A stretch of DNA of 64,000 bases. Source: Maritimibacter sp. 55A14 (GTDB taxonomy: Bacteria > Pseudomonadota > Alphaproteobacteria > Rhodobacterales > Rhodobacteraceae). The notes beneath the pieces are model-generated. The model did no database searches and was not told the DNA's origin. It was given only the letters and a program-made list of their open reading frames with translations. Made by a program: the position numbers and the translations under genes. Position 1 is the first letter of the stretch, and each line of letters starts with the position of its first letter. Location: contig NZ_QEYE01000010.1 in assembly GCF_003122205.1 (NCBI RefSeq), positions 1 to 64,000 on the forward strand. Direction: 5' to 3'. Of the stretch, positions 1 to 64,000 are shown piece after piece.

Positions 1-62
1 TTCGGAAAATAGGGTTCCAGACGCGCCATCTGCGCGTCGCTCAGCCAGTAAAGATCAGACAT
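1..62 (-). CDS. IS5-family transposase, N-terminal fragment cut by window edge
   Basis: Only the first 20 codons are visible. They begin MSDLYWLSDAQ and continue to the PYFP motif. This matches the typical start of IS5-family (DDE) transposases, where a short aromatic stretch precedes the DNA-binding region. The catalytic DDE residues are not in the window. The gene reads leftward out of the window and lies just inside the putative element end at 125. Family assignment rests on these 20 residues and the terminal repeat. Confidence 0.7.
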   Translation of the reverse strand, partial: MSDLYWLSDAQMARLEPYFP

Positions 63-125
63 GTCACCGCTCTGTTTTCAGGCGGTGAATCACGATGCTC
101 GGCTGAAATCAATGGGTCCTGACCC
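1..125 (-). mobile_element. End of an IS5-family insertion sequence (partial)
   Basis: The left edge of the window holds the 5' end of a transposase gene read leftward, followed by about 60 bases of non-coding element end. Read on the minus strand, the element would begin with GGGTCAGGACCC, at 125-114, which fits the terminal repeats I remember for IS427/IS1031-type members of the IS5 family. The rest of the element and its other end lie outside the window, so the target duplication (perhaps the TAA at 126-128) cannot be checked. Confidence 0.7.
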
Positions 126-876
126 TAACACGCTCGAACTGGCCGAGCACGTTGCGAAGATCGTCAGTCAGGTGCCCCCGTGCGCACATGACAATCTCCG
201 CCGGCACGCCGTGTATTGCCTCGGCGACTGCTCCGGCGATACAGGCCAGCGTATCGGTATCTCCGCCAAGGCAAACTGCGGTGCGGACCGCGTCTTCCCA
301 GTCCGTGCTCTCGAACGCGGCCGCGAGCGCGGGAGGCACTGTTCCCGCCGCCGAGACGTCAAAGCCGCCGCCCCTCAGCGCGACCTCGGGGCGCAAGTCG
401 TAACCCCAGGTATCGCCGATCCACTCTCGAACCTCTGCGGCGGTGGCGCCCTGGCGAAGCGCCAGGATGGCACGCGCCACCGACTGAGCCGCCTTCACCG
501 CATCTTCGTGATTGTGGCTAACCTCGGCCTGCGCGGCGGCGAGTGCGTCGGTCTCCGCCGCATCCGCGGCGAGCCAACCCACGGCGGCGACGCGCATCGG
601 TGCGCCGTTGCCCCAGCTGCCGTAGGCCGGCGCCTCGTCGGTCAGCGCCCACCGGAGAAACATTCCCCCATAGCCTGCGTCCGGGTGTCGGCGCACATAT
701 GCGCGGAGTGTGGCTGCGAAGTCCCCCTGACACATGATGGCATCGGCCACCGCGACCGTGCACACCGTGTCGTCGGTGAAGCGGCAGTCGCGGTGGAATA
801 GCTCGAACCCCTCCGGTGGCGCGGCGTGCCCCTCGAAGCGCGACCCGATGATGTCGCCTGCTATCGCGCCGATCAT
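109..876 (-). CDS. ADP-ribosylglycohydrolase (DraG-like), 3' end replaced by IS
   Basis: The 255-residue protein carries the ADP-ribosylglycohydrolase signature: GDIIGSRFE near the N-terminus, FTDDT, HNHEDA in the middle and GGDTDT near the C-terminus. In this family these acidic residues hold two Mg ions that cleave ADP-ribose from proteins or small molecules. The ATG at 876 was chosen because MIGAIAGD is the family's usual start. The start overlaps the stop of the upstream permease by four bases (ATGA), implying translational coupling. The last five or six codons, including the stop at 109-111, lie inside the insertion sequence, so the native C-terminus is lost. All catalytic motifs remain. 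Its substrate is unknown; its place at the end of a metal-type operon is unusual. Confidence 0.85.
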   Translation of the reverse strand: MIGAIAGDIIGSRFEGHAAPPEGFELFHRDCRFTDDTVCTVAVADAIMCQGDFAATLRAYVRRHPDAGYGGMFLRWALTDEAPAYGSWGNGAPMRVAAVGWLAADAAETDALAAAQAEVSHNHEDAVKAAQSVARAILALRQGATAAEVREWIGDTWGYDLRPEVALRGGGFDVSAAGTVPPALAAAFESTDWEDAVRTAVCLGGDTDTLACIAGAVAEAIHGVPAEIVMCARGHLTDDLRNVLGQFERVRVRTH

Positions 877-1886
877 CTGTGTCTCCCGCCGGTTTTGTCC
901 ATCATGACGCGTTCCTCCCCGATCGGCGGGTGCTCCGGAACCAGATAGCGCGGCACGATCCACAGATAGGCGATCATGCCCAGGAGTTCGACGAGTGACT
1001 GAAGGACGATGACCACTGCCGCCGTGCTCGATTCCGGCCCCAGGGCCAGCACCAGCGGAAGTACGACAAAGGAGTTGCGGGTGCCGAAGGAGAATATGAG
1101 CGTCCTGCGCTCCGGCGCCGGTAGTCCCGCCACGCACCCCACCGTACACCCAAAAAGCGCAGCTGCGACCAGGTATGCCACGTAGATGCCTGCCACCTGC
1201 GCCAGAAGCGGCAGGGCATCACGCACCGCGTCGACTTGTGACGCGGCGATCAGGAACACGACGAGCGCCAGCAGTGGGATCGGCAGCCAACCGAGACGGC
1301 CCACGACATGCTGCCGTCCCGGCCGCGTCTCGGCCCACCGCTCAATCACGAATGCGGCGGCGAGGGGCAGCAGGATCAGCGTCACGAAAGCGGCAGCGAC
1401 CCGATCGGCGGCGAGGAGTTCGAGGAATGTATCGCCCAGAAAGAGCCAAAGAAACACGGGCAGCAATGCGATTTGAACGAAGAGGAGGATCGGCGTTGCA
1501 GCAGCGGCGCGCAGGGCATCGCCGCGCCCAAGATGAGTAAAGGTGATGAACCAGTCGGTACAGGGCACGAGCAGCACGACGAGCACGCCCAGCTGGATCG
1601 CCGGGTTGTCGGGCAGAAACAAATACAGCGCCCAGACCAGGAGCGGCACCAAAACGAAGTTCCCGGCCAACATGGCACCAATGAAGCGGCGGTCGCGGGC
1701 GGCCTGCGGCAGGTGCACAAGAGGCACCTGCGTGAAGGTGGCGAAAAGTAACAGGCCCAGCACAGGCCAGAGCAGCATCTCGAACGCGCCCGCGACGCCG
1801 GGAACGAGCGTGCCCAACGCCAGCCCCAAAAGGATCGCAGCGAGATAGATCCAGACCTGGTGGCGTTCGAACTGTTGCAGCGTCAT
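873..1886 (-). CDS. ACR3/bile-acid-symporter-like permease, arsenic resistance type
   Basis: This 337-residue protein has about ten predicted membrane helices and belongs to the BASS superfamily (Acr3 and sodium/bile acid symporters). The stretch LVPCTDWFITFTHLG places a cysteine in a central helix, as in Acr3 arsenite exporters, and resembles proteins often named arsenic resistance protein. Acr3 proteins extrude arsenite or antimonite. The start at 1886 (MTLQQFERH) is preferred over a longer frame whose extra 25 residues look non-native. It lies 101 bases downstream of the rhodanese gene and overlaps the next gene by four bases. No arsC or arsR is present here, so the exact substrate is uncertain. 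Confidence 0.75.
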   Translation of the reverse strand: MTLQQFERHQVWIYLAAILLGLALGTLVPGVAGAFEMLLWPVLGLLLFATFTQVPLVHLPQAARDRRFIGAMLAGNFVLVPLLVWALYLFLPDNPAIQLGVLVVLLVPCTDWFITFTHLGRGDALRAAAATPILLFVQIALLPVFLWLFLGDTFLELLAADRVAAAFVTLILLPLAAAFVIERWAETRPGRQHVVGRLGWLPIPLLALVVFLIAASQVDAVRDALPLLAQVAGIYVAYLVAAALFGCTVGCVAGLPAPERRTLIFSFGTRNSFVVLPLVLALGPESSTAAVVIVLQSLVELLGMIAYLWIVPRYLVPEHPPIGEERVMMDKTGGRHR

Positions 1887-1987
1887 GGTCCTGTTCCGGT
1901 TGTCCCGAGGCGTGCCTCCCACCTGATACCGCGCGATCGGGCCAGAGACCAGCACAGGCAATCCGCCGACGCCTGGTGCGCCGGATC

Positions 1988-2317
1988 CTAACCCGCTTCC
2001 ACCGGCAGGCGGGCCTCGATCCAGTCGGCCTTGCCCTCGTGATAGTCGCGGACTTTGCGATAGCCCAGTTGCAGCAGCCGATCAGCCGCGAGCGATGACC
2101 GCATGCACGGCCCGTTGCCGCAATACACCACGATCTCCGTGTCACGATCCGGTATCCGGATGGGCGCCTCCGACACAATGTCGTCGGAGCGAATGTTTAT
2201 GGCGCCAGGCAAATGGGACTTGCGATAATGTGTGTCGGGCAGCGTGTCGACAAGGACGAACACGTCAGCCCGGTCGAGCTTTGCCTTCAGTTGGTCGCGT
2301 GAAATGCGGTCGGTCAT
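1988..2317 (-). CDS. Single-domain rhodanese-like sulfurtransferase
   Basis: This 109-residue protein is one rhodanese domain. It has HLPGAINI before the active loop and the catalytic loop CGNGPCMRS (Cys66, with a second Cys at 71). Such proteins carry persulfide sulfur to acceptors such as thiols, cyanide or metal centres. The start at 2317 is chosen because GGAGG lies nine bases upstream; the alternative ATG at 2326 would sit directly against the GGAGG. It overlaps the end of the membrane protein gene by only the spacing region, so it is in the same operon. The extra cysteine in the loop could bind thiophilic metals, but that is inference. Confidence 0.8.
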   Translation of the reverse strand: MTDRISRDQLKAKLDRADVFVLVDTLPDTHYRKSHLPGAINIRSDDIVSEAPIRIPDRDTEIVVYCGNGPCMRSSLAADRLLQLGYRKVRDYHEGKADWIEARLPVEAG

Positions 2318-2322
2318 GTGCG

Positions 2323-2793
2323 TCATCCTCCGTTCCGGTTCGGCTGGGACGATACCGGAAACGCCAGGCGGCACAGTCCCCAGAGGAACAGCCCGAACAG
2401 CAGATGCGGCACAAAGGAGCCAACGATCAACTGCGGTCCGACGACTAGGCCAAGCGGACCCCAGCCCACTATGGGAAAGAAGATCACCAGCACGCCGATC
2501 CACAGGACTAGCGCCAGCAGGGCTGCGTTGCGCAAGGTCAGGCTTTGGCGAAAAACCGCGACGAAAGCCATTGACCAGAAGGTAACATAGGCGAGGTGAA
2601 ACAGCAGCCCGACGGGCGGCGGCAGTGACCGGCCGGCCAGTGTTTCTGCGAAGGCCAACCCGAGCGGCTTGGGAAGCGGCGAGACGCCCAGCTTCATCAT
2701 GGTTATCATGATCACCGACAGCGCCACGCCGTTGGCAATGCCCAGCCCGAAGGCCCTGGCCCATTCACGGGTCGAGAGTCGGTGGAATTCCAT
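2323..2793 (-). CDS. Four-helix membrane protein of unknown function
   Basis: The 156-residue product has four hydrophobic segments at about residues 13-35, 58-80, 88-110 and 115-145, and no cysteine-rich metal site. I do not recognise a family with certainty. The start at 2793 follows a very strong ribosome binding site (AAGGAGG, six bases before the ATG). The first 29 bases overlap the end of the upstream gene in another frame, so translation is probably coupled. Its place between a vicinal-Cys membrane protein and a rhodanese suggests a role in the same stress response, but nothing in the sequence gives a mechanism. Confidence 0.65.
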   Translation of the reverse strand: MEFHRLSTREWARAFGLGIANGVALSVIMITMMKLGVSPLPKPLGLAFAETLAGRSLPPPVGLLFHLAYVTFWSMAFVAVFRQSLTLRNAALLALVLWIGVLVIFFPIVGWGPLGLVVGPQLIVGSFVPHLLFGLFLWGLCRLAFPVSSQPNRNGG

Positions 2794-3187
2794 GGTTAAC
2801 CTCCTTTCGTTCTGCTATCGGCAGTATGGCCCGACGCACCTGCCTGCCATCTCTGTCAACCGTTGCCGAGGACGCTGGAGAGAGCTTTTCTCCACGGGCC
2901 TCCGGCGAGTCGCTTGTGCCCGGACCGCCGCATTTGCCGGATTGGCACGCGCAATCCCGCTCGGACGTCGTCGGGATGCCCCACGCGGAACGAGACCGGT
3001 AAAGAGCAAAACCGGCAACGGCGGTAGCCAGGATCAGCACTCCGGCAGTTCCGGCTGCGACCCAGGCGAGGCCGCCGGCGGCGACCAACCCTGCCACGAT
3101 CGGCACAATCAGCGGCGCGCAGCAGAGCGCACAGGCCGCCAGTGCCGCGCCGCCGTATATCGCAGTAGGACGAAATGCGTGCTTCAT
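2765..3187 (-). CDS. MerT/MerF-like small membrane protein with vicinal cysteines
   Basis: The 140-residue protein begins MKHAFRPTA and has two hydrophobic helices at about 10-33 and 37-63. The first contains CALCCAPLIVP, a vicinal Cys-Cys followed by a proline, which is the arrangement used by the mercuric ion transporters MerT and MerF. A second cluster, CACQSGKCGG, sits just after the membrane part at about residue 79-88. The C-terminal 50 residues look disordered. The start overlaps the previous stop by four bases. I infer handling of a thiophilic metal; sequence similarity to MerT is local, so a transport role is not proven. Confidence 0.65.
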   Translation of the reverse strand: MKHAFRPTAIYGGAALAACALCCAPLIVPIVAGLVAAGGLAWVAAGTAGVLILATAVAGFALYRSRSAWGIPTTSERDCACQSGKCGGPGTSDSPEARGEKLSPASSATVDRDGRQVRRAILPIAERKEVNHGIPPTLDP

Positions 3188-3576
3188 CGCCCCGCCTCCG
3201 GGGTGCGGCCCTCGAAAGCGTCGAAAAGCTCCCACCCGGCCGCTTCGGCATGTCTCGGAGTGGTTACCGTCACCAGAAGGCGATCACCGATATTCTTGAT
3301 ATCGAAGGTCAGAAAGCTGCAGCACTCCGATTCCCGCGCAATGAGCGCGCTCACCTCGCCTTTCGCAGACCGGCGGAAATGGAGGCGAAGCACAAAGTCG
3401 CTCCGCTCGGACCGGAGCAGCGCTCGGCGCGCCAGATCACGGATTTCCGACAGGCGGTTTTCTAGGTTTTCCGGCTCCAATACGCAGGCGGCGGCAAGTG
3501 AGACGGCGCTCGGCGGACTTCCGGACGTCGGGCAGCACGGGTGGTGTTCGGGTGAAGAGCGCTTGATGGGTTCCAT
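3184..3576 (-). CDS. Cys-rich protein, first gene of a MerR-controlled operon
   Basis: This 130-residue soluble protein has an HHPCCP motif near the N-terminus (residues 11-16) and ECCSFLTFDI near residue 84, so two vicinal Cys pairs are present. No known enzymatic motif was recognised. The ATG at 3576 is supported by GGAGA five to six bases upstream; a longer frame would run into the promoter. It is the promoter-proximal gene under the MerR-type promoter at 3604-3634 and ends in a four-base overlap with the MerT-like gene. A role in binding or handing over a thiophilic metal is plausible but inferred from cysteines and position only. Confidence 0.6.
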   Translation of the reverse strand: MEPIKRSSPEHHPCCPTSGSPPSAVSLAAACVLEPENLENRLSEIRDLARRALLRSERSDFVLRLHFRRSAKGEVSALIARESECCSFLTFDIKNIGDRLLVTVTTPRHAEAAGWELFDAFEGRTPEAGR

Positions 3577-3603
3577 TGAGTTCTCCTTGACAACGCTCGG
3601 CCG

Positions 3604-3634
3604 AACATAGGACTTCAAGTAACTTGAGGTGCAA
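3604..3634 (-). promoter_or_regulatory. MerR-type promoter with 19-bp spacer and dyad operator
   Basis: Read leftward, the -35 box is TTGCAC (3634-3629) and the -10 box is TATGTT (3609-3604), separated by exactly 19 bp. The spacer and the last base of the -35 box hold the dyad CCTCAAGT-T-ACTTGAAG, seven of eight pairs matching. An over-long 19-bp spacer with a central dyad is the hallmark of promoters that MerR-family activators twist into an active shape. The site lies 28 bases upstream of the Cys-rich gene and 15 bases upstream of the divergent merR-like gene. Confidence 0.85.
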
Positions 3635-3649
3635 CCGTGGAGTCTGCCC

Positions 3650-4072
3650 ATGACCGATCACGAATCCGTGTTCTCAATCGGCGCCCTGGCCGAAGCAGCT
3701 GGGGTCTCGCCACCGACGATACGCTACTATGAGGAAATCAGGCTTATCCCGCCCGCGCGCCGCAGCGCCGCCGGCCACCGGCACTACACGCGGGAGGATG
3801 TGGACCGCCTGACATTTATTCGCCGGTGCCGGGACTTCGGATTCGGGCTTGACCAAATCCGGGTTCTGTCGAGCCTCGCGCTCAGCCCGGACAGGGATTG
3901 TGTCGAGGTTCGAGACATCGCCGCCGCGCATCTGACGGCGGTGCGTGCCAGAATGGTTGAACTGCGCAGCCTGGAACGGCAACTTCAGGAATTCGTCGAA
4001 ACCTGCGAGGCTGCCTGCTGTGGTGGCCCTGGCCGCGACTGTGTTGCGCTGGCAGAACTCAAAACACGCTGA
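3650..4072 (+). CDS. MerR-family metal-responsive transcriptional regulator
   Basis: The 140-residue protein has the N-terminal winged helix (FSIGALAEAAGVSPPTIRYYE), a dimerisation helix, and a metal-binding C-terminus. Cys84 falls where +2-metal sensors such as ZntR and MerR keep a cysteine and copper sensors have serine. The tail adds Cys119, Cys123, Cys124 and Cys131 (ACCGGPGRDC), much like ZntR. Sensing of Zn, Cd, Pb or Hg is therefore more likely than Cu(I). The ATG at 3650 is chosen because GGAG lies seven bases upstream and the alternative at 3629 falls inside the operator. It is divergent from, and presumably controls, the leftward operon. Confidence 0.9.
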   Translation: MTDHESVFSIGALAEAAGVSPPTIRYYEEIRLIPPARRSAAGHRHYTREDVDRLTFIRRCRDFGFGLDQIRVLSSLALSPDRDCVEVRDIAAAHLTAVRARMVELRSLERQLQEFVETCEAACCGGPGRDCVALAELKTR

Positions 4073-4340
4073 CCGCCCGTCATCCGGGCAGGGCCTGTCG
4101 ACCACTTCCGCACGTTCCTGAGCCAACCCGGGGTTTACCCGCGCAATGCGCAGATTGCTGCCATTGGGGCATGCGCGGCGAAAGCTCACTTTGTCCGCAC
4201 AGCCGTCGTACCTTCCTTTGGCGCTCAAGGTCAGCTCTGGGGCACGTTGCCTTGGTGCGAATGACGAACCGGGCGGCTTTCAGCCGGGCGGATCACGCCG
4301 GACGCCGCGGCTTCCCTCACCCCGCTGGACCTGGCAGCGG
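4073..4340. other. Gene-free stretch between the metal island and flagellar remnant
   Basis: No convincing gene, terminator or repeat was found here. Short open frames exist but lack a ribosome binding site and recognisable motifs. The stretch separates the MerR gene from the surviving 3' end of fliP and may be scar sequence from the rearrangement that removed the flagellar genes, which is inference. Confidence 0.4.
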
Positions 4341-4790
4341 CTAGAGATAGCTGCGCACCAGCGCGCCCGCCAGCAGGCTCCCGCCGTCGGCCATCACGAA
4401 GAAAGCCAGCTTGAACGGCAGCGACACGATCGCCGGCGGGACCATCATCATGCCCATCGACATCAGGACTGCCGCCACCACGAGGTCGATGATCAGGAAG
4501 GGCAGGAAGATCAGGAAGCCGATCTGGAAGGCGCGCGCCACCTCGCTGAGCATGAAGGAGGGGATCAGGACGGAGAGCGGCGCATCGCCCTCCGGCGCGC
4601 CGCCGGGTGCGGCCGGGCGCAGGTCGCGCATGGCGGCCAGCGTGTCCGGGTCCACCCGCGCGGACATGAAGCCGCGAAAGGGCTCCAGCGCGGCGGTGAG
4701 CGCCGGTTCCAGCTCCATCCGGCCGGCGGTCAGCGGCTCGATGCCCAGGCGCCAGGCGGCGGCGAGCAACGCGGAGAACCGCGTGATCGC
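4341..4790 (-). pseudogene. fliP: Flagellar export protein FliP, 5'-truncated
   Basis: The surviving part encodes the C-terminal half of Fli[20 protein letters not shown], then [19 protein letters not shown] and [14 protein letters not shown], which are the last two membrane helices and the most conserved blocks of the family. FliP is normally about 245 residues and has a signal peptide, an N-terminal helix and the RQALGTQ block; all are missing. Homology fades at about 4770-4790, where the antisense sequence becomes the C-terminal part of fliI. The product could not build the FliPQR export gate. The upstream boundary is approximate. The 3' end and stop are intact. Confidence 0.85.
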
Positions 4791-5061
4791 CCGCGCGCGC
4801 CGGGTGCTCGGCACCTATGACCGTGCCGAGACGATGATCCAGGCCGGACTGTACGATCCGGGTTCCGATGCGGCGATCGACGAAGCGATCCGGCTCTGGC
4901 CGGGGCTCGACGCGTTTCTGTCGGAGGATGCGCCGGATGGCATCGCGGGGAGCTTCGCGCGCCTCGAAAGCCTGCTTGAGCCCGATGACGCGGCGGGGGC
5001 GGCGTCTGACGCCCGCGGCCTCAAGCCTAAAGCAGGGCTGTCAGGATCGAGCCCGCGGTGA
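4771..5061 (+). pseudogene. fliI: Flagellar export ATPase FliI, C-terminal fragment only
   Basis: The rightward frame encodes [16 protein letters not shown], then AGLYDPGSDAAIDEAIRLWP and GLDAFLSEDAP, matching the helical C-terminal domain of FliI after the ATPase core. The Walker motifs and the whole nucleotide-binding domain (about 370 residues) are absent, and no start codon or ribosome site precedes the fragment. The stop at 5061 runs 35 bases into the convergent DUF1217 gene. Its 5' break coincides with the 5' break of fliP on the other strand, so a single deletion or rearrangement probably removed both. Confidence 0.8.
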
Positions 5062-5860
5062 CCTGCCCGGTGCCCTGCAGGAGCGCCAGCGCGGTCATGC
5101 CGGGCGCGTTGGCGGGCGGGCCGGACTGTAGCTCCGAACGCAGCAGGAAGCTGCGTACGAGCTCCTCCATCCGGTCGGGATCGGCGAATTGCGCGACGCC
5201 CGCGTTGCCGAAGGCCGCGGCGGTGCGGGTTTGGAGAATTTCCACCTGGCGGTCCAGATCGAATGCGGCGAAGGCGCCGGGCAGCCCATAGGTCGTCTCG
5301 AAGACCTGGCGCAGCGGCGGCGAACCCAGAACCGACAGCCAGAGCGTCTTCGGGGCGTTGTCGCGCGCAGCCAGGTCCGCCAGTTCCCGCCGCACGTTGA
5401 GCGCCAGGCGGAAACTGGTATCGCGTTCGCCGACGGCAATCTCGAAACTGCGGGACTCGAATCGCGCGACGATATCTTCGGCGAAGACCGAAAGACCGGT
5501 ACTGGGCACCTCGCCCGGCCCGAAGCGGAACGCTTCCGCGAGGGCGAGGTAGTTCTTGTTGGCGAGCCGGTTGGCCAGGGCCTCGCGGTCCTGGCTGCCG
5601 CCTTCGAGCACCTTGCGGATGAAGAAGCGGTTGTCGATGTCGTCCTGAAGGCCGAATGCGCCCAGCGCCACGCGCAGCGCGGCACGGTCCTCCACCAGTG
5701 CCTCGGCGGTGGTGAACGACGCGATCACTTCGCGGAAATGATCGGTGTCGCGGCGGATCGGTGTGGAGCGCGCGAAGCTTTCGCTCTGCGTCTCCAGCGT
5801 GCGGTTGAGGAATGTCCAGCCGGCGAGACCCGGCAACGGGACAACCGGCTGGAAATTCAT
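5027..5860 (-). CDS. DUF1217 flagellar-cluster protein
   Basis: The 277-residue protein resembles the DUF1217 family found beside flaF and flbT in Rhodobacterales. It starts MNFQPVVPLPGLAGW and contains the block IDNRFFIRKVLEGG and, in the second half, DFARFESRS-like helical repeats without enzymatic motifs. The family's biochemical role is unknown; its constant association with flagellar genes suggests a structural or assembly role. The start overlaps the flbT stop by four bases (ATGA), so it is read from the flagellin regulator operon. The 3' end overlaps the broken fliI fragment tail to tail. Confidence 0.8.
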   Translation of the reverse strand: MNFQPVVPLPGLAGWTFLNRTLETQSESFARSTPIRRDTDHFREVIASFTTAEALVEDRAALRVALGAFGLQDDIDNRFFIRKVLEGGSQDREALANRLANKNYLALAEAFRFGPGEVPSTGLSVFAEDIVARFESRSFEIAVGERDTSFRLALNVRRELADLAARDNAPKTLWLSVLGSPPLRQVFETTYGLPGAFAAFDLDRQVEILQTRTAAAFGNAGVAQFADPDRMEELVRSFLLRSELQSGPPANAPGMTALALLQGTGQVTAGSILTALL

Positions 5861-6261
5861 CGCGGCGCAGCGGCCAGAAGCCGCTCCTCGCGCGGGATCA
5901 GGCTGCGCAGGGCCTTGAGCGCCGGGTAGAACCGCGCGGCCAGAAGATCGCGCGTCGCGGCGTCGAGCTGCCGCCGGCTGTCATGGTCCGTGAAAACCTG
6001 GCTGAGCTGCTCGATCCCGCGCAGGATCTGGATGCGCGCCTCATCGGGGTCGGAATCGCCCGACAGGACAAGCTGCATGATGTAGCAGACCCTGCGCACC
6101 GGCGTGTTCGCGGCCTCGGGGTGGATGGCGTCCCTGAGGCGCAGGATCTTGGCGTCCGGCGTAAGGATGCTGAGCCGCCCGCGCCGGGTGCCGTTCTCGA
6201 TCACCGCGCCGTTGACGAGCACGCGCTCGTTCGGCCCCAGTTTGAGGACCAGCCCGCTCAT
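5857..6261 (-). CDS. flbT: FlbT, flagellin post-transcriptional regulator
   Basis: The 134-residue protein has the FlbT features LVLKLGPNERVLVNGAVIEN at the start and YIMQLVLSGD near residue 60. In Caulobacter FlbT binds the flagellin mRNA leader and lowers translation until the hook is complete. It overlaps flaF upstream and the DUF1217 gene downstream, each by four bases, so the three form one translationally coupled unit. Length and motifs look intact. If the flagellum is not built because fliP and fliI are broken, this regulator has no obvious remaining task. Confidence 0.9.
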   Translation of the reverse strand: MSGLVLKLGPNERVLVNGAVIENGTRRGRLSILTPDAKILRLRDAIHPEAANTPVRRVCYIMQLVLSGDSDPDEARIQILRGIEQLSQVFTDHDSRRQLDAATRDLLAARFYPALKALRSLIPREERLLAAAPR

Positions 6262-6635
6262 GCCGCGGCCTCCCGCTGGCGCAGGCCGCGCATGATCGCG
6301 GTGTTGATCTCGATCAACGGCGCGGCATCGGCCTTGCCGCGCAGGATCTCGCCGCTGTGCTTGATGGTGAATTCGGCCAGGTAGAATATCTGCGCCCGAA
6401 GCTGGGGCGGCAGGGAATTGCCGGGTTCGGCTACATCCGCGGCGAGGATGGTCCAGAGCCGGCGGTTCTCGTGCAATGCCTCGGCAAGTTGCGACAGCCC
6501 GGTTCCGCCGGTTTCGGCTGCGGCACGAAGCCGGTGCGTGATGCGTGCGAAGGCCTCGTATTCGGTGCCTCGCGGCGTGCGGATGGGCGCGGTGGCCGCG
6601 CCATAGCCCATTTGTGCGGTTCGAGACGCATTCAT
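6258..6635 (-). CDS. flaF: FlaF, flagellin synthesis and secretion regulator
   Basis: The 125-residue protein matches FlaF: RTPRGTEYEAFARITHRL near residue 20, then ENRRLWTILAADVA and the helix AEFTIKHSGEIL. In alphaproteobacteria FlaF works with FlbT to balance flagellin synthesis and secretion. It is the first gene of the flaF-flbT-DUF1217 unit and lies 74 bases downstream of the flagellin gene, in the same direction. The start MNASRTAQMGY agrees with the family. No damage is visible. Confidence 0.9.
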   Translation of the reverse strand: MNASRTAQMGYGAATAPIRTPRGTEYEAFARITHRLRAAAETGGTGLSQLAEALHENRRLWTILAADVAEPGNSLPPQLRAQIFYLAEFTIKHSGEILRGKADAAPLIEINTAIMRGLRQREAAA

Positions 6636-6709
6636 CCGGTGTCCTCCGGCTTGGGGTCAGAAGGCGAGGCGGGACGGGAAGCGTCAGACCGCGCCCCGTC
6701 CCGATCCCG

Positions 6710-7534
6710 TTACCGGAACAGCGACAGGACGTTCTGCGGCTGCTGGTTGGCGATGGAGAGCGCCTGCGTGCCAAGCTGCTGCTGCACCTGCAGCGCCTGC
6801 AGCCGGGCCGAAGCCGCTTCCAGATCCGCATCCACGAGCGCGCCGATCCCCGCCTTGATCGAGTCGGTCAGGCGGTTCACGAACTCGCCCTGTTTCTCGA
6901 TGCGGTTGAGCGAGGAGCCCAGCGCGGAGGCCCCGTCGATCGACGTCTGGATCAGCGTTTCGATCGCCGCCAACGAAGTGTCGGCGGCCGCCGGTGTGCT
7001 GACATCGACGGTCGTCAGGTCGAGACCGGTCTCGAAATCCACCGAGGCGACCGTGATGTTGGACGCGGTCACCGCGCCCGCCGCGTCACGGTCGAGCGAG
7101 GACAGGACGGTGATGCTGCCGCCCGCCGTGTTGAGCAGGTTCGCCCCGTTGAACTGTGCCGCGCCGATGACGGACGTGATCTGGCTCTTCAGTTCGGTCA
7201 CATCGGCCGTGATCTTGGCGTTGTCCACGTTCTCGCCGGTGGCGGAAACCACCTTTTCCTTGATCTGGGTGAGAATGTCGGTGATCTGCTCCGCACCGGC
7301 CAGCGCGACGCCGACCGTGGATTCGCCCAGCGAAAGCGACTCGGAGATCGCGTTGAAGCCGCTCACATCCGATTCCATCACCTTCGAGATGGCGAAGACC
7401 GATGCGTTGTCGGCGGCCGAGCCGACCTTCTTGCCGGTGGAGATCTGGCTTTGCGTGTCTTCCAGATTGCCGTTGATCGTGCGCAGGGTCTGAAGCGCGA
7501 CCATCGCGCTGGTGTTGGTGAGAATACTTGTCAT
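6710..7534 (-). CDS. fliC: Flagellin
   Basis: The 274-residue protein has both conserved flagellin ends: MTSILTNTSAMVALQTLR with ISTGKKVGSAADNAS at the N-terminus, and the C-terminal helix ending NQQPQNVLSLFR. The central variable region is short, typical of alphaproteobacterial flagellins. The ATG at 7534 is preferred because GAAGGA lies upstream and the family begins MTSI; a TTG three codons earlier is possible. The 219 bases upstream hold no gene. Flagellin is exported through the flagellar type III apparatus, which would need an intact FliP elsewhere in the genome. Confidence 0.95.
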   Translation of the reverse strand: MTSILTNTSAMVALQTLRTINGNLEDTQSQISTGKKVGSAADNASVFAISKVMESDVSGFNAISESLSLGESTVGVALAGAEQITDILTQIKEKVVSATGENVDNAKITADVTELKSQITSVIGAAQFNGANLLNTAGGSITVLSSLDRDAAGAVTASNITVASVDFETGLDLTTVDVSTPAAADTSLAAIETLIQTSIDGASALGSSLNRIEKQGEFVNRLTDSIKAGIGALVDADLEAASARLQALQVQQQLGTQALSIANQQPQNVLSLFR

Positions 7535-7753
7535 TTTCTGCAAGTCCTTCAGTCATGGGACACCTTTGGTGCCCGGTTTGGTTCCGCCGCGTGTCGCGGC
7601 ACTGAAGTCGTTCTGACCGATGCGGACTGCATTTTGTCGCGTTCCGCGCCATCCGATCCGGGATGCAAGGGGGAAACTGGGGCGGAATAGCTAACGGAAT
7701 ACTAAGATAGAACGGCGGGAAACTGCAGATTTTACGCGGTTTTTCGGCATATC

Positions 7754-8098
7754 TCAGGCCTTACGCTCGACACTGGGGCGGTCGGCGCCGAGGCTGCGGC
7801 GCCTGCCGCCGGTGTCGTAGGTGTCTAGCTGGTTCAGATTGCGCCGCAGCGCCGCCAGCCGGTTGCCCGCCATGCGCACGCCCGACATTGCGCCTTCCAG
7901 GAGCGTCTGGTTCCATTGTGCCGCCCGTTGCAGCGCGTGCCAGCGCCCGCGGTCGCGTATATCGCTGCTCTCCAGTGCGGTGACCAGGCGTTGCTTTTCG
8001 GGGATGATGACGGCCACCGCATTCAGGTCGCCATCGAGCAGGCAGCGCCGCTCGGTCTCCAGAAGCGTGTGAAGTGCGTCCATGTCATCGCGTCTCAT
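7754..8098 (-). CDS. FlgN-like flagellar chaperone candidate
   Basis: The 114-residue protein is almost entirely helical (METERRCLLDGDL-like start, then EKQRLVTALE and a basic tail), which fits the FlgN family of export chaperones for hook-junction proteins. Sequence identity in this family is low, so position weighs heavily: it lies directly after a rod-binding FlgJ-like gene and before flagellin. The ATG at 8098 is chosen for AGGAG seven to eight bases upstream and overlaps the previous gene by 14 bases; an ATG at 8083 is also possible. It may be a plain hypothetical flagellar protein. Confidence 0.6.
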   Translation of the reverse strand: MRRDDMDALHTLLETERRCLLDGDLNAVAVIIPEKQRLVTALESSDIRDRGRWHALQRAAQWNQTLLEGAMSGVRMAGNRLAALRRNLNQLDTYDTGGRRRSLGADRPSVERKA

Positions 8099-8364
8099 CG
8101 CCGCGCTCCTTCAGGGCTGTGTAAATCGATTCGGCCAGTCCGATACCGCCGGAACGGACCATCTCGCGGGCCTGTTCGCGGACCAGGAAATCCGCGAACT
8201 GATCTTCGCCGGCGCCGCCGCCGAAACTTCCGCTTGTCTTTCCCAGCCCCGCGGATTTGAGCATTTCCGCGAGGAAAGCGGCCTCGAATTCCTGTGCGGC
8301 GTCGCGCAGGGCTGTGCGGTATGGGTCGTGCCGCCGCTGCGGACGGGGCGGAATGGATGTCCAT
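8085..8364 (-). pseudogene. FlgJ-like rod-binding protein, apparent frameshift after start
   Basis: The C-terminal 75 residues match the rod-binding domain of FlgJ: AAQEFEAAFLAEMLKSAGLG, then GAGEDQFADFLVREQAREM and GIGLAESIY. The best start, ATG at 8364, has a perfect GGAGG five bases upstream, but it reads MDIHSAPSAAAARP in a different frame from the domain. The domain frame has no good start: its only ATG, at 8450, lies upstream of the ribosome site and would add 30 atypical residues. One extra base (or two missing) between 8320 and 8362 would explain this. It could be a true mutation, a sequencing slip, or an unusual start. Confidence 0.6.
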
Positions 8365-8475
8365 CGGAGCCTCCGATTGGTTACAAGTTTCGGCAGTTTG
8401 GGGGGTGACGGTAAAGAACCGGTAACCTGCAATGCGTATTCCGGCGGCATTGCCAGATGTCGCCCGGAGACCGCA

Positions 8476-9864
8476 ATGCAGCCAGATCTGCCCCTGAGGG
8501 CCCCTTATCCCGCCGCCTCTCCACAGGTGCCGCAATCGCAGGCGGCGCAATCCGTCCCGCAGACGGCCGCCGGTGCGGACCGCGCCGCGCGGGCGGCAGG
8601 TTTCGCACAATCCTATCGCTTGCTGGGCAGCGGCCAGCCGCACGATCCGCGCGTGGTGGCTGGCGGGTCCGCGGAAGTGCCGCCGGCCGAGCCGGGGCAG
8701 GACGATTCTCCCGTGCAGGACGCGGCGTTGCCTCTGCCGGGCGTGCAGGCCACGGAGGCGCCTCGTCCGGACATGGCCGGGCGAACAGGCCCTGGCCCGC
8801 GTCCTTCGCCGGGGGTGGCGTCCGCGACGCACTTGCCCACCCGTCCCGCGCCGGGCGCGGGCGGGCGTGCCGACACGGGCGTTGACCTTGCCGAAACGGC
8901 GCGGATGCCCTCGCCGGATATGGACGGGGGTGGCACCCCGTTGCCGATGGCTGATCCCGCGGCCCCCCCGGCGGCCGTGGCTTCCGTGGATTCTCCCACC
9001 GGGCTTCGGACCGGACAGGCGCCGGCAGCGGGCGCGACCGCGGTTCCTCTTGCCGGTGCGGCCGGGCCACCCGCCGATGCCACTGCCCCTACGCCACAAG
9101 CGCCCGTTGCAGAGGCGCCCGTTACCGTGATGTCCGCGCCGAAGACCGGCGCCGGCCGTTCTGAGCTCGGGACGACGCCCGCCACCCCGCCTGCCGCCCC
9201 GCCGGCCGCAGAGAGAGCCCTTCCGCATGGTGCCGCCCCGCTTGCGGCACCCTCCCGCGGCCCGGCGGCCGCGCAGCACGGCGTTCCAGCCGCGCACCAG
9301 GTGCGCATCCGCCAGCTCGACGCCGAACCGGTCGGGCGGGATCGCAAGGTGGCTGACATCGCGCTCGCCGATACCGGCGTCACGGGCCGTGGCGGCGAGA
9401 TGCGCGCGCCGCCCGCCGGGGCGGAGCGCGCAGAGCAGCCGACGACGGCGCAGCTTGTCCGCGCCGTGGCGGCCCAGCTTGTCGATGGGTTTCGCGGTAG
9501 CTCCGCGCGCCATGTCGAGATCCTGCTGGAGCCGCGCGAGCTGGGTCATGTGCGCATGACGCTCAGCCTCTCCGACCAGGGCGGCAACGTCACGCTCACC
9601 GCCGACCGCCCGGAGACGCTCGACCTCATGCGCCGTCATATCGGAATTTTGTCACAGGAATTCGCCGATCTCGGCTATCGCGGCGTGGAGTTCAGCTTTG
9701 CCGGAGGGGGCGGGCAGGACGCAGGCGACGGGCGGCATGCCGCCGGGGGCGGTGTTGGCGCCGCGCCCGCCGGGGCGCCTGCCGCCGAGCCGCAGGCCGT
9801 AGCGGCGGCCGGGATGCAGATGGCGCTGCCGCTCTCCGATGGCGCGCTCGATATCAGGCTCTGA
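8476..9864 (+). CDS. fliK: FliK, flagellar hook-length control protein
   Basis: The 462-residue protein has a long Pro/Ala-rich disordered N-terminal part, as FliK rulers do, and a C-terminal Flg_hook domain at about residues 326-400 (VEILLEPRELGHVRMTLSLS, then RRHIGILSQEFADLG). FliK measures hook length and switches export from hook to filament proteins. The ATG at 8476 follows GGAGA by six bases; the open frame extends further left but is only antisense to the FlgJ-like gene. It is followed after 11 bases by flgD, so the two are co-transcribed. It reads divergently from the leftward flagellar genes. Confidence 0.85.
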   Translation: MQPDLPLRAPYPAASPQVPQSQAAQSVPQTAAGADRAARAAGFAQSYRLLGSGQPHDPRVVAGGSAEVPPAEPGQDDSPVQDAALPLPGVQATEAPRPDMAGRTGPGPRPSPGVASATHLPTRPAPGAGGRADTGVDLAETARMPSPDMDGGGTPLPMADPAAPPAAVASVDSPTGLRTGQAPAAGATAVPLAGAAGPPADATAPTPQAPVAEAPVTVMSAPKTGAGRSELGTTPATPPAAPPAAERALPHGAAPLAAPSRGPAAAQHGVPAAHQVRIRQLDAEPVGRDRKVADIALADTGVTGRGGEMRAPPAGAERAEQPTTAQLVRAVAAQLVDGFRGSSARHVEILLEPRELGHVRMTLSLSDQGGNVTLTADRPETLDLMRRHIGILSQEFADLGYRGVEFSFAGGGGQDAGDGRHAAGGGVGAAPAGAPAAEPQAVAAAGMQMALPLSDGALDIRL

Positions 9865-9875
9865 AAGGACAGATA

Positions 9876-10538
9876 ATGGAAATCACCCAGAAGTTCGCCG
9901 CCAGCACGGCCGCCGCGACCGCTGCACCCGGTGCCGAGCCGGCGTCGCTGATCGCGTCGGATTTCACCACTTTCCTGCGCATGCTCACGGTGCAGATGCA
10001 GAACCAGGATCCGCTCGATCCGATGAGTACCGAGCAGTTCGCGACGCAACTCGCCACCTTTTCGGGGGTGGAACAGCAGGTGCGGTCCAACGACCTGCTG
10101 AGCAGGATCGCGGATCAGTTGGGTTTCTCCGGGCTGGGTGGTTTCGCGGACTGGGTCGGCAAGGAAGCGCTGGCCAACATGCCCGTGCGCTTCGACGGCA
10201 GCCCGGTCGATATCCGGCCTGACATTGCCGTGGGCGCCGATGCCGCTCGGCTCGTGGTGCGCGACGCGGGTGGCAACGTCCTGCGGAGCGAGGCGCTGTC
10301 GCCGGATGCCGAGGCGCTGCGCTGGCCGCCGGAGGGCGCCGAGGGCATGCCGCCGGGACTCGTCCGCTTCGATGTGGAAAGCTACCAGGGCGGGACGCTT
10401 CTCGATATCCGCCCGGCGCAGGTCTATGCCGAGGTACAGGAGACGCGTCTGGTGGATGGCGCGCCGGCTCTGGTCTTTGCCGGCGGCGCGACGCTGGCCC
10501 CGGATCAGGTCACAGCGCTGCGCCAGCCCGGAGGTTGA
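9876..10538 (+). CDS. flgD: FlgD, flagellar hook-cap assembly protein
   Basis: The 220-residue protein has the FlgD N-terminal signature FTTFLRMLTVQMQNQDPLDP followed by TEQFATQLATFSGVEQQ at about residues 30-70. The C-terminal part is a beta-rich FLG/Ig-like region (VRFDGSPVDI onward). FlgD caps the growing hook while FlgE subunits assemble. The start has AAAGGA upstream. No flgE follows: the next gene is ubiB on the other strand, so the flagellar cluster ends here. The gene itself looks intact. Confidence 0.9.
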   Translation: MEITQKFAASTAAATAAPGAEPASLIASDFTTFLRMLTVQMQNQDPLDPMSTEQFATQLATFSGVEQQVRSNDLLSRIADQLGFSGLGGFADWVGKEALANMPVRFDGSPVDIRPDIAVGADAARLVVRDAGGNVLRSEALSPDAEALRWPPEGAEGMPPGLVRFDVESYQGGTLLDIRPAQVYAEVQETRLVDGAPALVFAGGATLAPDQVTALRQPGG

Positions 10539-10627
10539 GCGGAACGCGGCGACTCCGCGTGACCATGCGCGCCTGCCCGCGCGTCCTGCGGTCCTGCGGA
10601 GCTGGTCAGGTCCAGCGCCCACGCCCG

Positions 10628-12157
10628 TTAAAGCCCCTGCCAGAACGTCAGCGCCGCAGCCGCCAGGCCCGCGCCCAGAAGCGTGAAGAAGAGCGGATGG
10701 CCCCGACGCGCCGGCAACTCGGGCTCGGGCGGGTCCATCTGCGCCATGATCGCGGTTTCCACCAGCCGCGGCAGGCGCGGGCCGAAGCGCGCCAGAACCA
10801 GCGCGGTGGCGCGCAGGTCGCGGGCCAAAGCGCGGGGGCCGACATTGCGGCGGATGTAGTCTTCAACGACCGGGCCGGCGACCTCCCAGATGTTGATGCT
10901 GGGATGCAGCGACCGGGCCACGCCTTCCACCACGACCATCGTGCGTTGCAGCAGGATCAGCTCGGTCCGGGTCTCCATGCCGAATCGCTCGGTCACCTCG
11001 AAGAGATAGGCCAGCAGCCTGGCCATCGAGATCTGTGTCGCATCCATGCCGAAGATCGGCTCGCCCACCGAACGGAGCGCCTGCGCGAAGGCGTCGATGT
11101 CGCGGTCGGCGGGAACGTAACCGGCCTCGAAATGAACTTCGGCCACGCGGCGGTAATCCTTGCGGATGAAGCCCATCAGGATCTCGGCATAGACGCGGCG
11201 GGTGTATTCGTCGATGCGCCCCATGATCCCGTAGTCGAGCGCGATCAGATCGCCGTTCTCGGCCACCTTGAGGTTGCCCTGATGCATGTCAGCGTGAAAA
11301 TACCCGTCGCGCAGCGCGGTTCTGAGAAAGATCTGGAGTACCCGGCTGCCCAGCCCCGCGAGATCCTGACCGGCGGCGCGCAGAGCCTCCACATCGCCGA
11401 TCGGCACCCCTTCGGCCCAGTCGAGCACCATCGCCCGGCGCCCGGACAGAGGCCAGTGCACCGCCGGCACGGTGAAGCCCGGATCGTCGGCCGTGGTGGT
11501 GCGGAATTCGTCGCCCGCCGAGGCTTCCATCCGCAGGTCCAGCTCCTTCATAACCACGCTCTCGAAATGCGCGATGACCTCCACCGGGCGCAGTCGCCGG
11601 GCGCCCGGCGCCAGGCGCTGCACCAGACCGGCGACGAAATAGAAGGCGTCGATATCGCGGCGGAAGGCGCGTTCGATCCGCGGGCGCAGTACCTTTACCG
11701 CGACCTCCTGGCCGGTACCGCGCAACCGCGCCTTGTGGACCTGCGCGATGGAGGCGGCGGCGACCGAGTCGCTGAACTCGGTGAATATCTCGTCTGCGTC
11801 GGTTCCGATCTCGTGCGCGAAGCTCTGCTTGGCGATCTCGGTCGGGAAGGGCGGCAGCCGGTCCTGAAGCACGCGAAGCTGGCTGGCGATTTCCGAACCC
11901 ACGACGTCCGGGCGGGTGGAGAGGATCTGGCCGAACTTGATATAGGCCGGCCCCATCGCCGAGAGTGACCGGGCCACCGGCGGCAGCGACGGATTGCCCG
12001 ACCGGGCGAGGAAGTGGAACGGCCAGCTCAGCACCCGGATCGCCACTTTCAGGTATCCAGGCGCGTTGAGTTCGTTCAGCACCACGGCCATCGCGCCGTT
12101 GCGTTCGAAGGTGGCGCCGGTGCGTATCAGCGCGAGAATATTGTGTGGGCCGCGCAA
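10628..12157 (-). CDS. ubiB: UbiB, ubiquinone biosynthesis kinase-like protein
   Basis: The 509-residue protein has the UbiB/ABC1 atypical kinase features: the invariant KFGQ motif at about residue 74, the alanine-rich loop AAASIAQVHKA, the ATP-lysine in VAVKVLRP, the catalytic HADMHQGN and metal-binding LDYG, plus a hydrophobic C-terminal helix. UbiB supports ubiquinone synthesis, probably through its ATPase activity at the membrane. The start codon is TTG at 12157, three bases after the ubiE stop, chosen because MRGPHNI is the usual start in Rhodobacterales. It is the distal gene of a ubiE-ubiB pair. Confidence 0.95.
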   Translation of the reverse strand: MRGPHNILALIRTGATFERNGAMAVVLNELNAPGYLKVAIRVLSWPFHFLARSGNPSLPPVARSLSAMGPAYIKFGQILSTRPDVVGSEIASQLRVLQDRLPPFPTEIAKQSFAHEIGTDADEIFTEFSDSVAAASIAQVHKARLRGTGQEVAVKVLRPRIERAFRRDIDAFYFVAGLVQRLAPGARRLRPVEVIAHFESVVMKELDLRMEASAGDEFRTTTADDPGFTVPAVHWPLSGRRAMVLDWAEGVPIGDVEALRAAGQDLAGLGSRVLQIFLRTALRDGYFHADMHQGNLKVAENGDLIALDYGIMGRIDEYTRRVYAEILMGFIRKDYRRVAEVHFEAGYVPADRDIDAFAQALRSVGEPIFGMDATQISMARLLAYLFEVTERFGMETRTELILLQRTMVVVEGVARSLHPSINIWEVAGPVVEDYIRRNVGPRALARDLRATALVLARFGPRLPRLVETAIMAQMDPPEPELPARRGHPLFFTLLGAGLAAAALTFWQGL

Positions 12158-12160
12158 GAC

Positions 12161-12913
12161 TCAGAGCTTCCAGCCGGAATGCAGCGCCGCGACGCCGAAC
12201 GTCAGGTTGCGGAATTTTACATTCTCGAACCCCGCCCGGCGGATCATCGCGGCGAAATTTTCCTGGTCGGGAAACCTGCGGATGCTTTCCACGAGGTACT
12301 GATAGCTGTCGCGGTCGCCGGCGATGGCCTGGCCCATGCGCGGGATGACGTTGAAGGAATAGCGGTCATAGGCCCATTGCAGCCCCGGATTGGGGATCTG
12401 GCTGAACTCCAGCACCATCAGCCGCCCGCCGGGGCGCAGCACGCGGAATGCCTCGGCCAGCGCGTCCGGGATGCGGGTGACGTTCCGGATGCCGAAGGAT
12501 ATCGTGTAGACGTCGAAACTGCCATCCGCGAAGGGCAGGGCCATCGCATCGCCCACGATCCAGTCGAGCCGGTCGGAGAGCGCCTCGGCGTCGGCGCGCT
12601 TGCGGCCCTCCACCAGCATACTTTCGGTCATGTCGAGCACGGTCGCATGGGCCTCGGGCGCGCGCTTGAGGAAGCGGAAGGCGATATCGCCCGTGCCCCC
12701 CGCCACATCGAGCAGTTTTTGCCCGTTGCGTGGCGCGAGCCAGTCCATCATCGCGTCTTTCCAGACCCGGTGAATGCCGAAACTCATTGCGTCGTTCATC
12801 ACGTCGTACCGGGACGCGACATTGGTGAACACGCCTTGCACCATGCCCGCCTTCTGGTCCTCCGGCACGGTCTGGTAGCCGAAATGTGTGGTCTTGGGGT
12901 CGTCGTCGGTCAT
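12161..12913 (-). CDS. ubiE: UbiE, demethyl-ubiquinol C-methyltransferase
   Basis: The 250-residue protein is a class I SAM-dependent methyltransferase with [14 protein letters not shown] (SAM loop), and the UbiE family signatures [18 protein letters not shown] and [13 protein letters not shown]. It methylates the quinone ring in ubiquinone (and menaquinone) synthesis. The ATG at 12913 gives the family start [13 protein letters not shown]. ubiB follows three bases downstream. mutM is divergent, 84 bases away, an arrangement common in alphaproteobacteria. Confidence 0.96.
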
Positions 12914-12997
12914 GGGCCTTGCACTCGGGCTGCACTCCCCCTCCTTATAGGGCGCTGACAGGGCGGAGCAATGCGTCCTTTCCGAACGGAGGCCGGA

Positions 12998-13864
12998 ATG
13001 CCGGAACTGCCAGAGGTCGAGACCGTCCGCCGCGGACTGGAGCCGGTGATGGCCGGCCGGATCATCCTGCGGGTCGAAACCCGGCGGCCCGATCTGCGCT
13101 GGCCATTGCCCGCGAGGATGGCCGAGCGGCTGACGGGCCGTCGCGTGCTGCGGTTGGGGCGGCGGTCGAAATACCTGTTGGCCGATCTCGATAGCGATGA
13201 GACGCTGATCGTCCATCTGGGCATGTCCGGGCGGCTGCTAGTCAGCCTTCCGCAATCGGGGCGTGCGACGGTGGCGCAGTTCCTCCACGCCCATCCCGCA
13301 CCGCAACGGCACGACCATGTCGTGCTGGACATGGAGAGCGGCGCGCGAATCACGTTCAACGACGCAAGGCGGTTCGGCGCGATGGACCTCGTGGCGACGG
13401 ATGCCGTTGCGTCACACCGCCTGCTCGCCGGTCTGGGCCCCGAGCCGCTGGGCAACGATTTTCACGAAACCTATCTCGCGGCGCGGCTGGCCGGCCGCCG
13501 GATGCCAATGAAGGCCGCGCTCCTGGATCAGCGCGTCGTCGCCGGTCTGGGCAACATCTATGTCTGCGAGGCGCTGTGGCGGGCCGGGATATCGCCCCGA
13601 CGAAAAGCGGGAAATCTTTCGGAAAAACGCATTTCTGCGCTGACGGACCATATCCGCGCGACGCTGCGCGACGCGATCGACGCCGGCGGGTCGAGCCTTC
13701 GCGACTACCGCCAGACGGATGGCGAACTGGGCTACTTTCAGCACACCTTCGCCGCCTACGGGCGCGCGGGCGAGCCGTGCCGCAAATCCGATTGCGCGGG
13801 CGTGATCGGACGCATCGTGCAGTCCGGGCGATCGACTTTCTATTGTCCGAAATGCCAGAGATAG
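12998..13864 (+). CDS. mutM: Formamidopyrimidine-DNA glycosylase (Fpg/MutM)
   Basis: The 288-residue protein starts MPELPEVE, where Pro2 is the catalytic nucleophile and Glu3 the partner acid. Lys at GRRSKYLL and the C-terminal zinc finger (CRKSDC and CPKC) complete the active set. It removes oxidised purines such as 8-oxoguanine. The ATG at 12998 follows GGAGG by six bases; a longer frame would hide the catalytic proline and is therefore wrong. The zinc finger spacing at its first pair is four residues, as seen in alphaproteobacterial members. Confidence 0.96.
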
Positions 13865-13926
13865 CTTGAAAACCCCTGCCGAGGTGGTAGGGACTTCGAC
13901 CCGGATAACCATGAAGGGTGCCACAC

Positions 13927-14703
13927 ATGGCCTATGAGACGCTCATCGTCGAGATCGAGGACCACGTCGCGCTGATCAAGCTCAACCGCCCCGATGCGCT
14001 CAACGCGCTCAACAGCACCTTGCTGGGGGAACTCACCAAAGCACTGAAATCCGCCGAGAAGAACGACAAGGTCCGGGCGATCGTCCTGACCGGGTCGGAC
14101 AAGGCTTTCGCCGCGGGCGCCGACATCAAGGAGATGGCGGAGAAGTCCTTTGTCGATGTCTACATGACCAATCTCTTCGGCACCGAGACCGACGAGATGC
14201 TGAAGGTCCGCAAGCCCGTCATCGCGGCGGTGGCGGGTTACGCGCTTGGCGGCGGTTGCGAACTGGCGATGATGTGCGATTTCATCATTGCCGCGGATAC
14301 CGCGAAATTCGGTCAGCCCGAAATCAACCTGGGTGTCATCGCCGGGATCGGCGGCACACAGCGGCTGACAAAATTCGTCGGCAAGTCGAAATCCATGGAC
14401 ATGCACCTGACGGGCCGGTTCATGGATGCCGAGGAGGCCGAGCGTTCCGGGCTGGTCAGCCGGGTCGTTCCCGCCAAGAAGCTCATGGAAGAAGCGATGT
14501 CCGCGGCCCAGAAGATCGCCGAGAAATCGCGCATCACGGCCGCCGCCGCCAAGGAAGCGGTGAACCGCGCCTACGAGACGCCACTCTCCGAAGGGTTGCT
14601 CTTCGAGCGCCGGCTCTTCCATTCGCTTTTCGCCACCGAGGACCAGAAGGAGGGCATGTCCGCGTTCCTGGAAAAGCGGCAGCCGCAGTTCCGCGACAAA
14701 TAG
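13927..14703 (+). CDS. Enoyl-CoA hydratase
   Basis: The 258-residue protein is a crotonase: [19 protein letters not shown] forms the oxyanion region and [15 protein letters not shown] the second half, with catalytic glutamates in the expected [13 protein letters not shown] block. It hydrates trans-2-enoyl-CoA, and such Rhodobacterales proteins (FadB1/Ech) act in fatty acid or butanoate turnover. The ATG at 13927 is preferred to a GTG nine bases upstream. It sits between mutM and rpsT in the same direction and probably has its own promoter in the 62-base gap. Confidence 0.93.
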
Positions 14704-14726
14704 CGTGGAAAAGGGCTGGCGGGGCG

Positions 14727-14755
14727 TTGACTCGGGGCGAAACCGGGTCTAGAAG
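14727..14755 (+). promoter_or_regulatory. Candidate sigma-70 promoter for rpsT
   Basis: TTGACT (14727-14732) and TAGAAG (14750-14755) are separated by exactly 17 bp and lie about 40 bases before the rpsT start. Five of six -35 bases match the consensus; the -10 is weaker. Confidence 0.55.
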
Positions 14756-14796
14756 CCGCATCTCAGTTTTCGTGACAAAAGAACCGGAAGTCGAAC

Positions 14797-15063
14797 ATGG
14801 CCAATACGCCCCAATCCAAGAAGCGTGCCCGCCAGGCCGAGCGCCGCACCGCTGTGAACAAGGCGCGCCGGTCGCGGATCCGCACCTTCCTGCGCAAGGT
14901 CGAGGAAGCCATCGCCAGCGGCGATCAGGGCGCGGCCTCGGCGGCGCTGCGCGACGCCCAGCCGGAGCTGATGCGCGGCGTCAGCAAGGGCGTTCTGCAC
15001 AAGAACACCGTGGCGCGGAAGATCTCGCGCCTATCCTCGCGGGTCAAATCCCTGAGCGCCTGA
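14797..15063 (+). CDS. rpsT: 30S ribosomal protein S20
   Basis: The 88-residue, lysine- and arginine-rich protein starts [17 protein letters not shown] and ends in [19 protein letters not shown], the conserved S20 pattern. It binds 16S rRNA in the body of the small subunit. It has its own candidate promoter and is followed at 15088 by a strong rho-independent terminator, so it is a single-gene unit just upstream of the dnaA region, an order seen often in Rhodobacterales. Confidence 0.98.
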
Positions 15064-15087
15064 CGACAACGCGACAGAAAAATGAAC

Positions 15088-15116
15088 GGGACGTGCCCTG
15101 CGGCGCGTCCCTTTTT
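15088..15116 (+). terminator. Rho-independent terminator after rpsT
   Basis: A 9-bp stem (GGGACGTGC with GCGCGTCCC, one G-T pair), a six-base loop and five T residues start 24 bases after the rpsT stop. This cleanly separates rpsT from the rhodanese-dnaA unit. Confidence 0.9.
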
Positions 15117-15165
15117 CGTGTTCTGCGCAAATTCGCACGGAAATCCATTCGAACATGTGCCCGTT

Positions 15166-15194
15166 TTGGCAGGCATGTAACAGAAATGTAGATT
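15166..15194 (+). promoter_or_regulatory. Candidate promoter for the rhodanese-dnaA unit
   Basis: TTGGCA (15166-15171) and TAGATT (15189-15194) are 17 bp apart, downstream of the rpsT terminator and about 100 bases upstream of the rhodanese start. No DnaA-box cluster is present in this gap. Confidence 0.45.
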
Positions 15195-15289
15195 CGGCCG
15201 AGAAAGCTCAGAGTCAAGCGCAATGAAATCTTGCCGCTCCGCAGGCGGGCTTGCTAGCTTCCTGAGGCGATTCCAGACTGCCTTCGGGG

Positions 15290-15748
15290 ATGACTGCCAT
15301 GAGCGCGGGACCACGTCCAAGCGTAGCTAACCTGTTGCCGGACGAAACCTGGTCTCAGTTGTCTGAGACGCCGGATGCCGTGCTCGTCGATGTGCGCACG
15401 AAACCGGAATGGAGTTTCGTCGGCATCCCCGACCTGTCGCCACTCGGGCGTTCCGTTCTGTTGAGCGAGTGGCGTCAATACCCGGATATGTCTGTAAACC
15501 CGGAATTCGCCTCGGCACTGATCGACGGTCTTGGGGATAAGCTGCCCTCCAGGATCTTCTTCATCTGCCGGTCGGGCGCGCGATCCATGGAAGCTGCCAC
15601 CGCCGTCTCGGCGGAGCTTGGAAAGCGCGGCCTGTCGGCAGAGTGCATCAACGTGGCGGAAGGATTCGAGGGCGACCTGGACGCGGAGAACCACCGAGGC
15701 ACTGCCAATGGATGGCAGGCGCGGGGGCTGCCCTGGAGGCAGTCCTGA
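15290..15748 (+). CDS. Rhodanese-like protein upstream of dnaA
   Basis: The 152-residue protein has a rhodanese fold: VLVDVRTKPEWSFVG at the start and the active loop CRSGARSMEAA with its catalytic cysteine near residue 103. The family transfers sulfane sulfur; the specific acceptor is unknown. The ATG at 15290 or the one at 15299 could be the start, and the ribosome site does not decide between them. It ends only 23 bases before dnaA with no terminator, so the two are likely co-transcribed, giving dnaA an upstream gene in its message. Confidence 0.85.
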   Translation: MTAMSAGPRPSVANLLPDETWSQLSETPDAVLVDVRTKPEWSFVGIPDLSPLGRSVLLSEWRQYPDMSVNPEFASALIDGLGDKLPSRIFFICRSGARSMEAATAVSAELGKRGLSAECINVAEGFEGDLDAENHRGTANGWQARGLPWRQS

Positions 15749-15771
15749 GCAGATAGAAAAACGGATCAAAT

Positions 15772-17169
<1,398 letters not shown>

Positions 17170-17294
17170 GCACGGGGGCGCGATGCCGCGCCCCTTGACC
17201 CTCCGGCCCGTTCGTCAGACAGTCCAGAAAACTATTGTGTCGCGGGCGGGTTCGGCTAATCTCGCCGCCCCGGCAGGCGGAGGGAACGAGGGCC

Positions 17295-18413
17295 ATGAAG
17301 ATCAGCATCGAACGCGGCGCGCTTGTGAAAGCGATGGCTCAGGCGCAATCGGTCGTCGAGCGGCGCAACACCATTCCGATCCTCGCGAATGTGCTGATCG
17401 AAGCCGAGGAGAATGCCGTCAGTTTCCGCGCCACCGACCTGGATATCGAAGTGGTCGACAAGGCGGTGGCCCATGTCGAACGGCCCGGCGCAACCACCGT
17501 GGCCGCGCATATCCTGCACGAGATCGTCCGCAAGCTGCCCGACGGCGCGCAGGTGACGCTGGTTGACGATCCGGCCTCGGGTCGGCTGGAGGTCAGCGCG
17601 GGGCGCTCCAACTTCTCGCTCGCCACATTGCCGAAGGAAGATTTCCCGGTCATGGCGAGTTCGGAATACTTGGCGAATTTCGCCGCCCCCGCGCCGGTCC
17701 TGCGGCGGCTCTTCGACAAATCGAAATTCGCGATCTCCACCGAGGAGACACGCTATTACCTCAACGGCGTCTACATGCATGTGGCCGATGGCGAGGACGG
17801 CAAGGTGCTGCGCTGCGTGGCCACCGACGGGCACCGGCTGGCGCGGATCGACGCGCCGCTGCCCGACAATTCCGGGGACATGCCGGGCGTGATCGTGCCG
17901 CGCAAGACCGTGGGCGAACTGCGCAAGCTTCTGGAGGATGACGACGCGGTGATCGCGGTGTCGGTGTCGGAGACCAAGGTGCGCTTCGCGACGCCGGAGA
18001 TCACCCTGACCTCCAAGGTGATCGACGGCACCTTCCCCGACTACACGCGGGTCATTCCCGTGGGCAACACCCGCAAGCTGGAGGTCGATGCCTCGGAGTT
18101 CGCCAAGGCCGTGGACCGGGTGGCGACCGTCAGTTCGGAACGCTCGCGCGCCGTGAAGCTTGCGCTCGACGAGGACCGGCTGGTGCTGTCGGTCAACGCG
18201 CCCGACAGCGGTGCGGCCGAGGAGGAACTGGCCGTGGCCTATGGCGACGAGCGTCTGGAGATCGGGTTCAACGCGAAGTACCTGCTGGAGATCGCCAGTC
18301 AGGTGGACCGGGAGAACGCGGTCTTCCTGTTCAATTCCTCGGGCGATCCGACCCTGATGCGCGAGGGCAATGACACATCGGCGGTCTATGTGGTCATGCC
18401 GATGCGCGTGTGA
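17295..18413 (+). CDS. dnaN: DNA polymerase III beta sliding clamp
   Basis: The 372-residue protein starts MKISIERGALVKAMAQAQSV and ends YVVMPMRV, the universal beta-clamp ends, with three repeated clamp domains between. It forms a ring that tethers polymerase III to DNA. The ATG at 17295 follows an AGGG-rich site. Directly after the stop lies a copy of the dispersed repeat whose hairpin and T-run resemble a terminator, before recF. Confidence 0.98.
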   Translation: MKISIERGALVKAMAQAQSVVERRNTIPILANVLIEAEENAVSFRATDLDIEVVDKAVAHVERPGATTVAAHILHEIVRKLPDGAQVTLVDDPASGRLEVSAGRSNFSLATLPKEDFPVMASSEYLANFAAPAPVLRRLFDKSKFAISTEETRYYLNGVYMHVADGEDGKVLRCVATDGHRLARIDAPLPDNSGDMPGVIVPRKTVGELRKLLEDDDAVIAVSVSETKVRFATPEITLTSKVIDGTFPDYTRVIPVGNTRKLEVDASEFAKAVDRVATVSSERSRAVKLALDEDRLVLSVNAPDSGAAEEELAVAYGDERLEIGFNAKYLLEIASQVDRENAVFLFNSSGDPTLMREGNDTSAVYVVMPMRV

Positions 18414-18425
18414 CGCCTGCCGGGA

Positions 18426-18457
18426 GCCTCCGGCGGGAGTATTTTTGGAAAGATGAA
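18426..18457 (+). repeat. Dispersed Rhodobacterales intergenic repeat, copy 1
   Basis: The unit GCCTCCGGCGGGAGTATTT continues with TTGGAAAGATGAA. With the bases just upstream it forms a GC-rich hairpin followed by TATTTTT. The same unit recurs twice, in opposed orientation, at 35910-35993. It lies in the dnaN-recF gap. Confidence 0.8.
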
Positions 18458-18468
18458 AAGGGCGGTCC

Positions 18469-19569
18469 ATGCCCGGCCTTCACCTGTCCGCCCTGACGCT
18501 GTCGCATTTCCGATCGCACCTGCGTGCCAGCCTGTCGCTCGACGCGCGGCCGGTGGCGATTTTCGGGCCGAACGGCGCGGGCAAGACCAATATCCTGGAG
18601 GCGGTCTCGCTTCTGTCGCCGGGGCGCGGGCTGCGGCGTGCGGCGGCGGGGGAACTGGCGCGCACGCCGGGCGGGATCGGCTGGAAGGTCACCGCGCGGA
18701 CTGGCGGGCCGGGGGCCGGGCACGAGATCGAGACCTGGGCCGAACCGGAGGCGCCGCGACAGCTGCGCATCGACGGCAAGCCGGCGGCGCAGGTTGCGTT
18801 GGGCCGGCTTCTGCGCGTGCTCTGGCTGGTGCCGGCGATGGACCGGCTCTGGATCGAGGGCGCGGAGGGGCGGCGGCGCTTTCTCGACCGAATGGTTATG
18901 AGCTTCGTGCCCGAGCATGCCGAGGCGGTCCTGGCCTATGAGAAGGCGATGCGGGAGCGCAACCGGCTGCTCAAGGACATGGTGCGCAATGCCGCCTGGT
19001 ACGGCGCGCTCGAGACGCAGATGGCCGAGAGCGGCGCGGCAATCATGGCCAACCGCCGGTTCGCGCTGGCGCGTCTCGACCGCGCGCAGCGGGGCGCCGC
19101 GACGGCCTTCCCGGCGGCGGCGCTGGACCTGGCCGGGCCGGAGGGGCCGGAGGGGGCCGGGGCGCTGGCCGCTGCCCTGGCCGAGGGGCGCCCCGCCGAT
19201 CTGCGCGCGGGCCGCAGCCTGACCGGCCCGCACCGCACCGATCTGGAGGCGGTCTATGCCGAAAAGGCGATCGCGGCGAAGCTCTGTTCCACGGGCGAGC
19301 AGAAGGCGCTGCTGATCTCGCTCGTCCTGGCCAATGCGCGCGCCCTGGCGGAGGATACCGGCGCGCCGCCGGTGCTGCTGCTCGACGAGGTGGCCGCGCA
19401 TCTTGACGCCGACCGGCGCGCGGCGCTCTATGACGAAATCGCGGCGCTGGGCGCGCAGGCCTGGATGACCGGCACCGGACGCGAACTCTTCGCCGATCTG
19501 GGCGGACGGGCGCAGTTTCTGGAAGTGACCGCCGAGAACGGCGACTCGAGGATTACGAAGGAGGGATAG
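18469..19569 (+). CDS. recF: RecF, recombination and gap-repair ATPase
   Basis: The 366-residue protein has Walker A FGPNGAGKTN (residues 32-41), the family block FLDRMV, the signature-like STGEQKALLISLVLA and Walker B VLLLDEVAAHLDADRR. RecF helps load RecA at single-strand gaps and restart replication. The ATG at 18469 gives MPGLHLSALTLSHFRSH, the normal start. It follows dnaN after the dispersed repeat and is followed within 3 bases by a small VOC gene, so it heads a recF-VOC-lysE run. The GC content and Ala-rich middle are typical for the order. Confidence 0.97.
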   Translation: MPGLHLSALTLSHFRSHLRASLSLDARPVAIFGPNGAGKTNILEAVSLLSPGRGLRRAAAGELARTPGGIGWKVTARTGGPGAGHEIETWAEPEAPRQLRIDGKPAAQVALGRLLRVLWLVPAMDRLWIEGAEGRRRFLDRMVMSFVPEHAEAVLAYEKAMRERNRLLKDMVRNAAWYGALETQMAESGAAIMANRRFALARLDRAQRGAATAFPAAALDLAGPEGPEGAGALAAALAEGRPADLRAGRSLTGPHRTDLEAVYAEKAIAAKLCSTGEQKALLISLVLANARALAEDTGAPPVLLLDEVAAHLDADRRAALYDEIAALGAQAWMTGTGRELFADLGGRAQFLEVTAENGDSRITKEG

Positions 19570-19572
19570 GCC

Positions 19573-20007
19573 ATGAGCCCACAGCGCGTGTCACTGATCA
19601 CACTGGGCTGCCGCGATCTGCCGCGGGCGCGGGCCTTCTACGAGGCGCTGGGCTGGCGTGCGTCGCCGGAGAGCCAGGAGGCGGTCGTCTTCTTCCAGAT
19701 GAAGGGCATGGTGCTGGGGCTTTTCGGGCTGCGGGATCTGGCCGCCGACCAGGGCCGGCCGGATGCGCCGCTGGGCGTCGGCGCGGTGACGCTGGCGCAG
19801 AACTTCGCCACACGGGCCGAGGTGGACGCAGCATATGCCGCGTCGCTGGACGCGGGGGCCGAAGGTCTGAAGCCGCCGCAAGAGGTATTCTGGGGCGGCT
19901 ATTCGGGCTATTGGGCCGATCCCGAGGGGCATGTCTGGGAGGTCGCGATGAACCCGTTCTGGCCGCTTTCCGAGGACGGTACGCTGACCCTGCCGGAGCC
20001 GGAGTGA
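19573..20007 (+). CDS. VOC-family (glyoxalase-like) protein
   Basis: The 144-residue protein is one vicinal-oxygen-chelate domain. It begins with a beta strand (VSLITLGCRDLPRARAFYE) and ends in GYSGYWADPEGHVWEVAMNP, where a Glu and the preceding residues usually ligate metal. Family members isomerise, open or bind small substrates; none can be named here. It starts three bases after recF and its stop overlaps the GTG start of the LysE gene, so it is in the recF operon. Confidence 0.85.
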   Translation: MSPQRVSLITLGCRDLPRARAFYEALGWRASPESQEAVVFFQMKGMVLGLFGLRDLAADQGRPDAPLGVGAVTLAQNFATRAEVDAAYAASLDAGAEGLKPPQEVFWGGYSGYWADPEGHVWEVAMNPFWPLSEDGTLTLPEPE

Positions 20008-20633
20008 CCATATCCATTGGGGAAATGGCGCTCTATTCCGGGGCGCTGCTGATCCTCTTTCTTACGCCGGGGCCGGTCTGGGTGGCGGTGATCGCGCGCG
20101 GCATTTCCGGCGGCTTCCACGGGGTCTGGCCGCTGGCGCTGGGCGTGAGCCTGGGCGACATGATCTGGCCGTTTCTGGCGATTTTCGGGGTAAGCTGGAT
20201 CGTTTCGGTCTATGCCGATTTCCTGACGGTCCTGCGCTATGCCGCCTGTCTGCTCTTCCTGGCGATGGGGGGGCTGCTGATCCGCCATGCTGGTCATAAT
20301 GTGAGCGGCGGAGACAGCCGCCTGACGCGACCCGGCGTCTGGGCGGGCTTCTCGGCCGGGGTGATGGCGATCCTGGGCAATCCCAAGGCGATCCTGTTCT
20401 ACATGGGGATGCTGCCGGGTTTCTTCGACATGTCGCGGATCACCGCCGCGGACATCGCCGCGATCTGCGCCGCGTCGATGGTGGTGCCGCTTCTGGGAAA
20501 TCTCGCGCTGGGCCTCTCACTGTCGCGCGCGCGCGCCTTGATGCGCTCGCCCGGGGCTCTGAAGCGGCTCAATCAGGGGGCGGGGCTGCTGCTGATCGCG
20601 GTGGGTCTGATCATCGCGCTGAGTCCGGTCTGA
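20004..20633 (+). CDS. LysE/RhtB-family amino acid exporter
   Basis: The 209-residue protein has six hydrophobic segments and the LysE features LFLTPGPVWVAVIARGIS near the N-terminus and AILGNPKAILFYMGMLPGFF in the middle. Members export lysine, threonine, homoserine or other metabolites. The start is taken as GTG at 20004, which overlaps the VOC stop (GTGA) and has GGAG upstream; an ATG at 20025 is the alternative. The substrate cannot be deduced. Confidence 0.88.
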   Translation: MTISIGEMALYSGALLILFLTPGPVWVAVIARGISGGFHGVWPLALGVSLGDMIWPFLAIFGVSWIVSVYADFLTVLRYAACLLFLAMGGLLIRHAGHNVSGGDSRLTRPGVWAGFSAGVMAILGNPKAILFYMGMLPGFFDMSRITAADIAAICAASMVVPLLGNLALGLSLSRARALMRSPGALKRLNQGAGLLLIAVGLIIALSPV

Positions 20634-20695
20634 CGCACCCGATTCGAATCCTTTCAACACATTGAAATAAAAAGAAAAATAACGGTGCTTGCCGC

Positions 20696-20724
20696 GTGAC
20701 ATTCGGGGGCAAACCCTCTATTCT
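20696..20724 (+). promoter_or_regulatory. Candidate sigma-70 promoter for gyrB
   Basis: GTGACA (20696-20701) and TATTCT (20719-20724) are 17 bp apart and end 29 bases before the gyrB start. An A-rich tract lies just upstream (20663-20682), as is common before strong promoters. Confidence 0.6.
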
Positions 20725-20735
20725 TCGGCCCATAA

Positions 20736-23171
<2,436 letters not shown>

Positions 23172-23180
23172 GGTCGCGCA

Positions 23181-24101
23181 TCAGGGTCCGGGGGTGGTTC
23201 CCAGATGGACCCGCCCCCGGCGCGCAGCCAGTTCCACCTGGCGCTGGCGTTCGCGGAAGCGGGCGCGGGCGGCCTCGGAATACTCGTCCGTGCAATGGTG
23301 GCAGGCCACGCCTTCCTCATAGGCGGGATGCGCACGGTCGGCGGGCGCCAGCGGACGCCGGCAGGCATGGCAGAGCAGATGCGGACCCTCGCGCAGCCCG
23401 TGTTCAACCGATACGCGCCGGTCGAAGACGAAACAGGCGCCGCGCCACAGGCTCTCGGCCTCGGGCACCTCTTCGAGATATTTCAGGATGCCGCCCCTGA
23501 GGTGATAGACTTCCTCAACCCCTTGGCCGATCAGGAAATTTGTCGATTTCTCGCAGCGGATGCCGCCGGTGCAGAACATCGCGATACGCTTGCCGGCGAA
23601 GCGCGCGCAGTTGGCCGCCCACCAGGCGGGGAAGTCGCGGAACCGCTCGTTGCCCGGATCGATGGCGCCCTCAAAGCTTCCGATCGCCACCTCGTAGGCG
23701 TTGCGGGTGTCGATCACCGCCACGTCGGGGGCCGAGACCAGCGCGTTCCAATCCGACGGATCCACGTAACGCCCGGTGCCCGCGCGCGGATCGACATCGG
23801 GTTGGCCCATCGAAACGATCTCGCGCTTGAGGAGCACCTTCATGCGTCCGAACGGCATGTCCGACGCCGCGCTTTCCTTGTGCTCCAATGCCGCGAGACC
23901 CGGAATGGCGCGGATATGGGCGAGCGCAAGGTCAATGCCCGTGCGCGGCCCGGCAATGGTGCCATTGATCCCCTCGCGCGCCAGCAGGACCGAGCCGCGT
24001 ATCCCCTCAGCCTCGCAGAGCGCCAGGAGCGGCGCGCGCAGCGCGCGCGGGTCGGGCAGCGGGGCGAAATGGTAGAGGGCGGCGACGACGATCCGGGACA
24101 T
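23181..24101 (-). CDS. trhO: tRNA uridine-34 hydroxylase TrhO (rhodanese-like)
   Basis: The 306-residue protein has the YceA/TrhO N-terminal domain (REGINGTIAG), the rhodanese core with active loop FCTGGIRCEKS (Cys177 and Cys183) and a C-terminal cysteine-rich zinc-like region (CHAC and CHHC). TrhO hydroxylates uridine 34 of some tRNAs to form 5-hydroxyuridine. The ATG at 24101 was chosen since MSRIVVAALYHF is the conserved start. It ends 9 bases from the gyrB stop in convergent orientation and is divergent from pncA. Confidence 0.92.
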   Translation of the reverse strand: MSRIVVAALYHFAPLPDPRALRAPLLALCEAEGIRGSVLLAREGINGTIAGPRTGIDLALAHIRAIPGLAALEHKESAASDMPFGRMKVLLKREIVSMGQPDVDPRAGTGRYVDPSDWNALVSAPDVAVIDTRNAYEVAIGSFEGAIDPGNERFRDFPAWWAANCARFAGKRIAMFCTGGIRCEKSTNFLIGQGVEEVYHLRGGILKYLEEVPEAESLWRGACFVFDRRVSVEHGLREGPHLLCHACRRPLAPADRAHPAYEEGVACHHCTDEYSEAARARFRERQRQVELAARRGRVHLGTTPGP

Positions 24102-24190
24102 GGCCGGTGACATAGCGCCGATGCGCGGGCGGGCGCAACGGCATTGACGCAAATGACTCGCCTGCTACCTGACAGAGCAGGAGGAATGCC

Positions 24191-24799
24191 ATGACATGCC
24201 CTGCCAACGAAGCCCTGATCGTGATCGATGTGCAGAACGATTTCTGCGAAGGCGGCGCGCTGGAAGTGCCGGACGGCGACGCTGTCGTGCCGCGCATCAA
24301 CGCGCTGATGGAGAAATACCAGACGGTGGTGCTGACCCAGGACTGGCACCCGGCCGATCACAGTTCCTTCGTTTCGCAGCATGAGGGGAACGAGCCATTC
24401 CAGATGGTCGAGATGGAGTATGGCCCGCAGATCCTCTGGCCCGATCACTGCGTACAGGGCACCTCCGGCGCAGAATTCCACCCCGACCTGAACACCGATC
24501 CTGCCCAGCTTGTCATCCGCAAGGGTTTCCGCCGCGGCGTGGACAGCTATTCCGCATTCTTCGAGAACGACCATGAGACGCCGACGGGTCTGGACGGCTA
24601 CCTGCGAAGCCGCAGCGTGGACACCGTGACGCTGGTCGGGCTGGCCACGGATTTCTGCGTGCAGTTCTCGGCCACCGACGCTGCCCGGCTGGAGTTTCGC
24701 ACCGTCGTCGTCGAGGATGCCTGCCGGGCCATCGACATGGACGGCTCATTGGAGGAGGCGCGCAGCGCCATGCTGGACGCCGGCGTGCGGATCGACTGA
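24191..24799 (+). CDS. pncA: Nicotinamidase PncA
   Basis: The 202-residue isochorismatase-fold protein has the catalytic Asp in VIDVQNDF, the metal site in DWHPADHSSF, the lysine in IRKGFRRGVDSYS and the nucleophilic Cys in GLATDFCVQFSA. It converts nicotinamide to nicotinate. A strong AGGAGG precedes the ATG. pncB follows after 53 bases, so nicotinamide salvage to NAD is encoded as a unit. Confidence 0.95.
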   Translation: MTCPANEALIVIDVQNDFCEGGALEVPDGDAVVPRINALMEKYQTVVLTQDWHPADHSSFVSQHEGNEPFQMVEMEYGPQILWPDHCVQGTSGAEFHPDLNTDPAQLVIRKGFRRGVDSYSAFFENDHETPTGLDGYLRSRSVDTVTLVGLATDFCVQFSATDAARLEFRTVVVEDACRAIDMDGSLEEARSAMLDAGVRID

Positions 24800-24852
24800 C
24801 TGGACAGGCCCTGCCGCGCTTGCTTTAACGGGGGCCTGTCACGGAGGCCCCC

Positions 24853-26145
24853 ATGGTCGATATCGCCACGCGCGTCTATAACCACCATTGGAAGATCGAC
24901 CCGATCGTGCGGTCGCTGATCGACACGGATTTCTACAAGCTGTTGATGTGCCAGTCGATTTTCCGGAACCGGCCGGACACACAGGTCACGTTTTCGCTGA
25001 TCAACCGCACCACGAAGATCCCGCTGGCCGATCTGGTGGACGAGGGCGAGTTGCGCGAGCAGCTCGACCATATCCGCTCGCTCTCGCTCTCGCGGGGGGA
25101 GAGCACCTGGCTGCGCGGCAACATGTTCTACGGCAAGCGGCAGATGTTCCGCCCCGACTTCATGGAATGGTTCGAGGGGCTGCGCCTGCCGCCCTATCAC
25201 CTGGAACGAGTGGGCGACCAGTACGAGCTGACCTTCGAGGGCCAGTGGCCCGAGGTGATGCTGTGGGAGATCCCGGCGCTCGCGGTGCTGATGGAGTTGC
25301 GCTCGCGCGCGGTGCTGAACCGGATGGGCAAATTCGAGCTACAGGTGCTTTATGCCCGCGCCATGACCAAGCTGTGGGAGAAAGTGGAGCGCCTGCGCGG
25401 GCTGGACGGGCTGCGGCTGGCCGATTTCGGCACCCGCCGCCGGCATTCCTTCCTGTGGCAGGACTGGTGCGTACAGGCGATGATGGAAGGGTTGGGCGGC
25501 AAGTTCGCCGGCACCTCCAACTGCAAGATCGCCATGAATCGCGAGGTCGAGGCGATCGGCACCAACGCCCATGAATTGCCGATGGTCTATGCCGCGCTGG
25601 CCGAGAGCGACGACGAGCTGGCGCAGGCACCCTACCGCGTGCTCTCGGACTGGCACGAGGAGCACGAAGGCAACCTGCGCATCATCCTGCCCGACACGTT
25701 CGGCACCGAGGGCTTCCTGAAGCGCGCGCCCGACTGGCTGGCGCGCTGGACCGGCATCCGCATCGATTCCGGCGACCCGGCGCAGGGCGCGGAGACGGCG
25801 ATCGCCTGGTGGAAGAGCCGGGGCGAGGACCCGCGCGAGAAGCTGATCATCTTCTCCGACGGGCTGGACGTGGAGAAGATCATCGAGTTGCAACGCAAAT
25901 TCGCGGGTCGGGCCAAGGTCAGCTTCGGCTGGGGGACGCTCCTGACCAACGATTTCCGCGGGCTGGTGCCCGGCGACGCGCTGGCGCCTTTCTCGCTGGT
26001 CTGCAAGGCCGTCGCGGCCGAGGGCCGGCCGACGGTCAAGCTCTCCGACAATCCGCTCAAGGCGATGGGGCCGGAGGTCGAGGTGGAGCGTTACAAACGG
26101 GTGTTTGGCGTCGGGGAGCAGGAGGCGATGGAGGTGGTGGTTTGA
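24853..26145 (+). CDS. pncB: Nicotinate phosphoribosyltransferase PncB
   Basis: The 430-residue protein starts with [15 protein letters not shown] and has the catalytic histidine block [12 protein letters not shown], the PRPP-binding GIRIDSGDP and the loop [10 protein letters not shown]. It makes nicotinate mononucleotide from the product of PncA, using PRPP and ATP. GGAGG precedes the ATG at 24853. Length fits the family. The ParE toxin gene lies convergent, 15 bases beyond its stop. Confidence 0.95.
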
Positions 26146-26160
26146 CGTATTTGTATTTTG

Positions 26161-26469
26161 TCATTCCATTTCATCCGCAAACCGCAACGCCGCCCAGTTG
26201 CGCCGCTCATGCACGATGCGCAGGATCACCACGACCGTTTTAACCTGCCGGTAGAACACCAGATGCCGCCCGACCGTCAGCGATCTTGCGCCCGGCACGA
26301 AGTGGGATCTGTCTTGGCCCGTGTTGGGGGCGACCACGGCGCGCGCGAAGCACGCGAATAAGTCCGCGGAATATGCGTCTGCCTGGCCCGGACCCCAGGC
26401 TGCGTTCGTATAGTCCCAGATGTCATCAAGGTCAGCGACGGCTTGCCTTGTCAGGCGGTAGCGCGTCAC
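26161..26469 (-). CDS. parE: ParE/RelE-family toxin
   Basis: The 102-residue basic protein has the ParE pattern: YRLTRQAVADLDDIWDYT at the start, then the core beta strand HLVFYRQVKTVVVILRIVHERRN near the C-terminus. ParE toxins poison DNA gyrase, fitting a role as a plasmid or chromosome stabiliser. Its start overlaps the antitoxin stop by four bases. The gyrB gene is a few kilobases away by coincidence. It is the second gene of the leftward parD-parE pair. Confidence 0.92.
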   Translation of the reverse strand: MTRYRLTRQAVADLDDIWDYTNAAWGPGQADAYSADLFACFARAVVAPNTGQDRSHFVPGARSLTVGRHLVFYRQVKTVVVILRIVHERRNWAALRFADEME

Positions 26470-26723
26470 GCCGACGGTTTGCGCTTAGCGGCCAGGAAGT
26501 TTTCCAGATCAACGTCCAGCGTTTCTTCGGTCACCGCCTGCCGGTCGGCGTCTTGCAGGCTGACTTTCAGTCGGTTGAATTCAAGTTCCATTTCCTGCCG
26601 CTCCAACATCCGCAACCCCGCGCGCACCACGTCACTGGCTGAATTGTAACGTCCACTTTCAACAGCCTCGGTTATGAATTCATTAAAGTGATCGCTCAGC
26701 ACGACAGAGGTGTTGCGGGGCAT
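26466..26723 (-). CDS. parD: ParD-family antitoxin
   Basis: The 85-residue protein has a ribbon-helix-helix N-terminus (MPRNTSVVLSDHFNEFI) and the conserved SGRYNSASDVVRAGLRMLE block, followed by an acidic tail that would wrap the toxin. It neutralises ParE and represses the operon. AAAGGAGAG precedes the ATG at 26723. The promoter and a perfect palindrome at 26744-26772 lie just upstream. Confidence 0.93.
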   Translation of the reverse strand: MPRNTSVVLSDHFNEFITEAVESGRYNSASDVVRAGLRMLERQEMELEFNRLKVSLQDADRQAVTEETLDVDLENFLAAKRKPSA

Positions 26724-26743
26724 GGCATCTCTCCTTTGCGCTC

Positions 26744-26772
26744 AGTGTACCAATTCCTGGTACACTCATCAA
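26744..26772 (-). promoter_or_regulatory. parDE promoter overlapped by a perfect palindromic operator
   Basis: Read leftward, TTGATG (-35, 26772-26767) and TACACT (-10, 26749-26744) are 17 bp apart. The palindrome AGTGTACCA-attcc-TGGTACACT (26744-26766), with perfect 9-bp arms, fills the spacer and -10 box, an ideal site for ParD autorepression. Confidence 0.85.
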
Positions 26773-26802
26773 TGCTTGCAAGGTCGGGATTCAGACCACC
26801 TC

Positions 26803-27225
26803 TCACTCCTCCCCGTCAAGCTTCCCGCGCAGCGCCTTCACCTCTCCGCGCTTTTTCTTCGCCGCCACCCGCTTGCGTTTCTGGTTAGCCGAGACCCCAG
26901 TCTTGATCCGGCGTTTGGGTTCATCCGTGGCCTTCAGAACCAACTCCGTCAGCCGCTCGCGCGCGATCTCGCGGTTGCGGGCCTGGCTGCGGGTCTCCTC
27001 GACCTGGATCACCACCGCGCCGTCCTTTGTCCAGCGCCGTCCGGCCAGCCGCCTGAGCCGCCGTTTCACCGCGTCGGGCAGGTTGGGGGAGCGTTCGGCC
27101 TCGAACCGCAACTCGACCGCGGTGGAGACCTTGTTGACATTCTGCCCGCCGGGACCGGAGGCGCGGATGAAACTCTCCGTCACTTCCCAGTCTTCCAGCG
27201 CGATTGTGTCGGTGATGCGGATCAT
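26803..27225 (-). CDS. arfB: Alternative ribosome-rescue factor ArfB (YaeJ)
   Basis: The 140-residue protein has the release-factor GGQ motif (SGPGGQNVNK, residues 23-32) and a very basic C-terminal tail (RVAAKKKRGEVKAL) that would enter the empty mRNA channel. ArfB releases peptides from stalled ribosomes. The window also encodes SmpB, the trans-translation partner, so two rescue paths are present. The ATG at 27225 gives MIRITDTIALEDW; an ATG four codons upstream is possible. Confidence 0.93.
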   Translation of the reverse strand: MIRITDTIALEDWEVTESFIRASGPGGQNVNKVSTAVELRFEAERSPNLPDAVKRRLRRLAGRRWTKDGAVVIQVEETRSQARNREIARERLTELVLKATDEPKRRIKTGVSANQKRKRVAAKKKRGEVKALRGKLDGEE

Positions 27226-27254
27226 GGGCGCCAGCATAACCGCGGGCCCGGAGA

Positions 27255-27284
27255 CGAGAAAGGGCCGCTCCGGCGGAGCAGCCC
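27255..27284 (-). terminator. Rho-independent terminator of a small leftward transcript
   Basis: Read leftward, GGGCTGCTCC, loop GCC and GGAGCGGCCC form a 10-bp stem with one G-T pair, followed by TTTCTC. It lies about 75 bases downstream of the 18-codon frame at 27359-27415 and before arfB. Confidence 0.75.
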
Positions 27285-27358
27285 TTCCCGAGATCAAAGG
27301 AGATGGGCCAGATGGGCCGTGATCCCCGTCGATTGGCTTTCTACTGAAAGGATTGCCT

Positions 27359-27415
27359 CTAGGCGAAAACCCCCCGACGCTGCCCGACCTCGCTCTCCAA
27401 TATCACTCTCGACAC
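27359..27415 (-). CDS. Candidate 18-aa leader or small protein with near-perfect SD
   Basis: A GTG at 27415 is preceded by AAGGAGGTGGTC, which matches 11 of 12 bases of the full anti-Shine-Dalgarno complement, with a seven-base spacing. It opens a frame encoding VSRVILESEVGQRRGVFA and stops with TAG. A perfect -35 (TTGACA, 27479-27474) lies about 60 bases upstream, though no good -10 is evident. Downstream, CTCCTTT (27302-27296) could pair with the AAAGGAG of the ribosome site. A terminator follows at 27284-27255, giving a transcript of perhaps 170-190 bases. The rest of the 300-base gap (27226-27525) shows no other gene. I do not recognise the peptide; the region may be a regulatory RNA. Confidence 0.45.
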   Translation of the reverse strand: MSRVILESEVGQRRGVFA

Positions 27416-27525
27416 TGGACCACCTCCTTTCGTTTGTTGCTGTTACGTAGAAGGTTGCCACATATTTTGTGTTTGTCAAAACTTTTTACGCAACCAATTG
27501 CGAGGCGCCTGCGAAACCGGGGCCA

Positions 27526-28710
27526 TCAGACCCCGGCCTTGACCATCGCCTCGGCCAGTTTCGGCACGGTGTTGCTGTTGAGTCCGGCGATGTTGATGCG
27601 CGAGTCTCCGACCATGTAGATGCCGCTGTCGGCGCGCATCTTTTCGACCTGTTCGGGCGTCGCGCCCAGCATCGAGAACATGCCGCGATGGTCGGCGATG
27701 AAGCCGAACCGGTCCGACCCGGTCATGTCACGCAGGGCTTCGGCCAGTTGCATGCGCAGTTCCAGCATGCCGCGGCGGACCTTCTCCAGTTCGTCCTTCC
27801 ATTCCCGGCGCAGCGCTTCGTTGGTCAGGATCATCGTGACCAGCCGCGCGCCGTGATCGGGCGGGAACGAGAAGTTCTGCCGATTCAGATAAGCCAGGTT
27901 GCCCTGCGTGACGTCGCGGGTCTTGGCATCGGGCGCGATGGCCAGAACGATGCCGGTGCGTTCGCGATAGATGCCGAAATTCTTGGAACAGCTCGCCGCG
28001 ATCAGCATTTCGGGCATCCGACTGGCCAGCAGGCGGACCCCGGCGGCGTCGTCGCGCAGCCCGTCGCCAAAGCCCTGATAGGCGATGTCCACGAAGGGGA
28101 TCGCATCCTTTTCCAGCAGCAGGTCGGCGACCTGTTCCCATTCCGGGCCGCGCAGATTGGCGCCGGTGGGGTTGTGGCAGCAGCCATGCAGCAGCACCAC
28201 GTCGCCGGGCTTGACCTTCTCCAGATCGGCCATCATGCCCTCGAAATCCACGGTGCAGCTGGTCTTGTCGAAATAGCGGTACTCCGCCATCGGCATCTTC
28301 AGGTACTTGAGGATCGACGGATGGTTGGGCCAGGTCGGCGCCGAGAGCCAGACCGTCGCCTTGGGCGCGGCCATGCGGATCAGTTCCAGCGACTGACGGA
28401 TCGCGCCGGTCCCGCCCGGCGTGTGTGCGGCGGCCACGCGGTCGCGGTCCACCGTGTCGGCGATCACCAGATCGGCCATCGCTTGCTGATAGCCCGGATC
28501 CCCCACCAGCCCGGTATAGGCCTTGGTCGTCTCCAGCTCCCAGAGCTGCTTCTCGGCTTCCTTGACGGCGCGCATCACCGGGGTCACGCCCTCGGCATTG
28601 CGGTAGACACCCACGCCAAGGTCGATCTTGTCGCCGCGCGGGTCCTCGCGGAAGGCCTGCATCAGTTTCAGGATCTTGTCGGCGGGTTGCGGTTTGAGTG
28701 CGCCAAACAT
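27526..28710 (-). CDS. Class I/II aromatic or aspartate aminotransferase
   Basis: The 394-residue PLP enzyme begins MFGALKPQPADKILKLM and has the class I features VGVYRNAEG, HNPTG at HGCCHNPTGANL, and the PLP lysine Lys243 in CSKNFGIYRERTG with the binding Arg downstream. This is the AspC/TyrB type, which transfers amino groups between aspartate or aromatic amino acids and 2-oxoglutarate. It could feed tyrosine into the homogentisate path at 59-62 kb, but that link is inference. No gene follows within its operon; upstream lies a GNAT gene. Confidence 0.92.
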   Translation of the reverse strand: MFGALKPQPADKILKLMQAFREDPRGDKIDLGVGVYRNAEGVTPVMRAVKEAEKQLWELETTKAYTGLVGDPGYQQAMADLVIADTVDRDRVAAAHTPGGTGAIRQSLELIRMAAPKATVWLSAPTWPNHPSILKYLKMPMAEYRYFDKTSCTVDFEGMMADLEKVKPGDVVLLHGCCHNPTGANLRGPEWEQVADLLLEKDAIPFVDIAYQGFGDGLRDDAAGVRLLASRMPEMLIAASCSKNFGIYRERTGIVLAIAPDAKTRDVTQGNLAYLNRQNFSFPPDHGARLVTMILTNEALRREWKDELEKVRRGMLELRMQLAEALRDMTGSDRFGFIADHRGMFSMLGATPEQVEKMRADSGIYMVGDSRINIAGLNSNTVPKLAEAMVKAGV

Positions 28711-28722
28711 GTCGTTCGCCTT

Positions 28723-29289
28723 TCAGTCGGGAATACGCGCCAGATCCCTGTCGCGTTTCAGGATGCGGGTGCTCTCGGCCTGCCGAACCGGGACAAAGCC
28801 GTGTTTCTGATAATTGACCAGTGCCCGCGGATGATCCAGCGTGCAGGTGTTGACCGTCATCTTCGCGACCCCAGGCCGGTCCCAACCGGTATGGATCGCG
28901 GTTTGCAGCAGGTAGCGGCCCAGCCCGCGCCCCACCGCCTGCGGCACCAATCCGAAATAGGCCAGGTCGCAGATGCCCACCTTGCGCCAGTCCAGCAGGA
29001 AGAAGCCATGCGGCCAGCCATCCGAGAAGAGCGTCCAGAGCGCGACATCCGCGTCATGCAGGAGCGCGCGCAAATCGGCCTCCTCCATCTCGAACATATC
29101 GTCCCAGACATAGTCGCGCCCGACCGCGTCATAGAGCGACAGGAAATACCAGGCCGGCGGCGCGGTCGCGTGCAAAAGGGTCACCGGGCTTCCCACCGGC
29201 GTTGCAGGCCACGGAAAACCGGGGCGCTCGGTCATCTCCAGCCAGGTGGTGGTGTAGCTGACTTCGGTGCCTGCGGGGATCAGGGTCAT
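28723..29289 (-). CDS. GNAT-family acetyltransferase
   Basis: The 188-residue protein has the GNAT acetyl-CoA pattern AVGRGLGRYLLQTAI near residue 120, preceded by beta strands typical of the fold. The N-terminal half (residues 1-80) contains WPHGFFLLD and a tryptophan-rich stretch, as in a Rhodobacterales subfamily. The acetyl acceptor is unknown. The ATG at 29289 overlaps the sseA stop by four bases (ATGA), giving an sseA-GNAT pair. Confidence 0.85.
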   Translation of the reverse strand: MTLIPAGTEVSYTTTWLEMTERPGFPWPATPVGSPVTLLHATAPPAWYFLSLYDAVGRDYVWDDMFEMEEADLRALLHDADVALWTLFSDGWPHGFFLLDWRKVGICDLAYFGLVPQAVGRGLGRYLLQTAIHTGWDRPGVAKMTVNTCTLDHPRALVNYQKHGFVPVRQAESTRILKRDRDLARIPD

Positions 29290-30137
29290 CCCGTCTCCAC
29301 CTTCAATTCGTCGAACTGGCCCCATTCGGACCAGGACCCGTCGTAAAGCGCGTGATCGCGCCGCCCCATGCGTTCCAGCGCCAGGTTGAGGATCGCGGCC
29401 GTTACGCCGGAGCCGCAGGAGGTGATGACCGGTTTCGCCGGATCGACGCCCGCGGCCTCGAAAAGCGCGCGCAGCGCCTCGGGGTCCTTCATGGTGCCGT
29501 CGGCGTTGAGCAGGCTGGCGTAATGCAGGTTCCGCGAGCCCGGAACATGCCCGGCCCGAAGACCCTCGCGCGGCTCGGGCTCGTCGCCGCGGAACCGCGC
29601 CGGGCTGCGCGCATCGACGATCTCGGCGTCACGCAGCTTGGACGCGGCGGCGACCTGCGTGACATCCTTGACCATATGCGCCTGGCGGCGGACGGTCATG
29701 TGGCGCTCGCGCAGCACCGGCGGCATGTCCTCCAGCGCGCGGCCCTCCGCCTGCCATTTCGGCAGGCCGCCATCCAGAACCGCCACGTCGGCGTGCCCCA
29801 TCAGCCGGAAGAGCCACCAGACCCGCGCCGCCGAGAAGAGCCCGGCCGTGTCGTAAACGACGATCTGATGCCCGTCGCCCACGCCCATCGCGCGGCAGCG
29901 GCTCATGAATTTCTCCACCGGCGGGACCATGTGCGGCAGGGCCGAGCGGTTGTCGGAGATATCGTAGATATCGAAGAACCGCGCACCGGGGATGTGGCCG
30001 GCGTTATACTCGGCCCGCGCGTCGCGCCCGGCGGCGGGCATGTGCCACGAGCCGTCGAGGATGCGCAGGTCCGGGTCGGCCAGATGGTCGGCCAGCCAGG
30101 CGGTGGAGACGAGCGTGCGGGGGTCGCTATGAGGCAT
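29286..30137 (-). CDS. sseA: 3-mercaptopyruvate sulfurtransferase
   Basis: The 283-residue protein consists of two rhodanese domains. The second has the active loop CGSGVTA (Cys241), where the SGVTA form points to mercaptopyruvate rather than thiosulfate as donor. It transfers sulfur to cyanide or thiols. The first domain lacks a catalytic cysteine, as usual. It overlaps the GNAT gene downstream. It is one of four rhodanese-fold proteins in this window. Confidence 0.92.
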   Translation of the reverse strand: MPHSDPRTLVSTAWLADHLADPDLRILDGSWHMPAAGRDARAEYNAGHIPGARFFDIYDISDNRSALPHMVPPVEKFMSRCRAMGVGDGHQIVVYDTAGLFSAARVWWLFRLMGHADVAVLDGGLPKWQAEGRALEDMPPVLRERHMTVRRQAHMVKDVTQVAAASKLRDAEIVDARSPARFRGDEPEPREGLRAGHVPGSRNLHYASLLNADGTMKDPEALRALFEAAGVDPAKPVITSCGSGVTAAILNLALERMGRRDHALYDGSWSEWGQFDELKVETG

Positions 30138-30241
30138 ATCCGGGCATCCCTGAGATCGCGGAACCAGACTAATGCCTATCCAGCGCGGCAGGGTGTTTCA
30201 AGGGCCAAGCCCCGCTCGGGCGGCAGGTTCCCGCGCTCCGC

Positions 30242-30718
30242 TCAGCCGCCCTGGCGCAGCAGCCGTGCCTTCTGGCGCTGCCAGTCGCGCTTCTTCTCGG
30301 TTTCGCGCTTGTCCACAGTCTTCTTGCCCTTGGCGATGCCGATCTTGATCTTGGCTATGCCCCGGTGGTTGAAGTAGAGCACCAGCGGCACCAGCGTCAT
30401 GCCCTTGCGCGCGCTCTCGTTCCAGAGCTTCGACAATTCCCGCTTGCCGACCAGCAGCTTGCGTTTGCGCCGTTCCTCATGCCCGAAGGTCTTGGCCTGC
30501 GCATAGGGCGCGATATAGGCGTTGATCAGCCAAAGTTCGCCATCCTCGACGCTGGCGTAGCTCTCGGCGATGTTGGCCTGGCCCAGACGCAGCGACTTGA
30601 CCTCGGAACCTTCCAGCATGATGCCGCATTCGAGGTCTTCCTCGATCGCGTAGTCGTGCCGGGCGCGCCGGTTCTCGGCGATCACCTTGTAATTGGGGTT
30701 ATCCTTGGGCTTGGCCAT
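30242..30718 (-). CDS. smpB: SmpB, tmRNA-binding protein
   Basis: The 158-residue protein has the SmpB core: [29 protein letters not shown] is split here across residues 16-44, then the INAYIAPY strand, and a basic C-terminal tail ending KARLLRQGG that mimics a tRNA anticodon end. With tmRNA it rescues stalled ribosomes. The ATG at 30718 ([11 protein letters not shown]) is the family's start; an ATG four codons earlier is less likely. The tmRNA gene itself is not in the window. Confidence 0.95.
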
Positions 30719-30830
30719 GCGCGCGGACATAGGTCAGATGGGGGTCCGAGTCCAGATGGTCCCGCGCCGATTGACCGCGGGCAGGGGCCGCGTAGTATCG
30801 CGGGCATGGCCGGGCACGGGGAGGACGGAC

Positions 30831-32186
30831 ATGACGGAGATGCCTGAGGAGTTTCGGGAGTTCCTGAAGGCGCATCCCGACACGCGCTATCTGGATGCGC
30901 TGATGTTCGATCTGGTCGGCAGCGCGGTGGGCAAACGCTACCCGCGTCGCGACTGGCCGAAGTTCTGCACAGGTGGCGCGGCCTTCTGTGCCGGGATCAC
31001 CACGCTCGACGCCCTGGGGACAAGCTGGGACGTGGAGGGGATCGGCTTTTCCGACGGTGATCCGGACATGGTGGCGCGCCCGGTTCCCGGCACGCTGGTG
31101 CCGGTGCCCTGGCTCGATGGCGTCGCGCAATGCCTGATCCGGCCGGAATGCCCTGACGACCCCGATGGCTGGTGGTTCGACCCGCGCGCGATCCTGGCCC
31201 GCGTGCTGCGCCGGTTCGAGGGGCTGGGTCTGACCCCTGTGGTGGCCTGCGAGCTGGAATTCTATCTCCTGGATGCCGGGCGCGGCCCGGATGGCGCTGC
31301 GCTGCCCGCCAAGCCCACCCGCACCGGACGCGACAGCGCCGCGCCGCGCGTGCTGGCCTTCGACAAACTCGACGAATGGGGCGCGCTGATCGCCGATATC
31401 GACGCGGCCTGCGCCGCGCAGGGACTGCCCGCGGGCGCGGCGACGGCGGAATATGGCGGCAGTCAGTTCGAGATCAACCTTGGCCACCTGCCCGACCCGG
31501 TGCGCGCCGCCGATCACGCGCTCATGCTGCGCCGCGTGGTGCAGGGCGTGGCCGCGCGGCACGGGCAGGCGGCCACCTTCATGTCCAAGCCCTTCACCGG
31601 ACAATCGGGCAGCGGACTGCACATCCACCTGAGCCTTCTCGACGGCGAGGGGCGCAACGTCTTCGACGAGACCGGCCCGAAAGGTGGGCGACTGTTGGGC
31701 CAAGCGGTCGCCGGGCTTCAGGCCACGGCCTGGGACGCACTGGCGATCTTCGCGCCCAATATCGGCGCCTATCGCCGTTTCGCCCCCGACGAGTTCGTGC
31801 CCGTCAACACGAGCTGGGGCAGCAACAACCGCTCGGTCGCCTTCCGCATTCCCTCCGGTCCACCTGCCGCCCGGCGTATCGAACACCGCATCGCCGGGGC
31901 CGAAGCCAACCCCTATCTGGTCATGGCCGCCGTGCTCGCCGGCGCGCATCACGGCATCGCTTGCAGGCTTGAGCCCACGGCGCAAGCCGAAGGCAACGCG
32001 GGCGCCGAGATCGACCCGGACATGCCGGTCAAGCTCTGGTCGGCGCTCGACCGGATCGAAGGCTCCAAGGTGATGGCCGACTATCTCGGCCCGCGCTACC
32101 CGCGCGCCTATGCCGATATCAAGCGTGCAGAGCTCGATGCCTTCCTGGCCGAGGTGCTGCCGCGCGAATACGACTGGTATCTCTAG
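30831..32186 (+). CDS. Glutamine synthetase family protein (PuuA-like)
   Basis: The 451-residue protein is a glutamine-synthetase fold: CELEFYLLD carries the metal-binding Glu, GSGLHIHLSLLD the ammonia/metal His, and NPYLVMAAVLAG the C-terminal block. It is shorter than GlnA and lacks the adenylylation loop, which fits gamma-glutamylpolyamine or related ligases such as PuuA or GlnT. The substrate is not defined by the sequence. GGAGG sits six bases before the ATG at 30831. The longer open frame upstream overlaps smpB antisense and is not used. Confidence 0.88.
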   Translation: MTEMPEEFREFLKAHPDTRYLDALMFDLVGSAVGKRYPRRDWPKFCTGGAAFCAGITTLDALGTSWDVEGIGFSDGDPDMVARPVPGTLVPVPWLDGVAQCLIRPECPDDPDGWWFDPRAILARVLRRFEGLGLTPVVACELEFYLLDAGRGPDGAALPAKPTRTGRDSAAPRVLAFDKLDEWGALIADIDAACAAQGLPAGAATAEYGGSQFEINLGHLPDPVRAADHALMLRRVVQGVAARHGQAATFMSKPFTGQSGSGLHIHLSLLDGEGRNVFDETGPKGGRLLGQAVAGLQATAWDALAIFAPNIGAYRRFAPDEFVPVNTSWGSNNRSVAFRIPSGPPAARRIEHRIAGAEANPYLVMAAVLAGAHHGIACRLEPTAQAEGNAGAEIDPDMPVKLWSALDRIEGSKVMADYLGPRYPRAYADIKRAELDAFLAEVLPREYDWYL

Positions 32187-32379
32187 AGCCGCGCCCACCT
32201 GGTCCGCAACAACTGACCTTGCACCGGCATCGGTCCGTTGCCCGCGCGCGGCTCGTCAGCGAATGCGCGAGCGCTTGCGAGGGCGGTATCACCGCTTTGG
32301 TTTCGGGTTTTCGGGGCTCAATGTCTTTTGCGCAAACACCCTGTGCGGCCTGAATCCCCGATCCTCGTGAAGCCCGCGA

Positions 32380-32868
32380 TCAGATCCCGGCGGGCATGTC
32401 GATCCCCGGCCGCCAAGGCTTGATGTCCAGAAGCGGCGTGCCGTCGAACGCATCCACGGCGTCGATCTCCATCACGCCGGCGGCGGCGTCGAGCGCGGTG
32501 ATCCGCACGCAGGCTAGCCCCAGCGGGTTGGGCCGCACCGGTGAGCGCAAGGCGAAGGTTCCGCGCGGCGCATCGTCCCCGTGCGGCTGCTGCGCGATCA
32601 GGTCGCGCCGGTCGCGGTCCAGCCAGTAGATCAGGATCACGTGCTGGCCCGGCTCCAGCCCTTCCAGCCCCGGCCCATAGCCCGGCCGCAATTCGACCCG
32701 CGCGCCCTTGCCCGTCTTGCGCGCCGCCGTCAGGTTGCGCGGGCAGTCGCCGGGCGACCAGGGAGAGCGGATATGCCCGATGAAGGCCAGGCCCGCGTCA
32801 TGCGCGGCCCCCGGATCGAAACCCAGCACCCGGTCGCCGGGCTGTGCAGGTTTCTTTCTGGCGGCCAT
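32380..32868 (-). CDS. trmO: TrmO/TsaA-family tRNA methyltransferase
   Basis: The 162-residue beta-barrel protein has the TsaA/TrmO features SPWSPGDCPRNL-like N-terminal loop, HVILIYWLD and FALRSPVRPNPLGLACVRI, the last resembling the SPxRPNPIG signature. In E. coli this enzyme adds a methyl group to t6A37 of threonine tRNA from SAM. It ends 193 bases from the glutamine-synthetase-like stop, in convergent orientation, with no gene in that gap. It is followed upstream... the next gene in the same direction, dapA, lies to its right. Confidence 0.85.
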   Translation of the reverse strand: MAARKKPAQPGDRVLGFDPGAAHDAGLAFIGHIRSPWSPGDCPRNLTAARKTGKGARVELRPGYGPGLEGLEPGQHVILIYWLDRDRRDLIAQQPHGDDAPRGTFALRSPVRPNPLGLACVRITALDAAAGVMEIDAVDAFDGTPLLDIKPWRPGIDMPAGI

Positions 32869-32877
32869 CGCGGCGGC

Positions 32878-33753
32878 TCAGTTGATCAGGCCGGCATGGC
32901 GCATCGCGCTCTTGATCAGGGCGCGCGTGTCGGGCGTGAGCGGGGTCAGCGGAAGCCGGATATCCTCCTCGCAGCGACCCAGCACCGAAAGCCCGTATTT
33001 CGCACCCGCCAGGCCTGGCTCCACGAAGATCGCGCGGTGCAGCGGCATCAGCCGGTCCTGCAGTTCCAGCGCGGTGCGGAAATCGCCCGAGAGCGTGGCC
33101 TCCTGCATCTGGGCGCAGAGTCGCGGCGCGACGTTCGCGGTGACCGAGATGCAGCCGACGCCGCCCTGGGCGTTGAAGCCATGCGCGGTTGCGTCCTCGC
33201 CGGAGATCTGGATGAAATCCGGGCCGCAGGTCAGGCGTTGGGCGCAGACCCGCGCCAGGTCGCCGGTCGCGTCCTTGACCCCGATGATGCGCGGCAGCTT
33301 GGCCAGTTCTCCCATCGTCTCGGGCAGCATGTCCACCGCCGAACGGCCCGGGATGTTGTAGATGATGATCGGCAGTTCGCAGCAATCGTGCAGTGCGGTG
33401 AAATGCGCGATCAGCCCCGCTTGCGTGGGCTTGTTGTAATAGGGCGTCACCACCAGCGCGGCATCGGCACCCACCGACTCGGCATGGCGCATGAAGCGCA
33501 TCGCCTCCAGCGTGTTGTTGGAACCCGCACCGGCGACCACCGGGATACGGCCGGCGGCGGCTTTCACCACCTCTTCGACAACCATTTCATGCTCGACATG
33601 GCTCAGCGTCGGGCTCTCGCCCGTGGTGCCGACCGGGACGAGCCCGTGGCTGCCCTCGGCGATGTGCCATTCCACAAGTTTCTTGAGCGTGTCCACATCG
33701 ACCTGGCCGTTCGCAAACGGCGTGACGAGTGCGGGCAGGGACCCTCTGAACAT
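32878..33753 (-). CDS. dapA: 4-hydroxy-tetrahydrodipicolinate synthase
   Basis: The 291-residue TIM-barrel protein has GTTGESPTL for substrate carboxylate binding, YNIPGRS (catalytic Tyr132) and the Schiff-base Lys160 in IGVKDATGD. It condenses pyruvate with aspartate semialdehyde in lysine and diaminopimelate synthesis. The ATG at 33753 gives [13 protein letters not shown], the usual start. It is 9 bases upstream of trmO in the same direction. The divergent neighbour slt also serves the cell wall. Confidence 0.96.
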
Positions 33754-33903
33754 GACACGCTCCTTCATTTCGGTTCCGGGGAGGCGCCCCGGCTGAAAAC
33801 CGCGCGGACAGTACCGGGCCGCGCCCCGGTTGCCAAGTTGGGCGTTGCAATAGACTGCCTGACCGCTACAGTCCATCCCGTGTGGCATGAAACAGGCATA
33901 GTT

Positions 33904-35862
33904 ATGCTCGCTCGACCCTTGGCCCTGCTGCGCATGATGGCTGCCGTCTTCCTGCTGTGCGGACCGGCGGCTGCCCTGCCGGACGAGGCTGACGGCGCCG
34001 CCCTGGCCGAGGCACTTGCTGCGGCCCGCTCGGGCGACTGGGCGCGGGCCGAAGCCGCGCTTTCCCCCATCGATACACCCGCCGCGCTGTCGCTTCTCGA
34101 ATGGATCAAACTGCACAACGGCGCGGGGTTCTGGGAAGACTACGACGCCTTCCTGAATGCGCATCCCGACTGGCCGGGGCTCGACCGGCTGCGGAGTTTG
34201 GGCGAACGCGAGATCGGATCGGGCGCCGAGCCAAAGGCGGTGATCGCCTATTTCGACGGCGCCCCCCCGCAGACCGGCGCGGGCGTCGTGCGGCTGGTGG
34301 AGGCGTTCGCGGCGCTGGGCCGGGCCGGGGATGCGGGCGCCGAGGTCGTGCGCGCCTGGCGCTCCATGGTGATGAGCGCCGAGGACGAGGCCTATCTGCT
34401 CAAGCGGTTCCCGGACCTGCTGGCCCCGCATCACGAGGCCCGGCTCGACATGCTGTTGTGGCGCGGGAGCGCGGGGGTGGCGCGACGGATGTACCCGCTC
34501 GTCTCCGATGGCTGGCGGGCGCTGGCGGAGGCCCGCATCGCGCTGCGCTCCAACGCCTCGGGGGTGGATACGCGCATCGACGCCGTTCCCGAGGACCTGG
34601 CGGATGATCCGGGGCTGGCCCATGAACGTTTCGCCTGGCGCGCCGCCCGCGGCCGGACGGATGATGCGATCGAGCTTCTGCGCGCGCGCTCGGTGTCGCA
34701 GGCGGCGCTGGGCGTGCCTGACGCGTGGTCCAGCCGGCGCCGCGCCCTCGCCCGCGAGAAGATGCGCGAGGGCGACGTGGCGCTGGCCTACGAGATCGCC
34801 TCGCGCCATTTCCTCGTCGACGGATCGGATTTTGCCGATCTGGAATGGCTGTCGGGCTATATCGCTCTGACGCAGCTCGGCCATCCGGGGCTGGCGGTCG
34901 ATCACTTCACGCGGTTCCGCAACTATGTTGAGACGCCGATCAGCCGCGGCCGCGCCGGCTACTGGCTGGGGCGCGCGTACGAGGCGCTGGGCGAGGCGGA
35001 AAACGCGAAGGCGGCCTATGCGTTCGGCGCCCGCTACCAGACCAGCTTCTACGGCCAGCTCGCGGCGGAACGCGGTGGCATCGCGCCGGATGCGGATCTG
35101 TCCGGGGCCGAGGATGTGGCGCCCTGGCGTCAGGCCGCCTTCGCCGAGACGCCCGTCCTTCAGGCGGCGGTCCTGCTGCACCGCGCCGGTCAGACGGCCT
35201 GGGCCAGGCAATTCTTCACCCATATGGCCGGGACGCTCGAACGCCGGGAGCTTGCGCAGCTTACCGATCTGGTGCTGGAACTGGGCGAGCCGCATATCGC
35301 CCTGATGCTGTCGAAACGCGCCGCCCGCCGCGGCATCGAGGTGCCCAAGGGCTATTACCCGCTGACCGCGCTCACTCGCCAGCCGGTGCCGGTGCCGATG
35401 GAGCTTGCGCTGGCCATTGCCCGGCGCGAGAGCGAGTTCGATCCGCTCGTGGTCAGCCCGGCGGGCGCGCGCGGGCTGATGCAGCTCATGCCCGGCACCG
35501 CGAAGGCGATGGCCGCGAAGACGGGACAGCAGTATTCCGCCGCGCGCCTGACCGACGACTGGACCTACAACGTTGCGCTGGGCACCGCCTATCTGGCGGA
35601 ACTGATGGATGTCTTCGACGGCTCGATCGTACTCGTCGCCGCGGCCTACAATGCCGGCCCGAGCCGCGCGAGCGCGTGGATCGAGGCGTTCGGCGACCCG
35701 CGAGCCGATGGCGTCGACGTGGTGGACTGGATCGAGCATATCCCCTTCCGCGAAACCCGGAACTACGTGATGCGGGTGATGGAATCGCTCCATGTCTACC
35801 GCGCCCGGCTGGGCGGCCGCGCCGCCCCGCTGCGCCTGACGATGGATCTGAAGGAAGGCTAG
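33904..35862 (+). CDS. slt: Soluble lytic murein transglycosylase (Slt)
   Basis: The 652-residue protein has a signal peptide ([21 protein letters not shown]), a long helical superstructure with tetratricopeptide-like repeats, and the C-terminal GH23 domain with catalytic Glu509 in [11 protein letters not shown], then [13 protein letters not shown] and AAYNAGPSR. It cleaves peptidoglycan to 1,6-anhydro products in the periplasm. The ATG at 33904 starts the signal peptide. The much longer open frame upstream is antisense to dapA and is a high-GC artefact. Confidence 0.95.
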
Positions 35863-35909
35863 GGCTGCGCGCCGTCCGGCCCGGCGCGCCCGGTCTCGTC
35901 CGGAGGACC

Positions 35910-35993
35910 GCCTCCGGCGGGAGTATTTCCGGAAAGATGAAGATGCGCACGCGCCCTGCCTTCATCTTTCGTCAAATACTCCGGGGGTGAGGC
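35910..35993. repeat. Opposed pair of the dispersed intergenic repeat
   Basis: Left unit 35910-35942 reads GCCTCCGGCGGGAGTATTT then CCGGAAAGATGAAG. The right unit 35960-35993 is its reverse complement form (CTTCATCTTTC, gtc, AAATACTCC). Together they make a long imperfect hairpin between the convergent slt and DMT genes, probably a two-way terminator. A further hairpin GGGGGC-AGC-GCCCCC (36004-36018) follows. Confidence 0.8.
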
Positions 35994-36028
35994 CGCAGGC
36001 CGAGGGGGCAGCGCCCCCTTGCCCTGCG

Positions 36029-36895
36029 CTACCGTGCCACCCGTTCGCGCCAGAGTGTGAAGAGCCCCGCCCCCACCACGACCGATGCGCCAATCACCAC
36101 GTTGCTGCGCAGCGCCTCGCCGAAGACCATGAGCCCGATGGCCGAGGCGAAGACCAGTTGCAGGTAGGCGAAGGGCTGGACCGCGCTGGCCTCGGCCACC
36201 TCATAGGTGCGGATCAGCAGCCAGTGCCCGCTGGCCCCGGTCACGCAGAGCACCCCCATCCAGAGCCAGTCTGTCGCGATCATCGGCTCCCAGAACCACA
36301 CCCCCACGCAGGTCATCGCGGCCGATCCGGTCACGCCGGTCCAGAAGAAGCTGGTCGCCGTCGTGTCGCGCCTTGCGGCGTAGCGGGTGAGCAGCCCGTA
36401 GAGCGCGAACATCAGCGCCGCGGTCAGCGGGATGAGCGCGGCGGGCGAGAAGACGCGGAAGCCCGGCTGCAGGATGATCAGCACGCCGATGAAGCCCACG
36501 CCGATCGCCGCCCAGCGCCGCCAGCCCACGCGCTCGCCCAGGATCGGGCCGGAGAGCGCCGCGATCAGAAGCGGATAGGAGGTGAATATCGCGTGGCTCT
36601 CCACCAGACCCAGCGCCACGAAGGCCGCGATCATCACGCAGATCTCGGCGGCCAGCAACAGGCCGCGGAATACCTGCAGGCCCGGCTGTGTCGTCGCCGC
36701 GGCGGCACGCAGCCCGCCGGCCTTGCGCGCGGCGACCGAGATCACGAAGGCGGCGAAGAACCAGTAGCGGATCATCACCACCATGAAGACGTTGTATTCG
36801 CCCGCCAGGTGGCGGGAAATGCCGTCCTGCACGGCGAAGACGAAGGTCGTGGCGATCATCAGCAGGATGCCGAGGCGGGCGTTCGACTGACTCAT
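36029..36895 (-). CDS. EamA/DMT-family permease
   Basis: The 288-residue protein has ten hydrophobic segments in two EamA repeats, with LLMIATTFVFAVQDGISRHL at the start and the second repeat near LTAALMFALYGLLTRYAAR. DMT permeases move metabolites or drugs; the substrate is unknown. Its start overlaps the mnmD stop by four bases, so it is the second gene of a leftward pair. Length fits the family. It is separated from the convergent slt by the repeat pair. Confidence 0.88.
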   Translation of the reverse strand: MSQSNARLGILLMIATTFVFAVQDGISRHLAGEYNVFMVVMIRYWFFAAFVISVAARKAGGLRAAAATTQPGLQVFRGLLLAAEICVMIAAFVALGLVESHAIFTSYPLLIAALSGPILGERVGWRRWAAIGVGFIGVLIILQPGFRVFSPAALIPLTAALMFALYGLLTRYAARRDTTATSFFWTGVTGSAAMTCVGVWFWEPMIATDWLWMGVLCVTGASGHWLLIRTYEVAEASAVQPFAYLQLVFASAIGLMVFGEALRSNVVIGASVVVGAGLFTLWRERVAR

Positions 36896-37590
36896 GGGTG
36901 CCGCTCCAGCCGGCCGGCGGTCATGTGGCGCTTGGTGCCGTATCCCGGTAGGCGCGTCACCGCGAAACCGGCCTGCGCCAGCGCGCGGCGGATATGGCCT
37001 GCAGCCGTGTAGGTGGCGAAGCTGCCGCCCGGCGCGGTGTGGCGCGCGACCTCGCGCAGCAGCGCCGCATCCCAGAGTTCCGGGTTGCGCGCCGGGGCAA
37101 AGCCGTCGAGGAACCAGGCGTCTGCACGCCCGGTCCATTCCGGCAGCCGCGCGCGCGCATCGCCCAGGATCACTTGCGCCTCCAGCGATTCCGTCACCAG
37201 CCGTGTTTCGCCGCGCGACCATGCCTCCAGCAGCGGGGCGGTGAGCGGGGCAAGCGCGGGAAAGGCGCCGAGCGCGCGCGCCATGTCCGCGGCCCGCATC
37301 GGATAGGCTTCGAAACTGGTGAATCGCAGGCGTCCGGGCAGACCGGTCTCCAGCCAGCACTGCCAGGCCGCCAGCAGGTTGAGCCCGGTGCCGAAACCCA
37401 GTTCCGCGATGTGGAACCCCGCGTGCATCCGTTCCGGCAGGCCGTTGCCCGCCAGAAAGACATGCCGCGTCTCCGCCAGCCCGTCCTGGAGCGAGAAATA
37501 CGGGTCGTCGAATCGCGCCGAGACGGGCCCGCCGCCTTCGCGCCAGACGATCTCTGCTGTCTCTGCGACTTGCCGCGTGCGGGTGGCCAT
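36892..37590 (-). CDS. mnmD: MnmD, tRNA 5-methylaminomethyl-2-thiouridine methyltransferase
   Basis: The 232-residue protein corresponds to the N-terminal half of MnmC: SARFDDPYFS, the SAM site HIAELGFGTGLNLLAAW, and the family block DAWFLDGFAPARNPELWD. It converts nm5s2U to mnm5s2U at tRNA wobble position 34. It stands alone, as in many alphaproteobacteria. The ATG at 37590 gives MATRTRQ. The divergent FAD oxidoreductase, 53 bases away, may supply the missing MnmC half. Confidence 0.9.
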   Translation of the reverse strand: MATRTRQVAETAEIVWREGGGPVSARFDDPYFSLQDGLAETRHVFLAGNGLPERMHAGFHIAELGFGTGLNLLAAWQCWLETGLPGRLRFTSFEAYPMRAADMARALGAFPALAPLTAPLLEAWSRGETRLVTESLEAQVILGDARARLPEWTGRADAWFLDGFAPARNPELWDAALLREVARHTAPGGSFATYTAAGHIRRALAQAGFAVTRLPGYGTKRHMTAGRLERHP

Positions 37591-37643
37591 GCGATGTCCC
37601 GGAATGCCGTGATCGGTGCGGAGCATGGTGGGAGGCAGAGCGA

Positions 37644-38687
37644 ATGGCAAGGACCGAGGTGACGGTTTTCGGCGCGGGGGTGTTCGGCCTGTCGGTGGCC
37701 TTCGCCTGCCTGCGCCGCGGCGCCCGCGTCGTGGTGGTGGAGCCGCACGCGCCCGGCGCCGGGGCCTCGGGCGGGCTGCTCGGTGCGCTGGCGCCCCACA
37801 CGCCTGACGGCTGGAACGCCAAGAAGCAGTTCCAGTTCGAAAGCCTGATTGCGGCCGGGGCCTTCTGGCGGGCGGTGGAAGAGGCGGGCGGACGGCGCAC
37901 CGGCTATGCGCGGGTCGGGCGGTTGCAGCCGGTCGCGGATGAGCGCGGTCTGGCGCTGGCCCACGCGCGCGCCGAGGCGGCGGCGCAAAGCTGGGCGGGA
38001 AAGGCCGAATGGCGCGTTGTGCCGGCTGCGGGCCGCGACTGGGCTCCGGTCAGCCCCACCGGCTGGCTGATCGAGGACACGCTCAGCGCCCGGATCGACC
38101 CGGCGGCGGCCTGCGCCACGCTCGCCGCCGCCGTCGCAGCGCTGGGCGGGCGGATCGGGCCGGACGCGCCGCAGGCCGGTGGCGCGCAGGTCTGGGCCAC
38201 GGGGCATGAAGGGCTGGCGGCGCTGTCGGCGGAACTGGGCCGGCCGGTCGGCAGCGGCGTCAAGGGTCAGGCGCTGGCGCTGGCGCTCGACATGCCAGAT
38301 GCGCCGCAGCTCTTTGCGGACGGGTTGCATATCGTGCCCCATGCCAACGGAACGGTGGCGGTGGGCTCCACCTCGGAGCGGGATTGGCAGGACGCCGACA
38401 CCACCGATGCCGCGCTCGACGGGATCCACGCGCGCGCCTGTGCCGCCTGTCCGGCGCTCGCAGATGCGCCGGTGGTCGCGCGCTGGGCGGGGGTGCGCCC
38501 GCGCGCCCGGTCGCGCGCGCCGATGCTGGGGCGGCACCCGGCGCGCGACGACGTCTTCATCGCGAATGGCGGGTTCAAGATCGGCGTCGGACTGGCCCCG
38601 AAAGTGGCCGAGGTCATGGCCGACCTGGTGCTGGAGGGCCACGACGCCATCCCGCCCGAGTTCGCGGTCGCGGCCAGCCTGCGCTGA
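37644..38687 (+). CDS. DAO-type FAD oxidoreductase, possible MnmC1 partner
   Basis: The 347-residue protein has an N-terminal FAD site GAGVFGLSVAFACL and a C-terminal block with GWRVRP-like arginines (VRPRARSRAPMLG) followed by NGGFKIGVGLAP. This is the D-amino-acid oxidase fold used by ThiO, glycine oxidase and the C-terminal half of MnmC. MnmC's oxidoreductase half removes carboxymethyl from cmnm5U to give the substrate of MnmD. Position beside mnmD favours that role, but ThiO-like activity is possible. GAGCGA precedes the ATG. Confidence 0.7.
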   Translation: MARTEVTVFGAGVFGLSVAFACLRRGARVVVVEPHAPGAGASGGLLGALAPHTPDGWNAKKQFQFESLIAAGAFWRAVEEAGGRRTGYARVGRLQPVADERGLALAHARAEAAAQSWAGKAEWRVVPAAGRDWAPVSPTGWLIEDTLSARIDPAAACATLAAAVAALGGRIGPDAPQAGGAQVWATGHEGLAALSAELGRPVGSGVKGQALALALDMPDAPQLFADGLHIVPHANGTVAVGSTSERDWQDADTTDAALDGIHARACAACPALADAPVVARWAGVRPRARSRAPMLGRHPARDDVFIANGGFKIGVGLAPKVAEVMADLVLEGHDAIPPEFAVAASLR

Positions 38688-38769
38688 GGGCGCCGGAATT
38701 GCCATCATGCGGCCCGTTCGGGCAAGCTGCGCGCAGGTGGCTTAACCCGGAAGACGGAGACCGAGGATC

Positions 38770-39168
38770 ATGGAACCTGCGCTGCGCTCGCTCGATCACC
38801 TGGTGCTGACGGTGGCGGACATTCCGCGCAGCGTGGCCTTCTACACGAGCGTTCTGGGAATGGAGGCCGAAAGTTTCCGCCCATCCGATGGCAGCACGCG
38901 GACCGCGCTCACCTTCGGCAGTCAGAAGATCAATCTGCACGAGGCCGGGCGGGAGTTCGAACCCAAGGCCGCCGCCCCGGCGCCGGGCAGTGCCGATTTG
39001 TGTTTCCTGAGCGGTGTGCCGCTTTCGCGCTGGCTAGAGCATCTGGAGCGCCACTGCATCGCGATAGAGGAAGGCCCGGTCGCGCGCAGCGGCGCAACCG
39101 GGCCCATCACATCAATCTATATCCGCGATCCGGACGGTAACCTGATCGAGATCTCCGAGCCCGCCTGA
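38770..39168 (+). CDS. VOC-family glyoxalase-like protein
   Basis: The 132-residue protein is a single VOC domain: LDHLVLTVADIPRSVAFYTSVLGM at the start, with the metal-binding His10 region, and YIRDPDGNLIEISEPA with the C-terminal Glu. Both metal positions typical of the fold are kept. It resembles fosfomycin-resistance-like and virulence-associated VOC proteins (COG0346), yet no substrate can be named. GGAGA with a spacing near nine bases precedes the ATG. It is co-directional with the FAD oxidoreductase, 82 bases away. Confidence 0.85.
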   Translation: MEPALRSLDHLVLTVADIPRSVAFYTSVLGMEAESFRPSDGSTRTALTFGSQKINLHEAGREFEPKAAAPAPGSADLCFLSGVPLSRWLEHLERHCIAIEEGPVARSGATGPITSIYIRDPDGNLIEISEPA

Positions 39169-39176
39169 ACCTTCGG

Positions 39177-39728
39177 TCAGTCCTCCGACAGGCCGGCCTC
39201 GGCGCGCAGGGCCTTCATAAGGCCGTCGAGCGCCTTGGCGTTGATCTCGTTGACGAGCCGATCCTTGTCGTCGAACTGGTCGGTATTCTGGCCGACCAGC
39301 ACCTCCGGCCCCTGCAGAAGCCGCGGCTGGAAGGCCACCAGCATCAGCCGCAGCGCGAATTGCGTGCGCTCGCCGCCCGCGCGGCCGGCGGTGGCCGACA
39401 TGATCGCCACCGGTTTGCGGATCAGCGGAAACGGCCTGGTGCGGCTCGTCCAGTCCAGCGCGTTCTTGAGCACGCCGGACGGTGCCTTGTTGTATTCCGG
39501 CGTCGAGATCACTATCGCGTCGGCATCCTTGATCTGGTCGATGAGCGTCTGGACCGGTTCAGGGATGCCCTTCTCGGATTCCAGATCGCCGTCATAGAGC
39601 GGCAGGTTGAGATCAGCCTCGGTGAACTCGGCGGGCTCGAAAAGGCGCGCCGCCTCGCGCATCAGCTTGGTGTTGTAGCTGTCGCGGCGCAGCGAACCGG
39701 AAATGCCGAGAAGCCTTCCTGTGGCCAT
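39177..39728 (-). CDS. NADPH-dependent FMN reductase family protein
   Basis: The 183-residue flavodoxin-like protein starts LLGISGSLRRDSYNTKLMR and has STPEYNKAPSGVLKNALDW, the FMN-binding loop of chromate and quinone reductases. It uses NADPH and FMN to reduce quinones, azo dyes or chromate, and may protect against redox stress. AGGAG lies eight bases before the ATG at 39728. It ends 9 bases from the convergent VOC gene and is divergent from a TPP enzyme. Confidence 0.9.
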   Translation of the reverse strand: MATGRLLGISGSLRRDSYNTKLMREAARLFEPAEFTEADLNLPLYDGDLESEKGIPEPVQTLIDQIKDADAIVISTPEYNKAPSGVLKNALDWTSRTRPFPLIRKPVAIMSATAGRAGGERTQFALRLMLVAFQPRLLQGPEVLVGQNTDQFDDKDRLVNEINAKALDGLMKALRAEAGLSED

Positions 39729-39893
39729 GACTGTCTCTCCTTCATGTAATGCGATGTTGGTGGCAAGGTATGTCCCGCGTCCGGGGATGCAACCTTGACG
39801 GCGCCTGGCGCGGCGCGCATGCCTTGTGCGCAGGCGCACAGCGACTGAAGAGTTGCGAAGAAGCACAGCAACTGAAGGAGGGAAAGGCGGCCG

Positions 39894-41546
39894 ATGCGGC
39901 ATGGCGGGCAGATACTTGCGGACCAGTTGCGCCTTCAGGGCGTGCGGCGCGTCTTTTCGGTGCCCGGCGAGAGCTTCCTTGCCGCGCTGGACGGGCTGCA
40001 TGAGAGCGGCATCCAGAATGTCGTCTGCCGCCAGGAAGGTGGTGCGGCCATGATGGCCGAGGCGCATGGCAAGCTGACCGGCGCGCCCGGCGTGCTCTTC
40101 GTGACGCGCGGGCCGGGGGCGACGAACGCCTCTTCCGGCATCCATGTGGCAATGCAGGACTCGACGCCGATGGTCGTCTTCGTGGGCCAGATCACGCGCG
40201 GCCACCGCGACCGCGAGGCGTTCCAGGAAGTGGATTACCGGCGCTACTTCGGACCGCTGGCGAAATGGACCGGCGAGATCGACGAGACGGCCCGGCTGCC
40301 CGAATATATCAGCCGCGCCTTCCATGTGGCGCGCTCCGGCCGCCCCGGCCCGGTGGTGCTGGCGTTGCCCGAGGACATGCTGAGTGCGCACGCCGACGTG
40401 CCCGACATCCCCGCCGCGACGCACGCCGCGCAGCCCGTGCCGCAGGATGCGGCCGCGGCGATCGTCGATCATCTGGCCGCCGCCGAGCGCCCGCTGGTGA
40501 TCGCGGGCGGGCCGGGCTGGGACAGCACCGCCGCCGCCGATCTGGGCCGCTTCGCCGAGGCGTTCGACCTGCCGGTTGCCGTGACCTTCCGGCGGCAGGA
40601 TTACATGGACAATTCCCATCCCTGCTATGCCGGCGATCTGGGCGTGGGGATGAATCCACGGCTCGCCGCGCGTCTGCGCGAGGCCGACTGTCTGCTGGTT
40701 CTGGGCTCGCGTCTGGGTGACGTGCCCACCGGGGGCTATGAACATCTGGAGGTGGGCGCGCCGGGCAAGACCATGCTGCATGTCCACCCCGACCCCGACG
40801 AACTTGGCCGTGTCTGGCGCCCCGACCTGGCCGTCGCCTGCCCCGCGCCCGCGATGCTCGCCACGCTGGCGGGGAGCCAGGGCGCACCCGCCGATGCCGC
40901 CTGGCGCGCGGCGGCACGTGCCGATTACGAGGCCTGGCAGCAGCCCGTCGATCTGCCCGGCGCGGTGAAGATGGCCAATGTCGTGGGCTGGCTGCGTGAC
41001 AACCTGTCCGAGGATGCGATCCTGACCAATGGCGCGGGTAATTACGCGGCCTTCCTGCATCGTTACTTCCGCTTCCGCCGCTTCGGCACGCAGCTTGCCC
41101 CGACCTCGGGCTCGATGGGCTACGGCCTGCCCGCGGCCATCGCCGCCAAGCTGGAGCATCCCGGCCGCAGCGTGGTCTGCCTGGCCGGCGACGGCTGTTT
41201 CCAGATGACCGGCAACGAGTTCTCCACCGCCATGCAGCACGGTGCGGCGGTCATCGTGATCGTGGCCAATAACGGGCTCTACGGCACGATCCGCATGCAT
41301 CAGGAGCGCGCCTATCCCGGCCGCGTCAGCGGCACGGCGCTGGCCAATCCCGATTTCGCGGCACTGGCGCGGGCCTATGGCGGTCATGGTGAGGTGGTGG
41401 AGCGGGATGCCGATTTCGGACCGGCCTTCGCGCGTGCCGAGGCTTCCGGCAAGCCCGCGATCATCGAGTTGCGCCTCGACCCGGAGGCGCTGGCCACCGG
41501 CCAGACGCTCTCGCAGATCCGCGCGGCGGGGCGCGGCGCGGGCTGA
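39894..41546 (+). CDS. Thiamine-pyrophosphate-dependent enzyme (acetolactate synthase-like)
   Basis: The 550-residue protein has the three TPP-enzyme domains: the catalytic Glu in CRQEGGAAMMAEA, a central domain, and the cofactor motif GDGCFQMTGNEFSTAMQ with later NN. It is of the IlvB superfamily but lacks features that would fix it as acetolactate synthase, and no small subunit gene is near. Related Rhodobacterales proteins are annotated only as thiamine pyrophosphate-binding proteins. A strong AAGGAGGG precedes the start. Substrate unknown. Confidence 0.85.
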   Translation: MRHGGQILADQLRLQGVRRVFSVPGESFLAALDGLHESGIQNVVCRQEGGAAMMAEAHGKLTGAPGVLFVTRGPGATNASSGIHVAMQDSTPMVVFVGQITRGHRDREAFQEVDYRRYFGPLAKWTGEIDETARLPEYISRAFHVARSGRPGPVVLALPEDMLSAHADVPDIPAATHAAQPVPQDAAAAIVDHLAAAERPLVIAGGPGWDSTAAADLGRFAEAFDLPVAVTFRRQDYMDNSHPCYAGDLGVGMNPRLAARLREADCLLVLGSRLGDVPTGGYEHLEVGAPGKTMLHVHPDPDELGRVWRPDLAVACPAPAMLATLAGSQGAPADAAWRAAARADYEAWQQPVDLPGAVKMANVVGWLRDNLSEDAILTNGAGNYAAFLHRYFRFRRFGTQLAPTSGSMGYGLPAAIAAKLEHPGRSVVCLAGDGCFQMTGNEFSTAMQHGAAVIVIVANNGLYGTIRMHQERAYPGRVSGTALANPDFAALARAYGGHGEVVERDADFGPAFARAEASGKPAIIELRLDPEALATGQTLSQIRAAGRGAG

Positions 41547-41550
41547 CCGC

Positions 41551-42138
41551 TCAGCCGCGGCGGCGCGCGAAGCCCGTCAAACCCGCCCCGGCGATCGCGG
41601 CGAAGCCCAGCAGTTCCAGCAGTTCCTCCCACAGAAGGTTGCTGTCCAGCGCGAAGAGGCGTTTCTCGAAGATGTCGCCCGCGAGCACCAGCAGGAAGGA
41701 CAGGATCGCCCAGCCGAAAGAAGGGTGAGCCATGAAGCGCCGGAAAATTCGGGCGGCGCGCGCCCGGCGCGTCAGCCAGAAGGCCGCGAGGCCCAGGGCG
41801 CCAAGCGCGATGGCCCCGCCGATGACGGCCTCCAGAAGCTTGCTCGTGGCTTCGGAACTGCCGTATTCCTCCATCCAGGAGGCTTCGCGCCCGGCCACGG
41901 CCACGCAGAGCAGGCTGAAGAATATGGCGATGCTGGCATGGAAAGGTGCGGCAGGCGCGGCGGCGCGCAGATGCAGCGCGAGCGCCCCCCAGACCACCGC
42001 GCCGACAAGGGCGACGAGCGCCTGGCCGATCTCCACTGGGCCGGACTCAGTCAGATCGAGCGGCAGACCCAGCGTATGAACGGCCAGCCCGGCGGCGGCG
42101 ATCAGGACCAGAAGAGCGGCGAGAGCGGCATGAAGCAT
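41551..42138 (-). CDS. Integral membrane protein of unknown function
   Basis: The 195-residue protein has about five hydrophobic helices and acidic connecting loops (ESGPVEIGQALVALVG, EYGSSEATSKLLEAV). No family motif was recognised. The ATG at 42138 is preferred over a GTG 11 codons upstream, because the longer version adds a polar segment before the first helix. It is convergent with the TPP enzyme, ending four bases from its stop, and divergent from the small DUF2905 gene. Confidence 0.7.
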   Translation of the reverse strand: MLHAALAALLVLIAAAGLAVHTLGLPLDLTESGPVEIGQALVALVGAVVWGALALHLRAAAPAAPFHASIAIFFSLLCVAVAGREASWMEEYGSSEATSKLLEAVIGGAIALGALGLAAFWLTRRARAARIFRRFMAHPSFGWAILSFLLVLAGDIFEKRLFALDSNLLWEELLELLGFAAIAGAGLTGFARRRG

Positions 42139-42236
42139 GGCGGTTCCGTGTTGAGTGGGCAGGTTGGCCACATTATCTGCCGGTCAGGGCGACGGCAAGC
42201 GGGGCCGCGCCCCCCGCGACGAAGGGAGACGGAGAG

Positions 42237-42437
42237 ATGCAGAAGCTGCTGATCGTGCTGGGGATCGCGCTGATCGCGGCGGGTCTGTTCTGGCCCTGGC
42301 TTCGGCAGGTGCCGCTGGGCCGGCTGCCCGGCGACATCACGATCCCGCTGGGCGCGAATGGCAGGCTCTACCTGCCGCTCGGCTCCTGCCTGCTGATCAG
42401 TGTCGTGCTGACCGTGCTCTACCGGCTCTTCCGGTGA
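42237..42437 (+). CDS. DUF2905 small membrane protein
   Basis: The 66-residue protein has two membrane helices with the conserved link PLGRLPGDI between them, which is the mark of the DUF2905 family. Its function is unknown. GGGAGACGGAGAG lies just before the ATG, giving a good ribosome site. It is shorter than many annotation cut-offs and easy to miss. The gene is flanked by a divergent membrane protein gene and a convergent thiolase gene. Confidence 0.85.
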   Translation: MQKLLIVLGIALIAAGLFWPWLRQVPLGRLPGDITIPLGANGRLYLPLGSCLLISVVLTVLYRLFR

Positions 42438-42484
42438 AGGGTGGCGGGGGCGGCGGCCCGATACGGCCGCCGCCCGGCACGTCC

Positions 42485-43660
42485 TCAGAGCCGCTCGATG
42501 GCCAGCGCGATGCCCTGGCCGCCGCCGATGCACATGGTGATGAGCGCTTTCGAGCCACCGGTCCGCTCCAGCTCATAGAGCGCCTTGACGGTCAGGATCG
42601 CCCCAGTCGCGCCGACCGGGTGGCCCAGCGCGATGGCGCCGCCGTTGGGGTTGACCCTGGCGGGGTCGAGGCCCAGGCCCTTGTTGACCGCAAGCGCCTG
42701 CGCCGCAAAGGCCTCGTTCGATTCGATCACGTCGAAATCCGACGCCGCCAGACCGGTGCGCGCCAGCAGGTTCTCCACCGCCGGGACCGGGCCGATGCCC
42801 ATCACCTCCGGCCGGACGCCGGCATGGGCATAGCCCAGCACCCGCGCGCGCGGCTTCAGCCCGGCTTTCCCGGCGGCCTCGGCGCTTGCCAGAACCAGTG
42901 CCGCGGCGCCGTCATTGATACCGCTGGCATTGCCGGCCGTCACCGTGCCGTCCTTCTGGAAGACCGTGCGCAGCCCGGCCAGCGCCTCGGCCGTCGTGGC
43001 CTTGGGATGTTCGTCGGTGTCGAACGCCACCATGTCGCGCTTCACGCGCACCTCGATGGGCACGATCTGGTCCTTGAACCGGCCCTCCTCGATGGCGCGC
43101 GCCGCGCGGGTCTGGCTTTCCAGCGCGAAGGCGTCCTGGTCGGCGCGGCTGATGCCGTGCTCGGCGGCCACGTTTTCGGCCGTTACGCCCATATGGCCCG
43201 TGCCGAAGGGGCAGTTGAGCGCGCCCAGCATCATGTCGCTGGTCGAGACGTCGCCCATCTTCTGGCCCCAGCGCGCCGCGGGCAGGATATAGGGCGAGCG
43301 GCTCATGTTCTCGGCGCCACCGGCAAGGCCGAAATCCGCATCGCCCAGCATCAGCGACTGGATCACCGAGACGAGCGCCTGCGCCCCCGACCCGCAGAGC
43401 CGGTTCACGTTCATCGCCGGGGTGGTCTCGGGCACGCCCGCCTGCATCGCCGCCACCCGCGAGAGATACATGTCGCGCGGTTCGGTGTTGATGACATGGC
43501 CGAAGGCGACATGGCCGATCTGCGCGCCCTCGACGCCGGCGCGCTCCAGCGCCGCTTTGGCGACATGGGCGCCAAGTTCGATGGGCGGTGTGCCCGCGAG
43601 GCTGCCGCCGAAAGTGCCGATGGCCGTCCTGGCCCCGTCAAGAAGTACGATCTCCGTCAT
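42485..43660 (-). CDS. Acetyl-CoA acetyltransferase (thiolase)
   Basis: The 391-residue protein has all thiolase active residues: Cys89 in NVNRLCGSG, the His in NPNGGAIALGHPVGATG and the second Cys in CIGGGQG. It splits acetoacetyl-CoA to two acetyl-CoA or runs in reverse toward polyhydroxybutyrate. It lies downstream of a marR gene in the same direction, with a GC-rich palindrome between. Because homogentisate breakdown ends in acetoacetate, and the same operator motif is found at marR and hmgA, a role in that path is plausible. Confidence 0.94.
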   Translation of the reverse strand: MTEIVLLDGARTAIGTFGGSLAGTPPIELGAHVAKAALERAGVEGAQIGHVAFGHVINTEPRDMYLSRVAAMQAGVPETTPAMNVNRLCGSGAQALVSVIQSLMLGDADFGLAGGAENMSRSPYILPAARWGQKMGDVSTSDMMLGALNCPFGTGHMGVTAENVAAEHGISRADQDAFALESQTRAARAIEEGRFKDQIVPIEVRVKRDMVAFDTDEHPKATTAEALAGLRTVFQKDGTVTAGNASGINDGAAALVLASAEAAGKAGLKPRARVLGYAHAGVRPEVMGIGPVPAVENLLARTGLAASDFDVIESNEAFAAQALAVNKGLGLDPARVNPNGGAIALGHPVGATGAILTVKALYELERTGGSKALITMCIGGGQGIALAIERL

Positions 43661-43763
43661 CTGTCCTGTCTTTCATGCTGTGTGCGCGGTTTGAATGAAT
43701 CGGTTCGGGCGGTTCGCACCGCCGCGTCTCGGGCACCCTGCCACGATCGGCGCGGGATGTGGA

Positions 43764-43780
43764 GGGGACGTAACGTCCCC
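43764..43780. promoter_or_regulatory. Perfect GC-rich palindrome between marR and thiolase
   Basis: GGGGACGT-A-ACGTCCCC has perfect 8-bp arms with a one-base centre and starts 17 bases after the marR stop (leftward). No T-run follows on either strand, so it may be an operator or an mRNA stem rather than a terminator. Confidence 0.5.
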
Positions 43781-43796
43781 CGGTCGGGCGGCCCGG

Positions 43797-44234
43797 TCAA
43801 TTTTCCGCGCCGTCCCGGTCCAGAAGCCGCTGGATCGCCGCCTGGAAGGCCGGCTTCTCGCCGTCGAGCCGCGCCGCGAGGTCAGTCTGGTACGCCTTTG
43901 CGATCTCTGTCAGCTCGGCCATCATCGCCTGGCCCTTCGGGGTCAGCGACAGTTCCACCAGCCGCCGGTCGCCGGGATGCGGGCGCTTGCGCAGATAGCC
44001 CGCGGCCTCCAGCCGCTGCGCAGCGCGGCTGACCTTGGACTTGTCCATGTCAACGCGGGCATGGATCTCGCGCACGCTGACCGGCCCGGTTTGGCTGAGA
44101 TGCGCCACGACGCGCCATTCCGCGACCGAGATGCCGAAGCGCGCCCGGTAGCGCTCGGCGAATTCGCGGCTCATGCGGGCGGCCAGCACGTTGACCTGAT
44201 AGGGCAGGAAGGCGTCGAGATCGAAATCGCTCAT
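43797..44234 (-). CDS. MarR-family transcriptional regulator
   Basis: The 145-residue protein has the winged helix of MarR: FGISVAEWRVVAHLSQTGPVS, the recognition helix VDMDKSKVSRAAQRLEAAGYL, and the wing RPHPGDRRLVELSLTPKG. MarR proteins are dimers that leave DNA on binding phenolic ligands. Its own promoter carries an operator nearly identical to the one at hmgA, so I infer that it represses itself and the homogentisate operon. The ATG at 44234 gives MSDFDLDAFLPYQVN, a start common in HpaR/HmgR-like regulators. The thiolase gene lies downstream. Confidence 0.9.
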   Translation of the reverse strand: MSDFDLDAFLPYQVNVLAARMSREFAERYRARFGISVAEWRVVAHLSQTGPVSVREIHARVDMDKSKVSRAAQRLEAAGYLRKRPHPGDRRLVELSLTPKGQAMMAELTEIAKAYQTDLAARLDGEKPAFQAAIQRLLDRDGAEN

Positions 44235-44240
44235 GGCCGG

Positions 44241-44269
44241 GATCATTGCATTTGCACCGATCCCGTCAA
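44241..44269 (-). promoter_or_regulatory. marR promoter with operator shared with hmgA
   Basis: Read leftward, TTGACG (-35, 44269-44264) and AATGAT (-10, 44247-44242) are 16 bp apart. On the plus strand 44244-44261 reads CATTGCATTTGCACCGAT, matching 16 of 18 bases of the site at 59315-59332. The operator fills the spacer, fitting repression. Confidence 0.7.
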
Positions 44270-44320
44270 GGGGGCCTGTGTCCGTCCCGCCGGGACTATG
44301 CCGAACTGTCCGCCATGCGC

Positions 44321-44767
44321 CTATTCCGACGGCGTTTCGTTCCAGATATCCCGGTCCAGGTGCCACACATCGTCAAGGCGTTTCCAGATGACGATGTACT
44401 TGCCGTTGAAGGTGGCCCGTCCCCCATTCCCATCCGGCACCGTCAGCGAGAGGGTACCGGCCTCGTTCGCGGTGTCTCCCAGAACCTCCAGGTCGGACCT
44501 GACCAAATGGAGATCCGCGGCGCCAGCATCAATAAAGGATTGCCACAGCGCCGAGATGCCTTCGCGCCCCTCGATCGGGGCAGCGCTGGGGGGCATGACG
44601 ACGGCATCCGGGGTATAGAGGGCCGCGACCCCTGATGCGTTGCCGGAATTGAACGCGGTCTCGAACTGGCTGTTTCGCGCCGCGATATCGTCAGGGGCGC
44701 CCGCTTGGGCGAACGTGGCGATGGCCGAGAAGGCGACGACAGCGCAAGACCTGAGTGGGAAAATCAT
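44321..44767 (-). CDS. Exported NTF2-like (SnoaL/DUF4440) protein
   Basis: The 148-residue protein has a signal peptide (MIFPLRSCAVVAFSAIATFAQA) followed by an NTF2-like cone: FNSGNASGVAALYTPDAVVM and, at the end, FNGKYIVIWKRLDDVWHLD. Members include steroid isomerases and many proteins of unknown role. The ATG at 44767 is chosen since GGAG lies six bases upstream; an ATG four codons earlier has no ribosome site. It has no clear operon partner: marR lies downstream and fmt upstream, both separated by gaps. Confidence 0.8.
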   Translation of the reverse strand: MIFPLRSCAVVAFSAIATFAQAGAPDDIAARNSQFETAFNSGNASGVAALYTPDAVVMPPSAAPIEGREGISALWQSFIDAGAADLHLVRSDLEVLGDTANEAGTLSLTVPDGNGGRATFNGKYIVIWKRLDDVWHLDRDIWNETPSE

Positions 44768-44907
44768 TGAAGTCTCCATGCAAGAAGGATGCCTGACCGC
44801 CCTTCCATTCACTGCGGCCCATTCACTGCGGCGACGGGTGATATCCTTATCACGATTCCGCGAAACCACCTACTCGCCCGTCGGCGCCCGGTCGGGCCTC
44901 GGGCCGC

Positions 44908-45810
44908 TCAGTCCAGCGTGCGCGGCAGGGCCGTGCCGCGCACCAGGTCGGCGGCCGGGACGGCGCCCCTGCCTTCGCGCTGCGCGGTCAGGACGCGAAC
45001 CGCGCCGGCGCCGCAGGAAACGGTCAGCGGCGGCGCGATCACCTCGCCCGGCGCGCCGGTCCCTTCGGCGGCGCGGGCGTCGAGCAGTTTCAGCCGCACG
45101 TCACCGGCCAGGCACCAGGCACCGGGAAAGGGAGAGAGGCCGCGGATCAGCCGCGCCACCTCGGCGGCGGGACGGGTCCAGTCGATCCGGGCCTCGGCCT
45201 TGTCGATCTTCGCTGCATACGTAATGCCCGCTTGCGTCTGCGGCTCCGGGGTGAGCGTGTCCAGGCTGGCCAGCGCCTCGACGATCAGGGCCGCGCCCAT
45301 GCCGGTCAGCCTGTCGTCCAGGCGGGCGGCGGTGTCCTTCTCGGTAATGGGCGTGGCAGCGCGCAGCAGAACCGGCCCGGTGTCGAGCCCGGCCTCCATG
45401 CGCATGATGCACACGCCCGTTTCGGTGTCCCCGGCGATGATCGCGCGCTGGATCGGCGCCGCGCCGCGCCAGCGCGGGAGCAGCGAGGCATGGATGTTCA
45501 GGCATCCCTGCCGGGGCGCGTCCAGAACCGGCTGCGGCAGGATAAGGCCGTAGGCGACCACGACGGCCACATCCGCGCGCAGCGCCGCGAAGGCGGCCTG
45601 TTCCTCCGCATCCCTGAGCGAGGCGGGATGGCGCACTTCCAGCCCCAGCGCCTCGGCGCGGGTCTGCACGGGCGAGGCGCGGGGCTTCTTGCCGCGCCCG
45701 GCGGGGCGGGGCGGCTGGCAATAGACCGCCGGGATCTCGTGCCCCGCCGCGACCAGCGCATCGAGCGCGGGGACCGAGAAATCGGGCGTGCCCATGAAGA
45801 CGATCCTCAT
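44908..45810 (-). CDS. fmt: Methionyl-tRNA formyltransferase
   Basis: The 300-residue protein has the formyl-THF hydrolase/transferase core: [13 protein letters not shown] at the start and [21 protein letters not shown] with the catalytic Asn and His, then the downstream Asp, and a C-terminal OB-like domain. It formylates initiator methionyl-tRNA. The start overlaps the stop of the deformylase-like gene by four bases. The order def, def-like, fmt makes one coupled unit for N-terminal formyl-methionine handling. Confidence 0.96.
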
Positions 45811-46310
45811 CCGCGCCTCCGTAGCTTTTCGGCCCGCGCCAGAAGCAGGCGGCGTTTCATCGGTTTCAGGCGGTCGGCATAGATCATGCCGTCCAGATGG
45901 TCGATCTGGTGCTGGACACTGGTCGCCCAGAGCCCGACGAACTCGCGCTCCTCCATCTCGCCCCCGGCGTTCAGGAAGCGCACCGTCACGGCGCGCGGCC
46001 GCTCGATGACGGCCGAGACGCCGGGCAGGTTGGGGCTGGCTTCCTCGTGGCTTCGCATCCGGGCGGAGGCATGCAGGATCTCGGGATTGGCCAGCCGGAT
46101 CAGCCCGTCGCGTGTGTCGGAGGCATCGACGACCGCCAGCCGCTGCATCACCCCGATCTGCACCGCGGCCAGGCCGACGCCCGGCATGGCATACATCGTG
46201 TCGGCCATGTCGTCCCAGATCGCGCGGGTCTCCGCCGTCTCCTCGGACAGCGGCGGCACCGCGGTTCTCAGACGCTTGTCGGGCCAGGGAACGAAGGGGC
46301 GCCGCGCCAT
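45807..46310 (-). CDS. Peptide deformylase-like protein lacking catalytic residues
   Basis: The 167-residue protein has the deformylase fold but all three motifs are altered. GIGLAAPQ became GVGLAAVQ; the EGCLS motif reads EASPN, so the metal-binding Cys is Ser92; and the HEIDH motif reads HQIDH (134-138), so the catalytic Glu is Gln135. Both metal-binding His remain. It should be inactive or have a different activity. It starts (ATG 46310) one base after the true def stop and ends in a four-base overlap with fmt. An upstream GTG (46325) overlapping def is possible. Confidence 0.85.
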
Positions 46311-46311
46311 G

Positions 46312-46833
46312 TCAGGCTTTCGCACGCTCGCGTTTCACCTTCTGCATCTTGCGGGTGATCATCTGGCGTTTGAGCGCCGAGAGATAGTCGATGAAGAGCC
46401 GCCCGTTCAGGTGGTCGATTTCGTGCTGCACGCAGGTCGCCCAGAGTCCGGCGAATTCCTCCTCGCGCGGCTTGCCGTCGATGTCGAGATAGCGGACGCG
46501 CACCTCGGCGGGGCGCGTCACCTCGGCATATTGCTCGGGGATCGAGAGGCAGCCCTCCTCGTAGGTGTTGAGTGCCTCGGAAGTCCAGGTGATCTCCGGG
46601 TTGATGAGCACCCTGGGGTCGGGCGTGGCGTCCTCGCCCTTCTCGCAATCCATCACCAGCAGACGGTCGAGGACACCCACCTGCGGCGCGGCCAGACCGA
46701 TGCCCGGCGCGTCATACATGGTCTCCAGCATGTCGTCGGCCAGCCGGCGCGTCTCGGCCGTGACCTCCGCCACAGGGGCGCAGATCTTCTTCAGCCGTGG
46801 GTCCGGATGGATCAGGATGTCGCGTAAACTCAT
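46312..46833 (-). CDS. def: Peptide deformylase
   Basis: The 173-residue protein has intact catalytic motifs: [10 protein letters not shown], the metal Cys95 in EEGCLSIPE and QHEIDH (His137, Glu138, His141). It removes the formyl group from new proteins with a bound Fe or Ni ion. The ATG at 46833 gives [14 protein letters not shown]; the longer frame upstream is antisense to the neighbouring gene. It heads the def, def-like, fmt unit. Confidence 0.97.
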
Positions 46834-46942
46834 GGCAGGGGATTTAGGCGATCCCCCCGGCGCGCGCAACTGTCGGCTTTTTGACTTGCACGGCAACCCA
46901 GCGCCGCTAGCCTGCGCGCGAACACCGAAGCGGAGCGCATAC

Positions 46943-48115
46943 ATGGATTTCGACCGGATCATCGACCGTCGTGGAACCCGTTGCAACAAATGGGACAAGA
47001 TGGAGGCGCTCTATGGCGTGTCGCCCGAGGACGGGCTGGCGATGTGGGTGGCGGACATGGATTTCCGCTCGGCCGACTGCATCCAGGATGCGGTGCGCGA
47101 ATTGCTCGATCACGGGATCTACGGGTATTACGGGCCGGATACCGAGTACCGGCGGGCGATCCAGTGGTGGATGCAGACGCGGCATGGCTGGCCAATCGCG
47201 CCGGACTGGATTTTCACCACGCACGGGGTGGTGAATGGCGTCGGGCTGACCTTGCAGACCTTCACCGAACCGGGCGACGGCATCGTGCTCTTCACGCCGG
47301 TCTACCACGCCTTCGCGCGGGTGATCCACGGCGCCGGCCGCGCCGTGGTCGAATGCCCGCTGGTCGAAAGGGACGGCCGCTACGAGATGGATTTCGACGC
47401 CTATGACCGGCAGATGACCGGGGACGAGAAGGCGGTGATCCTCTGCTCGCCGCACAATCCCGGCGGCCGGGTCTGGACCGAGGCGGAATTGCAGGCAGTC
47501 GCGGCTTTCTGCGAACGCCACGACCTGTTGCTCATCTCCGACGAGATTCATCAGGATCTGGTCTATCCCGGCGCGGGACACATTCCCATGCCGTTTGCAG
47601 CACCCGGCATCGTGGACCGGCTGGTGATGCTGACCGCGCCCTCCAAGACCTTCAACATTGCCGGGACGCATACCGGCAACGTGATCATCGAAGACGCGGC
47701 CCTGCGGCGGAAATTCGCGGCCACGATGGCCGGGCTCGGCGTTTCGGCCAGCAATTTCGGGATGCACATGACCAAGGCGGCCTATTCGCCCGAGGGTGCC
47801 GCCTGGGTGGATGAACTGGTTGCCTATCTGGATGGCAATCGCCGGGCCTTCGATGCCGGCGTCAACGCGATCCCCGGCCTGGCCTCGATGCGGATGGAAT
47901 CGACCTATCTCGCCTGGGTGGATTTCTCCGGTACCGGCATGGACCGGGCCGAATTCACGCGCCGGGTGGAGCAGGAGGCGCGGATCGCCGCCAATCACGG
48001 CCCCACATTCGGCACCGGGGGCGAGAATTTCCTGCGTTTCAACATCGGCACGCAGCGCGCCCGCATTGACGAGGCAGTGGCAAGGCTCCGGCACGCATTC
48101 GCCGATCTTCAGTAG
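46943..48115 (+). CDS. PatB/MalY-type cystathionine beta-lyase
   Basis: The 390-residue PLP enzyme has the MalY/PatB signatures [18 protein letters not shown], the PLP-binding [19 protein letters not shown], and the lysine in [16 protein letters not shown]. MalY-type enzymes cleave cystathionine or cysteine conjugates to a thiol, pyruvate and ammonia. It is divergent from def. The ATG at 46943 gives [20 protein letters not shown], the standard family start. It has no close partner genes. Confidence 0.93.
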
Positions 48116-48165
48116 CCCTCCGGCCGGTAAACGCCGCTGCGCGGTGAATTCTGCGCTGCGGCATG

Positions 48166-48183
48166 TTGCGCGCGGTCGCGCAA
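48166..48183. promoter_or_regulatory. Palindrome upstream of malyl-CoA lyase
   Basis: TTGCGCG-cggt-CGCGCAA has perfect 7-bp arms with a four-base centre, 55 bases before the lyase start. It overlaps a possible -10 (TATTCT, 48184-48189 region). It could be an operator for a carbon-source regulator of the ScfR/RamB type, but that is inference. Confidence 0.45.
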
Positions 48184-48238
48184 TATTCTATCCACACGGC
48201 GGACCGTTTTGACACATCCTTACCGGAGAAACCCGACC

Positions 48239-49195
48239 ATGAGTTTCCGCATCCAGCCTCAGCCGCCCGCACGCCCGAACCGTTGCCAGCTTTTCGGACC
48301 TGGCTCGAATCCCAAGCTCTTCGAGAAAATGGCCGCCTCCGAGGCCGATGTCATCAATATCGACCTGGAGGATTCGGTGGCGCCCGGCGACAAGGATGCG
48401 GCGCTTCGGAACACGATTCAGGCGATCAACGACGTGGACTGGGGCCGCAAGACCCTGTCGGTGCGGATCAACGGGCTCGATTCACCCTTCTGGTACCGCG
48501 ACGTGGTCGATCTGCTGGAACAGGCGGGCGAGAGGCTCGACCAGATCATGATCCCCAAGGCGGGCTGCGCGGCGGATATCTATGCGGTGGATGCGCTCGT
48601 GACCTCGATCGAGGCCGCGAAGGGCCGCAAGAAGCGGATCGCGTTCGAGGTGATCATCGAATCCGCCGCCGGCATCGCCCATGTGGAGGAGATCGCCGCC
48701 GCCTCGCCCCGGCTGGCAGCGATGAGCCTGGGGGCCGCGGATTTCGCGGCCTCGATGGGGATGCAGACCACTGGCATCGGCGGCACGCAGGAAAACTACT
48801 ACATGCTGCATGATGGGCAGAAGCACTGGTCCGATCCCTGGCACTGGGCGCATGTGGCGATTGTCGCGGCGTGCCGGACGCACGGCCTGCTGCCCGTGGA
48901 CGGCCCGTTCGGCGATTTCTCCGACGATGACGGGTTCCGCGCCCAGGCGTGGCGGTCGGCGACGCTGGGCATGGTCGGGAAATGGGCGATCCATCCCAAG
49001 CAGATTGCGCTGGCCAACGAGGTCTTCACCCCGTCCGATGCGGCCGTGACCGAAGCCCGCGAGATCCTTCAGGCGATGGAAGACGCCAAGGCCCGCGGCG
49101 AGGGCGCGACCACTTACAAAGGGCGCTTGGTGGACATCGCCTCGATCAAGCAGGCCGAAGTCGTGGTCAAGCAGGCCGAGATGATTTCACGCTGA
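48239..49195 (+). CDS. mcl1: L-malyl-CoA/beta-methylmalyl-CoA lyase
   Basis: The 318-residue protein has the Mcl1 start MSFRIQPQPPARPNRCQLFGPGSN and the aldolase features NIDLEDSVAPGDK (Mg-binding) and GAADFAASMGMQTTGIGG. It cleaves beta-methylmalyl-CoA to glyoxylate and propionyl-CoA, and condenses acetyl-CoA with glyoxylate, in the ethylmalonyl-CoA pathway. The other pathway genes are not nearby. GGAG lies 12 bases before the ATG. The upstream palindrome may control it. Acetate-grown Rhodobacterales without isocitrate lyase need this enzyme. Confidence 0.94.
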   Translation: MSFRIQPQPPARPNRCQLFGPGSNPKLFEKMAASEADVINIDLEDSVAPGDKDAALRNTIQAINDVDWGRKTLSVRINGLDSPFWYRDVVDLLEQAGERLDQIMIPKAGCAADIYAVDALVTSIEAAKGRKKRIAFEVIIESAAGIAHVEEIAAASPRLAAMSLGAADFAASMGMQTTGIGGTQENYYMLHDGQKHWSDPWHWAHVAIVAACRTHGLLPVDGPFGDFSDDDGFRAQAWRSATLGMVGKWAIHPKQIALANEVFTPSDAAVTEAREILQAMEDAKARGEGATTYKGRLVDIASIKQAEVVVKQAEMISR

Positions 49196-49261
49196 TTTGC
49201 CTTTTCCCCGGCGGCGTCGCTGATAGTCTCGCTGCATCGAGGCAGCCGGGGGAACCGATCC

Positions 49262-50119
49262 ATGACCGACGCGGATCCGAATTCGGAACAGGCAGAATTC
49301 TGGAACGGCCCCAGCGGGCTGAAATGGATCGAAAACGAGGAGGGGATGGACGCGATCCTGAGCGTCGTCTCCGCCGGGCTTCTCGACCGCGGCGCCATCC
49401 GTCCCGGTGAGCGGGTGCTGGAAGTCGGCTGCGGCACCGGGGCCAATTCGCTGCTGCTGGCCGAGGCTGTGGGACCGAAGGGCGAGGTTCTGGCGCTCGA
49501 CATCTCCGAGCCCCTGCTGGCGCGCGCCGCCGCACGACGCGACGCTGCCGGCCTGACGCAGCCCGAGTTCCGGCTGGCCGACGCACAGACCGCCGCGTTG
49601 CCGAAGGCGCATTTCGATCTTCTGATCTCGCGATTCGGGGTGATGTTCTTCGCCGATCCGCAAGCGGCCTTCGCCAATATGCGCACCGCGCTGGCGCGCG
49701 GCGGGCGATTGGTCTTCGCCTGCTGGGCCGGGATCGAGGGCAACCCCTGGTTCCGCCTGCCCCGCGACGTGGCGGCGAACCGGCTGGGCTGGCCCGACCC
49801 ACCGGAGCACGGCGCGCCCGGCCCGATGGCCTTCGCCGACAGCGGCCGTGTCACCGGCCTGATGGCGCAGGCCGGGTTCGCCGATCCGCAAGCCAAGGAG
49901 GTGACGCTGGAGTTGCACCATCCCGGCGGCATTCCGGCGGCGGCGACGCTGGCCTCGCGAGTGGGCCTTGCCGCGCGTATCCTCAAGGATTTCGACGGCA
50001 CCGACGCGGACGCAGCCGCGATCCGCGCGGGGATCGAGGCGGCTTTTGCCGATTTCGCGGCGCCGGACGGGGCGCGCATTCCGGCCCGCGTGATCTTCTA
50101 CACCGCCCGCGCGGAGTGA
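49262..50119 (+). CDS. Class I SAM-dependent methyltransferase
   Basis: The 285-residue protein has the SAM motif I VLEVGCGTGANSLLLA, motif II around LALDISEPLL, and the later FGVMFFADPQAAFANMRTAL as the motif IV-like block, with GGRLVFACWAG following. The start resembles Rhodobacterales methyltransferases annotated only by class. The substrate is unknown. It is co-directional with mcl1 (67 bases upstream) and accA (82 bases downstream), but there is no sign of a shared pathway. Confidence 0.88.
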   Translation: MTDADPNSEQAEFWNGPSGLKWIENEEGMDAILSVVSAGLLDRGAIRPGERVLEVGCGTGANSLLLAEAVGPKGEVLALDISEPLLARAAARRDAAGLTQPEFRLADAQTAALPKAHFDLLISRFGVMFFADPQAAFANMRTALARGGRLVFACWAGIEGNPWFRLPRDVAANRLGWPDPPEHGAPGPMAFADSGRVTGLMAQAGFADPQAKEVTLELHHPGGIPAAATLASRVGLAARILKDFDGTDADAAAIRAGIEAAFADFAAPDGARIPARVIFYTARAE

Positions 50120-50200
50120 CCGCGGCGCGCGCTTGGCCGTTGCAATCCGGGGCCACGGGCCTCATATAGGCTGCCACCCGCGGACGGGACGGAGCGATCC

Positions 50201-51163
50201 ATGCAGAACTACCTCGAATTCGAGAAGCCCCTGGCCGAGATCGAAGGCAAGGCCGAGGAGCTGCGCGCGATGGCGCGGACGAGCGAGGAGACGGATGTCA
50301 GCAAGGAGGCCGAGGCGCTGGACCGGAAGGCCGCCGACATGCTGCGCGACCTCTACAAGGATCTCAGCCCCTGGCGGAAATGCCAGGTGGCGCGGCATCC
50401 CGACCGGCCGCATTGCAAGGATTACATCGACGCGCTCTTCACCGAATACACGCCCCTGGCGGGCGACCGGAACTTCGCCGACGACCACGCGGTGATGGGC
50501 GGGCTGGCGCGGCTGGGCGACCGCCCGGTCATGGTAATCGGCCATGAAAAGGGCCATGACACCAAGACCCGGATCGAGCGGAATTTCGGCATGGCCCGGC
50601 CCGAGGGCTATCGCAAGGCGATCCGGCTGATGGATCTGGCGCAACGGTTCAAGCTGCCGGTGGTGACGCTGGTGGACACGCCTGGCGCCTATCCCGGCAA
50701 GGGCGCCGAGGAACGCGGCCAGTCCGAGGCGATCGCGCGCTCCACCCAGAAATGCCTTCAACTCGGGGTTCCACTGGTGACTGTGATCATCGGCGAGGGC
50801 GGCTCGGGCGGCGCGGTGGCCTTCGCCACGGCGAATCGCGTCGCGATGCTGGAGCATTCGGTCTATTCCGTGATCTCGCCGGAAGGCTGCGCCTCGATCC
50901 TGTGGAAGGACGCCGACAAGATGCGCGAGGCGGCCGAGGCGCTGCGGCTGACGGCGCAGGATCTGGCCAAGCTGGGCGTGGCCGACCGGGTGATCCCCGA
51001 GCCGCTGGGCGGCGCGCAACGCGACCGCCATGCCACGGTCGCCGCCGTCGGCAAGGCCCTGGCCGAGATGATTGTCGAGCTGGAGAAGAAGACCCCGGAG
51101 CAACTCGTCGACGACCGGCGCAAGAAGTTCCTCGATCTCGGCTCCAAGGGGCTGGCGGCCTGA
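50201..51163 (+). CDS. accA: Acetyl-CoA carboxylase carboxyltransferase subunit alpha
   Basis: The 320-residue protein has the AccA pattern: [20 protein letters not shown] at the start, then [32 protein letters not shown] and [11 protein letters not shown]. With AccD it forms the carboxyltransferase that makes malonyl-CoA. GGAG and a six-base spacing precede the ATG. The partner accD is not in this window. The full family length is kept. Confidence 0.96.
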
Positions 51164-51266
51164 CCCGGCCCCGGTCCGACGATGAAATTTTCGCGCGCAG
51201 CGGAGCGTCCGCGCGCAATTTCCTTGCCAAATTCCGGGTATCGTCTATCCGGGGTGCATCGAAAAT

Positions 51267-52328
51267 ATGGGAACACCGATCTTTATGCCCGTGATGAACG
51301 CGACCGGGGCCACGCCCCAGCACATGAGCAACGCCAAAGACTGGGTAAAAGTGCTGGCGCGGTACCGTGAACCGAACCATCTGCGCAGCGCCTTCGAACT
51401 GGCGGTCAGTCTGGTGCCGTTCCTGATCCTCTGGGCGCTGGCCTGGTGGTCGATCTCGGTCAGCTACTGGCTGGCGATGGGGCTGTCGGTCGTCAACGGC
51501 GCTTTCCTGGTGCGCATCTTCGCGATCCAGCACGATTGCGGGCACGCGGCCTTCTTCCGCAACCGGCAGGTCAGCGACTGGATCGGCCGCGCGCTGGGCG
51601 TGCTGACCCTGACGCCCTATGACGTCTGGCGGCGCGCCCACGCGCAGCACCATTCCAGCGCCGGCAACCTGGACAAGCGCGGCATGGGCGACATCGCCAC
51701 CCTGACGGTCGAGGAGTACCGGTCGCGGTCGCGCTTCGGGCGGCTGAAATACCGCCTCTATCGGCATCCGCTGACGCTTTTCGTGCTGGGCCCCTGCATC
51801 CAGTTCCTGTTCGTCCACCGGCTGCCGATGGGCCTCATGGATGCCGGCTGGCGCTACTGGGTCAGCGCGATGGGCACCAATGCCTGCCTGGCGCTGGGAC
51901 TGGGGCTGATCGGGTATTTCGGCGGGGTGATGCCGATCCTCCTGGTCTTCTTGCCCAGTTCGCTCATCGCGGCCTCGATCGGGGTCTGGCTCTTCTATGT
52001 CCAGCACCAGTTCGAGGAGACCGAGTGGGATCACGAGCCGGACTGGCAGCTTCACGACGCCGCGCTGCATGGCAGTTCGCATTACGTGCTGCCGAAGGTA
52101 CTGCAATGGATGACCGCAAATATCGGCGTGCACCATGTGCACCATCTCTACAGCCGCATCCCCTTCTACCGCTTGCCGGAGGTCCTGCGTGACCATGCGG
52201 TACTGGCCGAGGCACAGCGCATGACGCTGATGGAGAGTTTCGCCTGCGTCAAGCTCCAGCTCTGGGATGAGCAGCGGCGGCGGTTGTTGTCCTATGCCCA
52301 GGCGCGCGCAATTTACGGGACGCTCTGA
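51267..52328 (+). CDS. Membrane fatty acid desaturase
   Basis: The 353-residue protein has the three histidine boxes of acyl-lipid desaturases: HDCGH (89-93), HAQHH (125-129) and HHVHH (289-293), with four or more membrane helices between. It introduces a double bond with a di-iron centre and needs an electron donor. The spacing is like delta-12/omega-6 type enzymes, but regiospecificity cannot be set. The start is uncertain; ATG codons at 51267, 51285, 51294 and 51324 are all in frame and none has a strong ribosome site. Confidence 0.85.
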   Translation: MGTPIFMPVMNATGATPQHMSNAKDWVKVLARYREPNHLRSAFELAVSLVPFLILWALAWWSISVSYWLAMGLSVVNGAFLVRIFAIQHDCGHAAFFRNRQVSDWIGRALGVLTLTPYDVWRRAHAQHHSSAGNLDKRGMGDIATLTVEEYRSRSRFGRLKYRLYRHPLTLFVLGPCIQFLFVHRLPMGLMDAGWRYWVSAMGTNACLALGLGLIGYFGGVMPILLVFLPSSLIAASIGVWLFYVQHQFEETEWDHEPDWQLHDAALHGSSHYVLPKVLQWMTANIGVHHVHHLYSRIPFYRLPEVLRDHAVLAEAQRMTLMESFACVKLQLWDEQRRRLLSYAQARAIYGTL

Positions 52329-53062
52329 CCGGCAGGGTGGAAGCCGGCCTCCTCCATCAATCGGTTCGAGGCGCCCTCGATCTCGGTTTCCAGCCGGGCC
52401 ATGAAGGCGCGCTGGTCCATTCCCGTTTCGATGCGCGGCAGGAACTCCACGACCGCGAGGCCGGGCTTGCGGTAGATGCCGGTGCGCGGCCAGAACACGC
52501 CGACATTGGTGGCCACGGGCACGCAATCCTGTGCCAGCTTGTCATAGAGGATCGCCGGCCCGATCTTGTAGGGCAGGTAATGGCCCGGCGCGACGCGCGT
52601 GCCCTGCGGGTAGATAATGAGTTGACCGGGATGGGCGCGGTCCTTCTCGACCCCGTCCACCATCTGCTGAATGGCGCGTCCGCGCCTGCCGCGGTCCACC
52701 GGTACGCACCCGATGCGCAGTGCGTACCAGCCAAGCACCGGCGCCCAGCGCAATTCCCGCTTCATGATGAATTTTGGGCGCGGCACCTCGCTGACGATCA
52801 GGATGATGTCGAAGAAGGACTGGTGCTTGGCGCAGACCAGAACCTCGTCCTGCGGCACCGCGCCGCGCACTTCCGAGCGCAGCCCGACCATCCAGCGCGC
52901 CGTCCAGCGGACCCAGCGGCAATAGGTGCGGACCGCGGCGAAGGCCCATTTGCGGTCCAGCATCGCCAGCGGGGTGAAGAAGACCGCCATCAGCGCCATC
53001 GTGGCATACATCTGCCCCACGAAGACCAGAGAGCGGAGCCAGCGCCAGGCATGGGCGATCAT
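52313..53062 (-). CDS. plsC: 1-acyl-sn-glycerol-3-phosphate acyltransferase (PlsC)
   Basis: The 249-residue protein has an N-terminal hydrophobic anchor, the catalytic motif AKHQSFFD (His80, Asp85), and the glycerophosphate-binding YPQGTRVAPG. It adds the second acyl chain in phospholipid synthesis. Its start overlaps the ftsX stop by four bases, so it is the third gene of an ftsE-ftsX-plsC unit. Its last 16 bases overlap the convergent desaturase gene tail. Confidence 0.94.
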   Translation of the reverse strand: MIAHAWRWLRSLVFVGQMYATMALMAVFFTPLAMLDRKWAFAAVRTYCRWVRWTARWMVGLRSEVRGAVPQDEVLVCAKHQSFFDIILIVSEVPRPKFIMKRELRWAPVLGWYALRIGCVPVDRGRRGRAIQQMVDGVEKDRAHPGQLIIYPQGTRVAPGHYLPYKIGPAILYDKLAQDCVPVATNVGVFWPRTGIYRKPGLAVVEFLPRIETGMDQRAFMARLETEIEGASNRLMEEAGFHPAGQSVP

Positions 53063-53964
53063 GTCAGCCCCCTCAAGGTGCGGATCGCCGCCAAGCGGGT
53101 GGCCCAGAAGGCGGTGATGGCGGCCAGCGGCGGGATCGCCAGCGGCCAGAGCCAGTGCCAGCCCTGGAAGCCCAGCCCTGTCAGGAAGCCGCCCTGCTCG
53201 TCCGCGGCGGGCAGGAACATGATCGCGATGAGCCCCGCCACCGTCCCGACCGTAGCGCCGCTCAGCGTCCGGTTGGTGAAACGCCGCACGAAGGCCCGCG
53301 CGATGTAGCTGTCCTGCGCGCCCACCAGCCGCAGCACGCCGATCACGCGGGCATTGGCGGCCAGCGCCGCGTTGGCGGCCAGCGTGATCATCGCCGCGGT
53401 CGATAGCGCGATCAGCCCGATGGCGATCAGCCCGAAGGCCCTGAGCCGCCCGGCGGCCTCCACCAGCGGGCGGCGCCAGCGCGTGTGATCGTCGAGCACG
53501 GCGCCCGGCGCCTCGGCCGCGAGCCTCAGCCGCAGCCCGTCCGGATCGAAGCCCGCTTCGGATTCGATCACCTCCACGAGGCTCGGGATGGGCAGCGTCT
53601 CGATCGGCAGATCGGGGCCGAACCAGGGTTCCAGCAACGCCGCTTGTTCGGCCCGGCTCATCAGTCGCGCATCGGCCACGCCCGGCGTGGTGCGCAGCAC
53701 CTCGAGCACCGCGGCCTCCTGAATGGGCATCTGGTCCTCGGGCGCGGAGATGCGCACCGTGGAACTGCGCGCGAGCTGGTCCGACCACCGGTCCGCCAGC
53801 CGCCCGGTGGCCAGCGACAGCGCCAGCGCGAAGACCGCGAGGAAGGCCATCGCCGCCGAGGTGAAGACGGTCAGCCGCGCCGTGAAGCCGGAAGGCGGCA
53901 CCACGCGGTCGGCCTTGCTATCGCCCGCCAGCAGGGCTGCGGCGCCAAGCAGGCGGGCCTTCAC
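53059..53964 (-). CDS. ftsX: Cell division protein FtsX-like permease
   Basis: The 301-residue protein has one N-terminal helix (about 33-54), an external domain with RISAPEDQMPIQEAAVLEV, and three C-terminal helices, as in FtsX. With FtsE it forms a divisome complex that activates periplasmic amidase activators. Overlap with ftsE upstream and plsC downstream (four bases each) shows coupled translation. The FtsX sequence is divergent, as usual in alphaproteobacteria. Confidence 0.9.
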   Translation of the reverse strand: MKARLLGAAALLAGDSKADRVVPPSGFTARLTVFTSAAMAFLAVFALALSLATGRLADRWSDQLARSSTVRISAPEDQMPIQEAAVLEVLRTTPGVADARLMSRAEQAALLEPWFGPDLPIETLPIPSLVEVIESEAGFDPDGLRLRLAAEAPGAVLDDHTRWRRPLVEAAGRLRAFGLIAIGLIALSTAAMITLAANAALAANARVIGVLRLVGAQDSYIARAFVRRFTNRTLSGATVGTVAGLIAIMFLPAADEQGGFLTGLGFQGWHWLWPLAIPPLAAITAFWATRLAAIRTLRGLT

Positions 53965-54641
53965 AGGTCGGCCCCCGCAAGCTGCAGCCGACCGCCGCGA
54001 AGCCGAAGCACCCGCGCTGGTACATGCGCCTTGGCAGCACGGATCAGGTTCATGTCATGCGTCGCGATCACCACCGCCTTGCCCATGCGGTTGAGCTCGA
54101 TGAGCAACCGCAGGAGCCGCTGCGCCATGTCCCAGTCGATGTTGCCGGTCGGCTCGTCGGCCAGGATCACCTCCGGCGACGTGACCACCGCACGGGCCAG
54201 CGCGGCGCGCTGCCGCTCGCCGCCCGAAAGCTCTGGCGGCAGCGCGTTGCGCCGCGCCTCCAGCCCGACCCAGGAAAGAAGCTCCTCCAGATCGGCGGCG
54301 GCCTCGGCAGTGTCGCGGCCAGCGACCGAAAGCGGCAGCGACAGGTTCTCGGCCAGCGGCAGGTGGTCCAGAAACTCGCAGTTCTGATGCACCACGCCGA
54401 TCCGGCGGCGGGTGAAAGCGACATCGTCGCGGGTCATCTCGCGCACGTCGCGGCCCAGGATGCGGGCGCTTCCGCGCTTGGGCAACAACTCCATGTAGCA
54501 CAGTTTCAGGAAGGTGGTCTTGCCCGAGCCGGACGGTCCGGTCAGGAAATGGAACGAGCCCGGCGGAATATGCAGATCCAGCTCGGCCAGAAGTTCGCCG
54601 CCGTCATAGCCATAGGCCGCTTGCGAGAGTTCGATCACCAT
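53961..54641 (-). CDS. ftsE: Cell division ATP-binding protein FtsE
   Basis: The 226-residue ABC ATPase has Walker A GPSGSGKTT (35-43), the FtsE-type block KLCYMELLPKRG, the signature LSGGERQRAALARAV and Walker B VILADEPTGN. FtsE powers FtsX in division. It heads the ftsE-ftsX-plsC operon, divergent from the zinc-ribbon gene. The ATG at 54641 gives MVIELSQAAYGYDGG, the usual start. Confidence 0.95.
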   Translation of the reverse strand: MVIELSQAAYGYDGGELLAELDLHIPPGSFHFLTGPSGSGKTTFLKLCYMELLPKRGSARILGRDVREMTRDDVAFTRRRIGVVHQNCEFLDHLPLAENLSLPLSVAGRDTAEAAADLEELLSWVGLEARRNALPPELSGGERQRAALARAVVTSPEVILADEPTGNIDWDMAQRLLRLLIELNRMGKAVVIATHDMNLIRAAKAHVPARVLRLRGGRLQLAGADL

Positions 54642-54716
54642 TCATGCCTCATTCCGACCCGCGGTTCCGGCAAGTCCGGCCCGAACGGCTCTGACCTTTC
54701 CTGCCGCATCGAATGC

Positions 54717-54745
54717 TTGGAATGCAAGGCTTCGCTCGGTACAAG
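54717..54745 (+). promoter_or_regulatory. Candidate promoter for zinc-ribbon membrane protein
   Basis: TTGGAA (54717-54722) and TACAAG (54740-54745) are 17 bp apart, 54 bases before the start at 54799, in the divergent gap with ftsE. Confidence 0.4.
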
Positions 54746-54798
54746 ATTGAAAAGCGGCGAATCGGCACCTGCCGCCGCAAAACCGCACGAGGAGCAGC

Positions 54799-55776
54799 AT
54801 GCGTCTGGTTTGCCCAAATTGCGCCGCCCAGTACGAGGTCGACGACAGTGCGATCCCCGAGGGCGGGCGCGACGTGCAATGTTCGAATTGCGGGCATACC
54901 TGGATGCAATTTCCGGAAGGGCATGAGACAGCCGACCGGGCGGGCGCCGCGCTTGCGGAAGAGGATACCGCGCCCGAACCGTCCGGGGAGACGGCGGCCG
55001 AAGCGGCCCCGGACGAAGCCGAAGCGGTCCCGGACGAAGAGGAACAGGCGGCCGACGCCGCCACGCAGGACGCCGCCGCCGATGCGCCGGATCGCGGCAC
55101 CCGGCTATCCGGGCGGGACAGGGAACATCGCGATGCCGCGGCGGCGCTCGCCGCGGCGCTTGGCATGGCCCCCGGCGACGGGAAATCCGACGACGAAGCG
55201 CCGCACGACCGTGGCAGCGGCACGCCGGAACGCCGGCCGGTTGATCAGGCCGTGCTCGATATCCTGCGCGAGGAAGCGGAGCGCGAGTCGCTCGAGACCC
55301 AGACCGAATTGGGGCTGAGCGACGAACCGGCCGCGCCGCGAACGCCTCCCCGCGAGACTGAACACAAGGAAAGCCGGACAGCCGTGGCACCGGCCCCGCG
55401 GCGGCGGGAGCCCGGCGAATCGCGCCGGGAATTGCTGCCCGATATCGAACAGATCAACTCCTCCCTGCGCTCGGCCTCCGACAGCACGCGCGAGCGGCCC
55501 GCGGCCAGCGACGTGATGATCGAGGAGCCGGAAACAGGCCGCAGCAGCGGACACCGCGCGGGCTTCCGCGTGGGCTTCGTGCTGGCCGGGCTGATCTTCC
55601 TGATGCTGACGGTCGTCTATCTGCGTCCGGTGCGCGTGATCGAGGCAGCGCCCGACACCGCGCCCTTCGTCACCGCCTTTGTGGAGCATGTGGATACGCT
55701 GCGCGCGGGGCTGGCCTCGATTGTCGGCACTGGCCTGTCGAATTCCGGTGACGAGGCCGAAGACGACGGCGCCTGA
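54799..55776 (+). CDS. Zinc-ribbon membrane protein (MJ0042/DUF3426-like)
   Basis: The 325-residue protein starts with a zinc ribbon, MRLVCPNCAAQYEV and CSNCGHTW (Cys5, Cys8, Cys28, Cys31), then a long acidic, disordered region, a single membrane helix at about 256-275 (GFVLAGLIFLMLTVVYL) and a short periplasmic tail. This is the MJ0042 zinc-finger family, which is conserved beside ftsEX in Rhodobacterales. Its function is unknown; a cytoplasmic sensor or partner at the membrane is plausible. Confidence 0.85.
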   Translation: MRLVCPNCAAQYEVDDSAIPEGGRDVQCSNCGHTWMQFPEGHETADRAGAALAEEDTAPEPSGETAAEAAPDEAEAVPDEEEQAADAATQDAAADAPDRGTRLSGRDREHRDAAAALAAALGMAPGDGKSDDEAPHDRGSGTPERRPVDQAVLDILREEAERESLETQTELGLSDEPAAPRTPPRETEHKESRTAVAPAPRRREPGESRRELLPDIEQINSSLRSASDSTRERPAASDVMIEEPETGRSSGHRAGFRVGFVLAGLIFLMLTVVYLRPVRVIEAAPDTAPFVTAFVEHVDTLRAGLASIVGTGLSNSGDEAEDDGA

Positions 55777-55782
55777 GCGCGG

Positions 55783-56520
55783 TCAGACCCCGAAGAGCCG
55801 CCCCGGCCCCCAGCCGCGCGCCTCCACCCCCGCGAGGCGCAACAGGTGCCAGACCAGCGCCAGGTTGGACGAGATCACCGGCAGCCCCAATTCCCGCTCG
55901 GCCGTCTCGATGATGCCGAAGCTGCGCAGGTTGGTGCAGCTTGCGAAGATCGCATCGCAGTCCGCCTCTCCGGCGGCGGCCCGGATCGCGTCCAGCGTCG
56001 CGGCCTCGGTGATGCGGGCCACGGTCCAGTCATCCTTTTCGCCGAAGGATTGCTCGGCCACGGTCTCGATGCCGCTGCGCTTCAGCCGCGCGCGAATCGG
56101 CTCGGTCACGCTGGCCAGATAGGGCGTTACCAGCGCGATACGCCGTGCGCCCAGAGCCTCGAGCGCGGCCGTCACAGCCACTGCGGGATCGGTCACCGCG
56201 GCGTCGGGATGCGCCGACTGGATGTGCCGGGCGACCACGTCCGAGCCGATCACCGTGGCGCCGGAGGTGCAGGCATAGGCCACCGCGTCGAGCCCCGCCG
56301 GCAGCAGCGCCGCCGTCCCCGGCATTTCGGCCTCCATCAGCGCCAGGGTTTGCGGCGTGACATCGGCGTGGGCCGGGATGCGCGCATGCAGCAGGCTGAT
56401 GCCGGGCCGGTCCATGACCCGGCGCGCCTCGTTCTCGATCGTCTCGTCGGTGGAGAGCACGATCATGCCCAGCCGTGCCGTCGTGCCGTATCCGTTGTCG
56501 AGCGTGTAATCGCGTGCCAT
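55783..56520 (-). CDS. Asp/Glu racemase-superfamily protein (EutA/maleate isomerase-like)
   Basis: The 245-residue protein resembles the Asp/Glu/hydantoin racemase superfamily: ACTSGATVIG holds the first catalytic Cys loop and FASCTNLRSFG the second, both cysteines present. Relatives include maleate cis-trans isomerase and EutA of ectoine breakdown. GGAGG lies four bases before the ATG. It is the last gene of a leftward three-gene unit with an M24 hydrolase and a PLP lyase. Substrate unknown. Confidence 0.8.
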   Translation of the reverse strand: MARDYTLDNGYGTTARLGMIVLSTDETIENEARRVMDRPGISLLHARIPAHADVTPQTLALMEAEMPGTAALLPAGLDAVAYACTSGATVIGSDVVARHIQSAHPDAAVTDPAVAVTAALEALGARRIALVTPYLASVTEPIRARLKRSGIETVAEQSFGEKDDWTVARITEAATLDAIRAAAGEADCDAIFASCTNLRSFGIIETAERELGLPVISSNLALVWHLLRLAGVEARGWGPGRLFGV

Positions 56521-56534
56521 CGCACCTCCCCCTC

Positions 56535-57659
56535 TCAGATCACCGGCAATTCCCGCGGCGCGCGGTCGGTCAGCAGGTCCGGCGCGCCATCGGTTATCAG
56601 GATATTCTCCTCATGCACCATGATTCGGCCATCGCTTCGCGACAGGCTGGGCTCCAGCGTCAGCACCATGCCCGGCTCCAGCACCGTGTTGTCATGCGGC
56701 GCCAGCGACGGCCATTCCGTCAGTTGCATCCCCAGTCCGTGGCCCAGGCGTCCGATCTCCGATCCGCCGCCCAGAATGCCGGACATTGCGTGGAAGAGAT
56801 CCGCGCAGGTGGCGCCGGGGCGTGCGGCGGTGAGCCCGGCGTCGGTGGCGCGCCAGAGCGTCTCGTGCATCCGGCTGGCGTCGTCGCTGGCGTCCCGCAC
56901 CGCCCAGTTGCGGTCGAAATCGCAGAAATAGCCCGCGAGCGTCGCGCCGGTGTCGAGCATCAGCACATCGCCCTCGCGCAGGGCCCGGTCATCTGGCGGC
57001 GAGATCACCCCGGAATAGCCGCCCGGCCCCGCGCCGCCGACCAGATAGGGAATGTCATCGGCGCCCGCTTCCAGGAGCGCGATTCGGAAGGCCCGGAACG
57101 CCGCGTCGAGCGGCTGGCCCTCGTGAAAAAGCTCCGGCGCGCGGGCAAAGGCCGCGCTGCCGATGCCGCAGATGCGCCGCAGCAGCGCGATCTCTGCGGG
57201 CGACTTGACCATCCGCAGCGCCCGCACCAGCGGCGTGGCGTCCGTGAACTCGGCGTCCAGACCGGCGCGCAGCCGCTCGAAATCCGCGAGTGGCATGCGC
57301 AGGCTCGATTCCGCGCCCATCGGCAGGCCGATGCGGCGGCAACCGGCGAGCGCCGAGCGGAGCAGCCGCTGCCCCTCCGCCTCACCGCCCGGTGCCGGAA
57401 AGGTGCGGATATCGCTGATCCATGTCTGCGCCATCAGGTCCGCGCCGATCTCGGGGATGACCGCAATGGGCGCGCCGTCGGCGGGAACCAGCAGGCACCA
57501 GACACGCGTGGGGCTTTGCCAGAAGAGCGTCCGGAAGCCCGAGAAATAGCGGAACTCCGCCTCGGTGCAGAGCAGCAGAGCGTCCATGCCGTCAGCACGC
57601 ATGAGGGCCTGCGCGCGGGCCAGGCGGGCCTCGTATTCCGCCTGCGGGAAATCAGTCAT
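56535..57659 (-). CDS. M24-family metallopeptidase/hydrolase
   Basis: The 374-residue protein has a creatinase N-terminal domain and the pita-bread M24 domain with all five metal ligands: two Asp in LDTGATLAGYFCDFDRNW, His in LGHGLGMQ, Glu in LEPSLS and Glu in VHEENILI. M24 members include Xaa-Pro peptidases, creatinase and ectoine hydrolase. Its start overlaps the PLP lyase stop by eight bases. Context suggests hydrolysis of an amide bond in a small nitrogen compound, not protein digestion, but this is inference. Confidence 0.88.
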   Translation of the reverse strand: MTDFPQAEYEARLARAQALMRADGMDALLLCTEAEFRYFSGFRTLFWQSPTRVWCLLVPADGAPIAVIPEIGADLMAQTWISDIRTFPAPGGEAEGQRLLRSALAGCRRIGLPMGAESSLRMPLADFERLRAGLDAEFTDATPLVRALRMVKSPAEIALLRRICGIGSAAFARAPELFHEGQPLDAAFRAFRIALLEAGADDIPYLVGGAGPGGYSGVISPPDDRALREGDVLMLDTGATLAGYFCDFDRNWAVRDASDDASRMHETLWRATDAGLTAARPGATCADLFHAMSGILGGGSEIGRLGHGLGMQLTEWPSLAPHDNTVLEPGMVLTLEPSLSRSDGRIMVHEENILITDGAPDLLTDRAPRELPVI

Positions 57660-58734
57660 CGACCGGTCCCTCCGAAAGGATCAGCAGCACCCGCGAATCT
57701 GCGTCGAGCCCCAGCGCGCCTGCCTTCAGCGCCGCCGCCAGCGCAGCGTAACCCGCCCCGCCTGAGGCAGAAGTGGCGAGCCCGTGACGCGCCAGGTCGG
57801 GCAGGATCGCCTCCACCTCCGCGTCGCTGACGGTGACGAAGTCGTCTGCCGTCGCGGCCAGGCATTTCAGCGCCATCAGCGACGGCTCCTTGCAGTCCAG
57901 CCGGCCCATGACCGAGGCCGGCCCCCCGGCATGGACGGGCCGGCCCGCCCGGATGCTTTCGGCCAAGGCCGGGGCGGCGTCTGGCTCCACCACGATCAGG
58001 CGCGGGGCGTCGCCCCAGGCGGGCCGCAGATGCGCGGCCAGCGCCGCGGCGAGCCCGCCCACACCGGCCTGAAGGAAGACATGGGTTGGCGGCGTGTCGA
58101 GCGCCTCCACGATTTCTGCGGCCATGGCCAGGTAGCCCTCCATCACCGCCTGCCCGGTCGTGCAGCCCTCCCAGGTCGAATCGGACAGGAGCGTCCAGCC
58201 CTCGGCCTCCGCGCGGGCTTCGGCGGCTTCCATGCTGGCAGCGTAATCCGCGCCCTCGACCATGACCTCGGCGCCGTAGCCGCGCAGCGTATCGGCAAAG
58301 GAGGCGGGGACGCTGCGTGCCAGATAGACCACCGCCCGCGCCCCGAAGACGCGCGCCCCGGCGGCCACCGAGAGGCCGTGATTGCCCGCGCTCGCGGTGA
58401 CATAGACCCGGCCCGCCAGCGCCCTGGGCCCCGCCGCAGGGTCGTCGATTCGCGGACCGAGCGCGCTTGCTGCGTCCCGCGCGATGGCATAGGCCGCGCC
58501 CAGTGCCTTGAAGCTGCCCAGACCCATGCGCCCGCGCTCGTCCTTGACGTGCAGCGCCGCCAGCCCCAGTTCGGCGGCCAGCGCGCGAACCGGCACCAGC
58601 GGCGTCGCACAATGCGCCGGGCAACGCGCCAGAAGCTCCAGCGCGGGGGAGGGATCGGAGGCGACCTCGCCCTCGATCCCGGCGATGGCGGGCGGCAGCG
58701 CCGCGTGGCGGTAGGGGTTCGTCAGGTCTTTCAT
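57652..58734 (-). CDS. PLP-dependent ammonia-lyase (diaminopropionate/EutB-like)
   Basis: The 360-residue protein has the fold II PLP features: the Schiff-base Lys in MGLGSFKALGAAYAI, the glycine-rich TASAGNHGLSVAAGARVFG, and TSASGGAGYA near the end. The RMGLGSFKALG form is like 2,3-diaminopropionate ammonia-lyase and the EutB protein of ectoine degradation. It removes ammonia from a diamino or hydroxy amino acid. It is the first gene of the unit and is divergent from the Lrp gene. Substrate unproven. Confidence 0.85.
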   Translation of the reverse strand: MKDLTNPYRHAALPPAIAGIEGEVASDPSPALELLARCPAHCATPLVPVRALAAELGLAALHVKDERGRMGLGSFKALGAAYAIARDAASALGPRIDDPAAGPRALAGRVYVTASAGNHGLSVAAGARVFGARAVVYLARSVPASFADTLRGYGAEVMVEGADYAASMEAAEARAEAEGWTLLSDSTWEGCTTGQAVMEGYLAMAAEIVEALDTPPTHVFLQAGVGGLAAALAAHLRPAWGDAPRLIVVEPDAAPALAESIRAGRPVHAGGPASVMGRLDCKEPSLMALKCLAATADDFVTVSDAEVEAILPDLARHGLATSASGGAGYAALAAALKAGALGLDADSRVLLILSEGPVDD

Positions 58735-58849
58735 GCACGTATCCGTCGGCGGGTGTCGGACGGCATCATAAACGGCGTCGGCGATTGACGTGCATCATTC
58801 TCGCGGCTTTCATGAGAAAAATTCCCGTAAACCGGCATCGGAGGCCGCA

Positions 58850-59311
58850 ATGCAGCTCGACCGTGCGGATCATGTCATCCTCGACGCAATGCAACGCAAC
58901 GCCCGCACCGGGCTGGAAGCCCTTGCCGCCGATAGCGGGCTTTCCGTCGCTTCGGTCCAGCGGCGGGTCAGGCGTCTGCGCGATGCCGGCGTGATCCTTG
59001 GCGAGGTGGCGCTGCTCGACCCCGCGAAGGTCGGCCAGCCGATGGGCTTTGTCGTGATGGTGGAGCTGGAACGCGAGCGGCTCGATCAGATCGACGCCTT
59101 CACCCGCCGCGTGCAAGCCGAACCGCAGGTCCAGCAATGCTATTACGTGACCGGCGAGGCGGATTTCTGCCTGATCTGCATGGCCCGCGACATGGAGGAT
59201 TTCCAGGCGCTGACGCACCGGCTCTTCTTCGAGAACGCCAATGTGCGGCGGTTCCGGACCTCGGTGATGATGGACCGCAAGAAGACCGGCCTGGCCGTGC
59301 CGATCCCTTGA
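58850..59311 (+). CDS. Lrp/AsnC-family transcriptional regulator
   Basis: The 153-residue protein has the N-terminal winged helix (LDRADHVILDAMQRNARTGL, then SVASVQRRVRRLRDAGVI) and the C-terminal RAM ligand domain (VVMVELERERLDQIDAF, CYYVTGEADFCLICM). GGAGG lies five bases before the ATG at 58850. It is divergent from the racemase/M24/lyase unit and probably controls it in response to an amino acid. It ends 59 bases before hmgA, whose own operator suggests a separate regulator. Confidence 0.92.
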   Translation: MQLDRADHVILDAMQRNARTGLEALAADSGLSVASVQRRVRRLRDAGVILGEVALLDPAKVGQPMGFVVMVELERERLDQIDAFTRRVQAEPQVQQCYYVTGEADFCLICMARDMEDFQALTHRLFFENANVRRFRTSVMMDRKKTGLAVPIP

Positions 59312-59335
59312 CACCGTTGCATTTGCAACGATACC
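59308..59335 (+). promoter_or_regulatory. hmgA promoter with palindromic operator in the spacer
   Basis: A perfect -35 TTGACA (59308-59313) and a -10 GATACC (59330-59335) are 16 bp apart. The spacer holds the perfect palindrome CGTTGCA-tt-TGCAACG (59315-59330). The site matches the marR upstream site in 16 of 18 bases, so repression by that MarR is inferred. Confidence 0.8.
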
Positions 59336-59370
59336 CTTCCGGCTGATCTCTGACCTGGGGAGGAGTTCAG

Positions 59371-60732
59371 ATGAATCGCCAGTCCACGCCGCGCGACATG
59401 GTCCAGGCGGGTAGTCCCGCCGCGACCCATCCCGGCTACATGCCCGGCTTCGGCAACGATTTCGAGACCGAGGCCCTGCCGGGCGCGCTGCCGCAGGGCA
59501 TGAACAGCCCGCAGAAATGCAATTACGGGCTTTATGGCGAGCAGCTTTCGGGCACCGCCTTCACGGCGCCGAGCCACCAGAACGAACGCACCTGGTGCTA
59601 CCGGATACGTCCCTCGGTCAAGCATTCGGGACGCTACCGGAAGATCGACCTGCCCTACTGGAAATCCGCGCCCTGCGTGGACCCGGACGTTATCAGCCTG
59701 GGCCAGTACCGCTGGGATCCGGTGCCGATGACGGACGCGCCGCTGACCTGGCTGACCGGCATGCGCACGATGACCACGGCGGGCGACGTGAACACCCAGA
59801 CCGGCATGGCCAGCCATGTCTACCTGGTGACCGAAAGCATGACGGACGCCTATTTCTACTCCGCCGACAGCGAATTGCTGGTGGTCCCGCAGCAGGGCCG
59901 TCTGCGCTTCGCCACCGAGTTGGGCCTGATCGACCTGGCCCCGCGCGAGATTGCGATCCTCCCGCGCGGGCTGCTCTATCGCGTGGAAGTACTGGAAGGC
60001 CCCGCGCGCGGCTTCGTCTGCGAAAACTACGGTCAGAAATTCGAGCTTCCGGGCCGCGGGCCGATCGGCGCGAACTGCATGGCCAACCGGCGCGACTTCA
60101 AGACGCCCGTCGCGGCGTTCGAGGATCGCGAGGTGCCCTCCACCGTGACGGTGAAATGGTGCGGGCAGTTCCACCGGACCGAGATCGGGCAGAGCCCGCT
60201 CGACGTGGTGGCCTGGCACGGCAATTACGCGCCCTGCAAATACGACCTGGGCAATTACTGCCCGGTGGGCGCGGTGCTTTTCGACCATCCCGACCCGTCG
60301 ATCTTCACGGTTTTGACCGCGCATTCGGGCGCTCCGGGCACGGCGAATATCGACTTCGTGCTGTTCAGGGAACGTTGGTTGGTCGCCGAGAACACGTTCC
60401 GGCCGCCCTGGTATCACAAGAACATCATGTCCGAGTTGATGGGCAATATACACGGGCAGTACGACGCCAAGCCTCAGGGCTTCGTCCCCGGCGGCATGAG
60501 CCTCCACAACATGATGCTGCCGCACGGTCCCGACCGCGCGGCCTTCGAGGGCGCCTCGAACGCCGCACTTGGACCTGAGAAGCTCGACGACACGATGTCC
60601 TTCATGTTCGAGACACGGTTTCCGCAGCACCTGACGGATTTTGCCGCATCCGAGGCGCCCTTGCAGGACGACTATATCGACTGCTGGGATGGGCTGGAGA
60701 AGAAGTTCGACGGCACGCCGGGGGAAAAATGA
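59371..60732 (+). CDS. hmgA: Homogentisate 1,2-dioxygenase
   Basis: The 453-residue protein has the family blocks [35 protein letters not shown] and the iron-binding [16 protein letters not shown] with the nearby HGPD block. It opens the homogentisate ring to maleylacetoacetate with Fe(II) and O2, in phenylalanine and tyrosine breakdown. GGGGAGGAG precedes the ATG. The stop overlaps the start of a 43-aa gene by four bases, so the operon is translationally coupled. Confidence 0.97.
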
Positions 60733-60860
60733 ACGCGATCCTGTGGGCTCTGGGCGCGATCGTATTGGTCGTGCTGCTGGTGGTCTGGAATCTCAAGGCC
60801 CTGCGCCGGGCGCTGCGGCTTCAGGACCGGGGCGGGGATGACCGGAAAGACGACGAATGA
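60729..60860 (+). CDS. 43-aa single-helix membrane peptide within hmgA-fahA
   Basis: This small frame starts ATG at 60729, overlapping the hmgA stop (ATGA), and ends TGA at 60860, overlapping the fahA ATG at 60857. The 43-residue product [20 protein letters not shown] has one strong membrane helix (residues 3-20) and a basic, then acidic tail ending DDRKDDE. Overlaps on both sides by exactly four bases argue for a real, coupled gene. No family was recognised. It may tether or stabilise a partner enzyme, or just link translation. Confidence 0.7.
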
Positions 60861-61822
60861 AATTCGCTACGCTGGCAGATGACGCGCATCGTGACGGGCG
60901 GGCGGTGGCCGTCTCGGACGACCTGACCACCTGCCGGGCAATGCCGGTGAGCCTGCTGGACATGCTCGCGCAGGAGCCGAACGCCGTTGGCCCGCGAGGT
61001 CCCGAAATGCCCTTTGCCGAGGCTGATGCCCTGGCCCCGCTGCCGCGCGCGGCACAGTTCCTCGACGGGTCGGCTTATGTGAATCACGTTGCGCTGGTGC
61101 GCCAGGCGCGCGGGGCTGCGATGCCGGAAAGTTTCTGGACCGATCCGCTGATCTATCAGGGCTGCCCCGCGCCCTGCCTGCCGGCTACGGCCCCGATCAC
61201 CGGCGATCCGAACTGGGGCATCGACTTCGAGGCCGAGGTCGCGGTGATCACCGGTGATGTGCCGCAGGGCGCGAACCCGGAGGCGGCTGCGGCTGCGATC
61301 CGGCTGGTGATGCTCTGCAACGACATCTCGCTGCGCAACCTGGTGCCGGGGGAACTGGCCAAGGGGTTCGGCTTCCTGCAATCGAAGCCGCCCAACGCCT
61401 TCTCCCCCGTTGCGGTGACGCCCGACGCGCTGCCGGGATGGGACGGGCGCAAGCTTCACGGCGCGCTCCGGGTCGATCTGAACGGGCAGCCCTTCGGGCG
61501 TGCCGATGCCGGGCGCGACATGACCTTCGATTTCGGCCAGCTCCTCGCGCATGCCGCGCGCACGCGCCCGCTGCCGGCGGGCACGATACTGGGCTCGGGC
61601 ACGGTGTCGAACCGCGGCGCCGATGGCGGGCCGGGCCGTACCGTGGCCGCGGGCGGCGCGGGTTATTCGTGCATCGCCGAACAGCGCATGGTCGAGACGA
61701 TCCTGACCGGCGCGCCGGTCACACCCTTCCTGCAGCCGGGCGACCGGGCGCGCATCTGGATGGAGGACGACCACGGCCGCTCGATCTTCGGCACCATCGC
61801 GCAGGAGGTGCAGGCGCCATGA
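60857..61822 (+). CDS. fahA: Fumarylacetoacetate hydrolase family protein
   Basis: The 321-residue protein has the FAH core: DFEAEVAVITGD with the catalytic metal-binding Glu residues, then CNDISLRNLVPGEL, SKPPNAFSPVAVTPD and a C-terminal GTVSNRG. In this operon it should split fumarylacetoacetate to fumarate and acetoacetate. It is shorter than eukaryotic FAH (about 420), as usual in bacteria. A separate maleylacetoacetate isomerase is not seen in the visible part of the operon. Confidence 0.93.
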   Translation: MKFATLADDAHRDGRAVAVSDDLTTCRAMPVSLLDMLAQEPNAVGPRGPEMPFAEADALAPLPRAAQFLDGSAYVNHVALVRQARGAAMPESFWTDPLIYQGCPAPCLPATAPITGDPNWGIDFEAEVAVITGDVPQGANPEAAAAAIRLVMLCNDISLRNLVPGELAKGFGFLQSKPPNAFSPVAVTPDALPGWDGRKLHGALRVDLNGQPFGRADAGRDMTFDFGQLLAHAARTRPLPAGTILGSGTVSNRGADGGPGRTVAAGGAGYSCIAEQRMVETILTGAPVTPFLQPGDRARIWMEDDHGRSIFGTIAQEVQAP

Positions 61823-61889
61823 CCCGGACTCGGCTAGATCGCGCGACGCAAGCACAGCCCCGCCCGCTTGTTCATTGAAAGGAGGCACC

Positions 61890-62840
61890 ATGGCCAGAAC
61901 CTTCGCCAGCGCCGGCGACCTTGGCGAGAAGAAGACCAGTTTCACCGAGATCGGGCCGGGGCTCTATGCCTTCACGGCCGAGGGCGATCCGAATTCCGGC
62001 GTGGTCGTCGGCGACGACAGCGTGATGGTGGTCGAGGCGCAGGCCACACCGCGGCTGGCGCGCAAGGTGATTGCCCATATCCGCGAAGTGACCGAGAAAC
62101 CGATCACCCATCTGGTGCTGACCCATTACCACGCCGTGCGGGTGCTGGGGGCCTCGGCCTATGGCGCGGAGCAGATCATCATGTCCGACACCGCCCGCGC
62201 GATGGTGGCCGAACGCGGGCAGGAGGATTGGGAGAGCGAGTTTCAGCGGTTTCCGCGGCTGTTCGAAGGGCATGAGGGGATACCGGGCCTGACCTGGCCG
62301 ACGACCACATTCACCGACCAGATGACAGTCTGGTTGGGAAACCGGCGCGTCGATATCCTGCATCCGGGCCGGGCGCACACCGCCGGCGATGCGGTGGTCT
62401 GGGTGCCCGATGCCGAGGTGATGTTCACCGGCGATATCGTCGAGTACCATTCCGCCTGCTATTGCGGCGACGGACATTTCGCGGATTGGGGACGGACGCT
62501 CGATGTGGTGCGCGGCTTCCGCCCCGCCGCGATTGCGCCTGGACGGGGCGACGCGCTGGTGGGACCGGACATGGTGCGCGCCGCGCTCGACAATACCGCG
62601 GATTTCGTCGCCAGCACCTACCGGCCCGCCGCGCGGGTTGCGGCCAAAGGTGGTACACTCAAGGACGCGTGGGCGGCCGTGCGCGCGGAATGCGATCCGA
62701 AATTCGCGGATTACGCGATCTACGAGCACTGTCTGCCCTTCAACGTCTCGCGCGCCTATGACGAGGCCCGCGGCATCGACACGCCGCGGATCTGGACGGC
62801 GGCGCGGGATCTGGAAATGTGGGAAGCGCTGCAGGGCTGA
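61890..62840 (+). CDS. MBL-fold protein with altered metal motif
   Basis: The 316-residue protein has the metallo-beta-lactamase fold: VGDDSVMVVEAQATP, THLVLTHYHAVRVLGA, AHTAGDAVVW and FTGDIVEYHSA. The usual HxHxDH motif reads H79-Y-H81-A-V83-R84, so the Asp and third His are replaced, while the later His and Asp remain. One metal site may be lost. It sits in the hmgA operon, so a role in aromatic breakdown is likely; the reaction is unknown. AAAGGAGG precedes the ATG at 61890; a TTG five codons upstream is unlikely. Confidence 0.85.
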   Translation: MARTFASAGDLGEKKTSFTEIGPGLYAFTAEGDPNSGVVVGDDSVMVVEAQATPRLARKVIAHIREVTEKPITHLVLTHYHAVRVLGASAYGAEQIIMSDTARAMVAERGQEDWESEFQRFPRLFEGHEGIPGLTWPTTTFTDQMTVWLGNRRVDILHPGRAHTAGDAVVWVPDAEVMFTGDIVEYHSACYCGDGHFADWGRTLDVVRGFRPAAIAPGRGDALVGPDMVRAALDNTADFVASTYRPAARVAAKGGTLKDAWAAVRAECDPKFADYAIYEHCLPFNVSRAYDEARGIDTPRIWTAARDLEMWEALQG

Positions 62841-62879
62841 GCGCCGGATCGCCCGCCCGACAGCCGGAGGAGAGGAGCC

Positions 62880-64000
62880 TTGACCGCGATTTTCGAAACC
62901 CCGCTCTATCCCTATGCACGTTCGCCCGATCAGGATGCGCTCGACCCGGTGCGCCACCCGGTCGTCGTGGTGGGCGCCGGGCCGGTCGGGCTGGCTGCCG
63001 CCATCGATCTGGCGCAGCAGGGCGTACCGGTGGTGGTGTTGGACGACAACGACAAAGTGTCCTTCGGCAGCCGTGCGATCTGCTTCTCCAAGCGCACGCT
63101 CGACATTCTCGACCGGCTTGGCTGCGGCGACGCCGCGGCTGGAAAAGGCGTGCAATGGGACACCGGCAAGGTCTTCTTCGGGGACCGGCGCGTCTTCGAG
63201 TTCAACCTGCTCCCCGAAGAGGGCCACAAGCGTCCGGCCTTCCTCAATCTCCAGCAATACCACCTCGAAACCTATCTGGTGGACCGCGTGCGCGCGCTGG
63301 CCGCCGAGGGCCGGCCCATAGAGATCCGCGGGCGCAACCATGTCTCGGCGCTGGGCGTCTACGAGGATTTCGTGCGGCTGGAGGTGGACACGCCGGAAGG
63401 CCCGTACAATCTGGATGCGCAATGGCTGATCGCCTGCGATGGCGCCAACTCCTCGATCCGCCGGATGACGGGGCAGGATTTCATCGGCCGCGCCTTCGAG
63501 GACAGTTTCCTGATCGCCGACGTGGCGATGGAAGCCGATTTCCCCTCCGAACGCTGGTTCTGGTTCGATCCGCCCTTCAACCGCGGACGGTCGGCGCTTC
63601 TGCACAAGCAGCCAGACGGCATTTTCCGCATCGACCTCCAATTGGGCCGCGGGATCGACCCGGAAGAGGAGGTGAAGCCCGAACGGGTGACCGCGCGGCT
63701 GCGCCAGATGCTGGGCGCCAGGACCCGCTTCGCGCTGGACTGGGTGTCGATCTACACCTTCCAGTGCCGCCGGATGGACCGGTTCGTGAATGGACGGGTG
63801 ATCTTCGCGGGCGACGCGGCGCATCAGGTTTCACCCTTCGGGGCGCGCGGCGCCAATAGCGGTTTTCAGGATGTGGACAACCTGTGCTGGAAACTCAAGC
63901 TGGTGCTCGACGGTGCGGCCCCGCCCGCCCTGATCGAAAGCTACAACTGGGAGCGCGTCTTCGCCGCCGACGAGAACATCCTGAATTCCACCCGGTCCAC
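62880..64000 (+). CDS. FAD monooxygenase (MhpA/phenol-hydroxylase-like), partial
   Basis: The first 373 codons are visible, and the frame is still open at the window end. It has the FAD motif VVVGAGPVGLAAAIDLAQ, the GDxxH-like CDGANSSIRRM and the second FAD block GDAAHQVSPFGARGANSG. This is the FAD_binding_3 family, including 3-(3-hydroxyphenyl)propionate hydroxylase. The start is taken as TTG at 62880, with GGAGG nine bases before it; no ATG is nearby. It follows the MBL gene by 39 bases and is part of the homogentisate operon. Its aromatic substrate is unknown. Confidence 0.85.
   Translation, partial: MTAIFETPLYPYARSPDQDALDPVRHPVVVVGAGPVGLAAAIDLAQQGVPVVVLDDNDKVSFGSRAICFSKRTLDILDRLGCGDAAAGKGVQWDTGKVFFGDRRVFEFNLLPEEGHKRPAFLNLQQYHLETYLVDRVRALAAEGRPIEIRGRNHVSALGVYEDFVRLEVDTPEGPYNLDAQWLIACDGANSSIRRMTGQDFIGRAFEDSFLIADVAMEADFPSERWFWFDPPFNRGRSALLHKQPDGIFRIDLQLGRGIDPEEEVKPERVTARLRQMLGARTRFALDWVSIYTFQCRRMDRFVNGRVIFAGDAAHQVSPFGARGANSGFQDVDNLCWKLKLVLDGAAPPALIESYNWERVFAADENILNSTRS

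Follow-up and report, generated by a model that had tools for sequence, protein, structure and literature searches.

A conserved MerR-linked pair of cysteine proteins in Maritimibacter sp. 55A14 and its possible role in thiophilic metal resistance

Near the start of the 64,000-nucleotide stretch of Maritimibacter sp. 55A14 DNA analysed here (the window, whose base 1 is the contig end), six consecutive genes are read leftward on the minus strand from 3576 to 109 (P6, P5, P4, P3, P2, P1), divergent from a merR-type gene on the plus strand (3650-4072). The locus raises the question of whether these genes form one conserved resistance system and, if so, against which metal. Our comparisons support a smaller core, and we consider that the locus may be an operon that confers resistance to a thiophilic metal under MerR control, with Hg(II) or an organomercurial as the likeliest candidate (probability of roughly 0.5, judged from sequence). 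The features are the following.

109 to 876, minus strand: P1, ADP-ribosylglycohydrolase, 255 aa (Pfam PF03747, 95.5 bits)
873 to 1886, minus strand: P2, SBF/Acr3-related permease, 337 aa (Pfam SBF above cut-off)
1988 to 2317, minus strand: P3, single-domain rhodanese, 109 aa (Pfam Rhodanese, 63.6 bits)
2323 to 2793, minus strand: P4, four-helix membrane protein with weak DUF6789 similarity, 156 aa (Pfam PF20587 below cut-off)
2765 to 3187, minus strand: P5, two-helix MerF-like membrane protein, 140 aa (family signature, MerF profile)
3184 to 3576, minus strand: P6, member of a family without a Pfam model, 130 aa (30-member alignment)
3604 to 3634, minus strand: operator/promoter TTGCAC-19 bp-TATGTT with dyad CTCAAGTTACTTGAAG (kept in about 15 other loci)
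3650 to 4072, plus strand: merR-type regulator P7, 140 aa (Pfam MerR_1 and MerR-DNA-bind above cut-off)

The six-gene leftward run opposite a MerR gene was recovered as the sequence-only reading had described it, but its claim that the junctions are mostly four-base overlaps did not hold, as these are found at two of the five junctions (P6/P5 and P2/P1), whereas P5 and P4 overlap by 29 bases and gaps of 5 and 101 bases separate P4/P3 and P3/P2. The internal terminators found in the operon (5, versus 3.3 expected) were not informative. The 19-bp-spacer MerR promoter that had been proposed was found as TTGCAC-(19)-TATGTT, with the dyad CTCAAGT-T-ACTTGAAG, at about 3634-3604 on the minus strand. 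The operator, TTGNNCYTCAAGTTACTTGARG, is kept with the same layout and the same spacer ahead of homologous genes at about 15 other loci, in agreement with the MerR-family rule that the operator lies inside a promoter spacer of 19-20 bp (PMC9909328). With up to two mismatches it occurs at one position only in the 3.8-Mb genome, read on both strands, where the reversed operator, used as a control, has no match. Based on its retention in other loci and its single position in its own genome, the predicted promoter/operator is far beyond chance.

The regulator P7 carries both MerR domains (the HTH, PF13411, 75.1 bits; MerR-DNA-bind, PF09278, 65.8 bits; both above cut-off). The Cys84-type ligand noted previously is present, together with a loop containing Cys119, Cys123, Cys124 and Cys131, and Cys84, Cys119 and Cys131 align with CadR Cys77, Cys112 and Cys119. 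A cysteine at the CadR Cys77 position is a mark of +2-ion sensors (PMC9909328; PMC11591864), and P7, which has it along with two loop cysteines, is by sequence a MerR sensor carrying the cysteines of the +2-metal sensors. Nevertheless, P7 falls below the cut-off of every NCBIfam equivalog model, including that of the mer-operon MerR (TIGR02051, 93.7 bits versus 150.85) and the two that score best, CadR-PbrR (TIGR02047, 104.5 bits versus 151.45) and CueR (102.9 bits). In the phylogenetic tree, 27 P6- or P2-linked regulators including P7 form one clade (support 99/91), apart from the mer-operon MerRs and from CadR/PbrR.

The two unfamiliar Cys-pair proteins pointed out earlier proved to be a novel cysteine protein (P6) and a MerF-like membrane protein with vicinal cysteines (P5). 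Across the 30-member alignment of P6, Cys31, Glu82, Cys85, Cys86, Phe88, Leu89, Phe91 and Pro107 are invariant; none of the members reaches the cut-off of a Pfam family, and P6 has no PDB relative by sequence. Its predicted structure is alpha/beta (pLDDT 80.6), with ArgR C-terminal domains as the best PDB fold matches (Z 8.3, rmsd 2.8 Å, 78 residues); a match of this size is usual for common arrangements, and no function was assigned from it. P5 has Cys19, Cys22 and Cys23 in helix 1, a tail with C79xC81...C86, and a family signature, ACAACCAxPLL, found in 12 members. The profile comparison matched it to MerF with 93% probability and to MerT with 18%, in thin and hydrophobic alignments; the layout of two helices with a helix-1 Cys pair and a cytosolic Cys pair fits MerF, although P5 has no NCBIfam MerF match. 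In Paracoccus, Hyphomicrobiales and Rhizobium loci, P5 is fused to P6; as read from its gene neighborhoods, the P6 family has a MerF-like membrane protein with a cysteine pair either as its partner or in the same polypeptide.

Sequence comparison identifies MerR, P6 and P5 as a conserved core that recurs in other proteobacteria and is often accompanied by P4 and P2 (gene calls in the GC-rich comparison loci were homology- and codon-weighted). A homologue of P4, which is modeled with four long helices, follows P6 immediately, or after one intervening gene, in L005, L023, L024, L026, L028, L029 and L034. The expected co-occurrence of the genes in other genomes therefore stands for the core and its frequent partners but not for all six together, and the six genes are not supported as one conserved system. 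The combination of six had been considered unknown as a resistance system, and the papers searched likewise do not describe it.

P1 has no conserved link to the other genes. It is an ADP-ribosylglycohydrolase with intact TDDT and GGDTDT motifs and with ARH3 and DraG as PDB relatives, but it scores far below the DraG model (TIGR02662, 38 bits versus 337). Its relatives occur with none of the other operon genes in any locus examined and are found in non-metal contexts, which leaves the proposal that detoxification includes reversing ADP-ribosylation without support. P1 is probably a passenger.

The permease P2 belongs to the SBF/BASS superfamily (PF01758, 51.7 bits versus a cut-off of 24.3) and, as previously suggested, is related to Acr3, although far below the equivalog cut-off of the arsenite transporter (TIGR00832, 33.9 bits versus 282.8). 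Its conserved motifs are Pro108-Cys109 and TRNS269-272, Cys109 being kept in at least 95% of 21 relatives. Selenocysteine was considered for the in-frame TGA codons in relatives of P2 (L050-L052), which, in those translated, are ordinary stop codons. The closest relatives (about 60-77% identity) adjoin merR-merT-merP-merF-merA in Pontibrevibacter, Salipiger, Tritonibacter and four further genomes. The rhodanese P3 (active-site Cys66, loop C66GNGPC71MRS; PF00581) is 72% identical to one in Leisingera, beside a P2-like permease downstream of merTPF-merA-merB; among the loci examined, this is the only other rhodanese-permease pair.

MerA over cut-off is present in 7 of 14 alphaproteobacterial carriers of the core, compared with 16 of 171 sampled alphaproteobacteria, and in all six P4-bearing carrier genomes versus 2 of 18 other carriers; the carriers are not independent in either comparison, which makes the Fisher p-values too favorable. 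P6 has a merA gene no more than 7 kb away in L016, L026 and L029, in L028 merA is found at the edge of the locus, and the Maritimibacter genome itself has two mer operons elsewhere. The mer-adjoining relatives of P2 and the presence of MerA in the P4-bearing carriers favor mercury. On the other hand, nine carriers among the betaproteobacteria and seven among the alphaproteobacteria have no MerA over cut-off, which means that the core can do without it, and some copies neighbor arsenic genes (arsH/arsR/arsN2; L004, L010 and L030) or copper-type genes (CusF-like and RND; L014 and L045). Mercury is thus not proven. Of the detoxification function initially proposed, a soft metal remains the best reading, with mercury indicated circumstantially.

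The arsenic neighbors raise an alternative in which the regulator responds to As(III)/Sb(III) or to organoarsenicals, P2 exports in the manner of Acr3 and P5 and P6 are metalloid chaperones. The Pro-Cys motif kept in P2, a more distant P2 relative beside arsC-arsR-arsJ (L044) and rhodaneses fused to ArsR-type regulators elsewhere are consistent with it, but the low Acr3 score, the adjacency of the nearest P2 relatives to mer rather than ars, the lack of an arsenic gene inside the operon and the +2-ion type of the MerR cysteines make it unlikely. We give a similarly low probability to a cadmium, lead, zinc or copper-island system, in which the MerR would be a variant CadR/CueR and the operon, aided by thiol-redox proteins, would keep toxic metals, divalent or monovalent, at bay. 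The best-scoring models of P7, the copper-type neighbors, and the L020/L021 clusters with their DsbD/ScsB-like and thioredoxin-like genes (DsbD-like in L031) agree with such a system, while the scores below cut-off, the tree, Cys84 (which points away from a sensor of the Cu(I) type) and a core without a P-type ATPase, CDF or RND gene speak against it. A thiol/redox-stress operon, in which the MerR cysteines sense oxidants or electrophiles and the rhodanese, DsbD/CcdA and P6 repair thiols, is very improbable despite the rhodanese, the CcdA- or DsbD-type and thioredoxin-like genes after P6 in several loci and the operator half-site CCTCAAGT, which resembles the SoxR box, since P7 scores 34.9 bits against the SoxR model (TIGR01950, cut-off 116.9), the fourth loop cysteine is not conserved, leaving a SoxR-type four-Cys cluster unsupported, and a metal-transport-like protein, P5, belongs to the core.

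For a mercury-type metal, we propose a theoretical scheme. In the MerR dimer, Cys84' from one protomer would bind the metal together with Cys119/Cys131 (plus 123/124) from its partner, and the dimer would then untwist the promoter. P5, with the Cys pair in its membrane part and its Cys-rich tail, would take up the metal and pass it on to P6 at Cys31/Cys85/Cys86, a transfer suggested by the natural P5-P6 fusion. The metal could then be held by P6, or passed to cellular reductants or to a trans-acting MerA, or alternatively be exported by P2 as a thiol adduct, with P3 as a possible accessory for sulfur or thiol supply and P1 as a presumed passenger. A stricter version, tentative and somewhat unlikely, is mercury or organomercury handling without mercuric reductase, under a MerR of its own clade, in which a MerF-like feeder supplies P6 as a cytosolic three-Cys chelating carrier and the Acr3-related permease exports the adduct. 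Against the mercury scheme in general, a resistance system would not be expected to import metal in the manner of MerF with no reductase encoded next to it.

Two protein families without names, P5 and P6, can now be linked, along with one clade of regulators, to a response to metal and studied as a set. Should this metal be mercury, the core in MerA-free betaproteobacteria would represent MerA-independent mercury handling, and the 'arsenic resistance protein' permeases beside Rhodobacterales mer operons would gain a function.

Compared with known systems, P1 has the metal-site motifs of DraG/ARH3, but no ADP-ribosyltransferase or nitrogenase context was seen for it, and it appears as an isolated acquisition in the operon. 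P2 has the family and Pro-Cys motif of the Acr3/BASS permeases, unlike Acr3 in its score and in its mer-adjoining relatives. P7 aligns with the three metal-ligand cysteines of CadR/PbrR, but has a longer loop, CxxxC[A/C]GGPxx[DE]C, a separate clade and P6/P5 as putative targets instead of a P-type ATPase. The operon (109-4072) differs from mer operons in having no merA, merT, merP or merB, in the clade of its regulator and in its core protein P6, which is not among the mer genes listed in PMC3466566, but it resembles them in its divergent MerR, its 19-bp-spacer promoter, its small membrane protein with a helix-1 Cys pair, and close relatives of P2 and P3 that abut mer operons.

The following genes make up the operon, named P6 to P1 from the promoter-proximal to the distal end, and its divergent regulator gene.

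Six-gene operon and divergent merR of the window
3576 to 109, - strand: six-gene operon
P6, first from the promoter: three-Cys protein, 130 aa
P5, second: MerF-like membrane protein, 140 aa
P4, third: four-helix membrane protein, 156 aa
P3, fourth: rhodanese, 109 aa
P2, fifth: SBF/Acr3-related permease, 337 aa
P1, sixth: ADP-ribosylglycohydrolase, 255 aa, ATG at 876
from 3650, + strand, opposite to the operon: merR (product P7)

The leftward run of six genes and the MerR promoter with a 19-base spacer, both claimed by the sequence-only reading, are present in the window, but the junctions it described as mostly four-base overlaps are of that kind in only two of five cases; the other three are an overlap of 29 bases and gaps of 5 and 101 bases. 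The - strand promoter (TTGCAC, 19-base spacer, TATGTT) contains the dyad CTCAAGT-T-ACTTGAAG inside its spacer. This element recurs, again with a spacer of 19 bases, upstream of the homologous gene in loci L002, L005, L009, L010, L011, L013, L015, L016, L019, L020, L023, L024, L026, L029 and L034, which include the near-identical pairs L009/L013 and L023/L024. With up to two mismatches, the pattern TTGNNCYTCAAGTTACTTGARG occurs at a single position in the strain's own genome (read on both strands), where the reversed control gives zero matches; the regulator thus seems dedicated to this operon alone.

P7 contains MerR domains and falls under the NCBIfam cut-offs for CadR/PbrR, CueR, ZntR, MerR and SoxR. 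Its Cys84, Cys119 and Cys131 align with CadR Cys77, Cys112 and Cys119, and a cysteine at the CadR-77 position marks sensors of +2 ions (PMC9909328; PMC11591864). In a 50-row tree, P7 belongs to a 27-row clade (support 99/91) that leaves out the MerRs of mer operons and CadR/PbrR. Apart from a single truncated row, every member has the loop CxxxC[A/C]GGPxx[DE]C or a close variant of it, and all adjoin P6 homologues, with the single exception of L045, where the regulator stands beside a P2-like permease without a listed P6.

P6 belongs to an unnamed family, matched by neither a Pfam model nor a PDB sequence. Across 30 homologues, drawn from alpha- and betaproteobacteria plus a few other groups, Cys31, Glu82, Cys85, Cys86, Phe88, Leu89, Phe91 and Pro107 are invariant. 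The family is rare, as a pattern search through the roughly 85,000 species of GTDB returned 32 loci. P5 combines two hydrophobic helices, of which the first holds the signature ACxxCCAxPL, with a Cys-rich tail, and profile comparison gives a match probability of 93% for MerF and only 18% for MerT. Fusions of a P5-like domain with a P6 domain occur in Paracoccus denitrificans, P. siganidrum, two Hyphomicrobiales bins and Rhizobium leguminosarum and are good evidence that the two proteins act together; in many further loci their genes lie side by side.

P4 follows P6 in L005, L023, L024, L026, L028, L029 and L034; in L005, L023, L028 and L034 no P5 was found and P6 is followed directly by P4. 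A P2-like permease lies close to P6 in L005, L011, L015, L019, L020, L021, L028, L031, L032 and L034. The order in L020 and L021, to which L031 is similar, is MerR / P5, P6, DsbD-like, thioredoxin-like, with P2 downstream or beyond merR; a CcdA-like gene comes next in some alphaproteobacteria, and thiol-redox helpers are thus common neighbours. A gene for a YnfA-family small membrane protein repeatedly adjoins the P6/MerR pair (L004 5084-5425, L010 7566-7904, L014 6158-6574, L025, L029). On a Sphingomonas plasmid (L004 6715-7303), a GDCCVxC protein and a 122-aa MerT-like protein, misannotated as 'mercuric reductase' judging by its length, are encoded beside the P6/P5 pair.

The expected co-occurrence of the six genes across genomes holds for P6 and P5, adjacent or fused, and for the frequent P4 and P2, but not for P1. 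Among 292 genomes of the order P1 has only remote matches, and the relatives found elsewhere in the class or on plasmids neighbour NAD-salvage, metabolic or plasmid genes rather than metal genes, which leaves the earlier proposal that reversal of ADP-ribosylation is a detoxification step unsupported. The catalytic motifs of P1 are intact, and its four-base overlap with P2 suggests that it is probably co-expressed with the operon; we regard it as a probable passenger, as nothing found indicates a role in resistance. The extra loop cysteine noted in P3 is indeed present, and sulfur transfer by P3 may be expected from its family.

We estimate a probability of about nine in ten that the substrate is some soft metal or metalloid, with roughly even odds for mercury in particular. 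The closest relatives of P2 (about 60-77% identity) directly adjoin merR-merT-merP-merF-merA in Pontibrevibacter, Salipiger, Tritonibacter and four more genomes of the same family. A Leisingera plasmid has the order merR, merTPF, merA, merB, ccdA, cyclase-like gene, rhodanese (72% identity to P3) and P2-like permease, the last with an apparent frameshift. The cyclase-like gene, which follows ccdA and precedes the rhodanese at the L092/L091 junction (NZ_CP041157), is a nucleotide-cyclase-like ORF closing the merB-bearing mer operon. MerA genes lie no more than 7 kb from P6 in L016, L026 and L029, L028 has one at its locus edge, and the strain's own genome holds two separate canonical mer operons outside the window's operon:

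L079 796-4163: merR-merT-merP-merF-merA
L080 4852-7055: merR-merF-merA

Of the alphaproteobacterial genomes carrying the locus, 7 of 14 have MerA above the cut-off, compared with 16 of 171 alphaproteobacteria in the sample (Fisher p = 0.0004). All six genomes with P4 in the locus have it, versus 2 of 18 others (p = 0.0002). Both p-values are optimistic because the genomes are related and share resistance islands. Against mercury, MerA over the cut-off is absent from all nine betaproteobacterial and from seven alphaproteobacterial carriers, some copies have arsenic genes (L004, L010, L030) or copper-type genes (L014, L045) nearby, and a more distant P2 relative sits with arsC-arsR-arsJ.

We propose that metal bound by the MerR dimer would realign the promoter. 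P5 would take up metal in the membrane and may pass it via its tail to P6, whose putative site comprises Cys31, Cys85 and Cys86. Metal on P6 would be shielded until MerA, in genomes that have it, reduces it in trans or P2 exports it; the directions in which P5 and P2 transport, like the binding of metal to P6, are predictions.

The flagellar cluster is broken immediately beside the operon (window 4341-5061). There a truncated fliP, covering FliP model positions 58-197 only and the sole fliP match of the genome, is oriented head-on to a gene fragment for the C-terminal part of a FliI/T3SS-type ATPase. At the contig end (window 1-62, - strand) is the apparent N-terminus of an IS transposase, MSDLYWLSDAQMARLEPYFP; as the contig begins inside it, the downstream side of the operon adjoins a mobile element just where the assembly breaks off.

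No description of this gene combination was found in the literature searched, largely non-subscription journals, and an earlier one may exist. Compared with the mer systems, the operon is set apart by P6, as the mer gene list of a review (PMC3466566) includes no P6-like gene.
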